Positions 1 to 64,000 of a stretch of 64,000 bases of DNA are shown one piece after another. The stretch spans positions 896,001 to 960,000 of the forward strand of contig NZ_CP040297.1 in the NCBI RefSeq assembly GCF_013393945.1, read 5' to 3'. The translations under genes and the position numbers were made by a program. Under the pieces are notes generated by a model. That model was not told the DNA's origin. It saw only the letters and a program-made list of their open reading frames with translations, and made no database searches. Numbering within the stretch: position 1 is the stretch's first letter; each line of letters begins with the position of its first letter. The stretch is from Nostoc sp. TCL26-01. Lineage in GTDB: Bacteria; Cyanobacteriota; Cyanobacteriia; Cyanobacteriales; Nostocaceae.

Positions 1-57
1 TGTATGGAATATAACAGTATAGAAAATATTTACAGGTATTGGATTATGGTTGATTCC

Positions 58-1002
58 ATGACCGAAACGCAAACAAGTAACCGTCAAGTCACAACTTTAG
101 AAAGAACGAAAAAGCTGAAAATTTTGGTTGTCGATGATGAACGAGATAATTTAGATTTGCTTTACCGGACTTTTCGCCGAGATTTTCATGTCCTCAAAGC
201 TGATAGTGGAGTCAATGCTTTAGAAATTTTGGCAGCCGAGGGAGAAGTAGCTGTGATCATTTCCGACCAGCGAATGCCAGAAATGAAAGGAACTGAGTTT
301 CTCAGCAAGACTGTACCACAGTTTCCCGATACAGTGAGGATAATTCTCACCGGTTTTACTGATATTGAAGATTTGGTAGAAGCAATTAACGCTGGGCAAG
401 TTTATAAATATATTACTAAGCCTTGGGACCCTGGTGAACTCAAAGCTGTTGTCCAGAGGGCAGCTGAAACCTATGATATACTCAAGCAACGGACAGAAGA
501 ATTACGTCGTGCTAACGCGCAAATGTCACTGTTGACTGTTTTAGTACAGGTGACTCAAGCATCGCAGAGTTTAGAATCAATCCTCACACCCATTGCGACT
601 GCATTTAGTGAAAGTTTTGCGGCTGACACTTGTATTTTACAGCTAGTTACAGGTACTAAACTCAGTCCGACTCAAGGGTTTTATAGTAGTGAAGGCAATG
701 TAGCCAATTGGCTAGAACAAGATCCTTTGACTAATGAGGCGATCGCTACAGGCAAAATGCAAGTTTCCATCAACACTACGAAAGATGCTAAACTCGCTGA
801 TATCACTCATTATCAAGATAGCGGTATCCAAGCTCATTTAGTCATCCCCATTACCTACCGTGATGATCTGTTAGGTGTTTTGTCTCTCCAGTGGCAACAA
901 CCAGGCTCTTTAAGAGAAGATGAATTAAGCCTGATTCAATTATCTGCTCAATTAGTAGCGATCGCTCTGACTAGTAGTCGCTGCCATGAAGTAAAAGTTT
1001 AG
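58..1002 (+). CDS. Response regulator with C-terminal GAF domain
   Basis: A receiver domain is followed by a GAF domain (314 aa from the ATG at 58). The receiver shows the acidic pair in VVDDE (residues 26-27), the phospho-acceptor Asp in IISDQRMPEM (about residue 70), the Thr of ILTGFTD and the conserved Lys of YITKPWDPGEL (about residue 121). This ITKPW form is common in cyanobacterial and RpfG-like receivers. The rest, after a short coiled linker, reads as a GAF domain (about 155-312) ending in ALTSSRCH. There is no DNA-binding or kinase domain, so it probably passes phosphorylation or ligand state to a partner. In-frame ATGs also exist at 4 and 46 and the frame is open to the window edge, so the true start could lie further upstream; 58 was chosen because the MTETQ start leaves a normal short N-tail. 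Partner unknown. Confidence 0.85.
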   Translation: MTETQTSNRQVTTLERTKKLKILVVDDERDNLDLLYRTFRRDFHVLKADSGVNALEILAAEGEVAVIISDQRMPEMKGTEFLSKTVPQFPDTVRIILTGFTDIEDLVEAINAGQVYKYITKPWDPGELKAVVQRAAETYDILKQRTEELRRANAQMSLLTVLVQVTQASQSLESILTPIATAFSESFAADTCILQLVTGTKLSPTQGFYSSEGNVANWLEQDPLTNEAIATGKMQVSINTTKDAKLADITHYQDSGIQAHLVIPITYRDDLLGVLSLQWQQPGSLREDELSLIQLSAQLVAIALTSSRCHEVKV

Positions 1003-1195
1003 TGAGTAGTCTAGAACTTAGGCATAAAGGGTAGCTGTTGAGACTGGTGTAAGAGTGTAAAGGTATGGAGGTGTAGGGCATTTACTCACTTACACCCTCA
1101 AACACGCCAGTTGCTACCAACAAATTGGGGAATCAGGGCAACTTGCTCCCACCCCTATACGCTTATACCCTTTAGGACAACACTAGATTTTCGTA

Positions 1196-1468
1196 TCATG
1201 GCCTAAGTCCTACACTTTCTATGTAATGCCGTAAAACTAGGTTGATTAAAGCTTTGTATTCTCCATCTTGAGATTGAAACCACTCCAGAATATCTGGCTC
1301 AATCTGGACTAATCGTTGTGCTTGAGATGCAGGAATCCTCAAAGTAGTCTTCTCAAAGAACTCTTCCGTTAACGGTGGAATATCGGAGTAATCAATCCCT
1401 TCATCTTCCATTGCCTCAAGTGCTGCCCAATTAGTACGAGAGGTATTGCTCAAATCTTTGTCGTTCAT
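1196..1468 (-). CDS. BrnA-type antitoxin
   Basis: This is a 90-aa protein of the BrnA family, the DNA-binding antitoxin of BrnT/BrnA type II toxin-antitoxin modules. Visible hallmarks are the acidic linker IDYSDIPPLTEEFF (about residues 25-38), the strand TTLRIPASQ, and the C-terminal DILEWF...YKALINLVLRHYIES helix-turn-helix-like block. In the family this protein neutralises the RNase BrnT and autorepresses the operon. Upstream on the same strand, where brnT should be, there are only fragments of a BrnT-like reading frame separated by a repeat element (see 1470-1860). The ATG overlaps the TGA that ends the last fragment (ATGA), the usual brnT-brnA overlap. It therefore looks like an orphan antitoxin. 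Family assignment is fairly secure; continued function is not known. Confidence 0.8.
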   Translation of the reverse strand: MNDKDLSNTSRTNWAALEAMEDEGIDYSDIPPLTEEFFEKTTLRIPASQAQRLVQIEPDILEWFQSQDGEYKALINLVLRHYIESVGLRP

Positions 1469-1850
1469 ATCGATTTGCCCTTCGTGCTGAAATGACTCAC
1501 ATCTTGCACCTATCCCTAGCGATTAGAAATCGCGGCTATACAAACAAAGTCCCTGACGCTCGCAAGCTCGCTACCGCTACGCTAACGGGTGACGCTCGCA
1601 AGCTCGCTACCGCTACGCTAACGCCAGTTCCCTACGGCGGGAGACGCGGCTAAAGGACTGGTCTCACCGCCTGCGCGGACTAACGGAAAATCAAAGTTTT
1701 TAACCCGCGAAGGCGGGTTTTGCCTGTGTAGCCGCGACTTCCAGTCGCTTGGTGCAAGATATGAGATGATCCGAATCACGTCATTTTGCCCTTCTGTCCA
1801 CACAACAACTCCCACCCCATTACGTAAAAAACCAATACCTAACCATTACC
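1466..1850 (-). pseudogene. Disrupted brnT-like toxin gene (two fragments around a repeat element)
   Basis: On the minus strand from about 1846 down to 1772 the sequence reads W-L-G-I-G-F-L-R-N-G-V-G-V-V-V-W-T-E-G then Q-N-D-V-I-R-I-I-S. This resembles the last two strands of BrnT toxins (…VVxxTERxDxxRIIS…). It is preceded by an in-frame stop and no complete N-terminal half is visible before the divergent menG start region. Immediately after IIS the frame enters an inverted-repeat element (about 1496-1765). Beyond it, about 1495-1466 reads S-H-F-S-T-K-G-K-S-I-stop, with the TGA overlapping the brnA ATG. Order, strand, overlap with brnA and motif similarity support a toxin remnant; the residue-level match is by eye only. 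Confidence 0.55.
1496..1765. mobile_element. Non-coding inverted-repeat (MITE-like) element inside the brnT remnant
   Basis: The two ends are inverted copies: CTCACATCTTGCACC at 1496-1510 against GGTGCAAGATATGAG at 1751-1765 (one mismatch). Similarity continues inwards in looser form, with blocks around GCGGCTATACAAAC near 1533 and TGTGTAGCCGCGACTT near 1725. The inside has a tandem duplication of about 34 bp (about 1554-1622, units beginning TGACGCTCGCAAGC) and a GC-rich inverted repeat (AACCCGC..GCGGGTT at about 1702-1720). No transposase is present. This composition is typical of small dispersed elements in Nostoc-type genomes. Target duplication could not be decided because both flanks are diverged. 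Confidence 0.6.
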
Positions 1851-1976
1851 CTGGTAGCATACAATAATTGATATCCTCATTGGCTATATAATTTCCTGCC
1901 CATAAAGTTTAACTAAAAGTTTTTCCATCAGGCAAAGCTTCAGGTTAACTGTTGACCACCATTGACTAAGTAACTA

Positions 1977-2666
1977 ATGACCAACGAAATCCGTAGCATT
2001 TTTGACCGTATTGCTCCTGTGTATGACCAATTGAATGATTGGTTAAGTCTGGGACAACATCGCATATGGAAAGAAATGGCGATTAAATGGAGTGGGGCTA
2101 AACCAGGGGATACTTGCTTAGATTTATGTTGTGGGAGTGGAGATTTAGCTTTACGTTTGGCACGGCGTATCGGTACAGCAGGTAAAGTATACGGTGTGGA
2201 TTTCTCACCTAATCTGCTAGCAACAGCCAAAGAACGTTCCCAGAGTACTTACCCCCAACCTCATATTGCTTGGATAGAAGCTGATGTCTTAAGTTTGCCT
2301 TTTGCCGATGATCAATTTGATGCGGCGACAATGGGCTATGGGTTAAGAAATGTCACAGATATTTCTCGTAGCCTCCAGGAATTACACCGTGTCCTCAAGC
2401 CTGGTGCAAAAGCAGCCATATTAGACTTCCATCGCCCCCATCATCAACAATTACGGGCTTTTCAACAGTGGTATTTAGATAGTGTAGTTGTACCAATGGC
2501 GGAAAATCTCGGTGTCAAGGAAGAATACGCTTACATCAGCCCCAGCTTAGATCGCTTTCCCATAGGAAAAGAGCAAGTAGTGTTAGCCCAACAAGTTGGT
2601 TTTGTTTCAGTTACCCACTACCCCATTGCGAACGGTATGATGGGAATATTAGTAGTTAGTAAATAG
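1977..2666 (+). CDS. menG: Demethylphylloquinone/demethylmenaquinone methyltransferase (UbiE/MenG family)
   Basis: This 229-aa class I SAM-dependent methyltransferase is of normal UbiE/MenG length. It opens with the family signature [17 protein letters not shown] and the SAM-binding motif [12 protein letters not shown] (residues 48-58), followed by the acidic motif [15 protein letters not shown] and GYGLRNVTD, and it ends with the family's G-M-M-G-I-L-V block. In cyanobacteria this enzyme methylates the ring of demethylphylloquinone in the last step to vitamin K1, the photosystem I quinone cofactor. The start ATG at 1977 lies in a TAACTAATGACC context that resembles the local heptamer repeat units. 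The next gene begins 86 bp downstream on the same strand and may be co-transcribed. Confidence 0.92.
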
Positions 2667-2752
2667 GTGATTGGTATTTGGTAATTGGAAAAGTTCAAAT
2701 TGCCTATTACCTATCACCCGTTACACGTTCCCCATTCCTAATCCAAAAAACT

Positions 2753-3988
2753 GTGGATTGGTCTCATCTTTGGTTGTATGTATCTCCCCCGGTATTGGGT
2801 GGAATTATTGGCTATTTCACAAATGATGTAGCCATAAAAATGTTATTTCGTCCCTACAAAGCAATCTATATTAGTGGACGAAGAGTGCCGTTTACACCTG
2901 GATTGATCCCGCGCAACCAGGAGCGTTTGGCTAAGAATATTTCCGATACAATTATGGGGTCGTTACTAACACCCGATGAATTGCAAAAACTGGCACGACG
3001 TTTATTGCAAACAGAACGAGTACAGTCGGCAATTCTGTGGTTGTTACAAATGGCCATAGACCAAATTAAAACCGATACAAATCAGAAAAGTGCCAAAATT
3101 GTCGCTGGTATTCTCCGTGATTTGTTAGGAGAATCTTTGCCACGTCTATTAAAAGTTTTAGCCAGAAGAGAAGATTTTTTAGAAGCACAAATCAACCAAA
3201 TTTTTGATCAAGTATTACTAGAGTTACAACTGAGTGAAGAGCAATCAACTAGATTAGCCGATTGGTTATTAGAAATAGTTTTGCCGCCGGATGTTTTACG
3301 ACAGGCAATCATAGATTTTTTAACTGATCGCACAATTCAAATTATTGATGAAAGCTTTCGGGAAAAAACTAGTGGGACTTATTGGGTAGTTGCCAATCTC
3401 TTTGGATTACGCAATACTTTGACAAGACTAAGAACGTTTTGCTTAGATGAAAAAGAAGCCACAAACGATCGCTTAAAAGAATTAATTAAAGATTTGCAAT
3501 TGCGCGATCGCATCAAAAAAATCTTGCAAAATTTAACTCTGCAAAATCTGCCTATCGGTACAGTGCGTCAACTCCGCAAAACTGCACGAGAAAGTGTCCG
3601 TCAATACATTCAAACTAGCGGTAGTGATTTACTCCAAGGATTAACAGAGTCTGTAGATTGGGAAAACATCGCTGGGTTGCTGCTAAATCGTCTCAGCAAT
3701 TCACCTGTGGTGATGACTTCTTTAGAAGTTGTCAGTCAAGAATTAGCACTAATTTTGGAACGATATTTAGAAAAAGATTTAGAAGCGATCGTTGCCCAAG
3801 CCATACCTATTTTATCAATTGATCAAGTGATTGTTGATCGTGTTAAGTCAACTTCCCCGGCTGATTTAGAAGCAGCAATTGAGGGAATTGTCAAGAACGA
3901 ATTGCAGGCGATCGTCACTTTAGGTGGTGTTTTAGGTTTTATTGTTGGCTTATTTCAAACCGGGTTTTTAATCTTCAGTCAACAGTAG
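2753..3988 (+). CDS. DUF445 / UPF0754 family membrane protein
   Basis: This is a cyanobacterial DUF445-type protein of about 412 aa. The frame extends upstream to a TTG at 2678, but that stretch is made of spacer repeats (GGTAATTGG, CCTATTACC). I choose the GTG at 2753, which gives the conserved start [17 protein letters not shown]. An N-terminal hydrophobic segment with [20 protein letters not shown] and a cytoplasmic motif [17 protein letters not shown] are family hallmarks. The middle is long and helical with repeated QLRLRDRI-type amphipathic stretches, and the C-terminus carries a second membrane segment ([18 protein letters not shown]). Function is not established for the family. It is convergent with the phospholipase-D-like lipoprotein gene, 9 bp away. 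Confidence 0.8.
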
Positions 3989-3997
3989 AAATGTGAA

Positions 3998-5626
3998 TTA
4001 ATACTTTATTCTGTCTTGCCATTTAATGATCATTTTGTTACTAATGCCAGGGACTTGTTCTAAATCTGGTAATGATGTAAATTTACGCTGTTGACGGGCT
4101 GTAATAATTTTTTGAGCTAGCTTTTCTCCAACACCAGGTAATGTGGCTAATTCTGTCGCATTAGCTGTGTTGATATTGACTACTTGGATTAATTGATTGT
4201 TGCTAGAGGTGGGAGTTTTAATTTGTGGACATTGAGTTTTGGCTTGTTTAACTTTATTTTGCACTTTTGCTGGGATACCAATTTGACCATGAGTATAAAG
4301 ACTTGTGAATTCCCGTTCATAATGAGCAGCAATGGTAGGATTATCAATGACTATCAGTGTTTCATCATTGCCATGATTAGCAGCATCAGACCAATTATGT
4401 GAACCAGTAATGACTCTTTGATTGTCGATAATCGCAAATTTGTGATGAAGTAAATCGCCTTGGGGTAATGTTGGTACGCCTACTGTAGTGAGGGGATTTT
4501 TCCAAGGCTGATTATCCAGTTCATTTTGGCATTTATTACTAAGATCAATTCCCATCATATCTAAGGCTTCGCTATAGGAACGATATGCGAACTGTCTATC
4601 AATTAAAGCCCGAATTTTGACATTTTGTTGATGACGTTGTTCTAGAATATTAGCCAGACGCTGTTCGGAAAAAACGAATAAGGCCATATCGACAGATTGG
4701 CTGGCTGAATTTAAGGTTTCACCAATTAAGCCATTGCTGGTGTTACTCCAAGGTTGGGTGGTAGGGGTGGGTGAGAAATGTATAGTAATTTTGTTGTTAC
4801 CTAAAATAATTGTTTGGGGAGGACGTATTGGTTTATTCACGCCAAATTTACTGTCTGTTTTTCCTCCCATCCCATCACCCCACATGATATTAAATTCTTC
4901 TGTGAATAAAGTAGCAACTTCTGGACTATCAATTTGTAGGAGGTTGTTGGCATTGCCTAAACTAGTAGCATTAGTAAAGTCGCCAGAGGTGTCGCTAAGT
5001 GTCAAGTTTGCCGATGTGATAATGACGAAACGATTGTCTACAACTACAAATTTGTGGTGCATCAATTGACTACCGGCGGAACCATCAGCTTGATCATCTA
5101 TCCAAGGGATTTTGGCATTTTGCAGAATGATTAGTGCATCTGTTTGCTGGATTTCTTCTGGACTGAGTTGATGATCTCGATTCATGTCCATGAATTTAAA
5201 AAATTCTTGATATCGTTGTTTTTCTCTGGGAGTTAATTTTTTGACTTCATTGGCAGTTAAGCTACTCCAAGGACGACTATAGGTATTTTCTAAAATAACT
5301 CTTACTTTGACTCCAGCTTTTTGCTTGTCTCTTAAAGCTTGGGCAATTTTGGGTAAGCGTAGTTCTTGGACGGCTATATCTACGCTAGATTTAGCTTGAG
5401 AAATCACATCAATAATTTCTTGTTCTAAGTTATCCCCCAGTCGAGTTTGTTGACGATAAAGTTCTCGATATTCTGAGGATGGGGAATGATTAAAGTAAAC
5501 TTTTACAAATGGGTCTTGTGGTAGAGGTGCAGGACGCTGATTGTCAGACTGAACCTTTTGACAAGCAGCGATCGCTAATATCAAAAATAAGAGCAAAAAA
5601 TTCGGGAATATGGGAAAAACTTGCAC
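3998..5626 (-). CDS. Lipoprotein with two phospholipase-D (HKD) motifs, an EF-hand-like loop and a C-terminal helix-hairpin-helix domain
   Basis: The 542-aa protein starts with a lipoprotein signal (LLLFLILAIAAC; lipid-attachment Cys about residue 22). Two HKD motifs follow: HHKFVVVDNRFVIITSANLT (His191, Lys192) and HHKFAIIDNQRVITGSHNWS (His395, Lys396), the pair expected for one complete phospholipase-D/nuclease active site. Between the first helices and HKD1 lies DMNRDHQLSPEE (about 147-158), which matches the Dx[DN]xDxxxxxxE calcium loop of an EF-hand. The last about 60 residues (NINTANATELATLPGVGEKLA…) form a ComEA-like helix-hairpin-helix DNA-binding domain. A surface-anchored, possibly calcium-responsive nuclease is the most natural reading; a lipid substrate cannot be excluded. 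It is convergent with the DUF445 gene. Confidence 0.8.
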   Translation of the reverse strand: MQVFPIFPNFLLLFLILAIAACQKVQSDNQRPAPLPQDPFVKVYFNHSPSSEYRELYRQQTRLGDNLEQEIIDVISQAKSSVDIAVQELRLPKIAQALRDKQKAGVKVRVILENTYSRPWSSLTANEVKKLTPREKQRYQEFFKFMDMNRDHQLSPEEIQQTDALIILQNAKIPWIDDQADGSAGSQLMHHKFVVVDNRFVIITSANLTLSDTSGDFTNATSLGNANNLLQIDSPEVATLFTEEFNIMWGDGMGGKTDSKFGVNKPIRPPQTIILGNNKITIHFSPTPTTQPWSNTSNGLIGETLNSASQSVDMALFVFSEQRLANILEQRHQQNVKIRALIDRQFAYRSYSEALDMMGIDLSNKCQNELDNQPWKNPLTTVGVPTLPQGDLLHHKFAIIDNQRVITGSHNWSDAANHGNDETLIVIDNPTIAAHYEREFTSLYTHGQIGIPAKVQNKVKQAKTQCPQIKTPTSSNNQLIQVVNINTANATELATLPGVGEKLAQKIITARQQRKFTSLPDLEQVPGISNKMIIKWQDRIKY

Positions 5627-5750
5627 GGTAATCTGCTAGAAGTAGATTGGAAGTGAATATATTTATCATTCCCAAATTTGTCGGTTGTCAGTGGTTAGTA
5701 GTCAGTTGCCTTTGTGCAGTGTATCTCCAGGGGATAAATTATTTAGTAAT

Positions 5751-6923
5751 ATGCAGATATATTTAGATTACAGCGCTACTACACCTACTCGCCCAGAAGC
5801 GATCGCCGCTATGCAAACAGTCCTCACTCAACAATGGGGTAACCCTGCCAGTTTGCATGAGTGGGGACAACGGGCAGCAACTATACTAGAACAAGCCAGA
5901 ATTCAAGTTGCTGGATTAATTAATGCGGTTAATCCAGAGTCGATTATTTTCACTTCTGGTGGTACAGAAGCGGACAACCTAGCAATTATGGGGGTGGTGA
6001 GAATGCAAACAGTACCCCAACACATAATTATCTCTAGTGTGGAACATTCCGCCGTGACTGAACCAGCTAATCTCCTAGAAAAATGGGGTTGGGAAGTCAC
6101 CCGCTTGGGGGTAAATCAAGCAGGTAGAGTCAATCCGGCAGATTTAACAGCTGCATTGCGACATAATACTGTATTAGTTTCTGTTATTTACGGTCAAAGT
6201 GAAATTGGGACAGTCCAAGCGATCGCCCAATTAGGTAAAATAGCTCAACAACATGGTGCTTTGTTTCATACTGATGCAGTGCAAGCGGTGGGACGTTTAC
6301 CTATTGATGTGCAGCAATTACCTGTAGACTTACTCAGCCTTTCTAGTCATAAATTATATGGGCCACAAGGCGCAGGGGCGCTTTATATCCGTCCTGGTGT
6401 CGAGTTAAAGCCTTTGATGGGTGGTGGTGGACAAGAAAGGGGACTGCGTTCTGGAACCCAAGCAGTACCGATAATTGCCGGTTTTGGAGTCGCCGCCGAA
6501 TTAGCAGCAGCCGAATTACCGACAGAAACACCACGTTTAATTAAACTACGCGATCGCTTATTTGCCCAGTTAGCTGATGTTCCTGATTTAATCCCCACTG
6601 GCGATTTAGAACACCGTTTACCTCATCATGTCAGTTTCTACCTAGCACAAGCTGATGGTAATAAACTCAGTGGTAAAACTTTGGTACGTCAGCTAAACCT
6701 CGCTGGAATTGGGATTAGTGCCGGTGCTGCTTGCCATAGTGGTAAACTTAGCCCCAGTCCCATACTTCTGGCAATGGGTTATTCTGCCAAAGCCGCGTTG
6801 GGAGGAATTCGCCTCACATTAGGACGTGATACCACACAAGCTGATGTTGATTGGACAGCGATGGTAATTAAGCAAGTTTTGCACAGACTGACACCGGATT
6901 TATCTTTGGTAATTGGTCAATAG
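5751..6923 (+). CDS. Cysteine desulfurase (NifS/IscS-like, PLP-dependent)
   Basis: This class V aminotransferase-fold enzyme (390 aa from the ATG at 5751) moves sulfur from cysteine to an enzyme cysteine persulfide. Visible motifs: the N-terminal IYLDYSATTPTRPEA, the PLP-anchoring SSHKLYGPQG with Lys201, the cofactor-stacking His99 in SVEHSAV, and the active-site Cys328 in SAGAACHSGKLSPSPILLAMG. A longer frame back to 5685 exists but that stretch is a repeat-like spacer (TTGTCAGTGGTTAGTAGTCAG). It is not next to nif or suf genes, so it may serve general Fe-S or thiolation work; the tRNA thiolase MnmA lies 6.6 kb away. The stop codon TAG and the last residue are supplied by the first unit of a heptamer array. 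Confidence 0.88.
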   Translation: MQIYLDYSATTPTRPEAIAAMQTVLTQQWGNPASLHEWGQRAATILEQARIQVAGLINAVNPESIIFTSGGTEADNLAIMGVVRMQTVPQHIIISSVEHSAVTEPANLLEKWGWEVTRLGVNQAGRVNPADLTAALRHNTVLVSVIYGQSEIGTVQAIAQLGKIAQQHGALFHTDAVQAVGRLPIDVQQLPVDLLSLSSHKLYGPQGAGALYIRPGVELKPLMGGGGQERGLRSGTQAVPIIAGFGVAAELAAAELPTETPRLIKLRDRLFAQLADVPDLIPTGDLEHRLPHHVSFYLAQADGNKLSGKTLVRQLNLAGIGISAGAACHSGKLSPSPILLAMGYSAKAALGGIRLTLGRDTTQADVDWTAMVIKQVLHRLTPDLSLVIGQ

Positions 6924-7160
6924 TCAATGGTCAATGGTCAATGGTCAATGGTCAATGGTCAATAGTCAATAGTCAATGGTCAATGGTCAATGGTCAATAG
7001 TCAATGGTCAATAGTCAATAGTCAATAGTCAATGGTCAATAGTCAATAGTCAATAGTCAATGGTCAATAGTCAATGGTCAATAGTCAATAGTCACTACTC
7101 AGCACTCCCTCACCCAATTACCAATTACCAATTACCAATTACCAATTACCAATTACCCAT
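6914..7160. repeat. Heptanucleotide repeat arrays (GTCAATR)n and (CCAATTA)n
   Basis: About 25 tandem copies of GTCAATG/GTCAATA run from about 6915 to 7092, directly overlapping the stop codon of the cysteine desulfurase gene. After a short gap a second array of six CCAATTA units spans about 7117-7156. These are short tandemly repeated repetitive (STRR) heptamers known from Nostoc, Anabaena and Calothrix. Unit order (G and A variants) is irregular, which suggests slippage or gene-conversion history. Confidence 0.9.
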
Positions 7161-7173
7161 TCCTCACACATGA

Positions 7174-10164
7174 TTAATTCCCCTGTAAAGGCGCATTTAA
7201 GGCTTTCTCGATGCGATCGCTTGTTTCTAATAGATGCGCTTTGGTATACTCATCGCTGGTATTAACCTGCTGAATTTTTTCATCTAACTGTTTTAGTTTA
7301 TACCTGGCCAGTGAACGGGCATCTTCTGGGACATAGTCTCGACGTAACACCATCCCGATTAACATATCCACATATTCGCGCTGCAAGCCTCGTCGCAGAC
7401 TGGTGATTTTCATGCCTCCACCTTTGGGTTTTAAGACTTCCGTCCAAATACCAGTTTGCAAAGTATCAAAAAGCTCAGGTAAGGTTAGTGACTTATCAGG
7501 CGGACTTTTGAGTTCAATATCCTTGAGACGAGTTAAGCGATCGCCTGAGAGTAATTCTCGTAATACTGCGCCTTGTAACAATAACACCAAATCATGAATG
7601 GGATAATCTAGCCGACCAATTTGCGGGTAACTGCCCCAATGATACCATCGGGAAGGGGCTAGTTTATTGAGAAGTTCTGGGGAGAAATTCAAAGCATCTT
7701 CAGCAAAGACATATTTTTGCAGTGCTTTTAAGGCTTGTCGTTGTTTTTCTACGGGTACTGGTTCAAATGGTAGACGATTGGGGCGGGCAATTTTACTCGA
7801 TGACATTTCCCCCTGTTGGAGTCGATAAAAAGACTGGCCACCGATATATTTTGTGGTGTAGAGAATATTCTGAAAGTAGTTACCTAAAATCGAACTAAAG
7901 CGATCGCTAACATCACTATAACCTTCTCCATCCATCGGAAAACGCTTGTTAAGGCGTTCCCACATTAGCCGGGAATTATCTAACTGCCATTGGGAATAAA
8001 CTAGCACGTTGTTACTATTGTCCCAAGCATCGGCGGTGGGATCAAGGTCATAGACATCCTCATCTGGGGAGTAACTTAACTCTGGTTGGTCTGATTGATT
8101 AGCGATTGCTTGTAAAATAGGCTTTTCTGCTATCGGAGTTTTGGCTTGGGTTTGGGTATAACCATACTTAATTGCCCACTCATCATAAGGCCCCACCATA
8201 CTAGGGAAGTAGTCTCCCTGCTTTGTTCCTGGTGGGGCAATATTTGGCGGAATGTAGTCCATCACCGAAGTTACCAAGCCTTTATTCCGGGTAATTTCTT
8301 GGTTATTCATTTCTTCTGGTGGTAAAAGTGTGCTACCCCGAAAATTGTGTCGCAAACCCAGGGTATGTCCGACTTCGTGAGCAATAATTAGACGTAAATA
8401 TTCATGAATATATTGTTGTAATTGTTCTTGAGTGGGAGTGGTATCTTGTAACATTGACATGGTTAACGCACCAAAGGCAAATTGGTTTGCCGCTTCCATC
8501 CCATAACACAAATCATACTCACTCGCTAGTTTAGATAACCCACGCCAAGGGTTACTTGTCCTTGTTGGTTGTGGCTGATTGTTATTTGTTCCTTTCGCCT
8601 TTAAACCATTACCACAAAGTAAGCCTTTTCCCATTAATGTTGATAAAGAAGTTCGGGTTTTTGTTTGGTTGGGATCAACAAGACTGCGATATCTACTCTT
8701 CAGCAATCGCACAAAGCTAGCATCTACCAAAATATCTGCGTCTAAAATTTCCCCAGTTAAAGGATTCACACGGGATGGCCCCATAGCGAAATAACCATCA
8801 ACTGTGTTAATCCAGCGAATTGTATTGTAACGGATATCTGCTGGGTCCCATGTAGCATTGTTGGGCATTTGTCTAGCTTCAATGGCATCCTTAAACCCAG
8901 CTTTTAAGAAGGCTTGGTTCCACATCAGTACCCCTTCTTTAATCGCCTCACGATACTGTGGTGGTACGGCATTATCAATCCAAAAGACAATGGGTTTTTT
9001 GGGACGAGATATGGGTGCGTCGGGGTCTTGTTTTTCTAAGTGCCAGCGATTAATGTAGCGCACAAAGGGATCGCTGGGATCATCCTTGGATAAATCTTGA
9101 TAAGCAGTAATGAAATAACCCACCCGTTCATCGGCTAAACGGGCATGATAGTTATTATCTGGTAATTGAGATAGACTATAATGAACTCGCAAGGTGTAGC
9201 CACGACTATCAGGTAAAGACATCAAACGGAACATTTCATTCTCTGAAGTGCTATCAGTGCTAGAAAAGTTCATCACTGACTCAATTTCTAAATTTTGCGG
9301 AAAAGTTTTCGCTTCCCCAAAATAAGATTGATCTGTATTAGCAGCCTTACCTGTAACTAAAGATAATCCTGCCAAGTCGGTGAGGAGTAAATCACCCAAG
9401 TCAATCAGCAGAGTTTTGCGTTGGGGATGAATGCTTTTGATATCGATGGTGTAGAGAACAGAATCGCTAAAAGAACGGGCGAGCGATCGCGCTTGTGGAT
9501 CTCCTTCTCGTGTGCGAAAATTGACGTTACGCACTACAAACGATATTTTGTTATTTACCCGTTGAAAATAAAATAAAAAATCTTGCAGAGGTAAACCACT
9601 ATAAATTCCTCGTTCACCAACCCCGGATTCTAGTGTACTCGTGGCTAAATAATTTTTATTGAGTTGTTCTGGTTTAATTTCTAGATATATCTTATTTTTT
9701 TCTGGATGGCGATATAAGGTAAATAATCCCTCTGACTTTTGGGTATCTTTAACTACTTCATCAAATGATTCTAGTTCGTCCTTCTTATCTGGTTTAGCAT
9801 CTGTTTCCGGCTTTTTCTCAGGCTTATCTGCTGGTTTGGCAACTTGTAATATGGGTTGCTGACCTGCTTTTTTAGTATCATTAACTACCCAATTAAAGGA
9901 TTGTTGTTCAACTTGGTGATTTTGATCAATTACCCAAACTTGTGCTGGTTTCTGTAGTTGAGTAGCGGGATAGAGAGACAAAAGTGACTGGCTTTGCTTC
10001 AGACTGTACAAGTGAGGATTTTGATTGGTAGCTACATATTTTTTTTGATGATTTTGCCAAGTTTTGTTGACATTATCACTTGACGTTAACTGAGCATTAA
10101 CACTGGCAATTCCTAAAAACAAACCCTGTAACAAAATTATATAAAACGCGAATCTGTTCATCAT
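7174..10164 (-). CDS. Large secreted zinc-dependent metalloprotease (DUF5117/DUF4953-like)
   Basis: The 996-aa protein has an N-terminal signal sequence (FYIILLQGLFLGIASVNAQ). The zinc-binding signature HEVGHTLGLRHNF (His596, Glu597, His600, His606) is of the metzincin type, and a Met-turn candidate follows in SVMDYIPPN. The preceding domain (about 130-400) contains FWIDNAVPPQYREAIKEGVLMWNQAF, typical of the large DUF5117-DUF4953 family. A short Lys/Asp/Glu/Pro-rich linker (about residues 110-135) separates the N-terminal region. Substrate unknown; export to periplasm or medium is inferred from the signal peptide. No operon partner. Confidence 0.82.
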   Translation of the reverse strand: MMNRFAFYIILLQGLFLGIASVNAQLTSSDNVNKTWQNHQKKYVATNQNPHLYSLKQSQSLLSLYPATQLQKPAQVWVIDQNHQVEQQSFNWVVNDTKKAGQQPILQVAKPADKPEKKPETDAKPDKKDELESFDEVVKDTQKSEGLFTLYRHPEKNKIYLEIKPEQLNKNYLATSTLESGVGERGIYSGLPLQDFLFYFQRVNNKISFVVRNVNFRTREGDPQARSLARSFSDSVLYTIDIKSIHPQRKTLLIDLGDLLLTDLAGLSLVTGKAANTDQSYFGEAKTFPQNLEIESVMNFSSTDSTSENEMFRLMSLPDSRGYTLRVHYSLSQLPDNNYHARLADERVGYFITAYQDLSKDDPSDPFVRYINRWHLEKQDPDAPISRPKKPIVFWIDNAVPPQYREAIKEGVLMWNQAFLKAGFKDAIEARQMPNNATWDPADIRYNTIRWINTVDGYFAMGPSRVNPLTGEILDADILVDASFVRLLKSRYRSLVDPNQTKTRTSLSTLMGKGLLCGNGLKAKGTNNNQPQPTRTSNPWRGLSKLASEYDLCYGMEAANQFAFGALTMSMLQDTTPTQEQLQQYIHEYLRLIIAHEVGHTLGLRHNFRGSTLLPPEEMNNQEITRNKGLVTSVMDYIPPNIAPPGTKQGDYFPSMVGPYDEWAIKYGYTQTQAKTPIAEKPILQAIANQSDQPELSYSPDEDVYDLDPTADAWDNSNNVLVYSQWQLDNSRLMWERLNKRFPMDGEGYSDVSDRFSSILGNYFQNILYTTKYIGGQSFYRLQQGEMSSSKIARPNRLPFEPVPVEKQRQALKALQKYVFAEDALNFSPELLNKLAPSRWYHWGSYPQIGRLDYPIHDLVLLLQGAVLRELLSGDRLTRLKDIELKSPPDKSLTLPELFDTLQTGIWTEVLKPKGGGMKITSLRRGLQREYVDMLIGMVLRRDYVPEDARSLARYKLKQLDEKIQQVNTSDEYTKAHLLETSDRIEKALNAPLQGN

Positions 10165-10688
10165 CTATAGCTATCCCTGATTGACAAAGTAAGGATTTTT
10201 CCTAGCACTGATTACTAATTAACTATAATAATTTAGTCAAAATAGCTCAAAGTAATGCTTTTTTCTCTAAAAACACCCGAATTTTGGTCTTAGCAGACTA
10301 GTTATGTTAAGGGAAAACATCTTTGGTAATTTTTAGCGCTTAGGTTAGTGCTGAAAATAACCCCTACTGCTTCTGCTTTAACCCTTCTCTGGCAGAGATT
10401 TCCCGTTTAACATGAAAATTTAGCCTATTTTGTATGTTAGATGTTGTTGATATTTTTACACCAATTACTAAGATTTATTTTATACTTTACTCTTGATCTC
10501 ACAAAAACAACCTAAGTAGTCAATGGTCATTAGTCATTAGTCAATAGTCATTAGTCAATGGTCAAAAGCTTTTTTCCTGTTACTTGTTACCTATTCCCTG
10601 TTACCTGTTACCTGTTACCTGTTTTAGGAATCAATGCGGATGGCTATGTATCTTGCAAAGCTGGTAATTAGTCTTAACGGATAAAACA
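10165..10688. other. Gene-free spacer with heptamer repeats
   Basis: No coding sequence is apparent in these 524 bases between two divergent genes. From about 10517 to 10565 there are GTCAWTR units, and from about 10577 to 10623 a run of CCTGTTA units. The remainder is AT-rich and should contain the promoters of both neighbours; the + strand gene follows GGATAAAACA directly. Confidence 0.7.
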
Positions 10689-12413
10689 ATGTCACAATTA
10701 CCTCAAGTTTGGCAACTTTTGCAAAATTATGTTAAAGGTGCAAGGTCAAAAAATAGACCTTTAACAAGGTATGTTGAGTCCATAGAGTTTTTACCTCCAA
10801 GACAACAGATTCAAAAACTAGATCATCATGTAAATTTTTCTCAACTTAACTTACACAAAGATATTTTGTCTCAACAATTGCCAAAAAGCTTACAAAAATG
10901 GACAAAACAAGGAGATGGTGGCAAGTTCGAGATGAGCGATCGCCAACTCCACGAAGAGATATATGATCTACTAGGCAATGGTGCATTGACTATAGAAATA
11001 GTCGCACAAGTCATGGACTTACTTATTGCTAAAGAGCAATGGCCAGCTATTTTACTGTTCCAACGCCTAGAAAATTTTTACCAACGTTGGTGTGGCGGAG
11101 AATTTATTGATGCGCCTCCAGGTGATAATTTGCCGCAGAGAAAATTGATCGAAATAATAGCACAAAATCCAGACAGAGCGATCGGGCTAAGGCAGGTAGA
11201 CATCTACACAGGGCTTAATGTCTTAATTTTACTCCTGGAGTTACACCGCTACGCCCAAGCACAAGCCGAACTCAAGCCCAAAATCAACTTCTATCCTTCA
11301 ACCCCAGCCGATACAGATAACTTTTTCACCTGCCAATTGCTGCGAGTAATTAACTACAGTGATGCTATTGAAATTGGCAACTTTAGCAGTATCGTCGGTG
11401 AGTTTCTCCGAGGAAGTAACTTGCAAGGTGCATACTTGGGTAATGCTAACCTCACGGGAGTCAACTTTAGCGGCGCTAACCTGAGTGGCGCGTACCTTGG
11501 TGATGCTAACCTCACAGGTACAAACTTTACTAACGCTAATCTCACTGGCGCAAACTTTGCTGATGCTAATCTCAGCAGTACTAATCTCAGTGGGGCAAAC
11601 CTGAGTGGTGCAGACTTCAGTAGCGCTAATCTCACAGGTGCTAACCTCACGGGTGCGAATCTTCAGCGTACTGATCTCAATCGTGCTGATCTCAGTAATT
11701 GTCACCTCAATGCTGCTGAATTATCTCATGCTAACCTCAGTGGGACAAATCTCCGCGATGCTGAACTCTGCCGTGCTAATCTGAGCAATGCCATCCTTTT
11801 TGGTACTAACCTCAGTGATGCCATCCTCACCCATGTTGACTTGAGTCGTGCTGATCTTTGCCGTGCTGACCTCAGTGGTGCAGATTTAAGTCATGGAATA
11901 CTTAACGGTGCTAACCTCAGTGATACGATTCTCTTCAGTACTAATTTGAGTGATGCTATCCTCATTGCTGCCGACCTCAGTTACGCCAAACTCAACGGTG
12001 CTAAACTCAACCGTGCTAAACTCAACTGTGCCATGTTCTTGGGTGCAGACTTAAGTGGCGTAGACTTGAGTGGTGTAATTCTCAACGATGCTGATTTAAG
12101 TGGTGGTATCCTTAACGAAGCCGACCTCACAGGTGCAGACCTAACTGATGCTGTACTCTTAGGAACTGACCTCAGCTTTGCTAACCTCAACAGTGCTAAC
12201 CTCAGTGGTAGTAACCTCAGTGGTGCAATTCTCAACGGTGCTGATCTCAGCAGCGCTAACCTGAGCTATGCTGTGCTTGATGATATGGATGTCAGTGAAG
12301 CCAACTTAGAGGAAACGACCTGGGGAGAAAAGCCGCAATGGGAGAATGTGCGAGGTTTAGAGACAGCCTTGAATATACCCGCAGCTTTGCGAGAACAATT
12401 AGATTTGAGTTAG
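10689..12413 (+). CDS. Pentapeptide-repeat protein with unassigned N-terminal domain
   Basis: Of the 574 residues, roughly 240-560 are about 60 tandem pentapeptides of the A(D/N)LXX type (ANLSG, ADLTG, AILNG and so on), which fold into a right-handed quadrilateral beta-helix. The first about 235 residues are helical, without a signal peptide, and I do not recognise them. Cyanobacteria carry many such proteins; some pentapeptide proteins mimic DNA, but nothing here shows that. The repetitive codons create long open frames on the opposite strand, which are artefacts. Function unknown. Confidence 0.85.
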   Translation: MSQLPQVWQLLQNYVKGARSKNRPLTRYVESIEFLPPRQQIQKLDHHVNFSQLNLHKDILSQQLPKSLQKWTKQGDGGKFEMSDRQLHEEIYDLLGNGALTIEIVAQVMDLLIAKEQWPAILLFQRLENFYQRWCGGEFIDAPPGDNLPQRKLIEIIAQNPDRAIGLRQVDIYTGLNVLILLLELHRYAQAQAELKPKINFYPSTPADTDNFFTCQLLRVINYSDAIEIGNFSSIVGEFLRGSNLQGAYLGNANLTGVNFSGANLSGAYLGDANLTGTNFTNANLTGANFADANLSSTNLSGANLSGADFSSANLTGANLTGANLQRTDLNRADLSNCHLNAAELSHANLSGTNLRDAELCRANLSNAILFGTNLSDAILTHVDLSRADLCRADLSGADLSHGILNGANLSDTILFSTNLSDAILIAADLSYAKLNGAKLNRAKLNCAMFLGADLSGVDLSGVILNDADLSGGILNEADLTGADLTDAVLLGTDLSFANLNSANLSGSNLSGAILNGADLSSANLSYAVLDDMDVSEANLEETTWGEKPQWENVRGLETALNIPAALREQLDLS

Positions 12414-12544
12414 AGCGATAACTCATAACTCTGCCAAGTTTATCTGACAAAGAGCCAAGGATTTGTGGGAAATTCGTCAACGAGCGATCGCCTTTAGGAT
12501 AAAATTACCTAACGAAGCAGAAATTAAACAAATCAGCTAAAAAC

Positions 12545-13330
12545 CTAAGCTTCTGGTTCAACGCCGAGCGATCGCAATTGGGCAATTAAGCGATCAGCTC
12601 GTTGACGTTCTTGCTCTGCCCTCTGATGTTCTTGCTCTGCCCTCTGATGTTCCTGCTCTGCTCTCTGATGTTCTTGTTCAGCTCTTTCCTCACCAGTCAA
12701 CAATAAATTACCTTGCAAATCCCACCAACGCAACCAAGGTAATTGCATATTTTGGTATGAGTCCTGCCATATACCTAACTCCACACCTAAAGGATCTATG
12801 GTGTAATGTCCCCTCTCATTGGCTGGTAATATTTGATATTTTCCACCAATTAATTCATAGACTTCTACACTGGCTTTATTGACTTCATAAATACCATAGA
12901 AGGGAGGACGAATTACCTGTTCATAAATCCAAAACTTGCCTTTCCAAGGGGTTTTGTCTCGCTCCTCGCTACCATCTCCAGAAACAAATTCCAACGCAAT
13001 CAACGGGGCAATAAACTCGCGCCACAACACATAAGACCTGCGTGTTTGTCCATCGAGCGAGGGTGGTACATTTCCAACATAGAACCAATCCGGTGCTGCT
13101 GCTCCTTTCTCTGGGGGGTCAGTCAAGCGCCAGTAAATACCACAATCTTGACCAATGCAATATTGTCCATCAGGATGACGTTTTTGCAATATTGGTTTAA
13201 TGGAGTCTGTGATGAGGATGCTTTGGGGATGTTCCTGGAAATTTTTCACGAAAGTACCATCAGACTCTGGTAGCTGCGTATGGTCGGGAAATGGGGTGAG
13301 TTCGGTGGCTGGATTGGTTGCAGAGGTCAT
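12545..13330 (-). CDS. Uma2-family (DUF820) putative endonuclease with C-terminal repeat tail
   Basis: This belongs to the Uma2/DUF820 family of restriction-endonuclease-like folds, hugely expanded in cyanobacteria. Visible core elements are DWFYVGNVPP, RRSYVLWREFIAPLIALEFVSGDGSEERD (candidate Glu/Asp catalytic residues) and KFWIYEQVIRPPFYGIYE. The tail carries a heptad-like AEQEHQR/AEQERQR unit repeated four times, predicted coiled coil, encoded by near-identical 21-bp DNA repeats (about 12602-12682). ATG 13330 is chosen; an in-frame ATG at 13378 would add 16 residues. A partial second copy of the gene lies just upstream (13411-13556). Cellular role is unproven for this family. Confidence 0.78.
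   Translation of the reverse strand: MTSATNPATELTPFPDHTQLPESDGTFVKNFQEHPQSILITDSIKPILQKRHPDGQYCIGQDCGIYWRLTDPPEKGAAAPDWFYVGNVPPSLDGQTRRSYVLWREFIAPLIALEFVSGDGSEERDKTPWKGKFWIYEQVIRPPFYGIYEVNKASVEVYELIGGKYQILPANERGHYTIDPLGVELGIWQDSYQNMQLPWLRWWDLQGNLLLTGEERAEQEHQRAEQEHQRAEQEHQRAEQERQRADRLIAQLRSLGVEPEA
12602..12682 (-). repeat. 21-bp in-frame tandem repeats in the Uma2 gene
   Basis: About four 21-bp units (TTCTTGCTCTGCCCTCTGATG and variants) lie in tandem. Each unit encodes seven residues of the coiled-coil tail (A-E-Q-E-H-Q-R), so copy number can change without a frameshift. Confidence 0.8.
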
Positions 13331-13410
13331 AAAACGCCTTTGCAGGATGTAAGGGTTATTGTTTAGTTTAGCAACCAAAGGGGAGGTGGGGCTACGCTTA
13401 TATTTACTTT

Positions 13411-13556
13411 AATTACAACTATAGCTTTTTGGTATTCTCCGTGCCACATACCCAACTCAACACCTAAAGGATGTATGGTATGATGCCTTTTCTCATTGGC
13501 TGGTAAGAGCTGATATTGCCCACCAATTAATTCGTAGACTTCTACACAGGCGAGTA
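13411..13556 (-). pseudogene. Fragment of a Uma2-family gene
   Basis: On the minus strand this stretch translates as V-E-V-Y-E-L-I-G-G-Q-Y-Q-L-L-P-A-N-E then K-R-H-H-T-I-H-P-L-G-V-E-L-G-M-W. This closely matches the internal VEVYELIGGKYQILPANE…TIDPLGVELGIW part of the intact gene at 12545-13330. Nothing else of the gene is present: the match starts next to the mnmA stop and ends in unrelated sequence. It is the remnant of a duplicated copy. Confidence 0.75.
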
Positions 13557-14609
13557 TTACGAATTAATAATAATTCCCCCACCCAAAACTTGATCACCGT
13601 CATACCACACCGCCGCTTGTCCAGGAGTAATGCTGAACTGAGGTTCATCAAAGACTATCCGCACACGGGAGTCTTCCAGAGGAATCACTGTCACGGGTTC
13701 AGGGGTGGCACGATAGCGAATTTGCACTTCAGCGCGGATGGGTGCAGATGGTGCAGCAATGGACACCCAGTTTACTCGATCTACTAGACATTCTGGTTGA
13801 GTTACCTTAGTGCGATCGCCTACTACTACCCGGTTATTAACTGCATCTAATTCAATCACATATAGTGGTTCAGCCGCAGCAATTCCCAAGCCTTTACGCT
13901 GGCCAATGGTGTAATGATGTACACCATCATGTTGTCCTAAAACTTTGCCTGTGGTGTCTACAATATCGCCGGTTTTGGGAGTCAGATATTTGTCTAAAAA
14001 TGCCCGCATGGAACCGTTGCTTTCCACTAAGCATAAATCTTGACTTTCAGGCTTATCCGCAGTTTTTAAGCCATATTCAGCCGCAATGCGGCGGGTATCA
14101 GTTTTTGCCATTTCCCCCAGAGGAAATAGGGATGCAGCTAATAAATCTTGGGAGAGATCATATAAGAAGTATGATTGGTCTTTATGGCGATCTAATGCTC
14201 TTAACAATTGGTAACGCCCAGTTGCGTCGTCGTAGCTAATTCGGGCATAATGACCTGTGGCGATGCGATCGCATCCCAACTGTTCACGCGCATACTCTAC
14301 CATCGGCCCAAACTTCACCGTTTTGTTGCACTGAGAACAGGGTAATGGTGTAATACCTGCACCATAACCAGTTACCAAATAATCAACAATATTGGTTTGA
14401 AATACATCCCGCATATCCACAACTTGATGAGGGATACCTAACTGCTCACAAAGTTCTGCCGCGTCAATCATTCCTTCAGAGCAACACTGCCCTTTACCTT
14501 TCATCAGCCAAAGGGTTAAACCAATTACTTCATAGCCCTGATGATGTAAAATAGTGGCAGCTGTGGAACTATCAACGCCACCAGAAAGACCAACGACAAC
14601 TTTTTTCAT
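13557..14609 (-). CDS. mnmA: tRNA-specific 2-thiouridylase MnmA
   Basis: The enzyme puts sulfur at position 2 of the wobble uridine in tRNAs for Lys, Glu and Gln. The PP-loop ATP-binding motif GLSGGVDSS lies at residues 6-14. Two conserved catalytic cysteines are visible in [13 protein letters not shown] and ESQDLCLVE, and the family signatures [16 protein letters not shown] and IGQRKGLGI are all present. Length (about 350 aa) is normal. ATG 14609 (MKKVVVGL) is preferred over an in-frame ATG nine bases upstream. A cysteine desulfurase, a plausible sulfur donor, is encoded at 5751-6923, though not in the same operon. Confidence 0.95.
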
Positions 14610-14950
14610 AATTATCAACTTTGCTTGGCTACTCGCTGCTCTAGAAGATGCTGCGTTTAGCTTCTATGTAGGAGAATAGGGAATTATTAAATAATCTTGA
14701 CTGACGACAATGGCTGGCAAAAAGTTTTTCCCAAGCTAACTTTTTAATTATAGCATATATATCGGCAAAGCCTTACTAGCAAAGCACTCTAGTTGCCAAA
14801 CTCAGAAATTCGTAGCAGCGATGGGCTGCGCCTTACCTTTGGCGATCGCAGGTTTTTTAGATGTGTCCGTTGCCACTTGCACATACTTACCTTAAGCTAA
14901 CACTATATAGTTACTCATTCAGGCGATCGTCCATAAACTTTGCTATTACT
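14610..14950. other. Intergenic spacer
   Basis: These 341 bases separate divergent mnmA and the SPOR-like gene. There is one HIP1 site near 14842 and an AT-rich stretch near 14740-14765 (ATTATAGCATATATATC) that could hold a promoter. A frame open from 14861 would extend the downstream protein by 30 residues but those residues do not look like a signal peptide. Nothing else is seen. Confidence 0.55.
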
Positions 14951-15691
14951 ATGTCCAATCAAATAATCAGTAAACCTATTGCCTTGCCTATCATAACCAT
15001 ATTGTTAGGTGGTTGGTTAGGATTAATTGCTCACAGCAGTCCAGCACAAGCACAAACCAAACAAAATCATGGAGTCTTACTAACTCAAGCGGTATTTGAG
15101 AACCTCCCACCACCACCTAATGTACCCACACAAGGGGTGGAATTCAATCAAAATCAATATGATCAGAATTACTATCAACCAGCCCAAAACCAATATAGCC
15201 AAAACTTTCAACGTTATGTAGTCTACGTTGACAGTGCTAATAACAACACTCTACGACAAGTAAAACGCATTGAACCCAGTGCTTACATCCGCCAATACAA
15301 CGGACGTTCCGTCATTCAAGCGGGAGTCTTTAATCGACAATCAAATGCCCAACAGCGAGTCAGAGAACTAGAATTATCTGGAATTTATGGTGGAAGAGTT
15401 CTCAGCTTTGGTGATGGCGGGGAAATACCCAATTCTCCAGGCGGAGGCAATTATAGCAATCAAAAACCCAGATATTACGTCTCCATCCCCGCCAAATCAC
15501 AAGAGTTACCCTCAATCGCTGACCGAATTAGACTAACTGTAGGACAGTATGGTTTAGTTTCAGAAAGAAGACAACCACTAGGGCCACACGTAGCCGTAGG
15601 CCCCTTCTTGCAAAGAAACGAAGCAGAACAATGGAACAAGTATCTGCGAAATATGGGATTCGGTAATGCTAGAGTTTACTACGGAAAGTAA
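14951..15691 (+). CDS. Secreted SPOR-domain-like protein
   Basis: Start ATG 14951 gives 246 aa with a signal peptide (TILLGGWLGLIAHSSPAQAQ). After a Gln/Asn/Tyr-rich linker (about 50-85) there are two SPOR-like repeats: RYVVYVDS…SVIQAGVFNRQSNAQQRVRELELSGIYGGRVLSF and RYYVSIPAK…VAVGPFLQRNEAEQWNKYLRNMGFGNARVYY. SPOR domains bind denuded peptidoglycan glycan strands, often at division septa. Cell-wall binding is inferred from the domain. It precedes the SPFH gene by 117 bp on the same strand. Confidence 0.75.
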   Translation: MSNQIISKPIALPIITILLGGWLGLIAHSSPAQAQTKQNHGVLLTQAVFENLPPPPNVPTQGVEFNQNQYDQNYYQPAQNQYSQNFQRYVVYVDSANNNTLRQVKRIEPSAYIRQYNGRSVIQAGVFNRQSNAQQRVRELELSGIYGGRVLSFGDGGEIPNSPGGGNYSNQKPRYYVSIPAKSQELPSIADRIRLTVGQYGLVSERRQPLGPHVAVGPFLQRNEAEQWNKYLRNMGFGNARVYYGK

Positions 15692-15808
15692 GTAAAGATT
15701 TGGGAGTAGGGAAAAAACAGGCAAGGAGCAAGAATTGGTGATGGAAATCAACATCCAAAATTTAATTGCCCCCATGCACAATGCCCCATTCCCAATTTTG
15801 ACCTAGCA

Positions 15809-16612
15809 ATGACTAAAAATAAAGCTCTCAATAGTGCTGGTAAACTAACTGCACTTTTATGTTTAATTACCATATTTCTCACACCGTTTGTTATTGTCAA
15901 TGCCGGAGAACGCGGTGTATTAATGGAGTTTGGCAAAGTGCAAGACCAAATACTAGGAGAAGGCTTGCACATGATGATCCCAGTAGTCAATACAGTAGAA
16001 AAATTAAGCGTCCGAGTCCAAAAACAAGAAATTTCTGCGGAAGCTTCTTCTAAAGATTTACAAGATGTCTTCACTGATGTAGCTTTAAATTGGCGTATTA
16101 ACCCTGAAGCAGTTAATCTAATTTTTCAACAAATAGGAGATTTACAAAACATCATTAACAAAATCATTAACCCAGCAATAGAAGAAGTACTCAAAGCTGT
16201 TATGGCTCAATATACTGCCGAAGAAATTATTACTAAAAGAGGAGAAGTTAAGGCAGGAGTAGATATAGCATTAACTACAAGACTTGCTAATTATCACATT
16301 ACTGTTGATGATATTTCTTTAGTTCATGTTCACTTTTCCGAAAGATTTGGTGAAGCTGTCGAAGCCAAGCAAGTAGCCGAACAAGAAGCAAAACGCGCCG
16401 AATTTGTAGCGCTAAAAGCAGCCAAAGACGCTGAAGCTAAAGTGAATATTGCCAGAGGTGAAGCGGAAGCTTACAGGCTGTTACGTGACGGCTTAACAAC
16501 ACAACTACTACAAAAACAAGCAATAGAAAAATGGAATGGCAAACTACCATTAATTATTGGCAAAGAAAGCCCTAAAATTTGGGATTTTAGCGAATTTTTG
16601 AAAAGGGAATAG
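15809..16612 (+). CDS. Prohibitin-type SPFH/Band 7 protein
   Basis: The 267-aa protein has an N-terminal membrane anchor (LTALLCLITIFLTPFVIV) followed by an SPFH domain that begins NAGERGVLMEFGKV and runs to about residue 190. It then has a charged helix (EAVEAKQVAEQEAKRAEFVALKAAKDAEA) typical of prohibitin coiled coils, and ends LPLIIGKESPKIWDF. This pattern matches cyanobacterial prohibitins, membrane scaffolds forming large rings. The stop codon TAG is the first bases of the AGGTGAT heptamer array that follows. Confidence 0.85.
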   Translation: MTKNKALNSAGKLTALLCLITIFLTPFVIVNAGERGVLMEFGKVQDQILGEGLHMMIPVVNTVEKLSVRVQKQEISAEASSKDLQDVFTDVALNWRINPEAVNLIFQQIGDLQNIINKIINPAIEEVLKAVMAQYTAEEIITKRGEVKAGVDIALTTRLANYHITVDDISLVHVHFSERFGEAVEAKQVAEQEAKRAEFVALKAAKDAEAKVNIARGEAEAYRLLRDGLTTQLLQKQAIEKWNGKLPLIIGKESPKIWDFSEFLKRE

Positions 16613-16818
16613 GTGATAGGTGATAAGTGATAGGTGATAGGTGATAGGTGATAGGTGATAGGTGATACTAAAGGTTCAAAATCTCGCCCCTTGTGGGTGA
16701 CAAAATCCTTGTATCGCCAGGTATGTTGAAACCTCATTCCTTATGGGTGGTTTATTTCCCCTTTCCCTGTTCCCTGTTCCCTGTTCCCTGTTCCCTATCC
16801 CCTATCCCCTCTTCCCTA
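16609..16818. repeat. Heptamer arrays (GTGATAG)n and (GTTCCCT)n
   Basis: Seven to eight GTGATAG/GTGATAA units run from 16609 to about 16664, starting inside the stop codon of the prohibitin gene. A second array of TTCCCTG / TCCCCTA units spans about 16757-16818. The 90 bases between them are unique and carry no gene. Confidence 0.85.
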
Positions 16819-16840
16819 TCCTTTAAATGTGTGTGAAACA

Positions 16841-16869
16841 GTAGAGACGTTGCATTGCAACGTCTCTAT
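16841..16869. repeat. 29-nt dispersed hairpin repeat, copy 1
   Basis: The left arm GTAGAGACGTTGCA pairs with the right arm TGCAACGTCTCTAT around a single central T; the last base pair is lost. This is one of five copies of the same palindrome in the window (others at 28485, 29678, 42690 and 49178). Confidence 0.85.
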
Positions 16870-16974
16870 ATGATTCATGTGTATCATGATTAACGTGAAA
16901 TGGTATCAGTAGCGATCGCATGAGCTTCATCTGATTGTGATAGAGTTGTCACAATCGGATGATAATCTAAATAT

Positions 16975-17048
16975 CAAGTAAACAATTAGTTTGCTCCTCA
17001 CACCATATCACTGCCCTCTGACTATATGAATAGCAGAGGGATTTTTTT
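16975..17048 (+). ncRNA. Yfr1-like small RNA (candidate)
   Basis: GCTCCTCACAC at 16993-17003 differs by one base from the ACUCCUCACAC core conserved in the cyanobacterial small RNA Yfr1. The surroundings fit that RNA: a short 5' stem (AAAC 16980-16983 with GTTT 16989-16992, loop AATTA), then the single-stranded core, then a Rho-independent terminator. In the terminator, CCCTCTG (17014-17020) pairs with CAGAGGG (17034-17040), extended inside by CTAT/ATAG, and is followed by seven T. A TTGTCA box lies at 16946-16951 with AT-rich sequence about 17 bp downstream. Yfr1 is known to block translation of outer-membrane porin mRNAs. The 5' end is estimated. Confidence 0.65.
17014..17048 (+). terminator. 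Rho-independent terminator of the Yfr1-like RNA
   Basis: A seven-base-pair GC-rich stem (CCCTCTG/CAGAGGG) with an inner CTAT/ATAG extension is followed directly by ATTTTTTTAT. There is no protein-coding gene within 400 bases upstream, which is why a short transcript is proposed. Confidence 0.8.
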
Positions 17049-17302
17049 ATCTGGGCAATAGAGGCTAGAAATGAGAAAAGGTAATTTATCAGCAAATTGC
17101 TGTCAACAGGTAATAGTAGTTTGACACTGATGATGAGAGATAATAGAGTTGTAATGCCAAGATAATGTAACGCTAAAAAAGCTCAAGTATTAGAGAATAA
17201 TTTAGCCCGAGGTTAAGTTAGGCCAATGCACAGTAAACCCAAAATCAACACTCAGCAAAGAACAGAAGTAAAAATTCCTTTGATGTACAGTAGGATATAA
17301 AA

Positions 17303-18988
17303 ATGGCTGGCATTGCTCCTAACACCAAGAAACTTCAGGTAATCAAAATTCTGATTGTGGAAGATGAATATATTCTGGCCACTAACTTACAAGAAAATTT
17401 AGAGTCTTTAGGATACTTGGTTTTGGATATTGCCGACTCTGCACAAGCAGCTATCGAAAAAGCCTCTGAACTGCTACCAAATTTGATTTTGATGGATATC
17501 AGACTAAAAGGTGATAGAGATGGTATTCAAGCAGCCGAGGAAATCTGGAACAGTCTAAAAATTCCCATTATTTATGTTACAGGACATTCTGACAGAAGCA
17601 CTGTAGAAAGAGCTACTCTAACACTCCCTTTTGGTTATATTCTCAAACCTGTCAAAGAACAAGAACTTCAAGTAGCAATTCAAACAGCATTGAATTGTTA
17701 TGAACGTGAGCAATTTTTGAGTTCAGTTTTAAGGGAAATGGGAGATGGAGTAATTGTGGTTGATGCACAGTTACAAATCAAGTATGTGAATCGTGTAGGG
17801 GAAACTTTAACAGGATGGCAGTTTGTAGATGCACAAGATCAGACCTTAACAAAAATTTTCCCACTCATCGACGAACAGACTTTACAATCTGTACAAAATC
17901 AGATTATTGCTGCTATTCAACAACATAATACAGTCTATTTAGGCGATCGCACGCTACTGATTGCTAAAGACGGAACCATGATTCCCATCACTGGTAGTGC
18001 AACTCCTCTAAAAGAGAACTATGGAGTCATCACAGGTGCTGTGATAGTTTTTCGAGATGATACGCAAAAACGATTATTGGAAGAACGTAATCTCGCAAAT
18101 GAACGCACTGAGCAAATCGCCGAACAAATGGTAGAACTGCAAAGACTCAATCAGTTAAAAGAAGATTTTTTGACAGTTACTTCTCATGAGATGCGAACGC
18201 CATTATCAAATATCAAAATGGCCATATCCATGCTAGAAAATGTCCTGAATCAGCAAGATATTTTATCATCAACAACATCTTCTATCCCTGAATCAGTATC
18301 TCGTTACTTAGGTATTTTGCGTTACGAATGTGAACGAGAACTAAATATGGTAGATGATTTGTTAAATATGCGCATCATTGATGCAGCCAACTATCCTTTA
18401 GAGTTAACTTCTATTCCCCTTCAACATTGGCTACCTAAAATAGTAAACAGTTTTCAAAAAATTGCCCAAGTTCAAAAACAAGTTCTAGAAGTTAGTATTT
18501 CTAGTTATTTACCACCTTTAGTTTCTGACTTAAATCTTGTCACGAGAATTGTATCAGAACTCCTAATGAATGCTTGTAAATATACCCCTGCTCGTGAGCG
18601 CATCACAGTAACACTCAATCTCAGTCAAACCCCAAAAACTTTTAAAGAGCAAGATCATGAATTTGCCCTAAAACATGAATCTCTATCTCCCTGCTTCCAA
18701 CTGAAAATCAACAATTCTGGCATAGAAATTCCTTTAGCAGATCAATCTCGCATCTTTGAACCATTTTATCGCCTTCCCCAAAGCAAAACCCAAGAACAAT
18801 TATCTATTTTTGAAAAATCTCATTTAATTCCTCATAGCGATTCTCGGCAAGCTAGCGGTACAGGATTAGGATTAACATTGGTGAAAAAAATAGTTGAATA
18901 TCTGCAAGGGACAATTGAAGTTACAAGTAGTTATGGCTTAACAAGTTTCACCGTGGAATTACCCTTAACTTTTTCAGTCAAGAAATAG
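17303..18988 (+). CDS. Hybrid sensor: receiver - PAS - histidine kinase
   Basis: The 561-aa protein has an N-terminal receiver (VEDE at 19-22; phospho-Asp65 in LILMDIRLKG; Lys115 in YILKPV) and a PAS domain (about 136-252, starting SSVLREMGDGVIVVDAQLQIKYVNR). A coiled linker follows, then a HisKA domain with His295 in SHEMRTPLSNIK, and an ATPase domain with N-box LLMNACKYTP and GTGLGLTLVKK. In the G1 box the usual Asp of DxGxG is Asn (KINNSGIEI), a variant I recall from other cyanobacterial kinases. No transmembrane segment, so a soluble phosphorelay component whose activity may be set by the receiver. No partner regulator is adjacent. Its 300-base upstream region holds the Yfr1-like RNA. Confidence 0.88.
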   Translation: MAGIAPNTKKLQVIKILIVEDEYILATNLQENLESLGYLVLDIADSAQAAIEKASELLPNLILMDIRLKGDRDGIQAAEEIWNSLKIPIIYVTGHSDRSTVERATLTLPFGYILKPVKEQELQVAIQTALNCYEREQFLSSVLREMGDGVIVVDAQLQIKYVNRVGETLTGWQFVDAQDQTLTKIFPLIDEQTLQSVQNQIIAAIQQHNTVYLGDRTLLIAKDGTMIPITGSATPLKENYGVITGAVIVFRDDTQKRLLEERNLANERTEQIAEQMVELQRLNQLKEDFLTVTSHEMRTPLSNIKMAISMLENVLNQQDILSSTTSSIPESVSRYLGILRYECERELNMVDDLLNMRIIDAANYPLELTSIPLQHWLPKIVNSFQKIAQVQKQVLEVSISSYLPPLVSDLNLVTRIVSELLMNACKYTPARERITVTLNLSQTPKTFKEQDHEFALKHESLSPCFQLKINNSGIEIPLADQSRIFEPFYRLPQSKTQEQLSIFEKSHLIPHSDSRQASGTGLGLTLVKKIVEYLQGTIEVTSSYGLTSFTVELPLTFSVKK

Positions 18989-19002
18989 AAAAATGTATAA
19001 TT

Positions 19003-19295
19003 TAGGACTTACGCAGTGTCACTAAATTTTCTGGCTTTTTTGTCAATAGTCAATAGTGAGATAGTGCGTTCCTGTCGCCTTGCGTCGGAAAGCAACTATC
19101 GAACCCGTAAGGGTCAATAGTCCAAAAAAAACTTGATTTTGAATACTAGTCCGCACAACGGGAGCAAAATACGCAAGCGGCTGGCAAATCAGTTAACAGT
19201 TATCAGTTGTCAGTTACCAGTTAATAAACGTTCACTGTTTACTGTTTACTATGTCACCCTCATTTATGGTTTATTAGTTGAGTGCGTAAGTCCTA
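19003..19295. mobile_element. MITE-like element with TAGGACTTACGCA terminal inverted repeats
   Basis: TAGGACTTACGCA at 19003-19015 is repeated as its exact complement TGCGTAAGTCCTA at 19283-19295, bounding 293 bp without a coding frame. The ends begin and finish with TA, as expected for IS630/Tc1-type insertion into TA. Inside are heptamer-like runs (TCAATAGTCAATAG near 19043; CAGTTATCAG and TTTACTG units near 19195-19245), so the element has itself been colonised by repeats. Confidence 0.65.
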
Positions 19296-19383
19296 TGATT
19301 AATTAATCGACTCTCCATTTTCAACATAGTGTTAAACTATACAACTTTGCTCAAATACAATTGTCATTTATCTATCTAATGAT

Positions 19384-19497
19384 GGAATTGTCACAAGGGC
19401 AATAAATACTAAATAAATAACTATTCCGATCACCTGACGAACTTTCACTCTAAATCTACCCGTTGCTATATAGCAACGGGAGGTTTTTTATTATTAA
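19384..19497 (+). ncRNA. Candidate small RNA unit A, ending in a strong terminator
   Basis: After TTGTCACAAGGGC and the motif AATAAATACTAAATAA there are about 50 bases with no gene. A perfect 22-bp palindrome follows (CCCGTTGCTA / TAGCAACGGG, about 19459-19480), then GAGG and six T. The upstream motif is repeated in unit B about 155 bp later. No ORF of useful size precedes the terminator on this strand. The RNA is inferred only from this architecture. Confidence 0.4.
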
Positions 19498-19557
19498 TCA
19501 CTACTTCAGAAATAGCCAGAATATATATCTCTATCTCTAGGGGGAATTAAATTAAGG

Positions 19558-19649
19558 TGAATAAATACTAAATAACTAATAGCCCGATTGCCCAACCGGG
19601 CTTTAGCTCCATACTCCCCCCATGTTTTACCTGACAAGGGGGGTTTTAT
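19558..19649 (+). ncRNA. Candidate small RNA unit B, ending in a terminator
   Basis: A second copy of the GAATAAATACTAAATAA motif (about 19558-19575) is followed by a small hairpin (AGCCCG…CGGGCT, about 19581-19603) and by CCCCCC…GGGGGG with TTTTATT (about 19616-19649). The T run lies on the plus strand, so it does not serve the minus-strand channel gene that ends at 19660. Proposed as a tandem relative of unit A. Confidence 0.4.
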
Positions 19650-19659
19650 TCAAAATTAC

Positions 19660-20475
19660 CTATTTACTTAAATTAGGTAACTTAGTTCCACATCGTTTAC
19701 AAAACTCTGCATCTTTGTCGTGAAATGCTAGACTACAACCCAGGCAAACTCTTTCTACCTGATTTGCCGTTTTAACTAAGCGCTTAATTAAATCACCCAC
19801 TTGCCAAGGAATTAAAGCAACACCAGTCAAAATCATCAATACTGTCAACAATCGACCTAATTCTGAAACAGGAGTAACATCACCAAATCCCACAGTTGTC
19901 ATTGTGACAACAGAGAAATAAAAAGCATCTAAAAAAGTCCTATAAGCCTGAGAGTTGACAGGGTGTTCGACTTGGTAAATTAATCCAGAGTAAACAAAAA
20001 CTATAGCAAATAAGGTAAAAAGTATGCGGATAAAAATTATGCTATCTTCAGTACTGATACTGCCAAATAAAAATTTGGCATCAATGAATCTAATTAATCG
20101 TAAAATTCTAAACCAGCGCAGTATGCGGATAAAACTAATATCTACTAAGCCAATTAAAAAGGGCAAAATAGCTACTAAATCAATAATTCCATAAAAGCTA
20201 AAAATATACTTAATTTTATCTTCTGCACTCCACAATCTCAGGGCGTATTCTATAGCAAAAATAATTAATATAACTGTATCAATGACATCTAACTGTATGC
20301 GAATAAAGTCCGGTATATTATATGTCTGAGCTACAAAAATACCTGATGATAATAAAACTAAAGCAGCAATAGTTAAATTCACTGCTTTACCCAATGGTGT
20401 TTCTAAGTCTGTTAAATAAAATTCTGTCTGTTTACGACTCAGTAACATACTTTCCCAAGAAAAATTTGCATCCAT
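19660..20475 (-). CDS. Voltage-gated potassium channel family protein with C-terminal zinc ribbon
   Basis: The 271 aa show six hydrophobic segments in the order of a voltage-gated channel subunit. S4 carries regularly spaced arginines (RILRWFRILRLIRF, about 118-131). The pore helix and selectivity filter TMTTVGFGDVTP (about 190-201) sit before S6. After S6 the protein ends in a compact zinc ribbon CLGC…CKRCG (about 243-262), unusual as a channel's cytoplasmic tail. It likely forms a tetrameric K+ channel in the plasma or thylakoid membrane. The zinc ribbon may sense redox or metal state, but that is inference. Monocistronic by context. Confidence 0.85.
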   Translation of the reverse strand: MDANFSWESMLLSRKQTEFYLTDLETPLGKAVNLTIAALVLLSSGIFVAQTYNIPDFIRIQLDVIDTVILIIFAIEYALRLWSAEDKIKYIFSFYGIIDLVAILPFLIGLVDISFIRILRWFRILRLIRFIDAKFLFGSISTEDSIIFIRILFTLFAIVFVYSGLIYQVEHPVNSQAYRTFLDAFYFSVVTMTTVGFGDVTPVSELGRLLTVLMILTGVALIPWQVGDLIKRLVKTANQVERVCLGCSLAFHDKDAEFCKRCGTKLPNLSK

Positions 20476-20610
20476 TTGCCTAAATTATAGGAAAAATGCC
20501 AGATTCTCAACCATAAATTTAATCATAGCTAAATAAAGATCAATTTGTTGGGTAATGCTCAAGTGCTACTTAACCTAAAATTATCCTTAACTACAGCTAA
20601 TTGCTCTCGG

Positions 20611-21270
20611 TTAACTGTGTTCATTTAAATAAGCCAAATAGGTATTGGCAATAATAGCGGCTTGAGTGCGATCGCGCAAACCTAAGCGATTTAAAATATT
20701 GGTAACATGATTCTTCACCGTGCCTTCAGAAATGTAGAGTTGCTGGGCAATTTCTCGGTTACTAGCACCGATGGCAATTAATTTTAAAACTTCTTTTTCC
20801 CTGGGGGTAAGTTCAGCTATGTTAGGCGGAATCGGTGGTGTTTGGGTGGATGTATTGGGAAATTGAGTTAAGAGTTTTTTGACAATTCCTGGCCCTAATT
20901 GAGTATATCCCCTCTGAACTGCACGCACAGCCACAGCTAATTCTTCCGAAGGTGTATCTTTGAGTAAATAACCCATTGCCCCATGTTGTAAAGCCGCTTT
21001 GACATATTCATCATCATCAAAAGTTGTCAAAACTAAAACTTTGACTTTGGGAAAATTTTGCTGAATTTCTCGTGTGGCTGCAACGCCATCCATAATTGGC
21101 ATTCTAATATCCATCAAGACAACATCAGGCTGGAGTTGAGTAATGAAATCAATAGCCATTTGACCATTTTCTGCTTCACCAACTATTTCTAAATCTGATT
21201 CTAGTTCTAATAATGCTCTTAATCCTTGACGAATGAGATTTTGATCATCTACCAACAGCACTTTAATCAT
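20611..21270 (-). CDS. NarL/LuxR-type response regulator
   Basis: The 219-aa protein has a receiver with DD at 8-9, phospho-Asp54 in VVLMDIRMPIMDG and Lys in YLLKDTP. It is followed by a LuxR-type helix-turn-helix (ELTPREKEVLKLIAIGASNREIAQQLYISEGTVKNHVTNIL, about 150-190). The start ATG overlaps the TAA of the upstream kinase gene (TAATG), so the two are translationally coupled. The divergent neighbour is a Spy-like periplasmic protein gene whose promoter region holds a palindrome (22695-22710) that this regulator could bind; that link is inference. Confidence 0.92.
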   Translation of the reverse strand: MIKVLLVDDQNLIRQGLRALLELESDLEIVGEAENGQMAIDFITQLQPDVVLMDIRMPIMDGVAATREIQQNFPKVKVLVLTTFDDDEYVKAALQHGAMGYLLKDTPSEELAVAVRAVQRGYTQLGPGIVKKLLTQFPNTSTQTPPIPPNIAELTPREKEVLKLIAIGASNREIAQQLYISEGTVKNHVTNILNRLGLRDRTQAAIIANTYLAYLNEHS

Positions 21271-22475
21271 TAAATTAACCTGCCTAAAGGAATATCAACT
21301 GTAATTTGACAGCCGCACCCGATTGCGCTATTGATAGTGAATTTACCACCCAAGGCTAAAGTGCGATCGCGCATACTCTGTAAACCAAAACCTGTGGTAT
21401 TTTGCTGGATATCAAACCCCCGTCCATTATCTTGAATGATTAAATGTAAACTACCGCGATTAATAGTCATTTCTAAATTAACCTCACTAGCATTAGCGTG
21501 CTTAGAAATATTCGTCAATGACTCTTGAATAATGCGATATATCGATGTGTTTACCTCATTTGATAGGCGATAATTAATACTAATATTGCGAATTAATAAA
21601 ATCCCATGAGAACGTTGGAAATCTTCTGCTAAAATATCAATTACTTGAGCTAAAGATTGGTCTTGCAATGGATGAGAACGCATAGTGGAAACAGAATGAC
21701 GCACATCCTGTAAAGCCTTAGAACCTAATTCTTTTGCTCTCACTAAAAAACTATGTGCTTTCTCTGGATTAGATTGTGCTAGTTTTAAAGCCGTTTCTAA
21801 TTGGAGATTTAAAGCAGTCAAAGAATGCCCCAGGGAATCATGAATTTCTCGTGCAATCCGATTCCGTTCTTCTAAGGTTGCTTGGTTTTCGATGCGGAGA
21901 GCATATTGGCGTAGTTTTTCATTAGCGATCGCTAACTCTTCTCGACTCTGACGTTCAGATATTACAGTATTCATTAATAATAGGACAAATACTAAACTTA
22001 AACCAAATACTAAAGCCAAACTCAGCGTAAAAAATCGGAAACGATCTTGCGCCTGTGGTGGTAAGGGAGGGCGAGGGAAGCGATTGATTAATGTGAGTAA
22101 AAATAAAATAAACGAGATAAATGTAACAGCTAAACGTCCAGGAAATTGAAATATTAAACAGCTACGTGTGACTAAAATTATATACAAAAAAGGGAACATT
22201 CTTGCAGTTCTTCCACCATATAATCCAGTCAGAAACAGCAAAAATATCTCACAGCCTGTGTAGATGACTTTCGTGATTTTATTGCCTGTGGGTAAGCGTA
22301 AACCCATTAACCCAAAAATAGTAAGACAAACTATAGTTAGCTCCGGAAAATTACTCGAAAATCGTGGTGAGGGATGTGGCAACACAGATGTAATGATAGA
22401 AATTGCCAGTAGTATCCACTCTAAATAGAGTAAGAAGCGAAAGGGATGATTATGAATTTGAATAGATCGATTCAT
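21270..22475 (-). CDS. Membrane sensor histidine kinase (HisKA_3/NarX-DesK type)
   Basis: The 401-aa protein has about five hydrophobic membrane segments in the first 170 residues with almost no extracytoplasmic domain, a layout seen in kinases that sense membrane state. The dimerisation/phospho-acceptor block is ERNRIAREIHDSLGHSLTALNLQLE with His212. The ATPase domain has HANASEVNLE, DNGRGFD and GFGLQSMRDR. It is the cognate kinase of the LuxR-type regulator with which it overlaps by one base. Signal unknown; envelope or membrane stress is suggested by its neighbour, a Spy-like protein. Confidence 0.9.
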   Translation of the reverse strand: MNRSIQIHNHPFRFLLYLEWILLAISIITSVLPHPSPRFSSNFPELTIVCLTIFGLMGLRLPTGNKITKVIYTGCEIFLLFLTGLYGGRTARMFPFLYIILVTRSCLIFQFPGRLAVTFISFILFLLTLINRFPRPPLPPQAQDRFRFFTLSLALVFGLSLVFVLLLMNTVISERQSREELAIANEKLRQYALRIENQATLEERNRIAREIHDSLGHSLTALNLQLETALKLAQSNPEKAHSFLVRAKELGSKALQDVRHSVSTMRSHPLQDQSLAQVIDILAEDFQRSHGILLIRNISINYRLSNEVNTSIYRIIQESLTNISKHANASEVNLEMTINRGSLHLIIQDNGRGFDIQQNTTGFGLQSMRDRTLALGGKFTINSAIGCGCQITVDIPLGRLI

Positions 22476-22694
22476 GATAAAGAATTCAAAATAAATTAGT
22501 AAGAATTCAGCACCCAGGAGTCAGAAGTCAGAATCAATCAGGATTTAGGAATATTAGCTTACTCATCAAATAAGAGAATTTGAATTATTCTGACTCCTGT
22601 ATTCTGACTCCTGAATCCTTACATAAATTAGCTTAATTTTCTATATTTACTGTAAACGTCACCAGATTACCAGTCACTTTCATCAGGTTTCAGG

Positions 22695-22724
22695 CATGAC
22701 GTTTGTCATGGGTATATTCATGAC
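22695..22724. promoter_or_regulatory. Candidate operator between the two-component operon and the Spy-like gene
   Basis: CATGAC (22695-22700), four bases, then GTCATG (22705-22710) form a perfect dyad; a third half-site CATGAC lies at 22719-22724. Spacing of this kind suits LuxR/NarL-type dimers. It lies about 100 bp upstream of the Spy-like start and about 220 bp upstream of the kinase start. Binding is inferred, not shown. Confidence 0.45.
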
Positions 22725-22806
22725 TTTCTCCTCATGTGAATAGCTGATGGAAGTTCATAAGATGAGTGCATTCACACAGGAAAACAACACAAGGTAATCC
22801 ATCCAA

Positions 22807-23298
22807 ATGCAACTCAAATCATTATCCCTGTTAGCTGGTGCTATTGCGCTCACTTTAACTACCACAACCACTTCCTTGGCAATGCCAATGCTAGCAAATG
22901 CCTCCTCTCCTCAACTAATTGCACAAGCTGAGAAGAAAGGCCCCTGGGAAAGTTTGGGACTAACAGACGACCAAAAAGCCAAAATTAAGGAAATTCAGCG
23001 TAATACTCGTACCCAAATGCAAGCAGTTTTTACTCCAGAACAAAAAGCCAAACTGGAGGCTGCACGTCAAGCACGCCAGCAAGGACAACGTCCACCGGTG
23101 GGCGAACGTCCAGGTAAAAAGTTCGCTGATTTGAACTTAACAGATGATCAAAAAGCCAAACTCCGTGCCATTAGAGAATCATCTCAAAAACAAATTGAAG
23201 CTCTGTTGACACCTGAACAGCGAACAAAATTACAAGAACTCAAAGCTAATGCTCGTCAACGCTGGCAACAACGACGACAGCAGCCTGGAGAACCCTAA
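22807..23298 (+). CDS. Spy/CpxP-like periplasmic LTxxQ-motif protein
   Basis: The 163-aa protein has a signal peptide (LAGAIALTLTTTTTSLAMPMLANA). Two similar helical units follow, each starting with a [LN]LTDDQKAK motif and ending with (L/F)TPEQ[KR]xKL: 56-84 and about 111-140. These are the LTxxQ motifs of Spy/CpxP periplasmic chaperones and stress modulators. The tail is basic and Gln-rich. It is transcribed divergently from a two-component pair, mirroring the CpxP-CpxRA arrangement. The start is preceded by a GGTAATCC context without a clear ribosome site. Confidence 0.85.
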   Translation: MQLKSLSLLAGAIALTLTTTTTSLAMPMLANASSPQLIAQAEKKGPWESLGLTDDQKAKIKEIQRNTRTQMQAVFTPEQKAKLEAARQARQQGQRPPVGERPGKKFADLNLTDDQKAKLRAIRESSQKQIEALLTPEQRTKLQELKANARQRWQQRRQQPGEP

Positions 23299-23378
23299 GT
23301 TCTATTGTTTTCCTGTTCCCTGTTTCTGGACTCAGCAGACAAATTTAATTGTTTCTAACTACTTACAGGGTTATTTCT

Positions 23379-23678
23379 ATGAAACGTCTAATCTACACAG
23401 CTGCGCTTTGTATGGCTATTTTCTCACCCACAATAGCCTCTGCTGGCGAAGTTTATCACCGCCCAGTACAACAGCAACGACGCATCTATCAGGGTGTACA
23501 CCAAGGGACTATTACTCCAGCAGAATTTCGACGTTTAGAACGTCAACGAATCAAGCTGAATGCAGCACGGAGAAGAGACTTACGTGATGGTAGAGGCTTG
23601 AGTGTCAGAGAACGCAGAAATCTCAATCGTCGGGAAAATAGACTTTCTCGCCAAATCTACCGTGATCGCCATGACTAG
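23379..23678 (+). CDS. Small secreted basic protein
   Basis: From ATG 23379 the product is 99 aa with a signal peptide (YTAALCMAIFSPTIASA). The mature part is very Arg-rich: GVHQGTITPAEFRRLERQRIKL…GRGLSVRERRNLNRRENRLSRQIYRDRHD. This resembles a widespread family of small exported proteins with a G-x-x-x-G-x-(L/I)-T-P-x-E pattern and an SRxIYRxxHD end. It is 80 bp behind the Spy-like gene and probably belongs to the same regulon. Function unknown. An in-frame ATG ten codons upstream is less likely because it would precede the signal peptide. Confidence 0.75.
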   Translation: MKRLIYTAALCMAIFSPTIASAGEVYHRPVQQQRRIYQGVHQGTITPAEFRRLERQRIKLNAARRRDLRDGRGLSVRERRNLNRRENRLSRQIYRDRHD

Positions 23679-23872
23679 TAACCATCTGGGTTCTGTTCTG
23701 AGGTCAGAATAATTTAAACAGCCAGGGTGAGCAACTCCTCACCCCATTTAAAAAACTTATACAAATTCCAGAGTTAACATAACAGACTTCTTGCAGAAGA
23801 TTAGGAAAGGGGAACGTTCCCTCCCCTTTCCTTTACCTCATTTCCCACAAAACATAAAATTCAGATTTGATT

Positions 23873-23912
23873 GCCTAATCCCGTTATCTTGGAAATACCG
23901 GGATTCTTGTTT
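23873..23912 (+). terminator. Probable Rho-independent terminator
   Basis: AATCCCG (about 23877) pairs with CGGGATT (about 23899) and is followed by CTTGTTTTT. It lies after the small basic protein gene and just ahead of sipA, so it would end the Spy-like transcript. Confidence 0.6.
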
Positions 23913-23926
23913 TTCACAAATGAATT

Positions 23927-24172
23927 ATGTCTGAAGAATTTATTGTTGGGACGAAAGTCCGTGTTCTCTCCTTACCGCCTTACCTGAAAACAGCAGACCC
24001 CATGCCGATGTTACGCCCACCAGATTTAATTCAAGTAGGCGAAGAAGGGATAGTACTTGATCGTCGTCCCGGTGGTTATTGGGGTGTCCGCTTTGCCAAG
24101 GGAGCCTTTCTGATAGATAGTCAATACATTGAGAGTACAGACAAGCCACTAGAATCAGACTCCAACTCATAG
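23927..24172 (+). CDS. sipA: SipA-type regulator (DUF3148)
   Basis: The 81-aa protein has the SH3-like beta-barrel pattern of SipA/DUF3148: VGTKVRVLSLPPYLKTADPMPMLRPPDLI then VGEEGIVLDRRPGGYWGVRFAKGAFLIDSQYIE. In Synechococcus, SipA binds the histidine kinase NblS/Hik33, the light- and redox-stress sensor, and modulates its signalling. The protein is found only in cyanobacteria and plastids. Its start follows a terminator-like hairpin, so it should have its own promoter. Confidence 0.85.
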   Translation: MSEEFIVGTKVRVLSLPPYLKTADPMPMLRPPDLIQVGEEGIVLDRRPGGYWGVRFAKGAFLIDSQYIESTDKPLESDSNS

Positions 24173-24200
24173 GTCAATACGGTTCAGTTAAAAGGAAAAG

Positions 24201-24303
24201 TAAGTTGGGTTGAGCGATCGCGTACTCCTTTGGAGAACCCACAGCGTAACCCAACAAAGTCTTAAGAATGTTGGGTTACGCAAAGCCTTCACCCAACCTA
24301 CAC
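24201..24303. repeat. GTTGGGTTACGC dispersed element, copy 1
   Basis: Inverted modules GTTGGGTTGAG…CGTAACCCAAC and GTTGGGTTACGC…CACCCAACC are arranged in about 100 bp. The same modules recur at 29618-29792 and 37938-38035. No coding potential. Confidence 0.65.
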
Positions 24304-24329
24304 TTCTACTTACACCCCTACACCTCTAA

Positions 24330-25868
24330 TTAAATAGGACTTACATACTTATAAGCACCTACATCAACGCTAGCCCCAGCGCTTTTAATTCTTTGCACAC
24401 CGTCCTTATCAAATTGTAGATACGTACTGATGTAGGGAGAGCCAATATTAATTGCCGGTGAAGTAGATGTGAGATGAAAATCATTACCGACTAAATTGAC
24501 AAATCCAATTGACGGAACTTTAGTATTGTTAAAAGCAATCAGGTTGTTAAGTCCACCCCCAATATCATAAAAGTCGGCAAACTTATTGGTAAATAAGTTG
24601 TTATCAATGGTCAAATTGTCCACATCGACGATATACCCATTACGGTAAGTGCTATCGGCAAAGATATTGTTGCGTACTAGAATGTCACGAGGTCTAGGCC
24701 CTCCATAAAAAGAAGCACCGTCAATCACAATCGCTTGAACATTCTTAGCAAGAGTATTGTGGGCAATCTCAACTTCACGGACATTTCTACCTACAAGAAT
24801 ACCGACACCACCATTCACTCCCAAGATGCCATTGCCGTAGATAATATTGTTGTAAACGCAAATATCAGACACATCTCCAATATTAGGATCTTCGTCAGCA
24901 ATGACAATTGCATCAGCAGTATTGCCGTAAACAACATTGTTGTAGATGTCAATCGCATACATAGCAGCCCGGTTGCCATCAATATAGATAGCGGGGCCAC
25001 CTCGATAGCCGTTAGGTGTACCCGAAACTAGGGCTTGACGAGTAACGATATTGTCGTGGACTGTGCCATTACGAGAACCAACTTTTATATCAATACCTTC
25101 ACGATTGCCATCTTTGAGAGTGTTGTAAGCCACCTCAAAGCCATCGACACCCCAAATACTCAAGGCTTCTTGAGTTCCTTCTATAGAAGCGTTGCTTGTC
25201 CATCTCCAGTTGGCTCTCTCAACAGTGTTTTTGAGGATCTTGATATTGCTATTCGTGACCTCAAGTTCTCCACCGTTATAGTAGTACTCAGGCAAAACGA
25301 TAATACCGGAAGCACCAGTTTGGTAAGTATAGTTGTTTTGCACAATTATGTTGCTAGCATCACGCAGAGCAATTCCTGCCCAAGATGTGTTCTCAATCCG
25401 GAAGCCATCAATTACCCAATAACTCTTACCTGCTGCTTGAATCACACCTTCTCGAAAGCCACCATTAATGGGGTCAGGATCACGGATAATCACTTTCCCA
25501 TTAGCTTTGAGTGTGATCTTACCCCCCGTACTACTACCAGATTTACCCAGGGTGATTAGCCCAGTATAAGTCCCTGGTTGTACCAAAATAGTATCCCCGG
25601 CCTTTACCGGAGAACTGGCTCCAATTGCATAGTTAATATTTCTCCAAGGTCTATCTATCGTACCGGGATTGGTATTGTTACCGTATTGAGAAACGTAGTA
25701 TACCTTTGGCGGTACTTGAGCTGATACCTTTGATGTATTTGCAGAAATTAGCTGGCCAAATTTAGCATTGATCCAGCTAATATCTAAGAAGAGCGTAGAT
25801 AAAAAGCTGCACAGGAAAAAGATCACGGAATAATGCTGAAGCGCTTTCCGGTTTTTGTTTGTTGTCAT
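24330..25868 (-). CDS. Secreted right-handed parallel beta-helix protein
   Basis: From ATG 25868 the product is about 512 aa. An N-terminal hydrophobic signal or anchor (YSVIFFLCSFLSTLFLDI) is followed by a segment typical of exported pectate-lyase-like proteins (PPKVYYVSQYGNNTNPGTIDRPWRNINYAI…GDTILVQPGTYTG). Many PbH1-type repeats follow (WVIDGFRIENTSWAGI, NIIVQNNYTYQTGASGI, DICVYNNIIYGNG and so on). Such proteins bind or cleave acidic polysaccharide; no catalytic residues can be assigned by eye. The C-terminal block (FHLTSTSPAINIGSP…DVGAYKY) is common in secreted beta-helix proteins. The longer frame to 25907 adds 13 unlikely residues. Confidence 0.78.
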   Translation of the reverse strand: MTTNKNRKALQHYSVIFFLCSFLSTLFLDISWINAKFGQLISANTSKVSAQVPPKVYYVSQYGNNTNPGTIDRPWRNINYAIGASSPVKAGDTILVQPGTYTGLITLGKSGSSTGGKITLKANGKVIIRDPDPINGGFREGVIQAAGKSYWVIDGFRIENTSWAGIALRDASNIIVQNNYTYQTGASGIIVLPEYYYNGGELEVTNSNIKILKNTVERANWRWTSNASIEGTQEALSIWGVDGFEVAYNTLKDGNREGIDIKVGSRNGTVHDNIVTRQALVSGTPNGYRGGPAIYIDGNRAAMYAIDIYNNVVYGNTADAIVIADEDPNIGDVSDICVYNNIIYGNGILGVNGGVGILVGRNVREVEIAHNTLAKNVQAIVIDGASFYGGPRPRDILVRNNIFADSTYRNGYIVDVDNLTIDNNLFTNKFADFYDIGGGLNNLIAFNNTKVPSIGFVNLVGNDFHLTSTSPAINIGSPYISTYLQFDKDGVQRIKSAGASVDVGAYKYVSPI

Positions 25869-25907
25869 AAATTTGCCGAAGAACACAAGGGAACTCAAAT
25901 TGCACAA

Positions 25908-26580
25908 TTGAACTAATAGCCATTTCTCTACTTTTGAACTGACTAGAATCTAAATCGGTTGAGATAAATTTTTAGTACAGAGCAGCAGAGAACAATCAAA
26001 CAGAAACTGCTTGATTACGCACAGGCTCGCTCAAGTTTCTAGAATTAAGAAAATTGAGAGGTTTAGTTTGGAATTAGGGCTAGAAATAGGGAATATATGG
26101 GGTCATGCAAACAATGTCTTGGTTGAACACTCAAGTTTTGTCGTGATGACTTTATTCACTAATACTGCAACCCTTTGTTGCTACTTTTTGCAGATTTGCT
26201 AAATTTATCAAAAATTAGCAACTTGAAAGATATAGGACTAGTGTTTGATTTTTGGAATACACTTAAGTAGTGTGTAATGCCGATCATGCCGGGTTTTTGC
26301 TGGGCATTGCCCAAACTATAATCAAGCTTTTTTCACAAATCAAACCGAATACCTATATTTAGTTAAGGGTTAGGGAACTTTGCAAAATTCAGTCTTTTTA
26401 TACCCTTTTATATCCAACACAGTCAAGTAAATTCTGATCTATTTTTAATTAAGTGTTTTTATACGATGGTCAAACGTTTGCAGACAGTGAGATTGGGCTG
26501 GCATATTTTCTTGAGTTCATGAAGATGATTTTAGTCGGAAATATAGTCTCCTAATGTTTAATTAAGATAGGTACGGGGTA
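25908..26580. other. Gene-free spacer
   Basis: These 673 bases lie between divergent genes. A 63-codon frame at 26011-26202 has no ribosome site or protein-like composition and is rejected. Near 26278-26320 there is an imperfect hairpin (AATGCCGATCATGCCGGG…GGGCATTGCCC) of unknown meaning. Nothing else is recognisable; promoters for both neighbours must lie here. Confidence 0.6.
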
Positions 26581-28488
26581 ATGGTTATGGTGCGCTTAAA
26601 ATTGTGGCAATGGGTCATCTTAGCAACACCGATCGCCTTGATCATGATTTTCTTACTTGTATCCGCAGGGATGCAAATTCATGCGTGGCGACTGAATTGG
26701 ATTTGGGCAGTGTTTACCCTGGTGTTTTTGGGTTGGCGTTGGTTATTGGTGAAATGGACACAACCAGCAATTAAACAGGTGGAAGCCGCCTTAGCAGAAG
26801 TCCGAGAAGAATTGATCTCCCCAGGAGAGGATGCAACTATACCCACCCCAGCCAGTGATGCTACACAACAAGCAGAAGCCGCATTGCAAGAAATCCTCAC
26901 CATAGCTCAAAGCGATCGCCCGATTTGGGAAGATTGGTCAACTTTTTGGCAGCGATGTCAAGATTTAGTCAGGGCGATCGCGCTGATTTACTATCCGGAA
27001 GTTCCCTATCCCCTACTCAATATCTATGTTCCCCAAGCTTATGGCTTAATTCGCGGTACAGTCGATGATCTAGACCAGTGGATGCAAAAACTATCCCCTG
27101 CCCTCAATCAAGTCACCCTGGGACAGGCATACCAAGCATACGATGTCTACCGCAAACTAGAACCATCAGCACGAAAACTCTGGCGAGTATGGAACTGGGC
27201 GCAGTGGTTGTTCAATCCTGTGGCTGCGGTGGCCAATCGTGCCACCAAGGGCTACACTAACCAGGCAAATCAGCAATTATTAGTTAATTTAGGGCAATTA
27301 TTGCGAGAAGCTGCCTTAAAAAACCTCTGCCGACAGGCGATCGCTCTCTACAGTGGCACTACAGCACCAACATTTACCACACCCGCCTTACCTAAAACCA
27401 AGACACAAGCACTACAAAACATCCTCTCCCAAGCCCAACCAGTCGAAAAAGTTGAGCAGCAACCAGTCAATATCCTCCTCGCCGGCAGAACAGGTGCAGG
27501 GAAAAGCAGCTTGATTAACACATTATTTCAAGGCAACCTGGCAACAGTTGATGTGTTACCTAGTACAGATCAAATTCAGGATTATCACTGGCAAACCCCC
27601 AGTGGAGAAACTTTAAGACTGTGGGATACACCAGGATACGAACAAGTCAAGCGGGGAGATTTACGCAAGCTGGTGTTAGATTATGTCAGTGAAGCTGATT
27701 TACTATTGTTAGTCACACCTGTACTTGATCCAGCCTTACAAATGGATGTGGATTTTTTGCAAGAGATTAAATCCACAGTTGCAGACATCCCGGTGATCGC
27801 CGTGATCACTCAAGTAGACAAGTTGCGTCCCATCCGGGAATGGCAACCACCCTATGATTGGCAATGGGGCGACAAACCCAAAGAAACCGCAATTCGAGAA
27901 GCTACAGCATATCGAGGGCAATTATTAGGTGATTTATGCAGTCTAGTTTTGCCAGTCGTCACCAGCGATCCACAAACAGGGAGAATTCCTTGGGGCATAG
28001 AGGCTTTATCCTTGGGATTAATAAATGCGATCGCTCCTGCTAAACAGTTAAGACTAGCCCGCTTTTTGCAAAATCTAGAAGCCCGTATCGTGGCAACTGC
28101 TAAAATTATTGACCACTACACATTCCAGATGGCAACCACCCAAGGATTAACCGCACTCCTCAAAAGTCCTGTACTTCAGTTCATTGCTACACTCTCCACA
28201 GGTTCCCCAACGTTGGCTTATCTCCTAGCAGAACAAATTCCTGTAGAACAGTTACCCATCGTCATTGGTAAACTTCAGATGGCTTATGACTTGTTCTCAC
28301 TGTTAAAAACAGCAGACTCCCACACACAAAATTTTGATTTACTATCCCTATGGCCCCTACTGTTAGAAAATCCTGCTTCACCAGATCGTAACGCCTGGGC
28401 ATTTGGTCATGCACTAGTCGAGTACTGGACTCAGGATTTGACAATTGCTCAACTCAAAGAACGTTTTGACTACTATCTACAGACGTAG
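26581..28488 (+). CDS. Membrane-anchored dynamin/Era-like GTPase
   Basis: The 635-aa protein has two N-terminal membrane segments (about 11-30 and 38-58), a long helical region, and a TRAFAC-class G domain from about residue 295. G1 is GRTGAGKSS, G3 is WDTPGYE, and G4 is TQVDK. The domain resembles the GTPase/DUF697-type proteins of cyanobacteria, and the helical C-terminal region (about 480-635) may be a membrane-sensing domain. The cellular role is unknown; membrane or envelope maintenance is likely. The TAG stop (28486-28488) lies inside the left arm of a dispersed 29-nt hairpin, which has therefore set the C-terminus (…LQT). Confidence 0.82.
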   Translation: MVMVRLKLWQWVILATPIALIMIFLLVSAGMQIHAWRLNWIWAVFTLVFLGWRWLLVKWTQPAIKQVEAALAEVREELISPGEDATIPTPASDATQQAEAALQEILTIAQSDRPIWEDWSTFWQRCQDLVRAIALIYYPEVPYPLLNIYVPQAYGLIRGTVDDLDQWMQKLSPALNQVTLGQAYQAYDVYRKLEPSARKLWRVWNWAQWLFNPVAAVANRATKGYTNQANQQLLVNLGQLLREAALKNLCRQAIALYSGTTAPTFTTPALPKTKTQALQNILSQAQPVEKVEQQPVNILLAGRTGAGKSSLINTLFQGNLATVDVLPSTDQIQDYHWQTPSGETLRLWDTPGYEQVKRGDLRKLVLDYVSEADLLLLVTPVLDPALQMDVDFLQEIKSTVADIPVIAVITQVDKLRPIREWQPPYDWQWGDKPKETAIREATAYRGQLLGDLCSLVLPVVTSDPQTGRIPWGIEALSLGLINAIAPAKQLRLARFLQNLEARIVATAKIIDHYTFQMATTQGLTALLKSPVLQFIATLSTGSPTLAYLLAEQIPVEQLPIVIGKLQMAYDLFSLLKTADSHTQNFDLLSLWPLLLENPASPDRNAWAFGHALVEYWTQDLTIAQLKERFDYYLQT

Positions 28489-28513
28489 AGACGTAGCAGT
28501 GCTACGTCTCTAC
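28485..28513. repeat. 29-nt dispersed hairpin repeat, copy 2
   Basis: GTAGAGACGTAGCA pairs with TGCTACGTCTCTAC around a central G. Compared with other copies, both arms carry the matching change (GTTGCA to GTAGCA, TGCAAC to TGCTAC), keeping full pairing. The left arm contains the stop codon of the GTPase gene. Confidence 0.88.
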
Positions 28514-28628
28514 AATAATTTCGGGTAACGAAACGATCAATTTGCAACAATTCACAAATTTATTGGCGATCGCCGTTATCCTATTGGGTAACCTGTAAAC
28601 AATCCTCAGTTGCCTTAATTAAAACCAG

Positions 28629-29615
28629 ATGCAGTCTTTTACGGACACCCCTGATTCTCACCTAACTACTGTCAACACTCCGCCAGTAGTTGTTACCTCT
28701 GAGTTGCGAAAAGTTTATCGCACTGGCTTTTGGATGAATCAAAAAGTTGTCTCCCTCAAAAGCTGTTCTTTGGAAGTTTATCAGGGAGAAACTTTTGGTT
28801 TATTGGGACCCAATGGTGCGGGGAAAACCACACTTTTAAAATTGTTATTAGGAATTATCCGTCCTACATCTGGCAAGGGATTATTATTGGGTAAACCGTT
28901 AGGCGATCGCTTAACTAAGCAACACCTTGGCTATTTACCAGAAAATCCCTATTTGTATGAATATCTCACCGGTTGGGAATTTTTGGAGTTAGCGGCTGGC
29001 TTATTTCAAATCCCTGCTAGTATACAACGTCAACGCATTCCCCAATTGCTAGATTTGGTGGGTTTATCTGTAGCTGATGCCCGCAAAAAGCAGATGCGGC
29101 GTTATTCCAAAGGAATGCTACAGCGTGTAGGCATGGCACAGGCATTAATTAATGATCCTCAATTAATATTTTTAGATGAACCCATGTCTGGTTTAGATCC
29201 CTTGGGACGTTACCGGATGCGAGAAATTATCCTATCCCTAAAAGCCGCAGGTAAGACGATTTTCTTTAATAGTCATATTTTGAGTGAAGTAGAACAAATA
29301 TGCGATCGCATCGCCATTCTTACTCAAGGTGAATTAATTTGCACTGGTTCTTTGGCTGAACTCTTGGGCAGTGAAAACACATATTATGTTAAAGGTCAAG
29401 GTGGTGATTGGGAAATTCTCAAAAAATGGCTACCCAATTTAGTATTCGAGGCTGATGGTTCTTGGCAAGGAACACTGCAAGCAGATTACTATGATTTTCT
29501 CGCAAGTCTGCGTTTAATGGGTGGACAAATTATTTCCATAAACTTATCTCGTTACTCTTTAGAAGAGTTTTTCATTCAACAAATCCAAAAACAAAATATC
29601 TCAGTTAATGAGTAG
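28629..29615 (+). CDS. ABC transporter ATP-binding protein
   Basis: The 328-aa protein shows Walker A GLLGPNGAGKTTLLK (about 57-71), a signature loop YSKGMLQRVGMAQ in place of LSGGQ, Walker B LIFLDEPMSGLDPLG and the switch His in FFNSHILSEVEQICD. The sequence is of the ABC-2/CcmA exporter type, like those moving drugs, polysaccharides or lipids. A C-terminal extension of about 90 aa follows the nucleotide-binding domain. No permease gene is adjacent; an ABC-2-type permease is encoded far away at 58290, but pairing is only a possibility. Confidence 0.88.
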   Translation: MQSFTDTPDSHLTTVNTPPVVVTSELRKVYRTGFWMNQKVVSLKSCSLEVYQGETFGLLGPNGAGKTTLLKLLLGIIRPTSGKGLLLGKPLGDRLTKQHLGYLPENPYLYEYLTGWEFLELAAGLFQIPASIQRQRIPQLLDLVGLSVADARKKQMRRYSKGMLQRVGMAQALINDPQLIFLDEPMSGLDPLGRYRMREIILSLKAAGKTIFFNSHILSEVEQICDRIAILTQGELICTGSLAELLGSENTYYVKGQGGDWEILKKWLPNLVFEADGSWQGTLQADYYDFLASLRLMGGQIISINLSRYSLEEFFIQQIQKQNISVNE

Positions 29616-29617
29616 TA

Positions 29618-29792
29618 TGTAGGCTGGGTGGAGGCTTTGCGTAACCCAACAGGGATCTCAAAAACCCAGAAATCTTTGTAGAGACGTTGCAGTGCAACGT
29701 CTCTACATTCATGTTCACCAGATGTCTATTGATGTTGGGTTACCCTGCGGGTTCTCCAAAGGATTACCCAAAGCCTCAACCCAACTTCTACA
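29618..29792. repeat. GTTGGGTTACGC element (copy 2) containing a 29-nt hairpin (copy 3)
   Basis: Outer modules are GGCTGGGTGGAGGCTTTGCG then TAACCCAAC at the left and GATGTTGGGTTACC…CCTCAACCCAACTT at the right. Nested inside at 29678-29706 is a perfect 14-bp-arm hairpin (GTAGAGACGTTGCA, centre G). The bases just after the hairpin (CATTCATGTTCACCAGATGTCTA) closely match those after the copy at 42690, so both belong to a longer element. Confidence 0.7.
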
Positions 29793-30045
29793 ATTTTCAT
29801 GCAACATTTTAGCCTTGCCACATCAGTAGAACAAAGATCATATTGACGATTTCACAGAGTCAGGTTAAGCAAACTTTAAGCCAACTTTACCGAAAATTCA
29901 AACTTTAGCAAAAATATCTATCCGGAAAAGAAGACTTTTCTAGGAAAATGAGATTGTCGGGAAACCTAAATACTTAAGTATAGTCAAGATAAAAATGTTT
30001 AGACAATACTTTACCGATCGTAGTCTCTAGAGTCTAAAAATAAAT

Positions 30046-31548
30046 ATGCTTAACACAGGTTCGCTGCAATTTTTGACCCAGCCTGCTGTAAGTGCAGCTT
30101 TGTTAACGGCTGTTCATCTTATTTTACCATCTGCCAGCCTAGCTCAGGGACAACCAGTTTCACCAACTAGACCACCAGTATTTCCTAATTCTCAAACAGT
30201 ACCCGTACCCAACCAACGAGTATCACCACCAGTACAAGTAGATACAAAATACTTATTAGGCGGTGGTGACCTAATTCGTGTCAATGTATTTGAAGTACCG
30301 GACTATGGTGGTGAATATCAAATTCCGCCAGGAGGAGCGATTAATTTACCTTTGATTGGTAGCATTTCTGTATTGGGATTAACCACCGAACAAGCTGCTG
30401 ATGTCATTACCGATAAATATCGTCGGTTCTTAAAACGTCCCCAGATTGCTGTCAATCTTTTATCTCCCCGTCCTATCAATATTTTGGTGGCTGGAGAAGT
30501 CACCCGTCCCGGAGCTTATACTTTGAGCTTACAAGGCGGTGCGGGTAACAATCCAGGGGTACAATATCCCACAGTCCTGGCTGCACTCACCATCGCACAG
30601 GGAGTCACCTTGGCAGCTGATGTCACCGAAGTCAAACTGAAGCGGAAACTAGGCGCTTCTGGTGAACAAATTGTCACGCTGAATTTGAAAGACTTGATCC
30701 AAACAGGTAATGCCACACAAGATATTACCTTAAGGGATGGAGATGTGGTATTTGTGCCAACTGCGACTAAATTCAATGTAGCAGAAGCACGCAATTTATT
30801 TGCCGCTAACTTTGCCGCCAGTCAAACTGTACCGCGTACAGTAGCCGTCATTGGGGAAGTAAATCGTCCTGGTTCTTATCTTGTGACTACAGGTGGTGGT
30901 GCAGAAGGCGGTGCTGCTACAGGTGGTACTACAAGTAGTGGTTTACCAACCGTCACTAGAGCAATTCAATTAGCTGGTGGGATTACTTCACAAGCTGATA
31001 TTCGTAATTTGAAGCTACGTAGACCCACAAGAACTGGTGGTGAACAAACCATAGACTTAAACCTTTGGCAACTGTTGCAGAGTGGAGATGTCAATCAAGA
31101 CGTACTTGTGCAAGATGGAGACACAATTGTCATTCCTACTGCCACAGAGATTAACCCAGCCGAAGCGACACAATTAGCTACTACCACTTTGTCCCCTGAT
31201 AAAATTCAAGTTGGTGTAGTTGGCGAAGTCAAAAGACCAGGTGCTGTAGATTTGAAACCCAATAGCTCATTAAACCAAGCATTACTGGCGGCTGGTGGCT
31301 TTAATGATGCTAGAGCTAGTAGAGGTAGTGTAGATTTAATTCGCCTGAACCCCAATGGTTCTGTAACTAAACGGGAAGTAAAAGTTGATTTTGCTCAAGG
31401 AATTAACGAACAAACCAATCCCATTCTCCGAAATAATGATGTTGTGCTAGTTGGACGCGCTGGAGCAGCTAAGACTAGTGACACCTTTAACTTGTTTGCT
31501 GGCCCACTAGGGATTATTCTCAACCTAGTGAGATTTTTCGGCATTTAA
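30046..31548 (+). CDS. Outer-membrane polysaccharide export protein (OPX/Wza-like) with SLBB domains
   Basis: The 500-aa protein has an export signal near the start (residues 14-35) and a Pro-rich linker. The Poly_export domain begins KYLLGGGDLIRVNVFEVPDYGGEYQIPPGGAINLPLIGSI (about 66-105) and is followed by three SLBB-type domains: INILVAGEVTRPGAYTL, TVAVIGEVNRPGSYLV and IQVGVVGEVKRPGAVDL. The C-terminus is hydrophobic (GIILNLVRFFG). OPX proteins form the exit channel for capsule or exopolysaccharide. In heterocystous strains such proteins often serve sheath or heterocyst polysaccharide. A terminator follows (31567-31606). Confidence 0.88.
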   Translation: MLNTGSLQFLTQPAVSAALLTAVHLILPSASLAQGQPVSPTRPPVFPNSQTVPVPNQRVSPPVQVDTKYLLGGGDLIRVNVFEVPDYGGEYQIPPGGAINLPLIGSISVLGLTTEQAADVITDKYRRFLKRPQIAVNLLSPRPINILVAGEVTRPGAYTLSLQGGAGNNPGVQYPTVLAALTIAQGVTLAADVTEVKLKRKLGASGEQIVTLNLKDLIQTGNATQDITLRDGDVVFVPTATKFNVAEARNLFAANFAASQTVPRTVAVIGEVNRPGSYLVTTGGGAEGGAATGGTTSSGLPTVTRAIQLAGGITSQADIRNLKLRRPTRTGGEQTIDLNLWQLLQSGDVNQDVLVQDGDTIVIPTATEINPAEATQLATTTLSPDKIQVGVVGEVKRPGAVDLKPNSSLNQALLAAGGFNDARASRGSVDLIRLNPNGSVTKREVKVDFAQGINEQTNPILRNNDVVLVGRAGAAKTSDTFNLFAGPLGIILNLVRFFGI

Positions 31549-31566
31549 TTGCCAATTTTATGAGCA

Positions 31567-31606
31567 ACTGGGGGCGTTAGTAGGGCTTTTCGTCCCCAGA
31601 TTTTAA
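31567..31606 (+). terminator. Terminator after the OPX gene
   Basis: CTGGGGGCG and CGTCCCCAG form a nine-base stem with one mismatch, followed by ATTTTAATTT. Confidence 0.6.
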
Positions 31607-31733
31607 TTTATACTTAAATATTTACCGAACAGAATATGTGCGTCAGTGACCAGAATTCAGTATAAATTCTGTACTGTATTCTGACTCCTTTTAATTATCA
31701 ACTAAAATTACCAACTCAAAACATTAGACTTAA

Positions 31734-31763
31734 AGAAAGGACATGGTGATACCGTGTCCTTTA
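31734..31763 (+). promoter_or_regulatory. Inverted repeat upstream of the stomatin-like gene
   Basis: AAAGGACA and TGTCCTTT form a perfect arm pair around an 11-base loop containing GGTGATACC, itself partly symmetric. It sits 35 bp upstream of the next start codon, inside the expected 5' leader. It could be an operator or leader hairpin; no T run follows. Confidence 0.4.
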
Positions 31764-31797
31764 AACTACAATTGCCCTAAAAGCTATAGGAGCATAT

Positions 31798-32631
31798 ATG
31801 GAGCCAATTATTGCAATAGTCTTAGCGCTCATCGGCTATGCCTTGGGATCTACAAAAATTATCAATGAAGGAAACGCCGCTATTGTTGAACGCTTGGGAA
31901 GAAGACATCGGACACTAAGTCCAGGTTTAAACTTTATTGTTCCTTTGGTTGATCAGATTGTGATGGAAGATACCACACGAGAGCAATTCATCGACATCAA
32001 GCCACAAAACGTGATCACCAAGGATAATATTTACCTAGAAGTTGATGCTATTCTTTATTGGCGGATTAGAGAAATTGAGAAAAGCTTTTATGCCATTGAA
32101 GACTTGCAAGGAGCGCTAACTCAGCTGGCGACAACCACCCTCCGGGAAGTGATTGCTCAAAATACCGTCGAGGAAACCAATGTCACCAGAGAAGAAATGA
32201 ACCGTTCCATCTTAGGTCAGTTGAATGAGACAACAGCCAATTGGGGTGTAGAAATCATCCGCTTAGATATTCAAAGGATTACACCCCCAGAGAGTGTACG
32301 CAAGACAATGGAAGAGGAACGCGCTGCTGAATTCAAAAAACGAGCGCTCATTTCTGAAGCGGAAGGGGAACGGCAAGCAGCTATTAAAAAAGCCGAAGGA
32401 ACCATGACTTCTATCCAGATCATTGCTGAAGCCTTAAGCAGCAATCCTGAAAGTAAAGAAATTCTCCGTTATTTGGTAGCTCAAGATCACATCAATGCTA
32501 GCTACAGGCTAGGAGAAAGTCAAAATGCCAAAGTAGTATTTGTAGATCCGGGAAAATCAGGTGAATTAATGAAAGAAGTTATTGCCGAGTCAGCAAATAC
32601 CGAAGGTAATGGGAAAATGAGTGGTGAGTAA
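31798..32631 (+). CDS. Stomatin/paraslipin-type SPFH protein
   Basis: The 277-aa protein has an N-terminal membrane segment (IIAIVLALIGYALG) followed directly by the stomatin-type SPFH domain: NEGNAAIVERLGRRHRTLSPGLNFIVPLVDQI… and EVDAILYWRI…TLREVIAQ, then RITPPESVRKTMEEERAAEFKKRALI and EAEGERQAA. This matches bacterial paraslipins (Slr1768-like), membrane-microdomain scaffolds. No NfeD partner is adjacent. It is the second SPFH protein in the window, from a different subfamily than the one at 15809. The TAA stop merges into the GGTAATGGGTAATT repeat array. Confidence 0.88.
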   Translation: MEPIIAIVLALIGYALGSTKIINEGNAAIVERLGRRHRTLSPGLNFIVPLVDQIVMEDTTREQFIDIKPQNVITKDNIYLEVDAILYWRIREIEKSFYAIEDLQGALTQLATTTLREVIAQNTVEETNVTREEMNRSILGQLNETTANWGVEIIRLDIQRITPPESVRKTMEEERAAEFKKRALISEAEGERQAAIKKAEGTMTSIQIIAEALSSNPESKEILRYLVAQDHINASYRLGESQNAKVVFVDPGKSGELMKEVIAESANTEGNGKMSGE

Positions 32632-32740
32632 TAGGTAATGGGTAATTGGTAATGGGTAATTGGTAATGGGTAATTGGTAAGAGTTTTACTAATGACTAAT
32701 GACCATTGACCATTGACTATTGACTAATGACCAATGACTA
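32630..32740. repeat. Heptamer arrays between convergent SPFH and folP genes
   Basis: GGTAATG/GGTAATT units (about 32634-32680) and GACTAAT/GACCATT units (about 32690-32740) fill the spacer. The stop codons of both convergent genes are made of repeat-unit bases. Confidence 0.85.
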
Positions 32741-33583
32741 TTGACCTCGAAACAAGGCATCAGCAACTAGGGATACATCACGCATTTCTTGAACATCGTG
32801 GACGCGGAGGATATCAGCACCATGAAAAATTGCTGCACAACAGGCCGCAGCAGTTCCCCAAACTCTAGCTTTGGGATCTGGTTGGTTTAAAATCCGACCA
32901 ATAAAACTTTTACGGGAAGCTCCTACTAAAATAGGACTATTGAGTGTTTTTAATGAATGCAAGCGGCGCAAAATTTCTAGGTTTTGCTCATGGTTTTTGG
33001 CAAAGCCAATACCAGGATCAATGATAATTTTGTTTTCCTCGATGCCTAGAGTTTTTGCTGTCGCTATTTGCTTGGTTAAAAAACGAGAAATTTCTGCCAT
33101 TACATCTGGATAGTCAGTTAATTGCTGCATCGTCTGGGGTGTTCCTCGGATGTGCATCAAAACTATCGGTACACCTAAACTGGCTACTGTTGGCAACATT
33201 TGTGAGTCAAAAGTACCGCCAGAAATATCATTAATCATATCTGACCCTGCTTCTATAGAGGCTTTTGCTACTAATGCTCTTGTGGTATCTACAGAGATTG
33301 GTACAGAGATTTCTGATCTGATCGCTGCCAATATGGGCAATACTCGTTCTAATTCTTCGGCTATTGTGATTTGTTCTGCGCCTGGCCTAGTTGATTGACC
33401 GCCGATATCAAGAATATCAGCACCAGCTGCTACCATTGCTCTAGCTTGGGCTAAAGCGGCAGAAGTAGTATTAAATTTACCTCCATCACTAAAACTATCA
33501 GGCGTAACATTTAATACGCCCATTAAATAAGTACGCTGTCCCCAAATGAAACAGCGATCGCCAATTACTAATTTGCTACACAT
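32738..33583 (-). CDS. folP: Dihydropteroate synthase
   Basis: The 281-aa enzyme condenses pterin pyrophosphate with p-aminobenzoate in folate synthesis. Family blocks are clear: MGVLNVTPDSFSDGGKF (pterin/pyrophosphate loop), DIGGQSTRPGAE, ISVDTTRA, DMINDISGG, MHIRGTP, IDPGIGFAKN and VGASRKSFIGRI. The ending …FRGQ and its TAG come from the adjoining heptamer array. It is followed upstream by tpiA on the same strand, with an 83-bp repeat-filled gap; co-transcription is possible. Confidence 0.95.
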   Translation of the reverse strand: MCSKLVIGDRCFIWGQRTYLMGVLNVTPDSFSDGGKFNTTSAALAQARAMVAAGADILDIGGQSTRPGAEQITIAEELERVLPILAAIRSEISVPISVDTTRALVAKASIEAGSDMINDISGGTFDSQMLPTVASLGVPIVLMHIRGTPQTMQQLTDYPDVMAEISRFLTKQIATAKTLGIEENKIIIDPGIGFAKNHEQNLEILRRLHSLKTLNSPILVGASRKSFIGRILNQPDPKARVWGTAAACCAAIFHGADILRVHDVQEMRDVSLVADALFRGQ

Positions 33584-33666
33584 AGTTATTTATTGGTCAT
33601 TAGTCATTAGTCATTAGTTATTGGTAGATACCTGGACTAATGACAAAGGACTAATGACTCTCCAAA

Positions 33667-34407
33667 TCACTGATAGTTGACAATTCGAGCAAAACTTGCT
33701 GGTTCTAGACTTGCTCCACCCACCAGCACACCATCAATTTCTGGTTGAGCCATAATCTCGTCAATGTTGTTGGCTTTAACTGAGCCACCATATTGAATCG
33801 GGACATCAGGATTTTTCAATTGGCTACGAATTAAGCCAATAACCCGATTGGCCTCCTTTGTTTCACAAGTGTCACCAGTGCCTATTGCCCAAATTGGCTC
33901 GTAGGCAATAACTAAATTGTACTGATCAACATTCACTAAACCTTGATCTAGTTGGCTGATAATCAGTGATTCAGTTTCCCCAGCGTCTCTTTGTTGTTTA
34001 GTTTCACCCACACACAAAATGGGAGTTAAACCATAATATTGGGCTGCTTTTAGGCGTAAATTAACTGTCTCGTTAGTCTCTCCAAAATATTGTCGTCGTT
34101 CGCTATGGCCGACAATGACATAACGTACACCTATTTCTGTCAACATCGGGGCAGAAATTTCCCCAGTGTAGGCTCCATTTTCTACCCAATGGACATTTTG
34201 CGCTCCCAGTTGTACACGGCTACCATGTAAACTCTTGGACAAAATGCCCAAATCAGTGAAAGGAGGGCAAAGCAGCACGTCCCGTTCTTGAGGTGTGTCC
34301 TCTAATGCAGGCAGAAATTCTTGTAAAAACTCTTGGGACTCTGCCTGAGTTTTGAACATTTTCCAGTTACCGGCAATAACTATTTTCCGCACAGGTGATT
34401 TAGTCAA
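33667..34407 (-). CDS. tpiA: Triosephosphate isomerase
   Basis: The 246-aa TIM-barrel enzyme interconverts dihydroxyacetone phosphate and glyceraldehyde 3-phosphate in the Calvin cycle and glycolysis. Active-site residues are visible in AGNWKMFKT (Asn, Lys), [12 protein letters not shown] (His95-type) and [10 protein letters not shown] (Glu167-type, followed by the flexible lid), with GGSV and GVLVGGASL at the phosphate site. The start [16 protein letters not shown] gives a short N-tail typical for cyanobacteria. Confidence 0.96.
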
Positions 34408-34522
34408 GTTCCTAACGCTACTAGATGCAATTTTCAGTCTAGAACTTTTTTGGGTGCAATCAGCATTTTAAATCAAAGCTTGACCGCTTTTATAGTTTTT
34501 GCTGCTCAAAAATCCTCTGTAC

Positions 34523-36091
34523 CTACTTTACATCCGACTTGTGTATACACGGTAGCCTCACAGGATCAGGAGGGAGGGAAGACGAGGGTAGTTTCAAACC
34601 TTTAGTAGATGCTGGTTTTTTTAGCTCGTCAATTACAGCAAAACGAATATCTCGCTTTTCGGCAATTAATTTGATACCTGATTGTTGTAGATTTAAAAAG
34701 TCTAATCCTTTCTCTTTACCACTAACTAAGAAATCACTAGTAGCCACTTTGTAAGTTTTTTGTGGGTCGAGAGGTTGGTTGTTAATTAACCAATTGCCGG
34801 AATTTGCTTCTAAACTAACTTTGGCTGTTTGCAGATAGCCACCACTACCCCGATTAACTTGACCTTGGTCTAATACTCGTTTTAACAATGCGCCATTGAT
34901 TTCTACTGCCACAACTTTACCACCAAAGGGCAGAATCCGAATCACATCATACTGAGTAATTGGCCCTGGTGGAATTACATCATCGACGCGAATAGAACCA
35001 CCATTAAATACAGCTAAATCCGCTTCTGGTACTTCCTCTAACATAGCTGTCGCAATTAAATCAGTCAGTTTGGTTGATTTGTTGCGGACACTAGATTCTA
35101 AACCATCTAGGGAGAAGGAAATTTTGGTAATTTCTTGGTTGGGTTCAAAACCATTGGCACGAAATGCTTGATATCCTCGTTCTAACCATTCCTTAACTAT
35201 GGTTGCTGTTTTTGGTTCTTCGGGGATTTTATCGGTGACGGGTATAAGACGAGAATTAATTTGCAACTGACGCTTTGTTGTGTCGTAGCTTAATTGATGG
35301 ACGTATACTGTACGCGCATTGGCATCTGCTTTAAAAATGGGTGTAAAGTCTCGGCCCCGCCATTGTTGGATATTTTCATGTTCGTGACCTCCGAGAATGA
35401 TATCAATTTCGGGGACAGTTTCGGCTAATCTGTGATCATCGGCAATTGTCAGATGAGAAATAGCTACGATGATATCCACCTTGCCCTGCAATGCTTGCAC
35501 CTGCTGTTGGACTGTGGTGATGGGGTCAGTGTAACTGACATATTTAGGTTTATTACTATCCAAGGTCACGCCAATTAAGCCAATTTTGACTACAGTACCG
35601 CGATCGCCTTTGACATTAAATATAATGTTTCGGGGAACACTTTTGAATGGTTGCCCTTGACTATCCGATACATTACTGGAAACCCAGCGAAAACGAGATT
35701 CTTGCAATCTCTGATAAAACAAGTTTTCTGGCAAGTCAAACTCATGATTCCCAAAGGTGGCATAGTTCAACCCCAAGGCATTCATCACAGACACCATTTG
35801 TTGACCAGCCAAGGGTATACCATTAATTTTGGCAGTACCTAAAGCTGAGGGACTAAAAAAGTCACCAGCTAAGATAGTGTATGTGCGGGGATTGGCTTTG
35901 GAAAGTTGTTGTCTAATGGTAGCCACACGAGCCAAACCGCCACGAGTCCCGCCCTCGACTGGGGTAATTTCGTAGATATCGTTGAGTTGCAGCAAATTAA
36001 TTTTGACAACTTCTGCTAGGACAGGAGTGGCTAAAGTGACCGTAGCTAGCACCGATAAAACTATGCTGCATCCCTGGTGAATAAGTTTCAT
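34523..36091 (-). CDS. Secreted 5'-nucleotidase / metallophosphatase family protein
   Basis: The 522-aa protein starts with a signal peptide (IVLSVLATVTLATPVLA). The N-terminal metallophosphoesterase domain has LLQLNDIYE (here NDIYE where many relatives have NDxHG), LAGDFFSPS, YATFGNHEFDLP, AISHLT and ILGGHEHE. The C-terminal 5_nucleotid_C domain (about 315-490) has VFNGGSIRVDDVIPPGPIT and LPFGGKVV. It would release phosphate from nucleotides or related esters in the periplasm. The last 25 residues are a low-complexity Ser/Pro tail. Substrate not predictable from sequence alone. Confidence 0.85.
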   Translation of the reverse strand: MKLIHQGCSIVLSVLATVTLATPVLAEVVKINLLQLNDIYEITPVEGGTRGGLARVATIRQQLSKANPRTYTILAGDFFSPSALGTAKINGIPLAGQQMVSVMNALGLNYATFGNHEFDLPENLFYQRLQESRFRWVSSNVSDSQGQPFKSVPRNIIFNVKGDRGTVVKIGLIGVTLDSNKPKYVSYTDPITTVQQQVQALQGKVDIIVAISHLTIADDHRLAETVPEIDIILGGHEHENIQQWRGRDFTPIFKADANARTVYVHQLSYDTTKRQLQINSRLIPVTDKIPEEPKTATIVKEWLERGYQAFRANGFEPNQEITKISFSLDGLESSVRNKSTKLTDLIATAMLEEVPEADLAVFNGGSIRVDDVIPPGPITQYDVIRILPFGGKVVAVEINGALLKRVLDQGQVNRGSGGYLQTAKVSLEANSGNWLINNQPLDPQKTYKVATSDFLVSGKEKGLDFLNLQQSGIKLIAEKRDIRFAVIDELKKPASTKGLKLPSSSLPPDPVRLPCIHKSDVK

Positions 36092-36320
36092 ATTGAGCTA
36101 AAAAACTTGATTTGCCGGAACTGATTTTAAAGGGTTCATTGTCGGTAAAGGGCAAATTTTCAGCCAAAATTTAGAACTTAGTCAGAATACCTAAGACTTG
36201 AGTAGTATTTACTGCTGATTCTAGTAAGATTTGCGGTATTGTAAATACGGTTTGAATAATTGCACAAATTGACTGGGTAGACAAAACAAAATTAGTAACG
36301 TTCAGGAGAGTTGCAACTAT

Positions 36321-37268
36321 ATGGAAGTTACAGTCGGTTTACCCCCTATTTACGCAGATGCGCCAGTTGATCTGGCATCTGCCCAAGTTATTGCTTCATT
36401 TCCAGTTAACACTTTTTTAGAGAATCTAGCGATCGCTCCCGATGGCACTATTTTTATCACCAATCATGAAGTCGGGCAAATCGTGCGGATTGATCCTGAT
36501 GGTAGCCAGCAAATTCATGCCAGTGTTGCTGGTAAAGTCAGTGGTATAGCCTTCACAAGCAACGGGGGACTAGTAGTGCCTGGGTGGAATACTGACTCGG
36601 TAGCTGTAGTATTTCAGATCGCCCCTGATGGTTCAGTAGAAACCTTATTAACCTTGCCAGATGCAATATTTCTCAACGGTATGACACCCATATCAGAAAA
36701 TCGCTATTTAATTGCTGACTCTTATCGCGGGGCAATCTGGCTACTTGATATCGCTCAACGGAGTGCTTCAATTTGGCTAGAACATCCTCTGCTGGCTCGG
36801 AGAACCTCAGACAGCAACATTCCTGCGGCTAATGGGATTAAGCATTTTCAAGGGAACATTTACGTTTCCAACACTGATAAAATGCTGCTGTTGCGAATTC
36901 CTGTAGATACACTCGGTCAATCCGGTGAGCCAGAAATCTTTGTGGAACACACTAATATCGATGATTTTGCCTTCGATGTGGAGGGAAATCTGTACGGTGC
37001 TACTCACATATATAACAGTGTAATACGTATTACCCCTGATGGCAAGACAACTGTTATTGCTCAAGCCGAGCAAAATGTCATTGGCAGTACGGCGATCGCT
37101 TTCGGTCAGCAAGAGAGCGATGGACTACACTCCGTTGGAGGCGATCGCACTAGTATTTATGTAGTAACAAATGGGGGGATGTTTTTGCCCCCACCTACAG
37201 GTGTAGTTCCCGCAACAGTTGTCAAATTGAGTGTGGGGAAACAGGGATATCCCATAACAGCGATCTAA
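36321..37268 (+). CDS. SMP-30/NHL-type beta-propeller protein
   Basis: The 315-aa protein has repeated blades such as [48 protein letters not shown] and [31 protein letters not shown], as in SMP-30/gluconolactonase-like six-bladed propellers. No signal peptide is seen. The start is supported by AGGAG 13 bp upstream. The ABM-domain membrane protein gene follows after 27 bp, so the two are likely one operon. Lactonase activity is possible but unproven. Confidence 0.75.
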
Positions 37269-37295
37269 GTAATCACTGAGATTTATATACAACTG

Positions 37296-37850
37296 ATGGA
37301 GATGGAACAAAACGAGCAATCCGTCACGGTAGTGATTTCACAGCTTGTTAAACCCGGCTGTGAACAAGCTTACGAAGCTTGGGTCAAAGATATTGTGAGT
37401 ATGTCCAGGACTTATACAGGTCATATGGGGACAAATGTGATTCGTCCTCAATCTGGTATCCGCAGCGAATATGTAATTATCTTCCGATTTGACCACTATG
37501 AAAATTTAAAAGTCTGGATGGAATCAGGCGATCGTCAACACTTGCTTAATCAGGGTAAACACTTAGTAGAATCTGACCCCCATGTCCAGCAAATTAGCGG
37601 CTTAGAAGCTTGGTTTTCCCTTCCTGGTAAACCTTTAAAAACACCACCCCGCTATAAAACTGCCTTACTAACCTGGGCAGTAGTGTTTGTCTTAATTAAT
37701 CTTCTCGGTACTCTTCTGCGACCCCTACTTAGTAGCTTATCACCATTACTTGCATCTGTGATTACCTCTGGGATTATGGTCGTACTTTTAACCTATGTTG
37801 TGATGCCCAGAGTCAGCCGTTTATTTAGTCGGTGGCTATATGGGAAATAG
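37296..37850 (+). CDS. Antibiotic-biosynthesis-monooxygenase (ABM) domain fused to two membrane segments
   Basis: The 184-aa protein has a ferredoxin-like ABM domain (about 8-105): VTVVISQLVKPGCEQAYEAWVKDIVSMSRTYTGHMGTNVIRP and YVIIFRFDHYENLKVWMES. It is followed by two transmembrane helices (about 123-143, 150-170) and a basic tail. This fusion is common in cyanobacteria and proteobacteria and is presumed to be a membrane-bound quinol or haem-related oxygenase-like protein, but no activity is established. It is the second gene of a probable two-gene operon with the beta-propeller protein. Confidence 0.75.
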   Translation: MEMEQNEQSVTVVISQLVKPGCEQAYEAWVKDIVSMSRTYTGHMGTNVIRPQSGIRSEYVIIFRFDHYENLKVWMESGDRQHLLNQGKHLVESDPHVQQISGLEAWFSLPGKPLKTPPRYKTALLTWAVVFVLINLLGTLLRPLLSSLSPLLASVITSGIMVVLLTYVVMPRVSRLFSRWLYGK

Positions 37851-38634
37851 TTAAGATAATTCGTAATTCGTAATTCGTAATACCGCTACGCCGAAGCAAG
37901 CTACGTAATTCTTGCCAAAGGCGAGAAGTAGTATGTTAGTAGGTTGGGTGGAGGCTTTGCGTAACCCAACATGATCTGAGGAACCCAATGTATATCTTGG
38001 TGTTGGGTGAAGCTACTGCTACAGCCAACCTACAATTTTATTGCCACATTTTAGCCTAGACACGCCACTAGTTTGAGTTTTTAGCCTTAACTGAACCGGA
38101 TTGAGGTTTAATTCTCATTAAACATGAATCATAGCGTTTCCCAGTTGAGTGAGGTACATATTTTTAGTCAACAGAGGCTACCCGCATTTCTCACAAGCTG
38201 TAGGGGTGGGTTAATACAGTTATCAGTTATCAGTTATCAGTTAACGCTGATTCAATTATCTTGACTGATAACTGTTCACTGTTAAAGTGGGAGACTTAAA
38301 CCCAATTATCTTGACTGATAACTGTTTACTGATAACTGATAACTGATTTAACCCCCCCTACGACCTCTGGACTAGAAAAGCTGTACTTCATCGGCATGAA
38401 AATCGCTATATTACTGATCATGGAATTTAGTAATAATTTTTCTTTCGCCAGAGTCACAAAGACGGAATCAGCTACTTATAATTGAGAAACTAACTCATAC
38501 AATTTATTTTTTTGCACCTAATTGCATAAATTGATGTGAAAGAGATGAGAAGTAATTACGCCAATTGTGGAAGATAAATATTCCATAAAATATCAAATTT
38601 ATTTACCCCATTTTAGGGGTATGAGGTAACACTT
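37851..38634. other. Gene-free, repeat-rich spacer
   Basis: These 784 bases contain ATTCGTA heptamers (37858-37880), the third GTTGGGTTACGC-type element (about 37938-38035), and a CAGTTAT / ACTGATA array (about 38216-38346). Two blocks of that array share the core AATTATCTTGACTGATAACT. A 51-bp stretch (38224-38274) recurs in inverted orientation at 45702-45752. No gene is apparent; the promoter of the next gene should lie within the last 150 bases. Confidence 0.75.
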
Positions 38635-39096
38635 ATGATTCATCACATATCTATTTCTGTAGAAAACCCCCAGCACGTTGCTCAAGTCCTGGCAGAAGTA
38701 TTAAATGGACAAGCTTATCCATTTTTTCCTCATCCAGGTAGCTATATGGTTTTTCCGATGGATGAATATGGCACTGGCATTGAAGTGTATCCTTTAAAAA
38801 CTCAGCTAAAGCCGGGTGAAAGTGATAGTCCGTGTCAATTTGTTGAAGCTACTAGTGCTTCTGGATTTACTGCTACTCATGCGGCTATCTCTGTTGCAAC
38901 TACGCAAGAAAAAATCGAAGAAATTGGCAGACGAGAAGGTTGGAGAGTAGTCCGTTGCAACCGTGATTCCTTTTTTGATGTGATGGAATTTTGGTTAGAA
39001 AACAAAATCATGATTGAACTATTAACACCAGAAATGTCAGCGCAATATATAGCAGTTACACGTCCTGAAAATTTGCAACAAGCATTTGCGGCTTAA
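38635..39096 (+). CDS. VOC-superfamily-like hypothetical protein
   Basis: The 153-aa protein starts MIHHISISVENPQHVAQVLAEVLNGQ and has a second half-motif TATHAAISVATTQEKIEEIGRREG…FDVMEFWLENKIMIELLTP, arranged like the two beta-alpha-beta-beta-beta units of the vicinal-oxygen-chelate (glyoxalase/dioxygenase) fold. Candidate metal ligands are His4, His83 (THAAIS) and Glu in MIELLTP. Similar genes are common in cyanobacteria without a known role. A GAGGT sequence precedes the ATG. Confidence 0.6.
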   Translation: MIHHISISVENPQHVAQVLAEVLNGQAYPFFPHPGSYMVFPMDEYGTGIEVYPLKTQLKPGESDSPCQFVEATSASGFTATHAAISVATTQEKIEEIGRREGWRVVRCNRDSFFDVMEFWLENKIMIELLTPEMSAQYIAVTRPENLQQAFAA

Positions 39097-39150
39097 CTCT
39101 ATAGTTTTCGTCGTAATTATTCGGTGGGCAATGCCCACCTAAATCTTTCA

Positions 39151-41637
39151 TCAAGTTAAAATCGCCCCACCCATCAATTTTTCATAGCGATATTTCAACT
39201 CGGCTTTCATCAATAGCCAACGCTCTAAACTTGCATCCATTTCTATTACTTTCTCTGCTGCTTGTCGAGCTAAGATTAAAATTTCTTCATCTTCTACTAA
39301 ACTAGCCAAGGTAAAATCAGGCACACCAGATTGGCGAGTTCCTAGCACCTCCCCAGGCCCACGAAAACGCATATCCATTTCGGAGATGAAAAAGCCATCT
39401 TGGGACTGTTCCAATACCTTCAGACGTTGTTGTGCATCAGGGCTGCGCGAACTACTCATCAACAAACAGTACGACTGCGCTGCACCTCGTCCCACCCGTC
39501 CCCGTAATTGGTGTAATTGTGATAAGCCAAAGCGTTCGGCATTTTCAATGAGCATGACAGTAGCATTAGGTACGTCTACACCAACCTCAACTACAGTTGT
39601 CGATACTAAAATCTGCGTTTGATTGTCTCGAAACTTGGTAATGGCTTCGTCTTTTTCCGCAGAACTCATGCGACCATGTAGTAAGCCGACTTGAAACTCA
39701 GGAAAAATACTTTCTTGTAACTTTTGATGTTCTTCTACAGCCGATCGCAAGTCTAGTTTCTCTGATTCTTCTACCAATGGCAAGACTACATAAGTTTGCC
39801 TACCCTGAGCGATTTCTCGGCGGATGAGGTCATAAGCATGGCTGCGTTCTTGACCACTTAACATGGTGGTTTGAATCTTTTGTCGTCCTGGGGGTAACTC
39901 ATCAATTTGACTGACATTCATATCCCCATGAATAGTTAACGCCAGTGTCCGAGGTATGGGTGTGGCAGTCATAGTTAATACATGGGGTTGTTCACCTTTT
40001 TGTTGTAACAATGCCCGTTGTTTCACCCCAAAACGGTGTTGTTCATCAATGACGACTAACCCCAAACGCTGAAAGTTTACCGCGTCTTGGATTAAGGCAT
40101 GAGTTCCCACCAACAAAGGTAATTCACCAGTTTCTAACTGGGAATGAATTTGTCGCCGTTTCACAGTTTTGGTGGAACCTGTCAGCAATTCTACGGGTAA
40201 ATGTAACAGGTTAAACCAGCCGACTAATTTACGATAATGCTGTTCTGATAATACTTCTGTAGGAGCCATCAGCGCCGCTTGATAGCCAGCTTGAATCGCT
40301 GCGAGAATTGCTACCACTGCTACCACCGTTTTCCCTGAACCCACATCACCCTGAACTAAACGATTCATCGGTGTGGGTTGTTGCAAATCGTTGAGGATAT
40401 CGTTGAGGACTCGTTGCTGTGCGCCTGTGAGTCGAAATGGCAGTAATTCGTAAAACTTTTCAATTAACTGACCTTTGGGAGCCAAGATAGCACTAGTTTG
40501 GATTGCCCTGGCTTGCTGCTGGCGTTGTAGTAAACCCAATTGCAGGTAGAAAAATTCATCAAAGACAAGACGACGACGGGCAGCTTGTAGAGTAGCACTA
40601 TCATCAGGGAAGTGGATGTTAGCGATCGCCTCCTTTAATTCCATCAAACCATACTTTTCCCGCAAACCTTTCGGCAAGGGGTCTTTTAACTGAGTCGCTG
40701 CCGGTAAAGCTGCCAAGACGGCTTGTCTCACCATACTGGCCATGACTCCCTCAGTCAGTCCATAAATCGGTACTACCCTGCCAATGGTCAAGGATTCAAT
40801 TGTGTCCCCTGGGTGCGCTAAAATTTCCAATTCCGGATTATCTAGCGTTAAACCGTATTTAGTCCCTTTGACTAAACCACAAGCTGCCAACACACTACCC
40901 ACTGGATAGCGACGTTTTAAGCTTTCTTGCCAAGCGCGACTAGTAAACCGCGCCCCCGCAGAAAAACGACTGACTTTAATTTGACCTGTATTATCTTTGA
41001 GGATTAATTCTAAGATCGATAATTTCTGATTTTTGGGACTGGTAAAACAGTGACATTTTTTGACTGTAGCGACAATTGTGACTGTCTCACCCCCTTGCAA
41101 CTCCCGGATATTTACTTGCTTTGCATAATCAATATGGTCACGGGGATAGTAAAACAGTAAGTCACGTACAGTATACAAACCCAACGCAGCTAATTTATCA
41201 GCTCTGCGAATCCCTATCTCTGGTAATTCACTCAATTTTTGCTCAATTTTTGGAGCTAACCGCCGACTCACTTCCTCCACCAGAGGCGCAGCATTAGGAA
41301 TTTTGGGTTGGTAACTTCTTCCCTGCTCCTCCGCCTTACTTCCTTGCTCCTGCGGCTCCTCTTGCTCTTTTTGCAGTTGGTAAAGATATCTCCGAGTTTC
41401 GGCTATGAGATGTTGTCTATTTTTTAAATCCAGATTGGGATAGTTAGCAAATTGCCCTGCCATTTCTTGCCAGCGACGGCGTTCTGTTGGCGGTAAAACT
41501 GGCGGAAATTTGCCAAAAGTCAGGCTAAGAAATTCACTAAAACGGTATTGTTTCCCCAGCAAGTCTGTAAAGCCGTGTTCTGCTTCCACTGCTAAGGCTT
41601 TGTGCAATCTTACCCAATCTGGTTGCTCATTAGTCAT
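39151..41637 (-). CDS. recG: ATP-dependent DNA helicase RecG
   Basis: The 828-aa helicase remodels stalled replication forks and branched DNA. Visible domains: wedge/OB region with LPEIGIRRADKLAALGLYTVRDLLFYYPRDHIDY (about 140-175), Walker A QGDVGSGKTVVAVVAI (about 430), the DEQH box VVIDEQHRFGVKQR, TATPIPRTLALT, and the C-terminal helicase motifs VVEVGVDVPNATVM and QLRGRVGRG. The protein is about 130 residues longer at the N-terminus than E. coli RecG, as in other cyanobacteria. The ATG and second codon (ATGACTAATGA) belong to the heptamer array just upstream. Confidence 0.95.
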   Translation of the reverse strand: MTNEQPDWVRLHKALAVEAEHGFTDLLGKQYRFSEFLSLTFGKFPPVLPPTERRRWQEMAGQFANYPNLDLKNRQHLIAETRRYLYQLQKEQEEPQEQGSKAEEQGRSYQPKIPNAAPLVEEVSRRLAPKIEQKLSELPEIGIRRADKLAALGLYTVRDLLFYYPRDHIDYAKQVNIRELQGGETVTIVATVKKCHCFTSPKNQKLSILELILKDNTGQIKVSRFSAGARFTSRAWQESLKRRYPVGSVLAACGLVKGTKYGLTLDNPELEILAHPGDTIESLTIGRVVPIYGLTEGVMASMVRQAVLAALPAATQLKDPLPKGLREKYGLMELKEAIANIHFPDDSATLQAARRRLVFDEFFYLQLGLLQRQQQARAIQTSAILAPKGQLIEKFYELLPFRLTGAQQRVLNDILNDLQQPTPMNRLVQGDVGSGKTVVAVVAILAAIQAGYQAALMAPTEVLSEQHYRKLVGWFNLLHLPVELLTGSTKTVKRRQIHSQLETGELPLLVGTHALIQDAVNFQRLGLVVIDEQHRFGVKQRALLQQKGEQPHVLTMTATPIPRTLALTIHGDMNVSQIDELPPGRQKIQTTMLSGQERSHAYDLIRREIAQGRQTYVVLPLVEESEKLDLRSAVEEHQKLQESIFPEFQVGLLHGRMSSAEKDEAITKFRDNQTQILVSTTVVEVGVDVPNATVMLIENAERFGLSQLHQLRGRVGRGAAQSYCLLMSSSRSPDAQQRLKVLEQSQDGFFISEMDMRFRGPGEVLGTRQSGVPDFTLASLVEDEEILILARQAAEKVIEMDASLERWLLMKAELKYRYEKLMGGAILT

Positions 41638-41690
41638 TGGTTAATAGTCATTAGTCATTAGTCATTAGTCAATGGTTATATGGTCAATAG
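41634..41690. repeat. Heptamer array (GTCATTA)n overlapping the recG start
   Basis: GTCATTA/GTCATTG/GTCAATG units run from about 41634 to 41690 and include the recG initiation codon. Confidence 0.85.
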
Positions 41691-41724
41691 TCATTACTTT
41701 TGACTCTGGACTGTGGACTATTGA

Positions 41725-42552
41725 CTAATCTTCATACCAACTAGAACGCCATGCAGCCTCGGCTTCGGCAACTGAACGTTCCTTTTGCTTTTTTTGGTAC
41801 TCTCGTCCTAGCTGGTTTAGCTGGGTTAAGATGTGACGAATTTGCTTACGTTCAGAGGAAAGGGCTGGGTCAGCAAATTCTATCTCTCCTAAGCGTAAAT
41901 TAATTGTAATAATTTGTGTGAGACTCGACTCCTCTGGGTCTTGCTCATTTTCTACTTCGATGACTAAATTCAACAAGTTGGGTGGCCCTGGCATCATTTC
42001 TGCCGCAGCTTCGGAGGCAGCTACAGCAGCTTCTAAAATGGGTTCTGGTAATTTTTTGGGTAAAACTTTGGCTTTTTGCAATATTGTATTAGCTTCATGA
42101 GAAATTCTTCTCAATGTCCGTTGTGTTTCTTCTTCTAGATGCTGTTGCCATTTTGCTAGTTCTACCGGGTTAGAAGTGTTATGAGTATAAACCTGTAGAG
42201 TTGAATTACTGATTGACTCAACAGAGGTTACTTCCTCATCTTCCTCGATTTCCTCAATCTCCCCAACTTCTTGACTTGTCAACTGAGCTAGTAATTGCTC
42301 AACAGCTTGTTTACCTAATTTCCGAATACTTTGTTGTAATTGCTGCCGTTGATTTAATGACAGCTGGAGAAAGTTTTCGGGATACCCTTGAGTACACAGG
42401 TGATAACTTGCCAAGATTAATTGTTTTCCTAGTGCTTGCCCCAAGATAGTCAGATAACTAGTATAAGCACTATGGAGTTGTGAGGCGATCGCTCCTATCG
42501 CTTCTTGCAAAACGGCAATATCCTGCTCAATTCGCTCAATTGCTCTCGCCAT
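41725..42552 (-). CDS. Conserved hypothetical protein, mostly helical
   Basis: The 275-aa protein starts MARAIERIEQDIAVLQEAIGAIASQL. It has amphipathic helices, a very acidic linker (EIEEIEEDEE, about 97-106), an Ala/Glu-rich segment (EAAVAASEAAAEMMPGPP), and a predicted beta block (ITINLRLGEIEFADP) before a charged C-terminal coiled coil. I do not recognise a named family. It lies 87 bp upstream of recG on the same strand, with a heptamer array between, and may be transcribed with it. Confidence 0.7.
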   Translation of the reverse strand: MARAIERIEQDIAVLQEAIGAIASQLHSAYTSYLTILGQALGKQLILASYHLCTQGYPENFLQLSLNQRQQLQQSIRKLGKQAVEQLLAQLTSQEVGEIEEIEEDEEVTSVESISNSTLQVYTHNTSNPVELAKWQQHLEEETQRTLRRISHEANTILQKAKVLPKKLPEPILEAAVAASEAAAEMMPGPPNLLNLVIEVENEQDPEESSLTQIITINLRLGEIEFADPALSSERKQIRHILTQLNQLGREYQKKQKERSVAEAEAAWRSSWYED

Positions 42553-42646
42553 AATAATTTAGACTTTTTGCCAGTACACTATTTTATAGTACAAAAGTAC
42601 TGAATATCTACAAATAATCAACAAAATTTTATTATGAATAAATTAA

Positions 42647-42740
42647 TAGACATCTGGTAGAAATTAATTTTGCGTTGCCCGAAATTCTTGTAGAGACGTT
42701 GCACTGCAACGTCTCTACATTCATTTTCCCCAGATGTCTA
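42647..42740. mobile_element. 94-bp MITE-like element built around a hairpin (copy 4)
   Basis: TAGACATCTGG (42647-42657) and CCAGATGTCTA (42730-42740) are exact inverted ends, again beginning and finishing with TA. In the middle (42690-42718) is the 29-nt palindrome with arms GTAGAGACGTTGCA / TGCAACGTCTCTAC and central C. The right half, including CCAGATGTCTA, also occurs after the copy at 29678. No coding capacity. Confidence 0.7.
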
Positions 42741-42819
42741 ATAAAATACAGGTCAGGCTATTTGCTTGACCTGTTTAAGTAACAGACACTTAAAAGTCTA
42801 CAGTCAACTAATGACTAAA

Positions 42820-43764
42820 CTATGACTGCAAACCCATTTGAGCAGCCACTTCTTCAGCAAAGCTGATTTCTTGCTTCTCAATGCCTTCACCCAGGATGTA
42901 GCGGACGAAGCGATGCACTTTGATGTCTTCGCCGACTTTTGCCTTAATTTGTTTAAGCAAGTCTTCCACAGAAATACTTTGATCACGAATGTAAGGCTGG
43001 TCAACCAGAGTTAGTTCTTTGAGGCGTTTTTCAATCCGGCCTTGAACAATCTTTTCTCTGATATTTTCTGGTTTATTTGCCAAGTCATCCTTGCCCATTT
43101 CGATGTCTTTTTCTTTTTGGACAATTTCGGCAGGGATTTGATCTACACTGACGTACTCGACATTGGGACAAGCGGCAACTTGCATTGCGGCGTTGCGTGC
43201 CAAAGCTTGAAATTCTTCGTTAGCTGCTGCTGACTCAGATTTTGAGTTGAGTTCAACCAAGACACCAACTCGACCACCAGTATGAATGTAGCTGTCTACT
43301 ACTCCTGGTTGATCTGCTAGGGCAAAATTAATAAACCGACGTACCTGAATATTTTCACCTAAATTAGCAATGGTTTGCTTGATGAATTCTTCTACAGTAA
43401 CGCTAGTATCTTCAATGTAGGGTTGAGCTAACAAAGACTCAACACTATCGGCAGTTGCTGCGAGCTTGGCTAGATTTTTGACTAAACTTTTAAAAGCATC
43501 GTTGCGAGCAACAAAGTCTGTTTGGCAGTTGACTTCAATGAGTACGCCTACCTGACCACCTGGTTCAATATAGGTGTCTATCAAACCTTCTGCCGCAATG
43601 CGATCGCTTTTTTTACCCGCCGAGGCAATGCCCTTTTTCCGTAGCCAATCTACGGCTTCGTCTACGTTGCCATCAGTTTCTTTTAACGCTTTTTTGCAGT
43701 CCATCATGCCTGCACCAGTTTTTTGGCGTAGCTCTTGGACGAGTTTTGCAGATATTTCCGCCAT
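42820..43764 (-). CDS. tsf: Translation elongation factor Ts
   Basis: The 314-aa nucleotide-exchange factor for EF-Tu has an N-terminal UBA-like domain ([22 protein letters not shown]) and the EF-Tu-contacting motif [11 protein letters not shown] (about residues 78-88). A duplicated core is visible as two similar blocks (…[18 protein letters not shown]… and …[18 protein letters not shown]…), each followed by [20 protein letters not shown] or [19 protein letters not shown]. It lies downstream of rpsB on the same strand, the order found in most bacteria. Confidence 0.97.
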
Positions 43765-44115
43765 GTTGCCTCAATTCCTAACTTGACCTCGAGTTATATT
43801 CACTCACCAAAACAGTGTTGAGTTAAAAGTGCTGCTAGTATAGCGGCGCTGAGTAGTTGAAAATCAACAACTGGTTTTCTGTATCCCGGTTTTATGTTCG
43901 AGTCCCCAACAAAATCGCTGGTTGATGCTCTTAACTTTTATTTCGGGATCATCCTCAGCCACGCCAGTGACCATAAAGCACCAGCTGCTTACGATTCATG
44001 ACTCATCACTACGCAAGTGTGTTGAGTATTTCTATCTTACTCAGCGCTGGTGAAGAAAAAACGATGAAATTTTAAGTTTGCCGGATGAAGGATCATCCTT
44101 CATCCTCAAAGTTGC
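43765..44115. other. rpsB-tsf intergenic region with a strong hairpin
   Basis: These 351 bases separate the two genes. Close behind the rpsB stop, 44083-44105 is a perfect palindrome (GGATGAAGGAT / ATCCTTCATCC) without a T run on the minus strand, so it may be a processing or partial-termination hairpin that lowers tsf relative to rpsB. No gene is seen. Confidence 0.6.
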
Positions 44116-44913
44116 TTATTCTTCTTCGTCTTCGTCGTCGGGAATCAGCGAGTCTGTGTAGTCGCTTTCATCATAATCGTACTCTTCTTCACCGCCTTCG
44201 TAGTCGTCGTATTCTTCTTCTACGTCTAGCTGACCATGACGACCTTCATAAATGGCATCAGCCAATTTACCAACAATCAATTTAATTGATCTGATGGCAT
44301 CGTCGTTAGCTGGGATGGGGATATCTACTACATCTGGGTCACAGTTGGTATCCAACATAGACACAATGGGAATACTCAACTTCTGGCATTCTTGGACTGC
44401 ATTATACTCCCGGCGTTGGTCTACAATCACTACAACATCGGGAACTTTCCGCATTGTTTTAATGCCACCCAAGTATTTTTGCAGCTTGACCATTTCTCGC
44501 CGCAGCATGGATGCTTCTTTTTTTGGCAATAAATCGAGAGCGCCGTTTTCTTCCCGACGTTCTAAATCTTTGAGGCGGTCTACTCTGGTTTTGATGGTTG
44601 TCCAGTTGGTCAGCATTCCACCCAACCAGCGCTGGTTAATATAATGTGAACCGCAACGAGCTGCTTCTTGGGCAATAATCCCTGCTGCTTGACGCTTTGT
44701 ACCGACAAACAGGAATTTCTTGCCTTGCTCGGCTTGCGATCGCATATAGTTATAAGCCTCATCCATCAAATGAGCTGTTTGTACCAAATCGATGATATGC
44801 ACACCATTGCGGGATGTGTATATGTATGGAGACATTTTCGGGTTCCAACGTCGGGTTTGATGCCCAAAGTGAACTCCTGACTCCATCATCTGAGCCAATG
44901 AAACGACTGGCAT
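44116..44913 (-). CDS. rpsB: 30S ribosomal protein S2
   Basis: The 265-aa protein begins with the S2 signature [24 protein letters not shown]. It contains [39 protein letters not shown] and [26 protein letters not shown], all standard. The C-terminus carries a long acidic tail (about residues 227-265, rich in Glu, Asp and Tyr) typical of cyanobacterial S2. A good ribosome site (AGGAGAAAT) lies just upstream of the ATG, directly beside a leader hairpin. Confidence 0.97.
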
Positions 44914-44927
44914 ATTTTATTTCTCCT

Positions 44928-44979
44928 ATTCGGGTTAAACCTCCATCCAGGCGCATTTCCCCAAGGGAAACACCCGAAT
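44928..44979 (-). promoter_or_regulatory. Structured rpsB leader (candidate S2 feedback element)
   Basis: ATTCGGGT (44928-44935) and ACCCGAAT (44972-44979) are exact inverted arms. Between them is a second perfect hairpin, TTTCCC (44956-44961) CAA GGGAAA (44965-44970). On the mRNA the closing arm ends immediately before the AGGAG ribosome site of rpsB, so folding could control access to it. Autoregulation by S2 is known in other bacteria; a role here is inference. Confidence 0.5.
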
Positions 44980-45098
44980 TCCCGGATGTGCGAGATTAAT
45001 TTGCTATCCTAGCGTAGCATATTTGTGTTGGTGTTGGGGAAGCAGGGGACGAGGGAAAATCATTTTCAGGTTTTGCACCAATAATTGAGGATGGCAAT

Positions 45099-45491
45099 AT
45101 GTCAACTAATGATGAAGTAATTAATCAATTACAAACTGTAATTTTTCAATTAAAAAATAACTCAAATCAGCAAATAGATGTACAGGAATTACATAAAATA
45201 GAAGCAGAGTTAGAAAATATTTTACCCCAGATTCAATTTGAACTGACAAATGCCAGGATGGAGAGTAATTGGGAACAAGCACAGCAGTTGAGTGAAGCAT
45301 CACAAGAATGTCAAAATGCGCTCAATAGTGTGAGGTCGGCAATTATCAGATCAACTATTATTGGGATTAATCAAGACAATTTGACAGAAATGCAGAAAAT
45401 ATTAGATGAGGTGAAAGCTGCATCTAAAACTCAACAGCGAATTAATATTATTATCTCGTCCTTACGCTTTGTCAAAAGAATCTTAGGTTAA
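45099..45491 (+). CDS. Hypothetical helical protein
   Basis: The 130-aa protein has a highly helical, coiled-coil-like composition (INQLQTVIFQLKNNSNQQIDVQELHKIEAELENILPQIQFEL…) and a basic amphipathic C-terminus (RINIIISSLRFVKRILG). There is no signal peptide or recognised domain. The start is preceded by GAGGATGGCAAT. It is convergent with the 35-codon frame at 45501. Function unknown. Confidence 0.65.
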   Translation: MSTNDEVINQLQTVIFQLKNNSNQQIDVQELHKIEAELENILPQIQFELTNARMESNWEQAQQLSEASQECQNALNSVRSAIIRSTIIGINQDNLTEMQKILDEVKAASKTQQRINIIISSLRFVKRILG

Positions 45492-45500
45492 TCAAGAAAT

Positions 45501-45608
45501 TTATTGCCAGAAGCCAGCAAATAGCAGAGGCAAGAGGATTAACCCAAAAATGATTAAAGCCAAAGTTCCTGGATCAATTTTGATGTGATTATCTTCTGGT
45601 TTAGACAT
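45501..45608 (-). CDS. 35-residue single-span membrane peptide
   Basis: The minus strand from ATG 45608 encodes MSKPEDNHIKIDPGTLALII followed by F-G-L-I-L-L-P-L-L-F-A-G-F-W-Q and a TAA. That is a short charged N-tail, one clean transmembrane helix and an aromatic end, the shape of small thylakoid subunits of photosystems or NDH-1. I cannot assign it to a named subunit. No clear ribosome site is seen. Its compact position, 9 bp from the convergent gene, supports it being real. Confidence 0.5.
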   Translation of the reverse strand: MSKPEDNHIKIDPGTLALIIFGLILLPLLFAGFWQ

Positions 45609-45972
45609 TGATTAATTACTGTTTTGATTAATTTGATAATGTAATTTTAGCAAATTTTGTCAAAGACTAGGAATATTTAACAGTGAACAGTTATCAGTAA
45701 ACAGTTATCAGTCAAGATAATTGAATCAGCGTTAACTGATAACTGATAACTGATTTAAATCCCCCACCATCCGCCGTTAGAGGACGTTGGAAAAGTCTGT
45801 TTCTTTGTCATGTTGAATGCAGCGTAGCGGAATGAAACATCTCAGTATGTGCCACAAAACCTAGATTCTTCCTGACGCTCCGCTTCAGTCAGAATGACAT
45901 TTTTATACCTACTGAAACTTTTCCAACACCCTCTTAGGACTGGTAACTGATAACTGATAACTGATAACTGAT
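45609..45972. other. Repeat-filled spacer with inverted-repeat element
   Basis: A CAGTTAT/ACTGATA array (about 45679-45755) includes 51 bp identical, inverted, to 38224-38274. An element at 45777-45936 has 20-bp inverted ends (TTAGAGGACGTTGGAAAAGT against its near complement at 45917-45936, three mismatches). Further ACTGATA units adjoin the stop of the next gene (45943-45975). No gene is seen. Confidence 0.7.
45777..45936. mobile_element. 160-bp MITE-like element with GTTGGAAAAGT ends
   Basis: The inner 11 bases of both ends (GTTGGAAAAGT at 45786-45796, ACTTTTCCAAC at 45917-45927) match exactly, and similarity continues outward for nine more bases. The interior (CAGCGTAGCGGAATGAAACA, TTCCTGACGCTCCGCTTCAG) is of a kind common in Nostoc spacers and has no coding frame. 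Confidence 0.6.
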
Positions 45973-48339
45973 TTAAAACCGCATCATCGCTGATTGTACC
46001 TTCTCAACTTGCTTAGGTGCAGGCATATCATGAAAAAGTGCGATCGCTTGCTCAAAGTTTTCTCGGCTCTTGCTAATATTACCCGTTTTTTGATAAGTTA
46101 AACCTAGTTGATAGTATGCTTTAGCTAAATTGCATTTATCAGATACTCGATTCATGTTAGCGATCGCTTCTAAATGCTTATCGACCGCCACGGTAAATTC
46201 TCCTTGTTCTCGATACAACGATGCTAGACAAGATATGGCTCTGGCTTCTAAGAAGCTAAACTGGTTTTTTTGACAATGGCTAATAGCTTGATGGCAAGTT
46301 GCTAAAGCAGTTTCTATCTGTCCTAAATTTTTATAAGTTAAGCTGATAAAAAGTAAACTTGTCCCTCTGCCCCAGGAAGTTAACCTATCATTGGCTAATC
46401 CGGCTTTTGCTTCTTCTAACATATCAGGTACATTTTCATTTTGCCCTACAGAAGAGTCTAAATAAGCTAGACAACAGAGAGAATAAACTACATATTGATA
46501 ATAATTAATGTCGGTAGCGGCAATGTTTTTGACTGAGTGGAAAATATGCTTTGCTCCCTCCACTTCCCACAAGTCTATATAACACAGTCCTAAATTAAAA
46601 CTGCTAGATATCCTTTCTTGAAAAAAGTTATATTTCTCAGCAATTTGGTTAGCGTGTAGGTGACAGTCAATTGCTAATGTAATATTCCCTATTTGATGAT
46701 AAGCTCTACCTAAAATATTGTATAGGGTATTCAAGTGATAGTCAGAAATGAGATTTTCAATTAGGGGTTTAATCACCGAAATCAAAGTTTTTAATAAACC
46801 TAATCTGTTAAATAGTACCCCTAAAGAAATACTATTATCCCATTTGTTTTTTCGCCCACTAATAATCACATTTGCGGCTTGTTCAAAGTCACTAATTTCC
46901 ATATAATGATGATAAGCCTCTAATGCCATCAGAGCATCTTGAGGATTTTCGACTCTGGTGACATTATCGTTCCAAAATTCGGCAGCTTTGCGGTTAGCGA
47001 CTTGCCATTCCCCGCTTTGCTTTAAACGAGCGATCGCTTCTGTACAAATCACTGGATGTAACCAGTATTTACCCTTACGAAATTCAATCATCAATCGGTC
47101 AGACAGAGATTTAATCACTCGTTTGCATTGCTGTTCTAGCACATCCCAAAGTAAACATTGCAATCCTTGGACACTCACATGAGTTATGTGTTGATAGCGA
47201 TAGCATCCCAAACGGCAAAGTAATCGATAGGCTTCACTATCCATCTGTTCTAAACGATCAAATTGACTAGCAACTAAGTTTTTTAATTCTGGTTCAATCA
47301 ACAAATCATTCTTATTTTCTCGCCAATAAACATCAGCATCTCTTTCAAAATCGGTAATGATCGCCCCACTGATAATTTGCATGGCTTTAGCATTACCACC
47401 AAAAGCAACACACATTTCCTGGAGAGCATGAGAATTACATTTAATTTGACAGCTAGTAAAGAATTGTTGCCAAACTGACTCATCCAAACCTTCTAAAGGA
47501 TAGAAAGTCACATCAACCCCAGATTCGTACAGACGTTCACGACTAGTAATTAAGGTGATTGATTGACTAGTGGAATCTGCCAAAACTCTGAATAGTTCCA
47601 CATAGAGGCGACAAGCAGGGATAATTCTGCCATTTCTGTCTAAAGCTGACTCCAAATTGTCAATTAATACCCCTATCTTGCGAGTTTCATCACGCAGCTT
47701 GCGCCGTAATCGATCTAAATTTATCCCAAACTCTTTTCCTGGTTCTTCGTTAAAGTCTACCGTCAACCATTCTTCAACCACACTTTCCACAGGAACAATG
47801 TTTTGGCTTTCCTTTGCCATCCACAAATCCAGGAAATAAAACCCTTGAGTCTTAAAAAATTTCCGGGCTAATCTGGTTTTACCAACGCCGCCTTCACCTT
47901 GAATCAGAATCATCTTCACACCTCGACTGACAAGGTGATTGAGTTCGGCTATTTCCTGATCCCGTCCGAAAAAGTTATCATCCGATGCTTGTGACTTGCC
48001 ATTGTCGATGACAAGATTTAGAATGGGGTTCTTTATTGGCGATGGCGTTCCGCCCACCGTAGGCGATCGCTGTGATTTCCAAAACCTTTGAACCACAGTA
48101 GAAAAGGTTGATTTTGATACCTTCTCTCCCAAGACATCGGAAAGGATTTGCCACAACTTTGCCCCAACAGACTTTAAATGTGCTTCTGTATAACCACAAA
48201 CGTCGGCAATATTCTGATAAGTCCGTTTTTCATCCTCCCATAAATTACGTAAGATTATTCTTTGCGCTGTATCTAAACGTTCTCCTGTTGTCCGAAAAAC
48301 CAAGCTATCCAAAAGCTCTAAAGCTTCTTCTGCACCCAT
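45973..48339 (-). CDS. STAND-class NTPase (NB-ARC-like) with N-terminal winged-helix-like domain and TPR repeats
   Basis: The 788-aa protein begins with a domain of about 85 residues (ALELLDSLVFRTTGERLDTAQRIILRNLWEDEKRTYQNIADVCGYTEAHLK…) shared by many cyanobacterial STAND proteins. The NTPase core has the FFGRDQEIAEL entry, Walker A ILIQGEGGVGKTRLARKFF (about 143-161), Walker B GVLIDNLESALD and a sensor region TLITSRERL. The last about 250 residues are TPR-like (LGRAYHQIGNITLAIDCHLHANQIA, LGLTYQKTGNISKSRENFEQAIALF). Such proteins act as ATP-driven signalling switches; some are antiphage sensors. No effector domain or partner gene is obvious here. Confidence 0.85.
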   Translation of the reverse strand: MGAEEALELLDSLVFRTTGERLDTAQRIILRNLWEDEKRTYQNIADVCGYTEAHLKSVGAKLWQILSDVLGEKVSKSTFSTVVQRFWKSQRSPTVGGTPSPIKNPILNLVIDNGKSQASDDNFFGRDQEIAELNHLVSRGVKMILIQGEGGVGKTRLARKFFKTQGFYFLDLWMAKESQNIVPVESVVEEWLTVDFNEEPGKEFGINLDRLRRKLRDETRKIGVLIDNLESALDRNGRIIPACRLYVELFRVLADSTSQSITLITSRERLYESGVDVTFYPLEGLDESVWQQFFTSCQIKCNSHALQEMCVAFGGNAKAMQIISGAIITDFERDADVYWRENKNDLLIEPELKNLVASQFDRLEQMDSEAYRLLCRLGCYRYQHITHVSVQGLQCLLWDVLEQQCKRVIKSLSDRLMIEFRKGKYWLHPVICTEAIARLKQSGEWQVANRKAAEFWNDNVTRVENPQDALMALEAYHHYMEISDFEQAANVIISGRKNKWDNSISLGVLFNRLGLLKTLISVIKPLIENLISDYHLNTLYNILGRAYHQIGNITLAIDCHLHANQIAEKYNFFQERISSSFNLGLCYIDLWEVEGAKHIFHSVKNIAATDINYYQYVVYSLCCLAYLDSSVGQNENVPDMLEEAKAGLANDRLTSWGRGTSLLFISLTYKNLGQIETALATCHQAISHCQKNQFSFLEARAISCLASLYREQGEFTVAVDKHLEAIANMNRVSDKCNLAKAYYQLGLTYQKTGNISKSRENFEQAIALFHDMPAPKQVEKVQSAMMRF

Positions 48340-48778
48340 TGATCGCCTGACTGTATCACGTGTCGTTCATTATAACCGGATTTTTACTAATTCTTTCTCT
48401 AACAGTAATACCACAAGCTACTTTTTCCTACTCAGTAGGAAATAACTTGACTACTTTATCCAACTGCATATTTACTCAGCTTGTATTATTCTTGTAATCA
48501 ATACAGGCAAAGTTAAGTTAATTGCCACAAAAGATCAGGTTGAGGAGGGATGTTAAAGGCAACGCTACAACTTTTAACACAATTATGGTGCTGAGATATT
48601 GATGAAAGTAGCGGTGGCTAAATAGGCATGAAGTATTAACTAACTAGATTCTGTAGAGCGTATTTATCAATATTATGTCAATCTCTACCTATCAAAAGTA
48701 AAACCCTACTTTCGCTTCAACTAGTCAGATGACTGACTACTAGAAAAAAATATCCATCCTGAAATTGGGAGTAAACCT
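48340..48778. other. Divergent intergenic region with two palindromes
   Basis: There is no gene in 439 bases. TTTCCTACT-C-AGTAGGAAA at 48424-48442 is a perfect 19-bp palindrome about 85 bp upstream of the STAND gene start. TAGTCAG-ATGA-CTGACTA at 48722-48739 is a second, about 40 bp upstream of the small membrane protein start. Both are plausible operators or leader hairpins. Confidence 0.55.
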
Positions 48779-49006
48779 ATGACAACCAATAAAGATACAA
48801 TACTCTTCCGTTTAGTAGGTCAGTTAATTAAATATTTCTTGTTAATGTTGTTTGGTTTTGCCATTGCCTATGTTCTTTCCACAGCACTAGGAGCATTGCA
48901 GATCATTCCCTTACTAATTGCCGTTTTAAAAATGGTATTTTTACCTTTGGGAATTATTCTCATATGTTTAATTACCATCATGGTAATTCTTGAGTCTCTG
49001 CGATGA
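48779..49006 (+). CDS. Small membrane protein with two transmembrane helices
   Basis: The 75-aa protein has a short polar N-tail (MTTNKDTILFRLVGQLIKY) and two hydrophobic helices (about 20-42 and 46-70). The translation starts after a GGGAG ribosome-site-like sequence. No family is recognised. It is convergent with the 35-residue ORF and the divergent psbA operon; a part in that membrane complex is only a positional suggestion. Confidence 0.6.
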   Translation: MTTNKDTILFRLVGQLIKYFLLMLFGFAIAYVLSTALGALQIIPLLIAVLKMVFLPLGIILICLITIMVILESLR

Positions 49007-49047
49007 TTGACTGAAAAAAATGTAGAGGTTAGGTAACACAACCTAAC

Positions 49048-49155
49048 CTACTTCTTCCAAGGCAGCTTAGTACCCATTTCTGTTAATGCCGAAAAAACAA
49101 GATAGAGAATAAGTAAAGACACACCTGCCAAAAAAGCCAATAAATCATTATTCAT
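49048..49155 (-). CDS. 35-residue single-span membrane peptide downstream of the divergent psbA
   Basis: The minus strand from ATG 49155 encodes MNNDLLAFLAGVSLLILYLV then F-S-A-L-T-E-M-G-T-K-L-P-W-K-K and a TAG. That is one transmembrane helix with a basic, Trp-containing tail. It begins 58 bp after the psbA stop on the same strand; a 29-nt hairpin (49178-49206) lies between. The size and shape fit a low-molecular-mass photosystem subunit or assembly peptide, but it matches no subunit I can name. No clear ribosome-binding site. Confidence 0.5.
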   Translation of the reverse strand: MNNDLLAFLAGVSLLILYLVFSALTEMGTKLPWKK

Positions 49156-49177
49156 AGAAGATTTATTTGATATTTTT

Positions 49178-49206
49178 GTAGAGACATTGCATTGCAACAT
49201 CTCTAC
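49178..49206. repeat. 29-nt dispersed hairpin repeat, copy 5 (diverged)
   Basis: Arms are GTAGAGACATTGCA and TGCAACATCTCTAC around a central T. Relative to the other copies each arm has lost one base of the central CpG by a transition (CG to CA on one arm, CG to TG on the complement), leaving two mispairs. It sits between psbA and the 35-codon frame and has no T run. Confidence 0.8.
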
Positions 49207-49213
49207 TTTTATA

Positions 49214-50293
49214 TCATGCAACAGGCATCACAGGAATAGTTTGACCACTAGACAACACTAAAGGAAAATTATGCACATTAGGAGCGTGCATAGCAACTAT
49301 GCCTAGATTAGCACGATTTAGTAAATCTGCATCTGTTCTAATGACATCACCTCGACTGTCTAAAACTGCATGATGGAAATTAAAACCATTGAGATTAAAC
49401 GCCATCACACCTACACCCAATGCTGCAAACCAAATACCAATTGTCGGTAATGCTGCCAATAAGAAGTGGAAAGAACGGTGATTTCGACTACCTAAACTGG
49501 GAACAAGTAAACGTCCCAAGAAACTGTAGTGTCCTGCTAAATATTTATAGGTGAATTTTGGTTGACCAAGTTGATATCCAGCATTAATTGATTCATTGTC
49601 ATCAGTTTGCCGAATCAGAGTTGAAGTCACCAATGAACCGTGCAAAGAACTCAATAAAGCACCACCAAATACCCCTGCTACTGCCAGCATATGCAATGGG
49701 TGCATGAGAATATTATGATCAGCTTGAAAAGCCAGCATAAAGTGAAAAGTACCCGCTATACCCAGAGGTAAACCATCAGCAAAGCTACCTTGTCCAATGG
49801 GGTAAATCAGTAAAACAGCTGTAGCCGCAGCCGCAGGTGCAGAGAACGCCACCGCAATCCCAGGACGCATTCCCAGACGATAACTCAATTCCCAAAGTCT
49901 GCCTAAATAACACCAAATACCAATCAAAAAATGCAGCACAATCAACTGATAAGGGCCGCCATTATACAACCATTCATCCAGCGATGCGGCTTCCCAAATA
50001 GGGTAAAAATGTAACCCAATAGCAGCAGATGTAGGCACAACGGCGGCACTAATCAAGTTGTTACCATCCAACAGCGCACCCTTAATTGGTTCACGAATAC
50101 CCTCCATATCTACGCTGGGTGCAGCAATGAAAGCCAAAATAAAACAGATAGTAGCGGCTAGCAAAGTGGGAATCATGAGAACGCCAAACCAGCCAATGTA
50201 AAAACGATTTTCTGTGCTGGTAATCCTGGCGCAAAATCTATCCCACAAACCGAAGAAATCAAATTCTTGTTGACGTTGAACAATGGTACTCAT
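49214..50293 (-). CDS. psbA: Divergent photosystem II D1 protein ('rogue'/sentinel type)
   Basis: This 359-aa protein has the D1 fold throughout, including [38 protein letters not shown] and [19 protein letters not shown]. Kept residues (canonical numbers): TyrZ Tyr161, Asp170, His190, chlorophyll/iron ligands His118, His198, His215 and His272, plus His332 and His337. Changed residues: Glu189 to Asp (FQADHN), Glu333 to Ala and Arg334 to Pro (MHAPNVHNF), Asp342 to Val, Ala344 to Ser, pheophytin-site Gln130 to Leu (GRLWELSYR), and the quinone-site block 264-268 (GSRNH). Several Mn4CaO5 ligands are therefore gone and water oxidation is unlikely. It lacks the Gln130-Asp131 pair linked to chlorophyll f synthase. 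It is third in a four-gene operon. Confidence 0.93.
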
Positions 50294-50355
50294 GGTTTAT
50301 ATCTCCTAAATTCTCCGAGAAGTAGAGGGATGGAAACCTGGATGATTTGTTCATC

Positions 50356-50886
50356 TTAAGTAACTGGAACTGAGGATGTTTGTACAGGGGTATCTGTAGT
50401 TACAGGAATTTTTCCTTGGACTGTCAAAACAGAACAGGGGGCATGATGCAAGACATAATTGCTAACGCTACCAAGTAAAAATTCACTCAATCCATTGAGT
50501 CCGCGACGACCTAAAATAATTAAGTCAGCGTTCCAACTACGGGCTATGTCACAAATTATCCGACTAGGATCGCCAAGTTCTTGGGTAAAATCAGATGTAA
50601 CACCTTGAGTGATCGCTTGATTATTTAGTAATGTCAAAAAATCAATTCCCTGTTGTTTTAAAGTGTCCCATTGCCCTACGTAATATTCCATGTTATGACT
50701 TTGAGAAGTCCCATAGGTACTCTGGGTTTCCATGACTGAAGCATCTAGAAAATCATTATCAAAAGGTGAAATAATGTGTAGCAGCAACAATTCAGCGTTG
50801 GTGGCTGTGGCTAAAGATAAAGCTTTTTCAAACACTTGGTAACCAACTTCTGAGTTGTTCAGGGCAACCAAAATTTTGTTAAACAT
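50356..50886 (-). CDS. Universal stress protein (UspA family)
   Basis: The 176-aa protein starts FNKILVALNNSEVGYQVFEKALSLA. It has the nucleotide-binding signature G-x2-G-x9-G-S (GRRGLNGLSEFLLGSVS, about 138-154), so it belongs to the ATP-binding subgroup. A short tail rich in Val and Thr (about 165-176) follows. It lies 40 bp after the PEP-synthase-like gene and 62 bp before the divergent psbA, on the same strand. Universal stress proteins often accumulate during energy limitation or low oxygen; that would suit the neighbours but is inference. Confidence 0.88.
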   Translation of the reverse strand: MFNKILVALNNSEVGYQVFEKALSLATATNAELLLLHIISPFDNDFLDASVMETQSTYGTSQSHNMEYYVGQWDTLKQQGIDFLTLLNNQAITQGVTSDFTQELGDPSRIICDIARSWNADLIILGRRGLNGLSEFLLGSVSNYVLHHAPCSVLTVQGKIPVTTDTPVQTSSVPVT

Positions 50887-50926
50887 AATAGTCCTTGGTT
50901 ATTAGTCATTGGTCATTAGTCATTAG

Positions 50927-52666
50927 TCAAAAATGATGATTATTGGATTTGAAATGACTACGTGAAGCTTGATTACAAATACTAATTTTGTGTCCATTTT
51001 CTTGAATAGTAGCGATCGCTTTAGCCATCATCCGCTTCACAGCTTCATCTCGTTCGTAAAATAAATGGGCTAATATTTCCGAATCCCGGTTTAATCCTGG
51101 TGGAGTCTGGAAGCAAATAGAAAAATCATCAAATACTTGACTAAATTCATCTCTTAGTTCCACATTATTAGGTAACTCACTCATTACGTAGACTTGTAAG
51201 CCGTTTTCTCCTCGCACTAATCCATATTTTGCCATTTCTATTAATACCCGTCGTCCGGCATCGGGAGTATGACAACAGGGCAGCATTAAAATAATATTAG
51301 TTAAACCCATCTCATCTCGTACCCGTTTGATTGCCTGACATTCTAGGGCGAAGCTTTGGCGGTAACTTATAGGATTTTCTGCTTGTGACTCAAACTGTTT
51401 AACATTAAAATCAGAGAGGAAAACAGCTATAGTTTTAGGATAAAAAGCAGCTGCGATCGCTCCCAGACTTTGAGCTAGTTGATCAACAAAAAACTCGACT
51501 TTATCTTCATCATTAGCTGTTAAATCAACACTTAAGTCAAAAGCTGCTTCGGGGCTACCCAGATTGATCATAATTTGGGTACGTTTACTGGGTATTTTCT
51601 CTAAAAAAAAATCCTGGATATCGACATTTTTTGTCTGATGCAACTGAACTTTTCCTGAACTTGCTTGGACGATAAAAAGTTCATTACTGACACCATCTTT
51701 AGCCCATGCAATATCCATCGGTGTATAAACACCATGCACTTGAGAATAGTGTTCTTCAATGATGCAAGCCCAGTGTGCTAGTTGCAGAATTTCTTCATCA
51801 TTGAGGGTAAATTCTTGCCTCGCTGGAGGTGTAATAGAGCCATTTACCTCATCAACTATCTTGACTTGTTGTGTACCTAGTCGCTTGTCAATAATGGGAC
51901 GATATCCCTGTTTTAATGTTGGTTTAAATACTAAATACTCATCGGCGGCGTTAACTGTGCTTAAACTGTAAGCGGTAATTAAAGCAGCATCTTTAAAACC
52001 TGTTTCTGTATCAACAGAGAACATGAAACCAAATGCTGCTAAATCAGAACGCACCATTTTTTGAATACTGATTGATAAAGCAACATTTAATTGATCAAAG
52101 CCATTGATTTGGCGATAAGCAATGTCACTATCAGTAAAAATGGTCGCCAAACATTGATGACAAGCCTCAAGCACAGCTGGTAGCCCTTGGACATTGACAT
52201 ATGTTACTTCTTGACCAGCATCAGATAGATTTTTACCTATAGTACTAGAACCAACGACCACATCTATATTCTTGCTGTATTCTTGGCAGAGGTTAGCGTA
52301 AGCTTGAGCGATCGCTGTTTGTAATTCTATCGGAAAAGGGGTTTGCAATATTAACTGCCTAGCTTGAACACCACATAAGCGCAAATTCTGCCTATCTTTC
52401 ACATCTAAATCAGCAAAGAGCTTTCTTAGTTTTGCTTCTAAACCTGTTGCAGTCATGAAGTATTTATAAGCATATGTAGTTGTCGCAAATCCCATCGGAA
52501 CTTTTACACCTTTGCGTCTTAGCTGTTGAGTTATTTCTCCCAAAGAAGCATTTTTTTCTCCAACTAAAGATATATCTGCAATTCCCACTTGGTTTAAAGG
52601 TAAAACCAAGGGTGCTTCTCTGGCGACTCCCTGTTCTTGATATGGATTTAGCAAGATTTCTACCAT
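50927..52666 (-). CDS. PEP synthase-like protein lacking the phosphohistidine domain (probable pseudoenzyme)
   Basis: The 579-aa protein aligns with phosphoenolpyruvate synthase (usually about 790-820 aa). The N-terminal ATP-grasp part is recognisable (LNQVGIADISLVGEKNASLGEI, VPMGFATTTYAYKYFM, NVALSISIQKMVRSD, MDIAWAKDGVSNELFIVQA), but the VRSSA loop reads VVGSST (Arg to Gly139) and the following loop is shortened. The swivelling phosphohistidine domain with its catalytic G-G-x-T-x-H is absent: about 30 residues join the two halves. The PEP-binding barrel keeps TQIMINLGSPEAAFD, FALECQAIKRVRDEMGLTNI and a Cys in SICNQAS. It has lost the G-F-R-G arginine loop and the N-D-M-T-Q block. Catalysis of pyruvate phosphorylation seems impossible. 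It is first gene of the operon with the stress protein and divergent psbA. Confidence 0.87.
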   Translation of the reverse strand: MVEILLNPYQEQGVAREAPLVLPLNQVGIADISLVGEKNASLGEITQQLRRKGVKVPMGFATTTYAYKYFMTATGLEAKLRKLFADLDVKDRQNLRLCGVQARQLILQTPFPIELQTAIAQAYANLCQEYSKNIDVVVGSSTIGKNLSDAGQEVTYVNVQGLPAVLEACHQCLATIFTDSDIAYRQINGFDQLNVALSISIQKMVRSDLAAFGFMFSVDTETGFKDAALITAYSLSTVNAADEYLVFKPTLKQGYRPIIDKRLGTQQVKIVDEVNGSITPPARQEFTLNDEEILQLAHWACIIEEHYSQVHGVYTPMDIAWAKDGVSNELFIVQASSGKVQLHQTKNVDIQDFFLEKIPSKRTQIMINLGSPEAAFDLSVDLTANDEDKVEFFVDQLAQSLGAIAAAFYPKTIAVFLSDFNVKQFESQAENPISYRQSFALECQAIKRVRDEMGLTNIILMLPCCHTPDAGRRVLIEMAKYGLVRGENGLQVYVMSELPNNVELRDEFSQVFDDFSICFQTPPGLNRDSEILAHLFYERDEAVKRMMAKAIATIQENGHKISICNQASRSHFKSNNHHF

Positions 52667-53040
52667 AACTAATCTGCAAATTTCTGAGATATATATCTCA
52701 CACTTATGTTTATAGAAAGTTAATTTGAGGATCTTGTGAGGATAGAATTTTTAATATATTTGCAAGTAATTACAACAAACTTAGTTGAGAAATATTAAAA
52801 AAAATTGCTCATTATGAGTTTCTTCACAAAATCCTCATATTGCCCAACTATTTTTAAGATAGAAACCCGTGAGGTGAATCACACAACAAGGACATAAAAA
52901 TCTCGATTACCCAACTCTTTAGTCTCTAACCACCACTCTCTTTTTCAATTAAAGATACAAAATTTTCCCCGCTTACACGGTTTGCAAATGAATTTAATGA
53001 TGTAGTACAAACGCTCTTTTGCAAAAGGATTTTAGATATT
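52667..53040. promoter_or_regulatory. Divergent promoter region of the PEP-synthase-like operon
   Basis: These 374 bases have no gene. A perfect 16-bp palindrome TGAGATATATATCTCA at 52685-52700 lies 19 bp upstream of the operon's first ATG, well placed for a repressor site or leader hairpin. The rest is AT-rich. The opposite direction would drive the zinc-ribbon peptide gene at 53041. Confidence 0.5.
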
Positions 53041-53292
53041 ATGATTAGCTGCCCTTGCTGTTCTGGTTTACTTTTACCACACATACGTGGTTCCGAAGTT
53101 CATTGGTTTTGTCGCCACTGCTGGCAAGATATGCCAGTATTCTCTCTACAAACTTCTGTCTCTCTAACTGAAGTCATTACAGGAAAATTGTCTTGCAGAT
53201 TACAAAATCGAGAACAAGCCGATGTCAATAATTACATTGCTAAACGTCACACCATAACTAGATGGAAAGAATTAGAAGATATTCCCGCTTAA
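53041..53292 (+). CDS. Small zinc-ribbon protein
   Basis: The 83-aa protein begins MISCPCCSGLLLPHIRGSEVHWFCRHCWQDMP, two CxxC-type knuckles (Cys4/Cys7 and Cys24/Cys27) about 17 residues apart, with His13 and His21 between: a small zinc ribbon. The remaining 50 residues are polar and uncharacterised. Such peptides are frequent in cyanobacteria, and their partners are unknown. It diverges from the PEP-synthase-like operon. Confidence 0.7.
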   Translation: MISCPCCSGLLLPHIRGSEVHWFCRHCWQDMPVFSLQTSVSLTEVITGKLSCRLQNREQADVNNYIAKRHTITRWKELEDIPA

Positions 53293-53313
53293 TTGCTCAG
53301 TTTGCTTACATAA

Positions 53314-53343
53314 TATAAAACCCCCGAATTAATTCGAGGGCTT
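53314..53343 (-). terminator. Terminator of the DUF4327 gene
   Basis: On the minus strand CCCTCGAATTAATTCGGGGG folds into an almost perfect hairpin and is followed by TTTTATATT. It lies between the ends of two convergent genes and probably ends the DUF4327 transcript. Confidence 0.65.
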
Positions 53344-53420
53344 CTGATATTTTCTTAAATTTTGCATTGAGAAGTTACCCAGGATGCTGTTACTCGAAAT
53401 TTCTACTTTTAATTAAAGTC

Positions 53421-53642
53421 TCAGTCTTCTTCCCAATCTTCGTGACTCAACAAATCAATAATTCTATCTCTGAGTAGAAATTCATTTCTTTCTAACTCTA
53501 GTTCAAATGCTGGCCAGTCGCGATTAGGAATATATCTACAAAGAGTATAGATTGATTGTTGACGGTTAACAAGCCCTTTAGAGATGAGTTGACGTGCTTC
53601 ATCCTTGATAACCTCAATGTCATATTTAACAGCAGTATCCAT
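53421..53642 (-). CDS. DUF4327 family protein
   Basis: The 73-aa protein reads YDIEVIKDEARQLISKGLVNRQQSIYTLCRYIPNRDWPAFELELERNEFLLRDRIIDLL, the full DUF4327 pattern, including the RQQ-I-Y-T-L-C-R-Y-I-P core. The family is restricted to cyanobacteria and has no known function. The single conserved Cys34 could be a redox or metal site. It has its own terminator. Confidence 0.8.
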   Translation of the reverse strand: MDTAVKYDIEVIKDEARQLISKGLVNRQQSIYTLCRYIPNRDWPAFELELERNEFLLRDRIIDLLSHEDWEED

Positions 53643-53915
53643 AGCTAGTTCCTGTGCTTTTGATCAAGGAATTGAGAGTTAAAGCAATAAATAACTTCAC
53701 TCTTCCTTAAACTTATCAAAAAAATGTGAGAAAATTTTGACTATTTAAAACCTTAAAGTATACTCATTTTAATTAAATTTCAACCCTAAGATAGACTCTT
53801 TTTTCCAAAATTTATGTATATCATATGAGCCTGTTGCAAATATGATCTTACAGTTCCCAGGAGTCAGAAAGCTTTCATTATAGAGATGCAATCAACAACT
53901 CTTAACTCAGTCTCC

Positions 53916-55316
53916 TCATTTTTCCGGTAAGTTGCGTGGAGGGATAGTTCTTCCTTCGTAAAATTGTTTTTGTAGTTGACTAAATCCCCACCATGCTGAC
54001 GCAAATATCAGAGGTGTTACTATCTCAAATACAATAGCTGGAACTGATGTCATATCTAAAAACCGAGTCAACAAAGGAGTGCTAGCTAGAGACACAGTTG
54101 CGATAACTCCACTCCAAAACCTGAGTTTCTCTATCTTAGCTAATGCGGCTCGACAACTCGCACACTTGATTGTGTGTGAATAGTATCTTTCTAACAGTTG
54201 TTCTTTGGGTATAGCTGGTAAAAAAGCCTCTCCTAGAAACGGTTCAGCGTTGTAATTATTGACCCACTGGCGTAATTCAAAAACGAAACTGTCGGCTTTG
54301 GTAGGTAAATAGAATGCCTTAGTAAAATTGGAACTACCACCTTTAGCTTGGAGATATCGTTCCTGATAGTGGAGGAAAATTTGGTCGTCTTCTAAAACCC
54401 CATTCTGCCCCAAATGATAATACCAACGAGGTCTTAATTTGATCAAAATCCCTGGTAGTTTAGCAGCAAACTTGAAAGGGAAACGAGCAAACAAACGACA
54501 TTCTCCTTTACGGATAGGGGTAGCATAAACAACAGTCAGGATTCTGCCCCGTTCAGCATTGATATCATGCCACATTAAACTAGGCGCTACAAAAGTTGTC
54601 GATAATTCTCCTGATTGTCCAGGTTGGATTCCTTGTTGCCAAACACCCTTAAAACCGTGTTTTCCAGATTTAACTACCTCCAGTTCCAAAGCAGAAGCAT
54701 TTTTCCGATTGCCCACAGTGCGATGATGGGTGTATGCTACATGACTAGGGTCAAGGATATTTTCTAAAAGTGTTAGTGCATCATAAGGTACATCTCTAAA
54801 AGTATTAATTACAACCCACCCATCAGGAGATTCTACTAACGGTGCAATTAGTGGGACTTTAGTTTTAGCAGCGTTTTCTGGATTACCAACATAAACAAAC
54901 AATAATCCTTGCTGTTCGGTAGTTGGGAATGACAAAGCACAAGCACGTTGAGAAGTCTGGGCTTGTGCGCCTTCTGGCTGCTGGGGTATATGCTGACAAT
55001 TACCATCACCAGTAAAAGTCCAACCATGATAAGGACACTCTAACAGCCCATCCTGATTAATTCTGCCTTCAGAGAGTGGCGCTAGACGATGAGGACACTC
55101 ATCAGCAAATACTTGCCATGACTGAGATTGCTGATCCCACCAAATAACAATATCTTTATTCAACAGCGTAAAAGCAGTTGGTTTTAATTTATCTAAATCT
55201 TCTAGATAATGAACAGGATACCAAGCTTCATGCCAATCAAAACTATAGGGATCATTACCACCAGGTAATATCTCCTCTACAGAACTATTTTCTAGAATAT
55301 GTGTGGTTTCTAACAT
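53916..55316 (-). CDS. Rieske oxygenase of the pheophorbide a oxygenase (PAO/TIC55/CAO-like) family
   Basis: The 466-aa protein has a Rieske [2Fe-2S] site C-x-H…C-x2-H: Cys74/His76 in CPHRLAPLSEGRI and Cys94/His97 in CPYHGW. The mononuclear iron motif N-x2-D-x2-H-x4-H follows in LLENILDPSHVAYTH (Asn186, Asp189, His192, His197). A PAO-type C-terminal part has CASC (about 388-391), the CxxC redox pair of PAO/TIC55 proteins, and two membrane helices near the end (about 401-445). Relatives open chlorophyll-derived rings or hydroxylate breakdown products. It is separate from, but only 1.2 kb from, the divergent psbA operon. Substrate not predictable. Confidence 0.88.
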   Translation of the reverse strand: MLETTHILENSSVEEILPGGNDPYSFDWHEAWYPVHYLEDLDKLKPTAFTLLNKDIVIWWDQQSQSWQVFADECPHRLAPLSEGRINQDGLLECPYHGWTFTGDGNCQHIPQQPEGAQAQTSQRACALSFPTTEQQGLLFVYVGNPENAAKTKVPLIAPLVESPDGWVVINTFRDVPYDALTLLENILDPSHVAYTHHRTVGNRKNASALELEVVKSGKHGFKGVWQQGIQPGQSGELSTTFVAPSLMWHDINAERGRILTVVYATPIRKGECRLFARFPFKFAAKLPGILIKLRPRWYYHLGQNGVLEDDQIFLHYQERYLQAKGGSSNFTKAFYLPTKADSFVFELRQWVNNYNAEPFLGEAFLPAIPKEQLLERYYSHTIKCASCRAALAKIEKLRFWSGVIATVSLASTPLLTRFLDMTSVPAIVFEIVTPLIFASAWWGFSQLQKQFYEGRTIPPRNLPEK

Positions 55317-55394
55317 AGTCTTAATTTGTAAATCTTCATTATGATTATTTACACAAAAATATATCCAGTCTTACACCTTGGATAAGTAAAGCCT

Positions 55395-55649
55395 TTATCC
55401 CCTATCTCCTATTCCCTTTTCTCTGGTATAACTGTCTAAAACACCACTGCGAACCATCAGTTGTGGCCATATCAACAAAAAAAAGCCCATCCAAATAAAT
55501 ACAGGAATGGCAATCACAACAGTTAGCCAGATAATTTTCAACAGTAACCAGCTACCACCAATTAAAGTAAAACCTGTTAGTAAAATTGACCAAGGCTGAC
55601 ACCACCAAGGTTTATAATCCCAAGGATTGAGAGGCTTTTGCTCAGACAT
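55395..55649 (-). CDS. Small membrane protein (DUF6737-like)
   Basis: The 84-aa protein starts MSEQKPLNPWDYKPWWCQPW, an N-terminal signature I associate with a small cyanobacterial family (DUF6737-like). It then has two hydrophobic helices (about 22-40, 44-65). The C-terminal end (YTREKGIGDRG) is read from spacer repeat sequence (TATCTCCTATTCCC) and may be variable. It lies upstream of the Rieske gene on the same strand, 78 bp apart, and could be co-transcribed. Confidence 0.65.
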   Translation of the reverse strand: MSEQKPLNPWDYKPWWCQPWSILLTGFTLIGGSWLLLKIIWLTVVIAIPVFIWMGFFLLIWPQLMVRSGVLDSYTREKGIGDRG

Positions 55650-55699
55650 AAAGCTCTATGAATATTTTAACTTGCTTTTCCCAACCTATTATCAGTTGT

Positions 55700-56185
55700 T
55701 TAACTTCTCCGTCTCAACTGTTCCCTCCATTCTTCCAAAGAAATATATTTATTCTCAATTACATCTAAAGCTTCAATCACTCCACTAGACTTGGAGACAC
55801 GAAACCAGTAAATTGTTGTGTTGTGATCTGGTTCATCTTCAAATATCCTAACTTGGTAGTAAGGCTGTTCTGGTGTAGGCAAACCATCGACAATTGCTGC
55901 TACTTTGATAGTTCCCCTAGATAATTTTTTGATTTCTCTGGCTTTGCGTTGTACTTGGGGTAGCTGCCAGACTAAGTTCAGGGCTGTTTTTTCGTCAATT
56001 TCTTTGGTAGTTGATGAAATATTGACTTTTGTCGTTTCTTCTATTCCAGCTAGTAATTGCGAGTAAGCTAACTCCTTTTTTTCTGGCTTTTGAACAATTT
56101 GAGTTATGGGACTTGCCCCTGCTATGTGTGCTGCCACTCCTACCAGCACAGTAGTCATGAGAGGATACCAAATAATTCTTTTCAT
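55700..56185 (-). CDS. Secreted hypothetical protein
   Basis: From ATG 56185 (MKRIIWYPLMTTVLVGVAAHIAGA) the product is 161 aa with a signal peptide. The mature part has a conserved-looking block TALNLVWQLPQVQRKAREIKKLSRGTIKVAAIVDGLPTPEQPYYQVRIFEDEPDHNTTIYWFRVSKSSGVIEALD, which resembles PepSY-like or lipoprotein-type folds. A longer frame to 56299 would put 38 residues before the signal and is rejected. No named family is assigned. Confidence 0.65.
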   Translation of the reverse strand: MKRIIWYPLMTTVLVGVAAHIAGASPITQIVQKPEKKELAYSQLLAGIEETTKVNISSTTKEIDEKTALNLVWQLPQVQRKAREIKKLSRGTIKVAAIVDGLPTPEQPYYQVRIFEDEPDHNTTIYWFRVSKSSGVIEALDVIENKYISLEEWREQLRRRS

Positions 56186-56716
56186 CCTGCTATCCTTAAG
56201 GATTGTTGTGATACTTACAGTTGTTAAATTTGTTTTCACTTTTATATTTACAAATTTTAATACAAAACCTGTCATGAATGATGATTTAGTCTCACACACT
56301 CATAAAACTTCCCCATCAAGAGATAAAAGTAATAATTAGTACTCATTTGAGTATCGTAAAAATACTGTTAAATTCTCTCAGTACAACATTTACTGAATTT
56401 ATCACTATGAACTGTAGTAACACTCTGCGTCCCTCCGCATGAAAAAAAGCCCCCAACAGATACCAAATCAGAGTAAGTAACTAATTGTAACAGTTAATGC
56501 TAGAATCCCCCGTGTATAATTTATGGCGTTATACTATATGGCTAGTAAAAAATACGAGTAGCTAACTACATGAATGATCTTGAATTAGTAGTCTGCTGGG
56601 AAAATTAGCCACAGGAGTTGTATTCGTTTAACGGTGTTGCTTGCATCAGATGGTCAAGTCATCGAAAAATTCTGAAGCAGTAATACTTAACCCTCATTAC
56701 CCAAGGAGATCCATCC
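56186..56716. other. Gene-free spacer with promoter-like sequence
   Basis: There is no gene in 531 bases between divergent genes. Around 56512-56540 AT-rich tracts (TGTATAATTT, GTTATACTAT) resemble -10 boxes for the + strand gene. A clear ribosome site (AAGGAG, 56702-56707) precedes its ATG. Confidence 0.55.
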
Positions 56717-57484
56717 ATGCCAGATTCCGCACTAGAATTTGCTAGTTTAGAAAAGTTTCAGTCTAGTAATAACACAGTTAAACTAACTGAAGTTGATACT
56801 GATACTATTAAAGAAGTTCAAACTTTACTTAATAAAAAAGGGTTGTATAAAGATGATATTGATGGAGTAGTTGGCGATTTAACCAAAAAAGCATTTGCAG
56901 AATTTAAAGAAAGTGTTTGGTTAGATTCACCAGAATTATTGGGGCCGACTACTGCTGCTACCTTGCTAGAGATTGCAGAAGATCATCAAACAATAGAAGA
57001 ACAAACTCAAAAACTAGCTCCTATCCCAACATCAACATTAGGTACTAAAACTGGCAGGACTTTAAAGTTAGTTACTGGAGAAACAGTTTACCAAAACGAA
57101 CTAATTGTACCTGGTATTCCTCTAACATGGGGAGAATTTACCAATGGATGCGATCCAGCCAGAACTCCAGAGTCAAAAGCAATTATTAATAATATTATCA
57201 AAGCAACTAAAGGCTTTGGTAAAATTCGTGATAAATACGACAGTCCTCTTTCTATTAATTCTGGCTATCGTCCACCTAGCGTCAATAGACGAGTTGGTGG
57301 TGCGCGGTTTTCTCAACATATTAATGGACTAGCAATTGATATTTGTCCTGTGGATGGAAACTTTAGCAAGCTATTACAAATTTGCCGGGCTTCTGATTGT
57401 ACAGGGTTAGGAAGAGGAATGCACAGAGGCTTTATTCATTGCGATTGGCGTTCAGGTGGTAGGGTAGTATTTGACTATCCTTAA
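56717..57484 (+). CDS. M15-family D,D-peptidase with N-terminal peptidoglycan-binding-like domain
   Basis: The 255-aa protein has an N-terminal helical domain (IKEVQTLLNKKGLYKDDIDGVVGDLTKKAFAEFKE, about 30-65) of the peptidoglycan-binding type. The C-terminal domain is of the M15A/D-Ala-D-Ala carboxypeptidase fold: INSGYRPPSVNRRVGGARFSQHINGLAIDI (zinc ligands His in SQH and Asp in AIDI) and GFIHCDWRSGG (His). No signal peptide is evident, which is odd for a wall enzyme and also fits phage-type endolysins. It is followed by a strong terminator. Confidence 0.82.
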   Translation: MPDSALEFASLEKFQSSNNTVKLTEVDTDTIKEVQTLLNKKGLYKDDIDGVVGDLTKKAFAEFKESVWLDSPELLGPTTAATLLEIAEDHQTIEEQTQKLAPIPTSTLGTKTGRTLKLVTGETVYQNELIVPGIPLTWGEFTNGCDPARTPESKAIINNIIKATKGFGKIRDKYDSPLSINSGYRPPSVNRRVGGARFSQHINGLAIDICPVDGNFSKLLQICRASDCTGLGRGMHRGFIHCDWRSGGRVVFDYP

Positions 57485-57523
57485 TTTATCTGACATACAT
57501 TCACAATTAAATATTGTGCTAAC

Positions 57524-57564
57524 TGAAGTTATGAATTACCGCAAATTTTCATAACTTCATTTTT
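57524..57564 (+). terminator. Strong Rho-independent terminator
   Basis: TGAAGTTATGAA (57524-57535) and TTCATAACTTCA (57548-57559) form a perfect 12-bp stem followed by TTTTTAT. It ends the M15 peptidase transcript. Confidence 0.8.
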
Positions 57565-57568
57565 ATGT

Positions 57569-58168
57569 CTACTTGGATTTATGCTCTTGAATGAGATGGA
57601 TAATTGAGGGTATTAAAGAAACAAGAATAATTAATCCGATGATTGGCAATAAATATTTATCTACTTGTTCTGGCGGCAGAGATTTACCCAGGAAGAACCC
57701 TAACAAGGTAATACCAAATGTCCAAACCAAGCCACCGATTAAATTGTAAAACATAAACGTCCGATACTGCATAGAACCAACACCAGCGACAATTGGGGCG
57801 AAAGTTCTGACAATTGGCACAAATCTTGCTAAAACAATAGTTTTCTTGCCATGCTGTTGATAGAATTTTTGGGTTTTGACAATATGCTTTTTCTGAAATA
57901 ACCAAGAATCTTCTTTTTGAAATAATCTTCTGCCAAATCGGTATCCAGTAGTATAACCAACGTTATCACCGAGAACAGCGCAAATAAAAGCACCAATAAT
58001 TAAAATCCAGATATTTAATAAATTCTGGGATGCGACAAATCCGGCTGTAAATAATAAACTATCACCGGGTAAGAAAAAACCAATCAACAAACCAGATTCA
58101 GCAAAGATAATTCCCCACACCCCGAAGTATCCCAATGATTTGATTATTTGTGGTAAATCAAAACTCAT
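57569..58168 (-). CDS. DedA family membrane protein
   Basis: The 199-aa protein has the DedA/SNARE-associated pattern: GVWGIIFAESGLLIGFFLPGDSLLFTAGFVA (F/Y-x-E-x-x-G…PGD), GDNVGYTTGYRFGRR, and ARFVPIVRTFAPIVAGVGSMQYRTF, with four to five membrane helices. Members are proposed lipid-carrier (undecaprenyl-phosphate) flippases or membrane-homeostasis transporters. It is convergent with the M15 peptidase gene across a terminator. Confidence 0.9.
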   Translation of the reverse strand: MSFDLPQIIKSLGYFGVWGIIFAESGLLIGFFLPGDSLLFTAGFVASQNLLNIWILIIGAFICAVLGDNVGYTTGYRFGRRLFQKEDSWLFQKKHIVKTQKFYQQHGKKTIVLARFVPIVRTFAPIVAGVGSMQYRTFMFYNLIGGLVWTFGITLLGFFLGKSLPPEQVDKYLLPIIGLIILVSLIPSIIHLIQEHKSK

Positions 58169-58289
58169 AAAATCTCACAGATTCAACAATGTGCATACAA
58201 TATCTTAGCTTGAGTATTTTGTGAGAATAATTAATATGATTAAGATTATGTCAAGTTATTGAGTGGTAAGTGTTAGATACGGGTGTGAT

Positions 58290-59072
58290 ATGCAAAGATA
58301 CTGGAAAGTACTGAGACTATTTTGGACAGCTGCGATCGCGGCTGAGTTGGAGTATCGAATTAACTTCCTCATTGCTACCCTCAGCAGCTTGGGTAATCTC
58401 GCTGGCAGTTTATTTGGATTATTCTTATTTTATGGTAACGGCTATACCTTTACTGGCTGGTCATGGGAAGCAGCTTTAATCGTATTGGGAATTTTTACCC
58501 TATTACAAGGCTTTTCTGCCACTTTCCTTGCACCCAATCTTAACCGCATTGTGGGTCATGTGCAGAATGGGACTCTAGATTTTGTCTTACTTAAACCAAT
58601 TCGTAGTCAATTTTGGCTGTCTACTCATACCTTATCACCGTGGGGGCTACCAGATTTAATCTTTGGTAGTATCGTTATTGGCTACGCAGGTAAACGCCTA
58701 GGGTTGGGAATCAACGATTACTTACTCAGTCTATTGCCTTTGTTATGTGGGTTCTTAATTCTCTACAGCCTTTGGTTTATGTTGGGGGCTACTAGCATCT
58801 GGTTTGTCAAAATCTACAATGTGACTGAGGTATTGCGGGGTTTACTAGAAGCTGGTAGATATCCGATGATAGCCTACCCCGCAGCTTACCGTTTTTTCTT
58901 CACTTTTATTGTCCCAGTCACATTTTTAACTACAGTTCCAGCAGAAATCATGCTAGGGAGAGTGCAAATCAATTGGTTAATTGGTGCGTTTGTGCTAGCA
59001 GTAGTATTGTTTTTAGTTGCTAGTTGGTTTTGGCGGTTCGCTTTGCGATTTTATACTAGTGCTTCTAGTTAA
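58290..59072 (+). CDS. ABC-2-type transporter permease
   Basis: From ATG 58290 (MQRYWKVLRLFWTAAIAAELEYRINF) the product is 260 aa with six hydrophobic segments and the PIRSQFWL cytoplasmic loop of the DUF990/ABC-2 permease family, which pairs with separately encoded ATPases in cyanobacteria. No ATPase lies next to it. An upstream GTG at 58263 would add nine residues. It is convergent with glcD, with four bases between the ends. Confidence 0.82.
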   Translation: MQRYWKVLRLFWTAAIAAELEYRINFLIATLSSLGNLAGSLFGLFLFYGNGYTFTGWSWEAALIVLGIFTLLQGFSATFLAPNLNRIVGHVQNGTLDFVLLKPIRSQFWLSTHTLSPWGLPDLIFGSIVIGYAGKRLGLGINDYLLSLLPLLCGFLILYSLWFMLGATSIWFVKIYNVTEVLRGLLEAGRYPMIAYPAAYRFFFTFIVPVTFLTTVPAEIMLGRVQINWLIGAFVLAVVLFLVASWFWRFALRFYTSASS

Positions 59073-59076
59073 GTTT

Positions 59077-60549
59077 TTAAAATCTTTCCACACCTTCAAA
59101 CTGTTTATTTTGAGTGACATTGGCAGCTTCACCACAAGTACGTGGCGTAGGAAAGATTTTACCAGGGTTGGCTAAACCTTGAGGATTAAATACCTGCCTT
59201 ACCCATTGCATAGTTTCTAAATCAGCAGTGCTAAACATATCTGGCATATAGCATTTTTTATCTGCACCGATACCATGTTCTCCAGAAATACTACCGCCTA
59301 CTTTTACACAAAGTTTGAGAATTTCTCCTCCCAATTCTTCGACTTTTGCTAACGCCCCAGGTACGGCATTATCAAACAAGATTAAGGGATGTAGATTGCC
59401 ATCACCAGCATGAAACACATTGGCAATTTGATAACCAAATTTTTGACTTAAAGATTCAATCTCTTGCAAAACATAAGGTAATTGCGTCCGAGGAATTACC
59501 CCATCTTGTACATAATAATCTGGGCTTAGATGTCCAGCCGCCGCAAAAGCTGCTTTGCGTCCTTTCCACAGTTTTAGCCTGGTTTCTGGGTCACTAGCAC
59601 AGGTGACACTACGCGCACCATTCTGTTGACAAATTTCGATGACACGTTGTTTATTAACTTCCACTTCAATCTCTAAACCATCAATTTCTACTAATAGAAT
59701 GGCTGTGGCATCACGGGGATAACAATTAGTTGCAACCACATCTTCTACTGCATTGATGCTGACATTATCCATCATTTCCATCCCACCGGGAATAATCCCA
59801 GCACTAATGATGTCAGAAACAGCCGCACCAGCTGCTTCTACACTGGTAAAATCTGCCAATAGTACACAGATTGATTCAGCACTTTTGAGAATTCGCAGAG
59901 TTATTTCTGTAGCAATACCCAATGTCCCTTCCGAACCAACAAATATACCTGTTAAGTCATAACCAGGTGCTTCTGGAATTTCCCCACCTAAATCAACGAT
60001 TTCCCCTGATGGGGTGACAATTTTTAACCCTAAAACATGGTTTGTGGTGACACCATATTTAAGACAATGCACCCCACCAGAATTTTCTGCCACATTCCCA
60101 CCAATGGAACAGATAATTTGGCTGGAAGGGTCTGGTGCATAATAAAAACCTGCACCACTAACAGTCTGTGTTACCCAACTATTAATTACCCCTGGCTGAA
60201 CGACAATACGCTGATTATCCAAATCAACATTGAGAATTTGCCGCATTAAAGAAGTGACAATTAAAACCGAGTCATCCGACGGTAAAGCGCCACCGGATAA
60301 ACCAGTACCAGAACCCCTTGCAATGAAGGGTACAGAATATTGATTACATATTTTCACCACCGCAGCCACTTGTTCTGTAGTTCTAGGTAACACCGCTACC
60401 GCCGGACGTTGACGATAGCTAGTTAAACCATCACACTCATAGGTGATAAGTTCTTCACGGCGTTGGACTACACCATTTGTGCCAAGGACAGCTTCAAATG
60501 CTTTAATAATGGGTTGCCAGTTAATTTGTTTTTGGTCTTGGGTAAGCAT
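59077..60549 (-). CDS. glcD: Glycolate oxidase subunit GlcD-type FAD-linked oxidase
   Basis: The 490-aa protein has the FAD-binding (PCMH-type) domain: YECDGLTSYRQRPAVAVLPRTTEQVAAVVKICNQYSVPFIARGSGTGLSGGALP, NVAENSGGVHCLKYGVTTNHVLGLKIVTPSGE and GSEGTLGIATEITLRI. The C-terminal cap has the conserved HAGDGNLHPLILFD and GSISGEHGIGADK. This is the D subunit of glycolate dehydrogenase, which oxidises photorespiratory glycolate to glyoxylate. Genes for GlcE and GlcF are not adjacent, as usual in cyanobacteria. The related D-lactate dehydrogenase family cannot be fully excluded. Confidence 0.9.
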   Translation of the reverse strand: MLTQDQKQINWQPIIKAFEAVLGTNGVVQRREELITYECDGLTSYRQRPAVAVLPRTTEQVAAVVKICNQYSVPFIARGSGTGLSGGALPSDDSVLIVTSLMRQILNVDLDNQRIVVQPGVINSWVTQTVSGAGFYYAPDPSSQIICSIGGNVAENSGGVHCLKYGVTTNHVLGLKIVTPSGEIVDLGGEIPEAPGYDLTGIFVGSEGTLGIATEITLRILKSAESICVLLADFTSVEAAGAAVSDIISAGIIPGGMEMMDNVSINAVEDVVATNCYPRDATAILLVEIDGLEIEVEVNKQRVIEICQQNGARSVTCASDPETRLKLWKGRKAAFAAAGHLSPDYYVQDGVIPRTQLPYVLQEIESLSQKFGYQIANVFHAGDGNLHPLILFDNAVPGALAKVEELGGEILKLCVKVGGSISGEHGIGADKKCYMPDMFSTADLETMQWVRQVFNPQGLANPGKIFPTPRTCGEAANVTQNKQFEGVERF

Positions 60550-60636
60550 AGTTTTTATAGATAAAACAGGATGCGATCGCTCTAAATTACTATATGTTGA
60601 CAGAATAGCTGTTATGTAGGTGTAACCTCAAGTGAT

Positions 60637-61314
60637 ATGAATGAGAGCATGACTCAAAAAATACGGGATGATTTTGATCGCATTGCTTTGTATGACCAAG
60701 AGGGATGGGATCATAACAATCATTATCACTATTTTTTACTCAAACAGTTACCCAAAAAAACCAAAAATATCCTGGATATTGGTTGTGGAACAGGTGAATT
60801 TTCCCGTCTTCTCGCTAAATCTGCCGACAGAGTTGTTGCCATCGATTTATCTCCCAACATGATTGAGATTGCCCGACAGCGTTCACAAAAATATACAAAT
60901 ATTGATTTTCAAGTTGCTGATATTTTGCAGTGGGAGTTGCCAGTTGAGCAATTTGATGCGATCGTTTCTATAGCCACAGTTCATCATTTACCATTAGAAA
61001 ACTTGCTTCCCAGTATCAAAGCCGCTTTGAACCCTGGTGGTAAATTGGTGATTTTAGATTTATTAGAGTATGAGAATATACAAGATAGTTTGAGTGATGT
61101 TGTTGCTGTCCCTCTAAATTGGTTACTCCAAATGCTCAAAAATAGGCACATTAAATCGACACCAGAAATGGCAGCAGCTATGCAAGAGCATCTGCATACA
61201 GATAAGTATCTTACTTTATCGCAAGTAAAACAAATTTATCCAAACTTCTTGGGTAAAGTAAAGATGAGAAAGCACTTATTTTGGCGTTATTCAGTAATTT
61301 GGCAGAAAGATTAA
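60637..61314 (+). CDS. Class I SAM-dependent methyltransferase
   Basis: The 225-aa protein has motif I NILDIGCGTGEFSRLLA (about 45-61), motif II VVAIDLSPNMIEIARQRS, motif IV FDAIVSIATVHHL, and post-motif L-N-P-G-G-K-L-V-I-L-D. It starts MNESMTQKIRDDFDRIALYDQEGWDHN, close to UbiE/Methyltransf_11 proteins; the actual substrate is unknown. It ends 101 bp from the end of the convergent peptide synthetase gene, so a tailoring role in that pathway is possible but not shown. An alternative start is the ATG at 60649. Confidence 0.82.
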   Translation: MNESMTQKIRDDFDRIALYDQEGWDHNNHYHYFLLKQLPKKTKNILDIGCGTGEFSRLLAKSADRVVAIDLSPNMIEIARQRSQKYTNIDFQVADILQWELPVEQFDAIVSIATVHHLPLENLLPSIKAALNPGGKLVILDLLEYENIQDSLSDVVAVPLNWLLQMLKNRHIKSTPEMAAAMQEHLHTDKYLTLSQVKQIYPNFLGKVKMRKHLFWRYSVIWQKD

Positions 61315-61415
61315 CTTCGTTTCGGGAGTTCTGGGACTATATGGTATTAGTCCGCGCAGTTCAATTTGGTTTGTGTTGTAGCGAATTATATTCGCCCAAA
61401 ACTTTTGTTTTTTGC

Positions 61416-64000
61416 TTAACCTTCATTTCGTCCCCGGATAAATCTTTGCTTGAGACGATTTTTGCCTGCTGCTAATTTTTGTGCTAATTCAGTACTTTCT
61501 GCTATTGATGAGGCAGATGAGTCTTTATCTTGGTTTAAATAATTAGCTAAAAGTTTAATAGTTGGATACTTAAACAAGTCAACTACTGATAAAGTGGGGG
61601 CATCTTTTATCCAAGATTGTTTGAGTTGGGAGTAGACTTTGGTAATTGTTAAAGAATTACCACCTAGATCAAAGAAATTATGATTTACTCCTACTTGTTC
61701 TAAGCCTAAAACCTCTTGCCAAATTTTAGCAATCATCTGTTGCAGTTCATTTTGCGGTGGCACATAAGTAACTGCTAATTCTTTTAGTAAACCTCCTTGA
61801 TTTGGCAGCGCAAGACGATCTACTTTGCCATTAGCTGAAAGAGGTAAACTATCAAGAAATATATAAGCTGATGGCAACATATATTCTGGTAGCCTTTGAC
61901 TGAGGAAATTGTGCAAATCTTCAATTGTTGGTTCTGGTTTTGTCTCAGTCACAATGTAAGCTAGCAAACGCTCTTTACTATTATGTTCACCCATAGCCAT
62001 AATCACAGCTGCGCGGACTCCTGGGTGTTGTATTAACGCAGCTTCGATTTCTCCGGCTTCAATGCGATAGCCGCGAATTTTAATTTGAAAATCTGCTCGT
62101 CCACAAAATTCAATATTCCCATCAGGTAAATAGCGTCCTAAATCGCCTGTACGGTAGATGCGATCGCCTGTGCAAGGATGAGTAATAAAATTATCGTGGG
62201 TTTTTCCTGGATTGCGCCAATAGCCTAGTGCTAACTGTACCCCTGCACAGTACATTTCTCCAGTCACCCACACCGGACAATCTTCTAAAGCTGCATTCAA
62301 AATATAGTATTGAGAATTAGCCATAGGTTTCCCATAGGGAATACTTTGCCAGTTGGGATTAACTTCTGTAATTAAATAACCAATATTCCAGATAGTTGTT
62401 TCAGTAGGGCCGCCAATACTCAAGATTTGGATGTTTGCTAGCAAACTTTGTAGGCGATGAGGGAGGGAAATTGGTAGCCAATCTCCACCGAGAATTGCTA
62501 AACGTAAGCTGGTAGGTAATACGATAGATTCACTCTCAACATAAGCTACTAACATCTCCATCATGGCAGGTACAGAATTCCACAATGTCACCTGTTTTTC
62601 TATTAGCAAGTTAGCCCAATGTCCAGGGTCTTTTACCTTTGCAGCATCAGGGATAATAATTTTGCCACCAGCTGCTAATAAACCAAAGATGTCATATACA
62701 GATAGGTCATGGTTAAGCGCACTCAGAGCTAAGATACTATCTTGAGAACCAATGTTAAAGCGTTGGTTGGTATGCACAACAACATTCACAACATTGCGAT
62801 GAGTAATCATCACTCCTTTGGGTAAACCTGTAGAACCAGATGTGTAAATCACATAGGCTAAATCATCTGGTTTTTGTACTGGTTGTAGTGGCTGTTGACT
62901 TGCATTGGTGATGTCATCTGTATCTATACATAAGCATTGGATTCCTAATGGTAACTCTAACTTTTCTTGCAACCAAGATTGTGTGAGAATAATTTGTACT
63001 TCACTGTTTTCTAAAACATAATTCTGTCGTTGCTGTGGCAATTGCGGATCAATGGGAACATACGCACCACCAGCAGCTAAAATACCTAAAACTGCGACTA
63101 TTTGCTCCCATCCCTTTTCCATCAAGACGGCGACTAATTGATTAGGCATTACCCCTAACTGTCGCAGTCGATGACCAAGTTGATTAGATAGTTGATATAA
63201 CTCTTGATAAGTGAGAGTGCGCTGGGGTGAAATAATCGCTGGTGCTGTTCCTTGTTGCTGTACTTGTTTGGCAAATAAACAGTGTAGAAGTTCTGCCGAA
63301 ATGGGTGCAGTGGTAGAGTTAATTACTGCTCGTTGTGCTAATTGAGCAGGTGGAATTAATTGTCGAGAAGTAACCAACCAAGCTGTATCAGAAGTAGCTA
63401 GCAGTTTGAGGAAATTTGCGTAAGCCTCAAACATATCGGGAATTAAACCTGCGGGAAAAAGTTCTTCCACCACATCCCAGTTAAATGTCAGTTCTTCCTT
63501 CTCTTCCCACACTTGCACATCCATCCAAGCTTGAGAGGCTTGACTAATGCCATAAACTAATTCCCCAAAATGGCTAAATGTCAAGGTGTTTTGTCCCAAA
63601 GAACTGAAACCCAATGTGCTAGTAAATACCACTGGCATGGCACTCGGCCCTGTGCCTTTTCTGCGTGCTAGTTCTCTAACTACACGCACGCCACTGATAT
63701 AGCGGTGTTCTAAATCTTGCCAGAGTTGTTGCTGGAGGCGACGAGAACGTGCCGTAAATGATTCAGGGATGGAATTATCCACGGCTAGGAGAATAACGGA
63801 GGTGAAATCTCCTAAGATATCGTTGACTTGGGGATGGAGGGGTAGACGGTTAAATTGGGCTAGATTGATGGTAAATTGCGGATTCTTGCTCCAAAGTGTC
63901 AAAATTTCGGCAAAAGCAGCCAATAGCAATCCAGAAGGCGTTAAACCCGCTTTTGCGGCTTGCTGTTTTAATTGTTGCCATTCAGACTGGGGGAGATGTG
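61416..64000 (-). CDS. Nonribosomal peptide synthetase, C-terminal part: cyclisation - adenylation - carrier (5' end outside the window)
   Basis: The frame is open to the right edge, so the protein's start lies beyond 64000; about 861 residues are visible. The first about 190 match a heterocyclisation (Cy) domain: GDFTS, PVVFTSTLG and ISQASQAWMD. The adenylation domain runs from LTYQELYQLSNQLG to about residue 760 of this part, with YTSGSTGLPKGVM, ALNHDLSVYDIFG, GGPTETTIWNIG, YRTGDLGRYLPDG and NGKVDR. The D-L-S-V-Y-D-I-F-G form is typical of modules activating Cys (or Ser/Thr) for ring closure. The carrier has FFDLGGNSLTI with the phosphopantetheine Ser. The tail ends without a thioesterase, so release or further modules are elsewhere. 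Thiazoline/oxazoline formation is inferred. Confidence 0.9.
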   Translation of the reverse strand, partial: HLPQSEWQQLKQQAAKAGLTPSGLLLAAFAEILTLWSKNPQFTINLAQFNRLPLHPQVNDILGDFTSVILLAVDNSIPESFTARSRRLQQQLWQDLEHRYISGVRVVRELARRKGTGPSAMPVVFTSTLGFSSLGQNTLTFSHFGELVYGISQASQAWMDVQVWEEKEELTFNWDVVEELFPAGLIPDMFEAYANFLKLLATSDTAWLVTSRQLIPPAQLAQRAVINSTTAPISAELLHCLFAKQVQQQGTAPAIISPQRTLTYQELYQLSNQLGHRLRQLGVMPNQLVAVLMEKGWEQIVAVLGILAAGGAYVPIDPQLPQQRQNYVLENSEVQIILTQSWLQEKLELPLGIQCLCIDTDDITNASQQPLQPVQKPDDLAYVIYTSGSTGLPKGVMITHRNVVNVVVHTNQRFNIGSQDSILALSALNHDLSVYDIFGLLAAGGKIIIPDAAKVKDPGHWANLLIEKQVTLWNSVPAMMEMLVAYVESESIVLPTSLRLAILGGDWLPISLPHRLQSLLANIQILSIGGPTETTIWNIGYLITEVNPNWQSIPYGKPMANSQYYILNAALEDCPVWVTGEMYCAGVQLALGYWRNPGKTHDNFITHPCTGDRIYRTGDLGRYLPDGNIEFCGRADFQIKIRGYRIEAGEIEAALIQHPGVRAAVIMAMGEHNSKERLLAYIVTETKPEPTIEDLHNFLSQRLPEYMLPSAYIFLDSLPLSANGKVDRLALPNQGGLLKELAVTYVPPQNELQQMIAKIWQEVLGLEQVGVNHNFFDLGGNSLTITKVYSQLKQSWIKDAPTLSVVDLFKYPTIKLLANYLNQDKDSSASSIAESTELAQKLAAGKNRLKQRFIRGRNEG

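Follow-up and report, generated by a model that had tools for sequence, protein, structure and literature searches.

On the reverse strand at positions 50,927 to 52,666 of the window (the whole stretch of 64,000 nucleotides analysed, from the 7.39 Mb genome of the cyanobacterium Nostoc sp. TCL26-01, of heterocyst type judging by gene content and relatives), an ORF of 579 codons encodes a protein derived from PEP synthase that has lost the phosphohistidine domain. The explanation which we favour, with about even confidence, is that this protein is a lineage-specific pseudoenzyme descended from a stress-type PEP-synthase paralogue and held under weak selection at the level of its fold, most likely for protein contact. 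The frame is open throughout, without stop or frameshift. Residues 33-347 match PPDK_N (E 3e-72) and residues 433-567 match PEP-utilizers_C (E 2e-9), while a domain search of the ORF for PF00391, the mobile phosphohistidine domain, was negative and the corresponding region is deleted. The score against the PEP-synthase family TIGR01418 (483 bits) falls below the cut-off of 739.75, so that the protein no longer matches the full-length family; common ancestry and domain order are nevertheless apparent from synteny and 68% identity. In comparison with PpsA (TIGR01418; Neisseria PDB 2ols, E. coli PpsA), the ATP-grasp half is still followed by the barrel half in unchanged order, as in a direct descendant, and identity to intact cyanobacterial orthologues over common residues is 64-68%. 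However, the phosphohistidine domain, barrel strands 2 and 8 and nearly all catalytic and metal or substrate residues are gone. The absence of PF00391, the synteny and the motif losses bear out the original prediction of a PEP-synthase derivative without its phosphohistidine domain and without catalysis.

The ancestral gene can be recognized from its neighborhood. Of 12 congeners, 11 have a complete ppsA of ~820 AA at the corresponding place, in the order DUF4327 gene, small ORF, ppsA, usp. Both upstream syntenic markers are present in the window: an ORF of 83 AA (53,041-53,292, forward strand), which adjoins ppsA in the congeners, and a DUF4327 gene of 73 AA (53,421-53,642, reverse strand). 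The remaining congener (G147) lacks this paralogue, while a second ppsA is kept in all 12. Over shared residues the congeners are 88-99% identical among themselves whereas the 579 AA protein is 66-68% identical to each of them, indicating a long branch and a lineage-specific loss. The 579 AA architecture was not encountered in the sampled genomes of the family (193) or of the order (391), nor did a query spanning the junction return a second case from the latter; the form is known from one genome. A contig scan returned a single distant intact homologue, and the short ORFs retrieved from other genomes correspond to contig ends, stops, frameshifts or truncations. Broken orthologues (80-85% identity) occur elsewhere in the family, with a frameshift in G104, an in-frame stop in G014 and a truncation in G161 (loci L117, L119 and L120), which shows that the paralogue is dispensable.

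Alignment with full-length orthologues reveals nine internal deletions of 9, 3, 15, 21, ~390, 126, 27, 36 and 12 nt. All are multiples of three, an outcome with a probability of approximately (1/3)^9 = 5e-5 if the frame were irrelevant. The 9-nt deletion (junction after codon 149, 52,219/52,220, reverse strand as for all junctions below) removes the three residues ASF of the nucleotide site. The 3-nt and 15-nt deletions together remove 1+5 AA of the AYGLGENVVQGAVNP loop (GLGENVVQG loop) and the 21-nt deletion a further 7 AA. The phosphohistidine domain (~123-130 AA) disappeared with the ~390-nt deletion (after codon 348, 51,622/51,623). In the barrel half, the 126-nt deletion (after codon 379, 51,529/51,530) eliminates 42 AA (SIPNDGVGLARMEFI...) comprising the GLARMEFI segment, strand 2 and a PEP-binding Arg; that of 27 nt (after codon 422, 51,400/51,401) the nine residues NEYANLLGG; that of 36 nt (after codon 433, 51,367/51,368) the 12 AA IGWRGASRYYDP including the GxRG loop; and that of 12 nt (after codon 517, 51,115/51,116) the GSND tetrapeptide of the metal/PEP site. 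The C-terminus is also ~33 AA shorter, without the final barrel strand and helix. A sequencing deletion or frameshift was considered as the cause of the missing domain and rejected: every gap is a clean codon multiple and none requires a frameshift or an assembly deletion.

Substitutions complete this picture. The ATP-site Arg of VRSSA is replaced by Gly139 (52,250-52,252, reverse strand) and the Mg-ligand Glu of DIEW by Ala320 (51,707-51,709, reverse strand), both seen in the orthologue alignment; the QARP Arg has become Ser336, the Arg of VRLSDF (SDF) has become Phe416, the GLGE Glu is substituted and both barrel Arg residues are gone. Of the E. coli-type residues R511, R578, E680, N703, D704 and C751, only two persist (E497 and C564 here), together with the phosphate-loop Lys38 and the QARP Gln334. 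The ligand roles of these residues are those which we take to be established for PPDK and PpsA. Losses of the VRSSA Arg, the GFRG loop and the NDMTQ block had already been noticed, but the damage is wider and extends to barrel strand 2, the last strand, two acidic residues of the ATP site and the NEY segment. With these ligands, catalytic residues and domains missing, the sequence leaves no room for catalysis by the known PEP-synthase mechanism, and ATP-Mg or PEP-Mg would probably not be bound strongly. The protein is an enzyme homologue whose catalytic motifs have gone, which is one of the traits of a pseudoenzyme.

The structural predictions are less clear-cut. AlphaFold, supplied with an alignment of 18 sequences, gives a poor model of the 579 AA protein (pLDDT 67, pTM 0.51), whereas an intact homologue modelled with the same sequences reaches pLDDT 82 and pTM 0.81. 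In the predicted structure, the ATP-grasp half resembles ATP-binding domains (Z ~26), among them HpeI of Rhodococcus (PDB 9goj) and the ATP domain of rifampin phosphotransferase (5hv6); the latter however has a working ATP site whose residues are lost here. What is left of the barrel can be superposed on PpsA C-terminal domains with Z 15-17 over ~190 residues. The expectation that the folds remain therefore holds for the ATP-grasp half, which models well, but less so for the barrel since by sequence it lacks two of its eight strands; an eight-stranded barrel deprived of strands 2 and 8 might not fold.

For the shared codons, a branch codon model estimates omega (dN/dS) at 0.27 on the branch leading to the 579 AA ORF, compared to 0.067 for the orthologues; both omega=1 and omega equal to the background are rejected (2dlnL ~92), although the estimate depends on a saturated synonymous length and the branch length is uncertain. 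Fixing this length to that of the neighboring usp, whose own omega is normal, raises omega to 0.58 and is 24 lnL units worse. Simulated neutral evolution with 240 substitutions leads to ~9 expected stops in the ORF, where none is observed. Where 19 orthologues all agree on a residue, change has affected 36-38% of the positions in active-site motifs, compared to 20% of the others (p 0.0007-0.004), a contrast which weakens to p 0.06 when sites close to deletions are excluded. Invariant residues of the N-terminal helical subdomain have changed less (12% vs 29% elsewhere, p 0.004), and where invariant sites did change, the new residues are a little more conservative than expected from single-step neutral change (p 0.03). 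The idea that all constraint has gone was set aside on the basis of the motif/non-motif and N-terminal contrasts, both of which are modest. Nevertheless, residues invariant in the enzyme have changed about as often as variable ones, or more, which indicates that the constraint is weak; the protein seems to be under weak selection.

The genomic context is also preserved. The promoter region retains the direct repeat TCCTCACAA-N2-TCCTCA and a -10 region matching that of the congeners. This box (52,726-52,742, reverse strand) is conserved upstream of the congeners' ppsA and of many psbA4 genes, and a second, inverted copy with one mismatch lies at 52,821-52,837 (forward strand). Exact copies occur three times in the genome: upstream of the 579 AA ORF, of a second usp and of an orphan gene of 417 AA. 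In locus L177 the box lies at 6601-6617 and 10667-10683, and a 1277 AA OmpR-type hybrid regulator is divergent from the second usp. When up to one mismatch is allowed, 17 of the 34 psbA4 genes examined carry the box in the 400 bp preceding them, compared to 0/34 for a reversed control. The ppsA-usp pair, the second usp, the orphan gene and these 17 psbA4 genes can be considered a putative regulon with a common box.

A co-directional universal stress protein gene, usp (50,356-50,886, reverse strand), follows 40 bp downstream of the ORF and is syntenic with ppsA in the congeners. Another 62 bp further lies psbA4 (49,214-50,293, reverse strand), encoding a rogue or sentinel D1 (E189D, E333A, D342V, A344S) of the non-oxygen-evolving photosystem type. 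This D1, encoded right behind usp, lacks Mn-cluster ligands. Unlike many of its relatives, psbA4 has no promoter box of its own here and, given its proximity to usp, the 579 AA ORF apparently heads an operon composed of the ppsA derivative, usp and psbA4. A scan by consensus only places a terminator-like hairpin at the end of the unit (49,026-49,049, reverse strand) and no terminator-like site between the three genes. Full-length ppsA, usp and psbA4 occur together in five other genomes (G048, G065, G093, G071 and G097).

These observations can be read in several ways. Because of the ppsA/usp/psbA4 linkage, the promoter and the open frame may serve the genes behind, and the main competitor of the pseudoenzyme is thus an operon leader that is translated but has no other use: the enzyme would be dispensable and its amino acids nearly free, and stops and frameshifts would be purged since translating the first cistron shields or boosts the expression of usp and psbA4. 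We regard this as possible, though not probable. It agrees with the compact co-directional unit and its single terminator-like site after psbA4, with the boxless psbA4, and with the near-equal rates of change of conserved and variable residues; a branch 22% neutral and 78% enzyme-like would average to the observed omega, and the promoter may persist only for usp and psbA4. The unequal rates of change between motif and non-motif invariants, and between N-terminal and other invariants, are however not predicted for a leader that is free to vary. Moreover the ppsA-usp gap varies among congeners, which argues against tight coupling. Cyanobacteria are not known to possess Rho, so that polarity would lack its commonest cause here.

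An ordinary decaying pseudogene whose frame survived by chance, or an assembly artefact, appears very unlikely. The paralogue is indeed dispensable, being absent from G147 and broken in several other genomes, and the GC3 of the ORF has fallen to 0.275 from 0.37, but the nine in-frame deletions, the lack of stops where ~9 were expected and the rejection of omega=1 contradict this reading; for most of the branch, neutral decay can already be dismissed, and the syntenic context is clean. Neither a disrupted frame nor a neutral omega was found, whereas true broken orthologues show a frameshift, a stop or a truncation. By these measures the gene is not in ordinary decay, in agreement with the earlier opinion that it is no ordinary pseudogene: the frame is intact, omega is below 1 and the promoter is conserved. 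The dN/dS comparison suggested at that stage thus rejected neutrality, while the suggested structural comparison with PpsA gave matches for the residual barrel on a model of low confidence. The original prediction went further and proposed selection for nucleotide or pyruvate/PEP binding, that is a metabolite sensor or scaffold binding ATP/AMP or pyruvate/PEP without turnover. This reading, too, appears very unlikely. The ATP-grasp half is recognizable, and K38, Q334, Glu497 and Cys564 persist. However, nothing is left of the VRSSA and QARP Arg, the GLGE and DIEW Glu, both barrel Arg, the GxRG loop or GSND; the ATP-Mg and PEP-Mg ligands were lost with the catalytic residues, and invariant active-site residues were lost most. 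Stretch 130-200 of the ATP-grasp half has diverged further than any other segment still present (58% identity to its own congeners vs 98% among them). Since the ligand residues are gone, the claim of retained binding is not supported, and the protein is unlikely to have kept an affinity for ATP, pyruvate or PEP.

A distinct phosphohistidine protein could in principle complete the truncated enzyme. This was rejected: a PF00391 search of the genome found no stand-alone phosphohistidine protein, as a split PEP synthase would require, and the profile matches solely within large multidomain proteins, namely the second ppsA, a 765 AA PPDK/PpsA-like protein, a 964 AA acyltransferase/PPDK_N fusion and pyruvate kinase. 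The 964 AA fusion (L186, 2780-5674) combines a glycerol-3-phosphate acyltransferase domain, PPDK_N and a C-terminal phosphohistidine domain. The second ppsA is an ORF of 1236 AA in which an intein with splicing and LAGLIDADG domains splits the phosphohistidine motif. This housekeeping-type gene (G000:C1:435355-438906; L052 7320-11030) carries the ~400 AA intein at GGRT/CHAA, and ppsA frames of 1208-1259 AA recur among other genomes of the family.

With frame, promoter and operon intact, the ORF looks like a pseudoenzyme gene rather than an ordinary broken gene. The sequence shows that the ~820 AA enzyme of the genus was stripped of the phosphohistidine domain, of two barrel strands and of most residues that bind ATP-Mg and PEP-Mg, solely through in-frame deletions and substitutions, with the promoter and the downstream genes left in place. 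According to this explanation, the loss would have come after demand for the catalysis of this copy had ended, PEP-synthase activity presumably being kept by the intein-bearing second ppsA. The translated product may still be held weakly to a foldable form and would act, if at all, without chemistry through contacts with other proteins; it might, for instance, associate with the remaining PpsA or titrate it, or play a structural part in the stress operon common with Usp and the sentinel D1, though the partner is a guess. Pseudoenzymes are well known as a class (PMC10211241) and include barrel proteins such as PDX1.2 (PMC6829848). As in those cases, a homologue without catalytic residues coexists with an active paralogue, but PDX1.2 is conserved in a clade and has demonstrated biological roles whereas the 579 AA protein comes from one genome and its proposed function is deduced. 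The sentinel D1 (PsbA4) offers a further parallel, as a second catalysis-deficient paralogue with the operon and promoter family in common; unlike the PEP-synthase relic, it is widespread and experimentally studied (PMC9640542). The titles and abstracts searched describe neither a PEP-synthase pseudoenzyme nor, for the promoter box, a case of this kind.

A bolder and rather doubtful extension is that the pseudoenzyme was recruited into a sentinel-D1 stress operon, both dead proteins being expressed from one conserved promoter and the relic serving as a non-catalytic regulator, for instance a dominant partner of PpsA, while photosynthesis is switched off. Provided that the protein is produced and folds, it would be a well-documented case in which chemistry is lost from an enzyme whose frame and promoter persist, observed inside a single genus where intact sister copies and ordinary broken copies provide natural controls. 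The common box, for its part, connects the sentinel D1 gene with PEP synthase and a stress protein and thereby suggests a testable regulon for photosystem shutdown.
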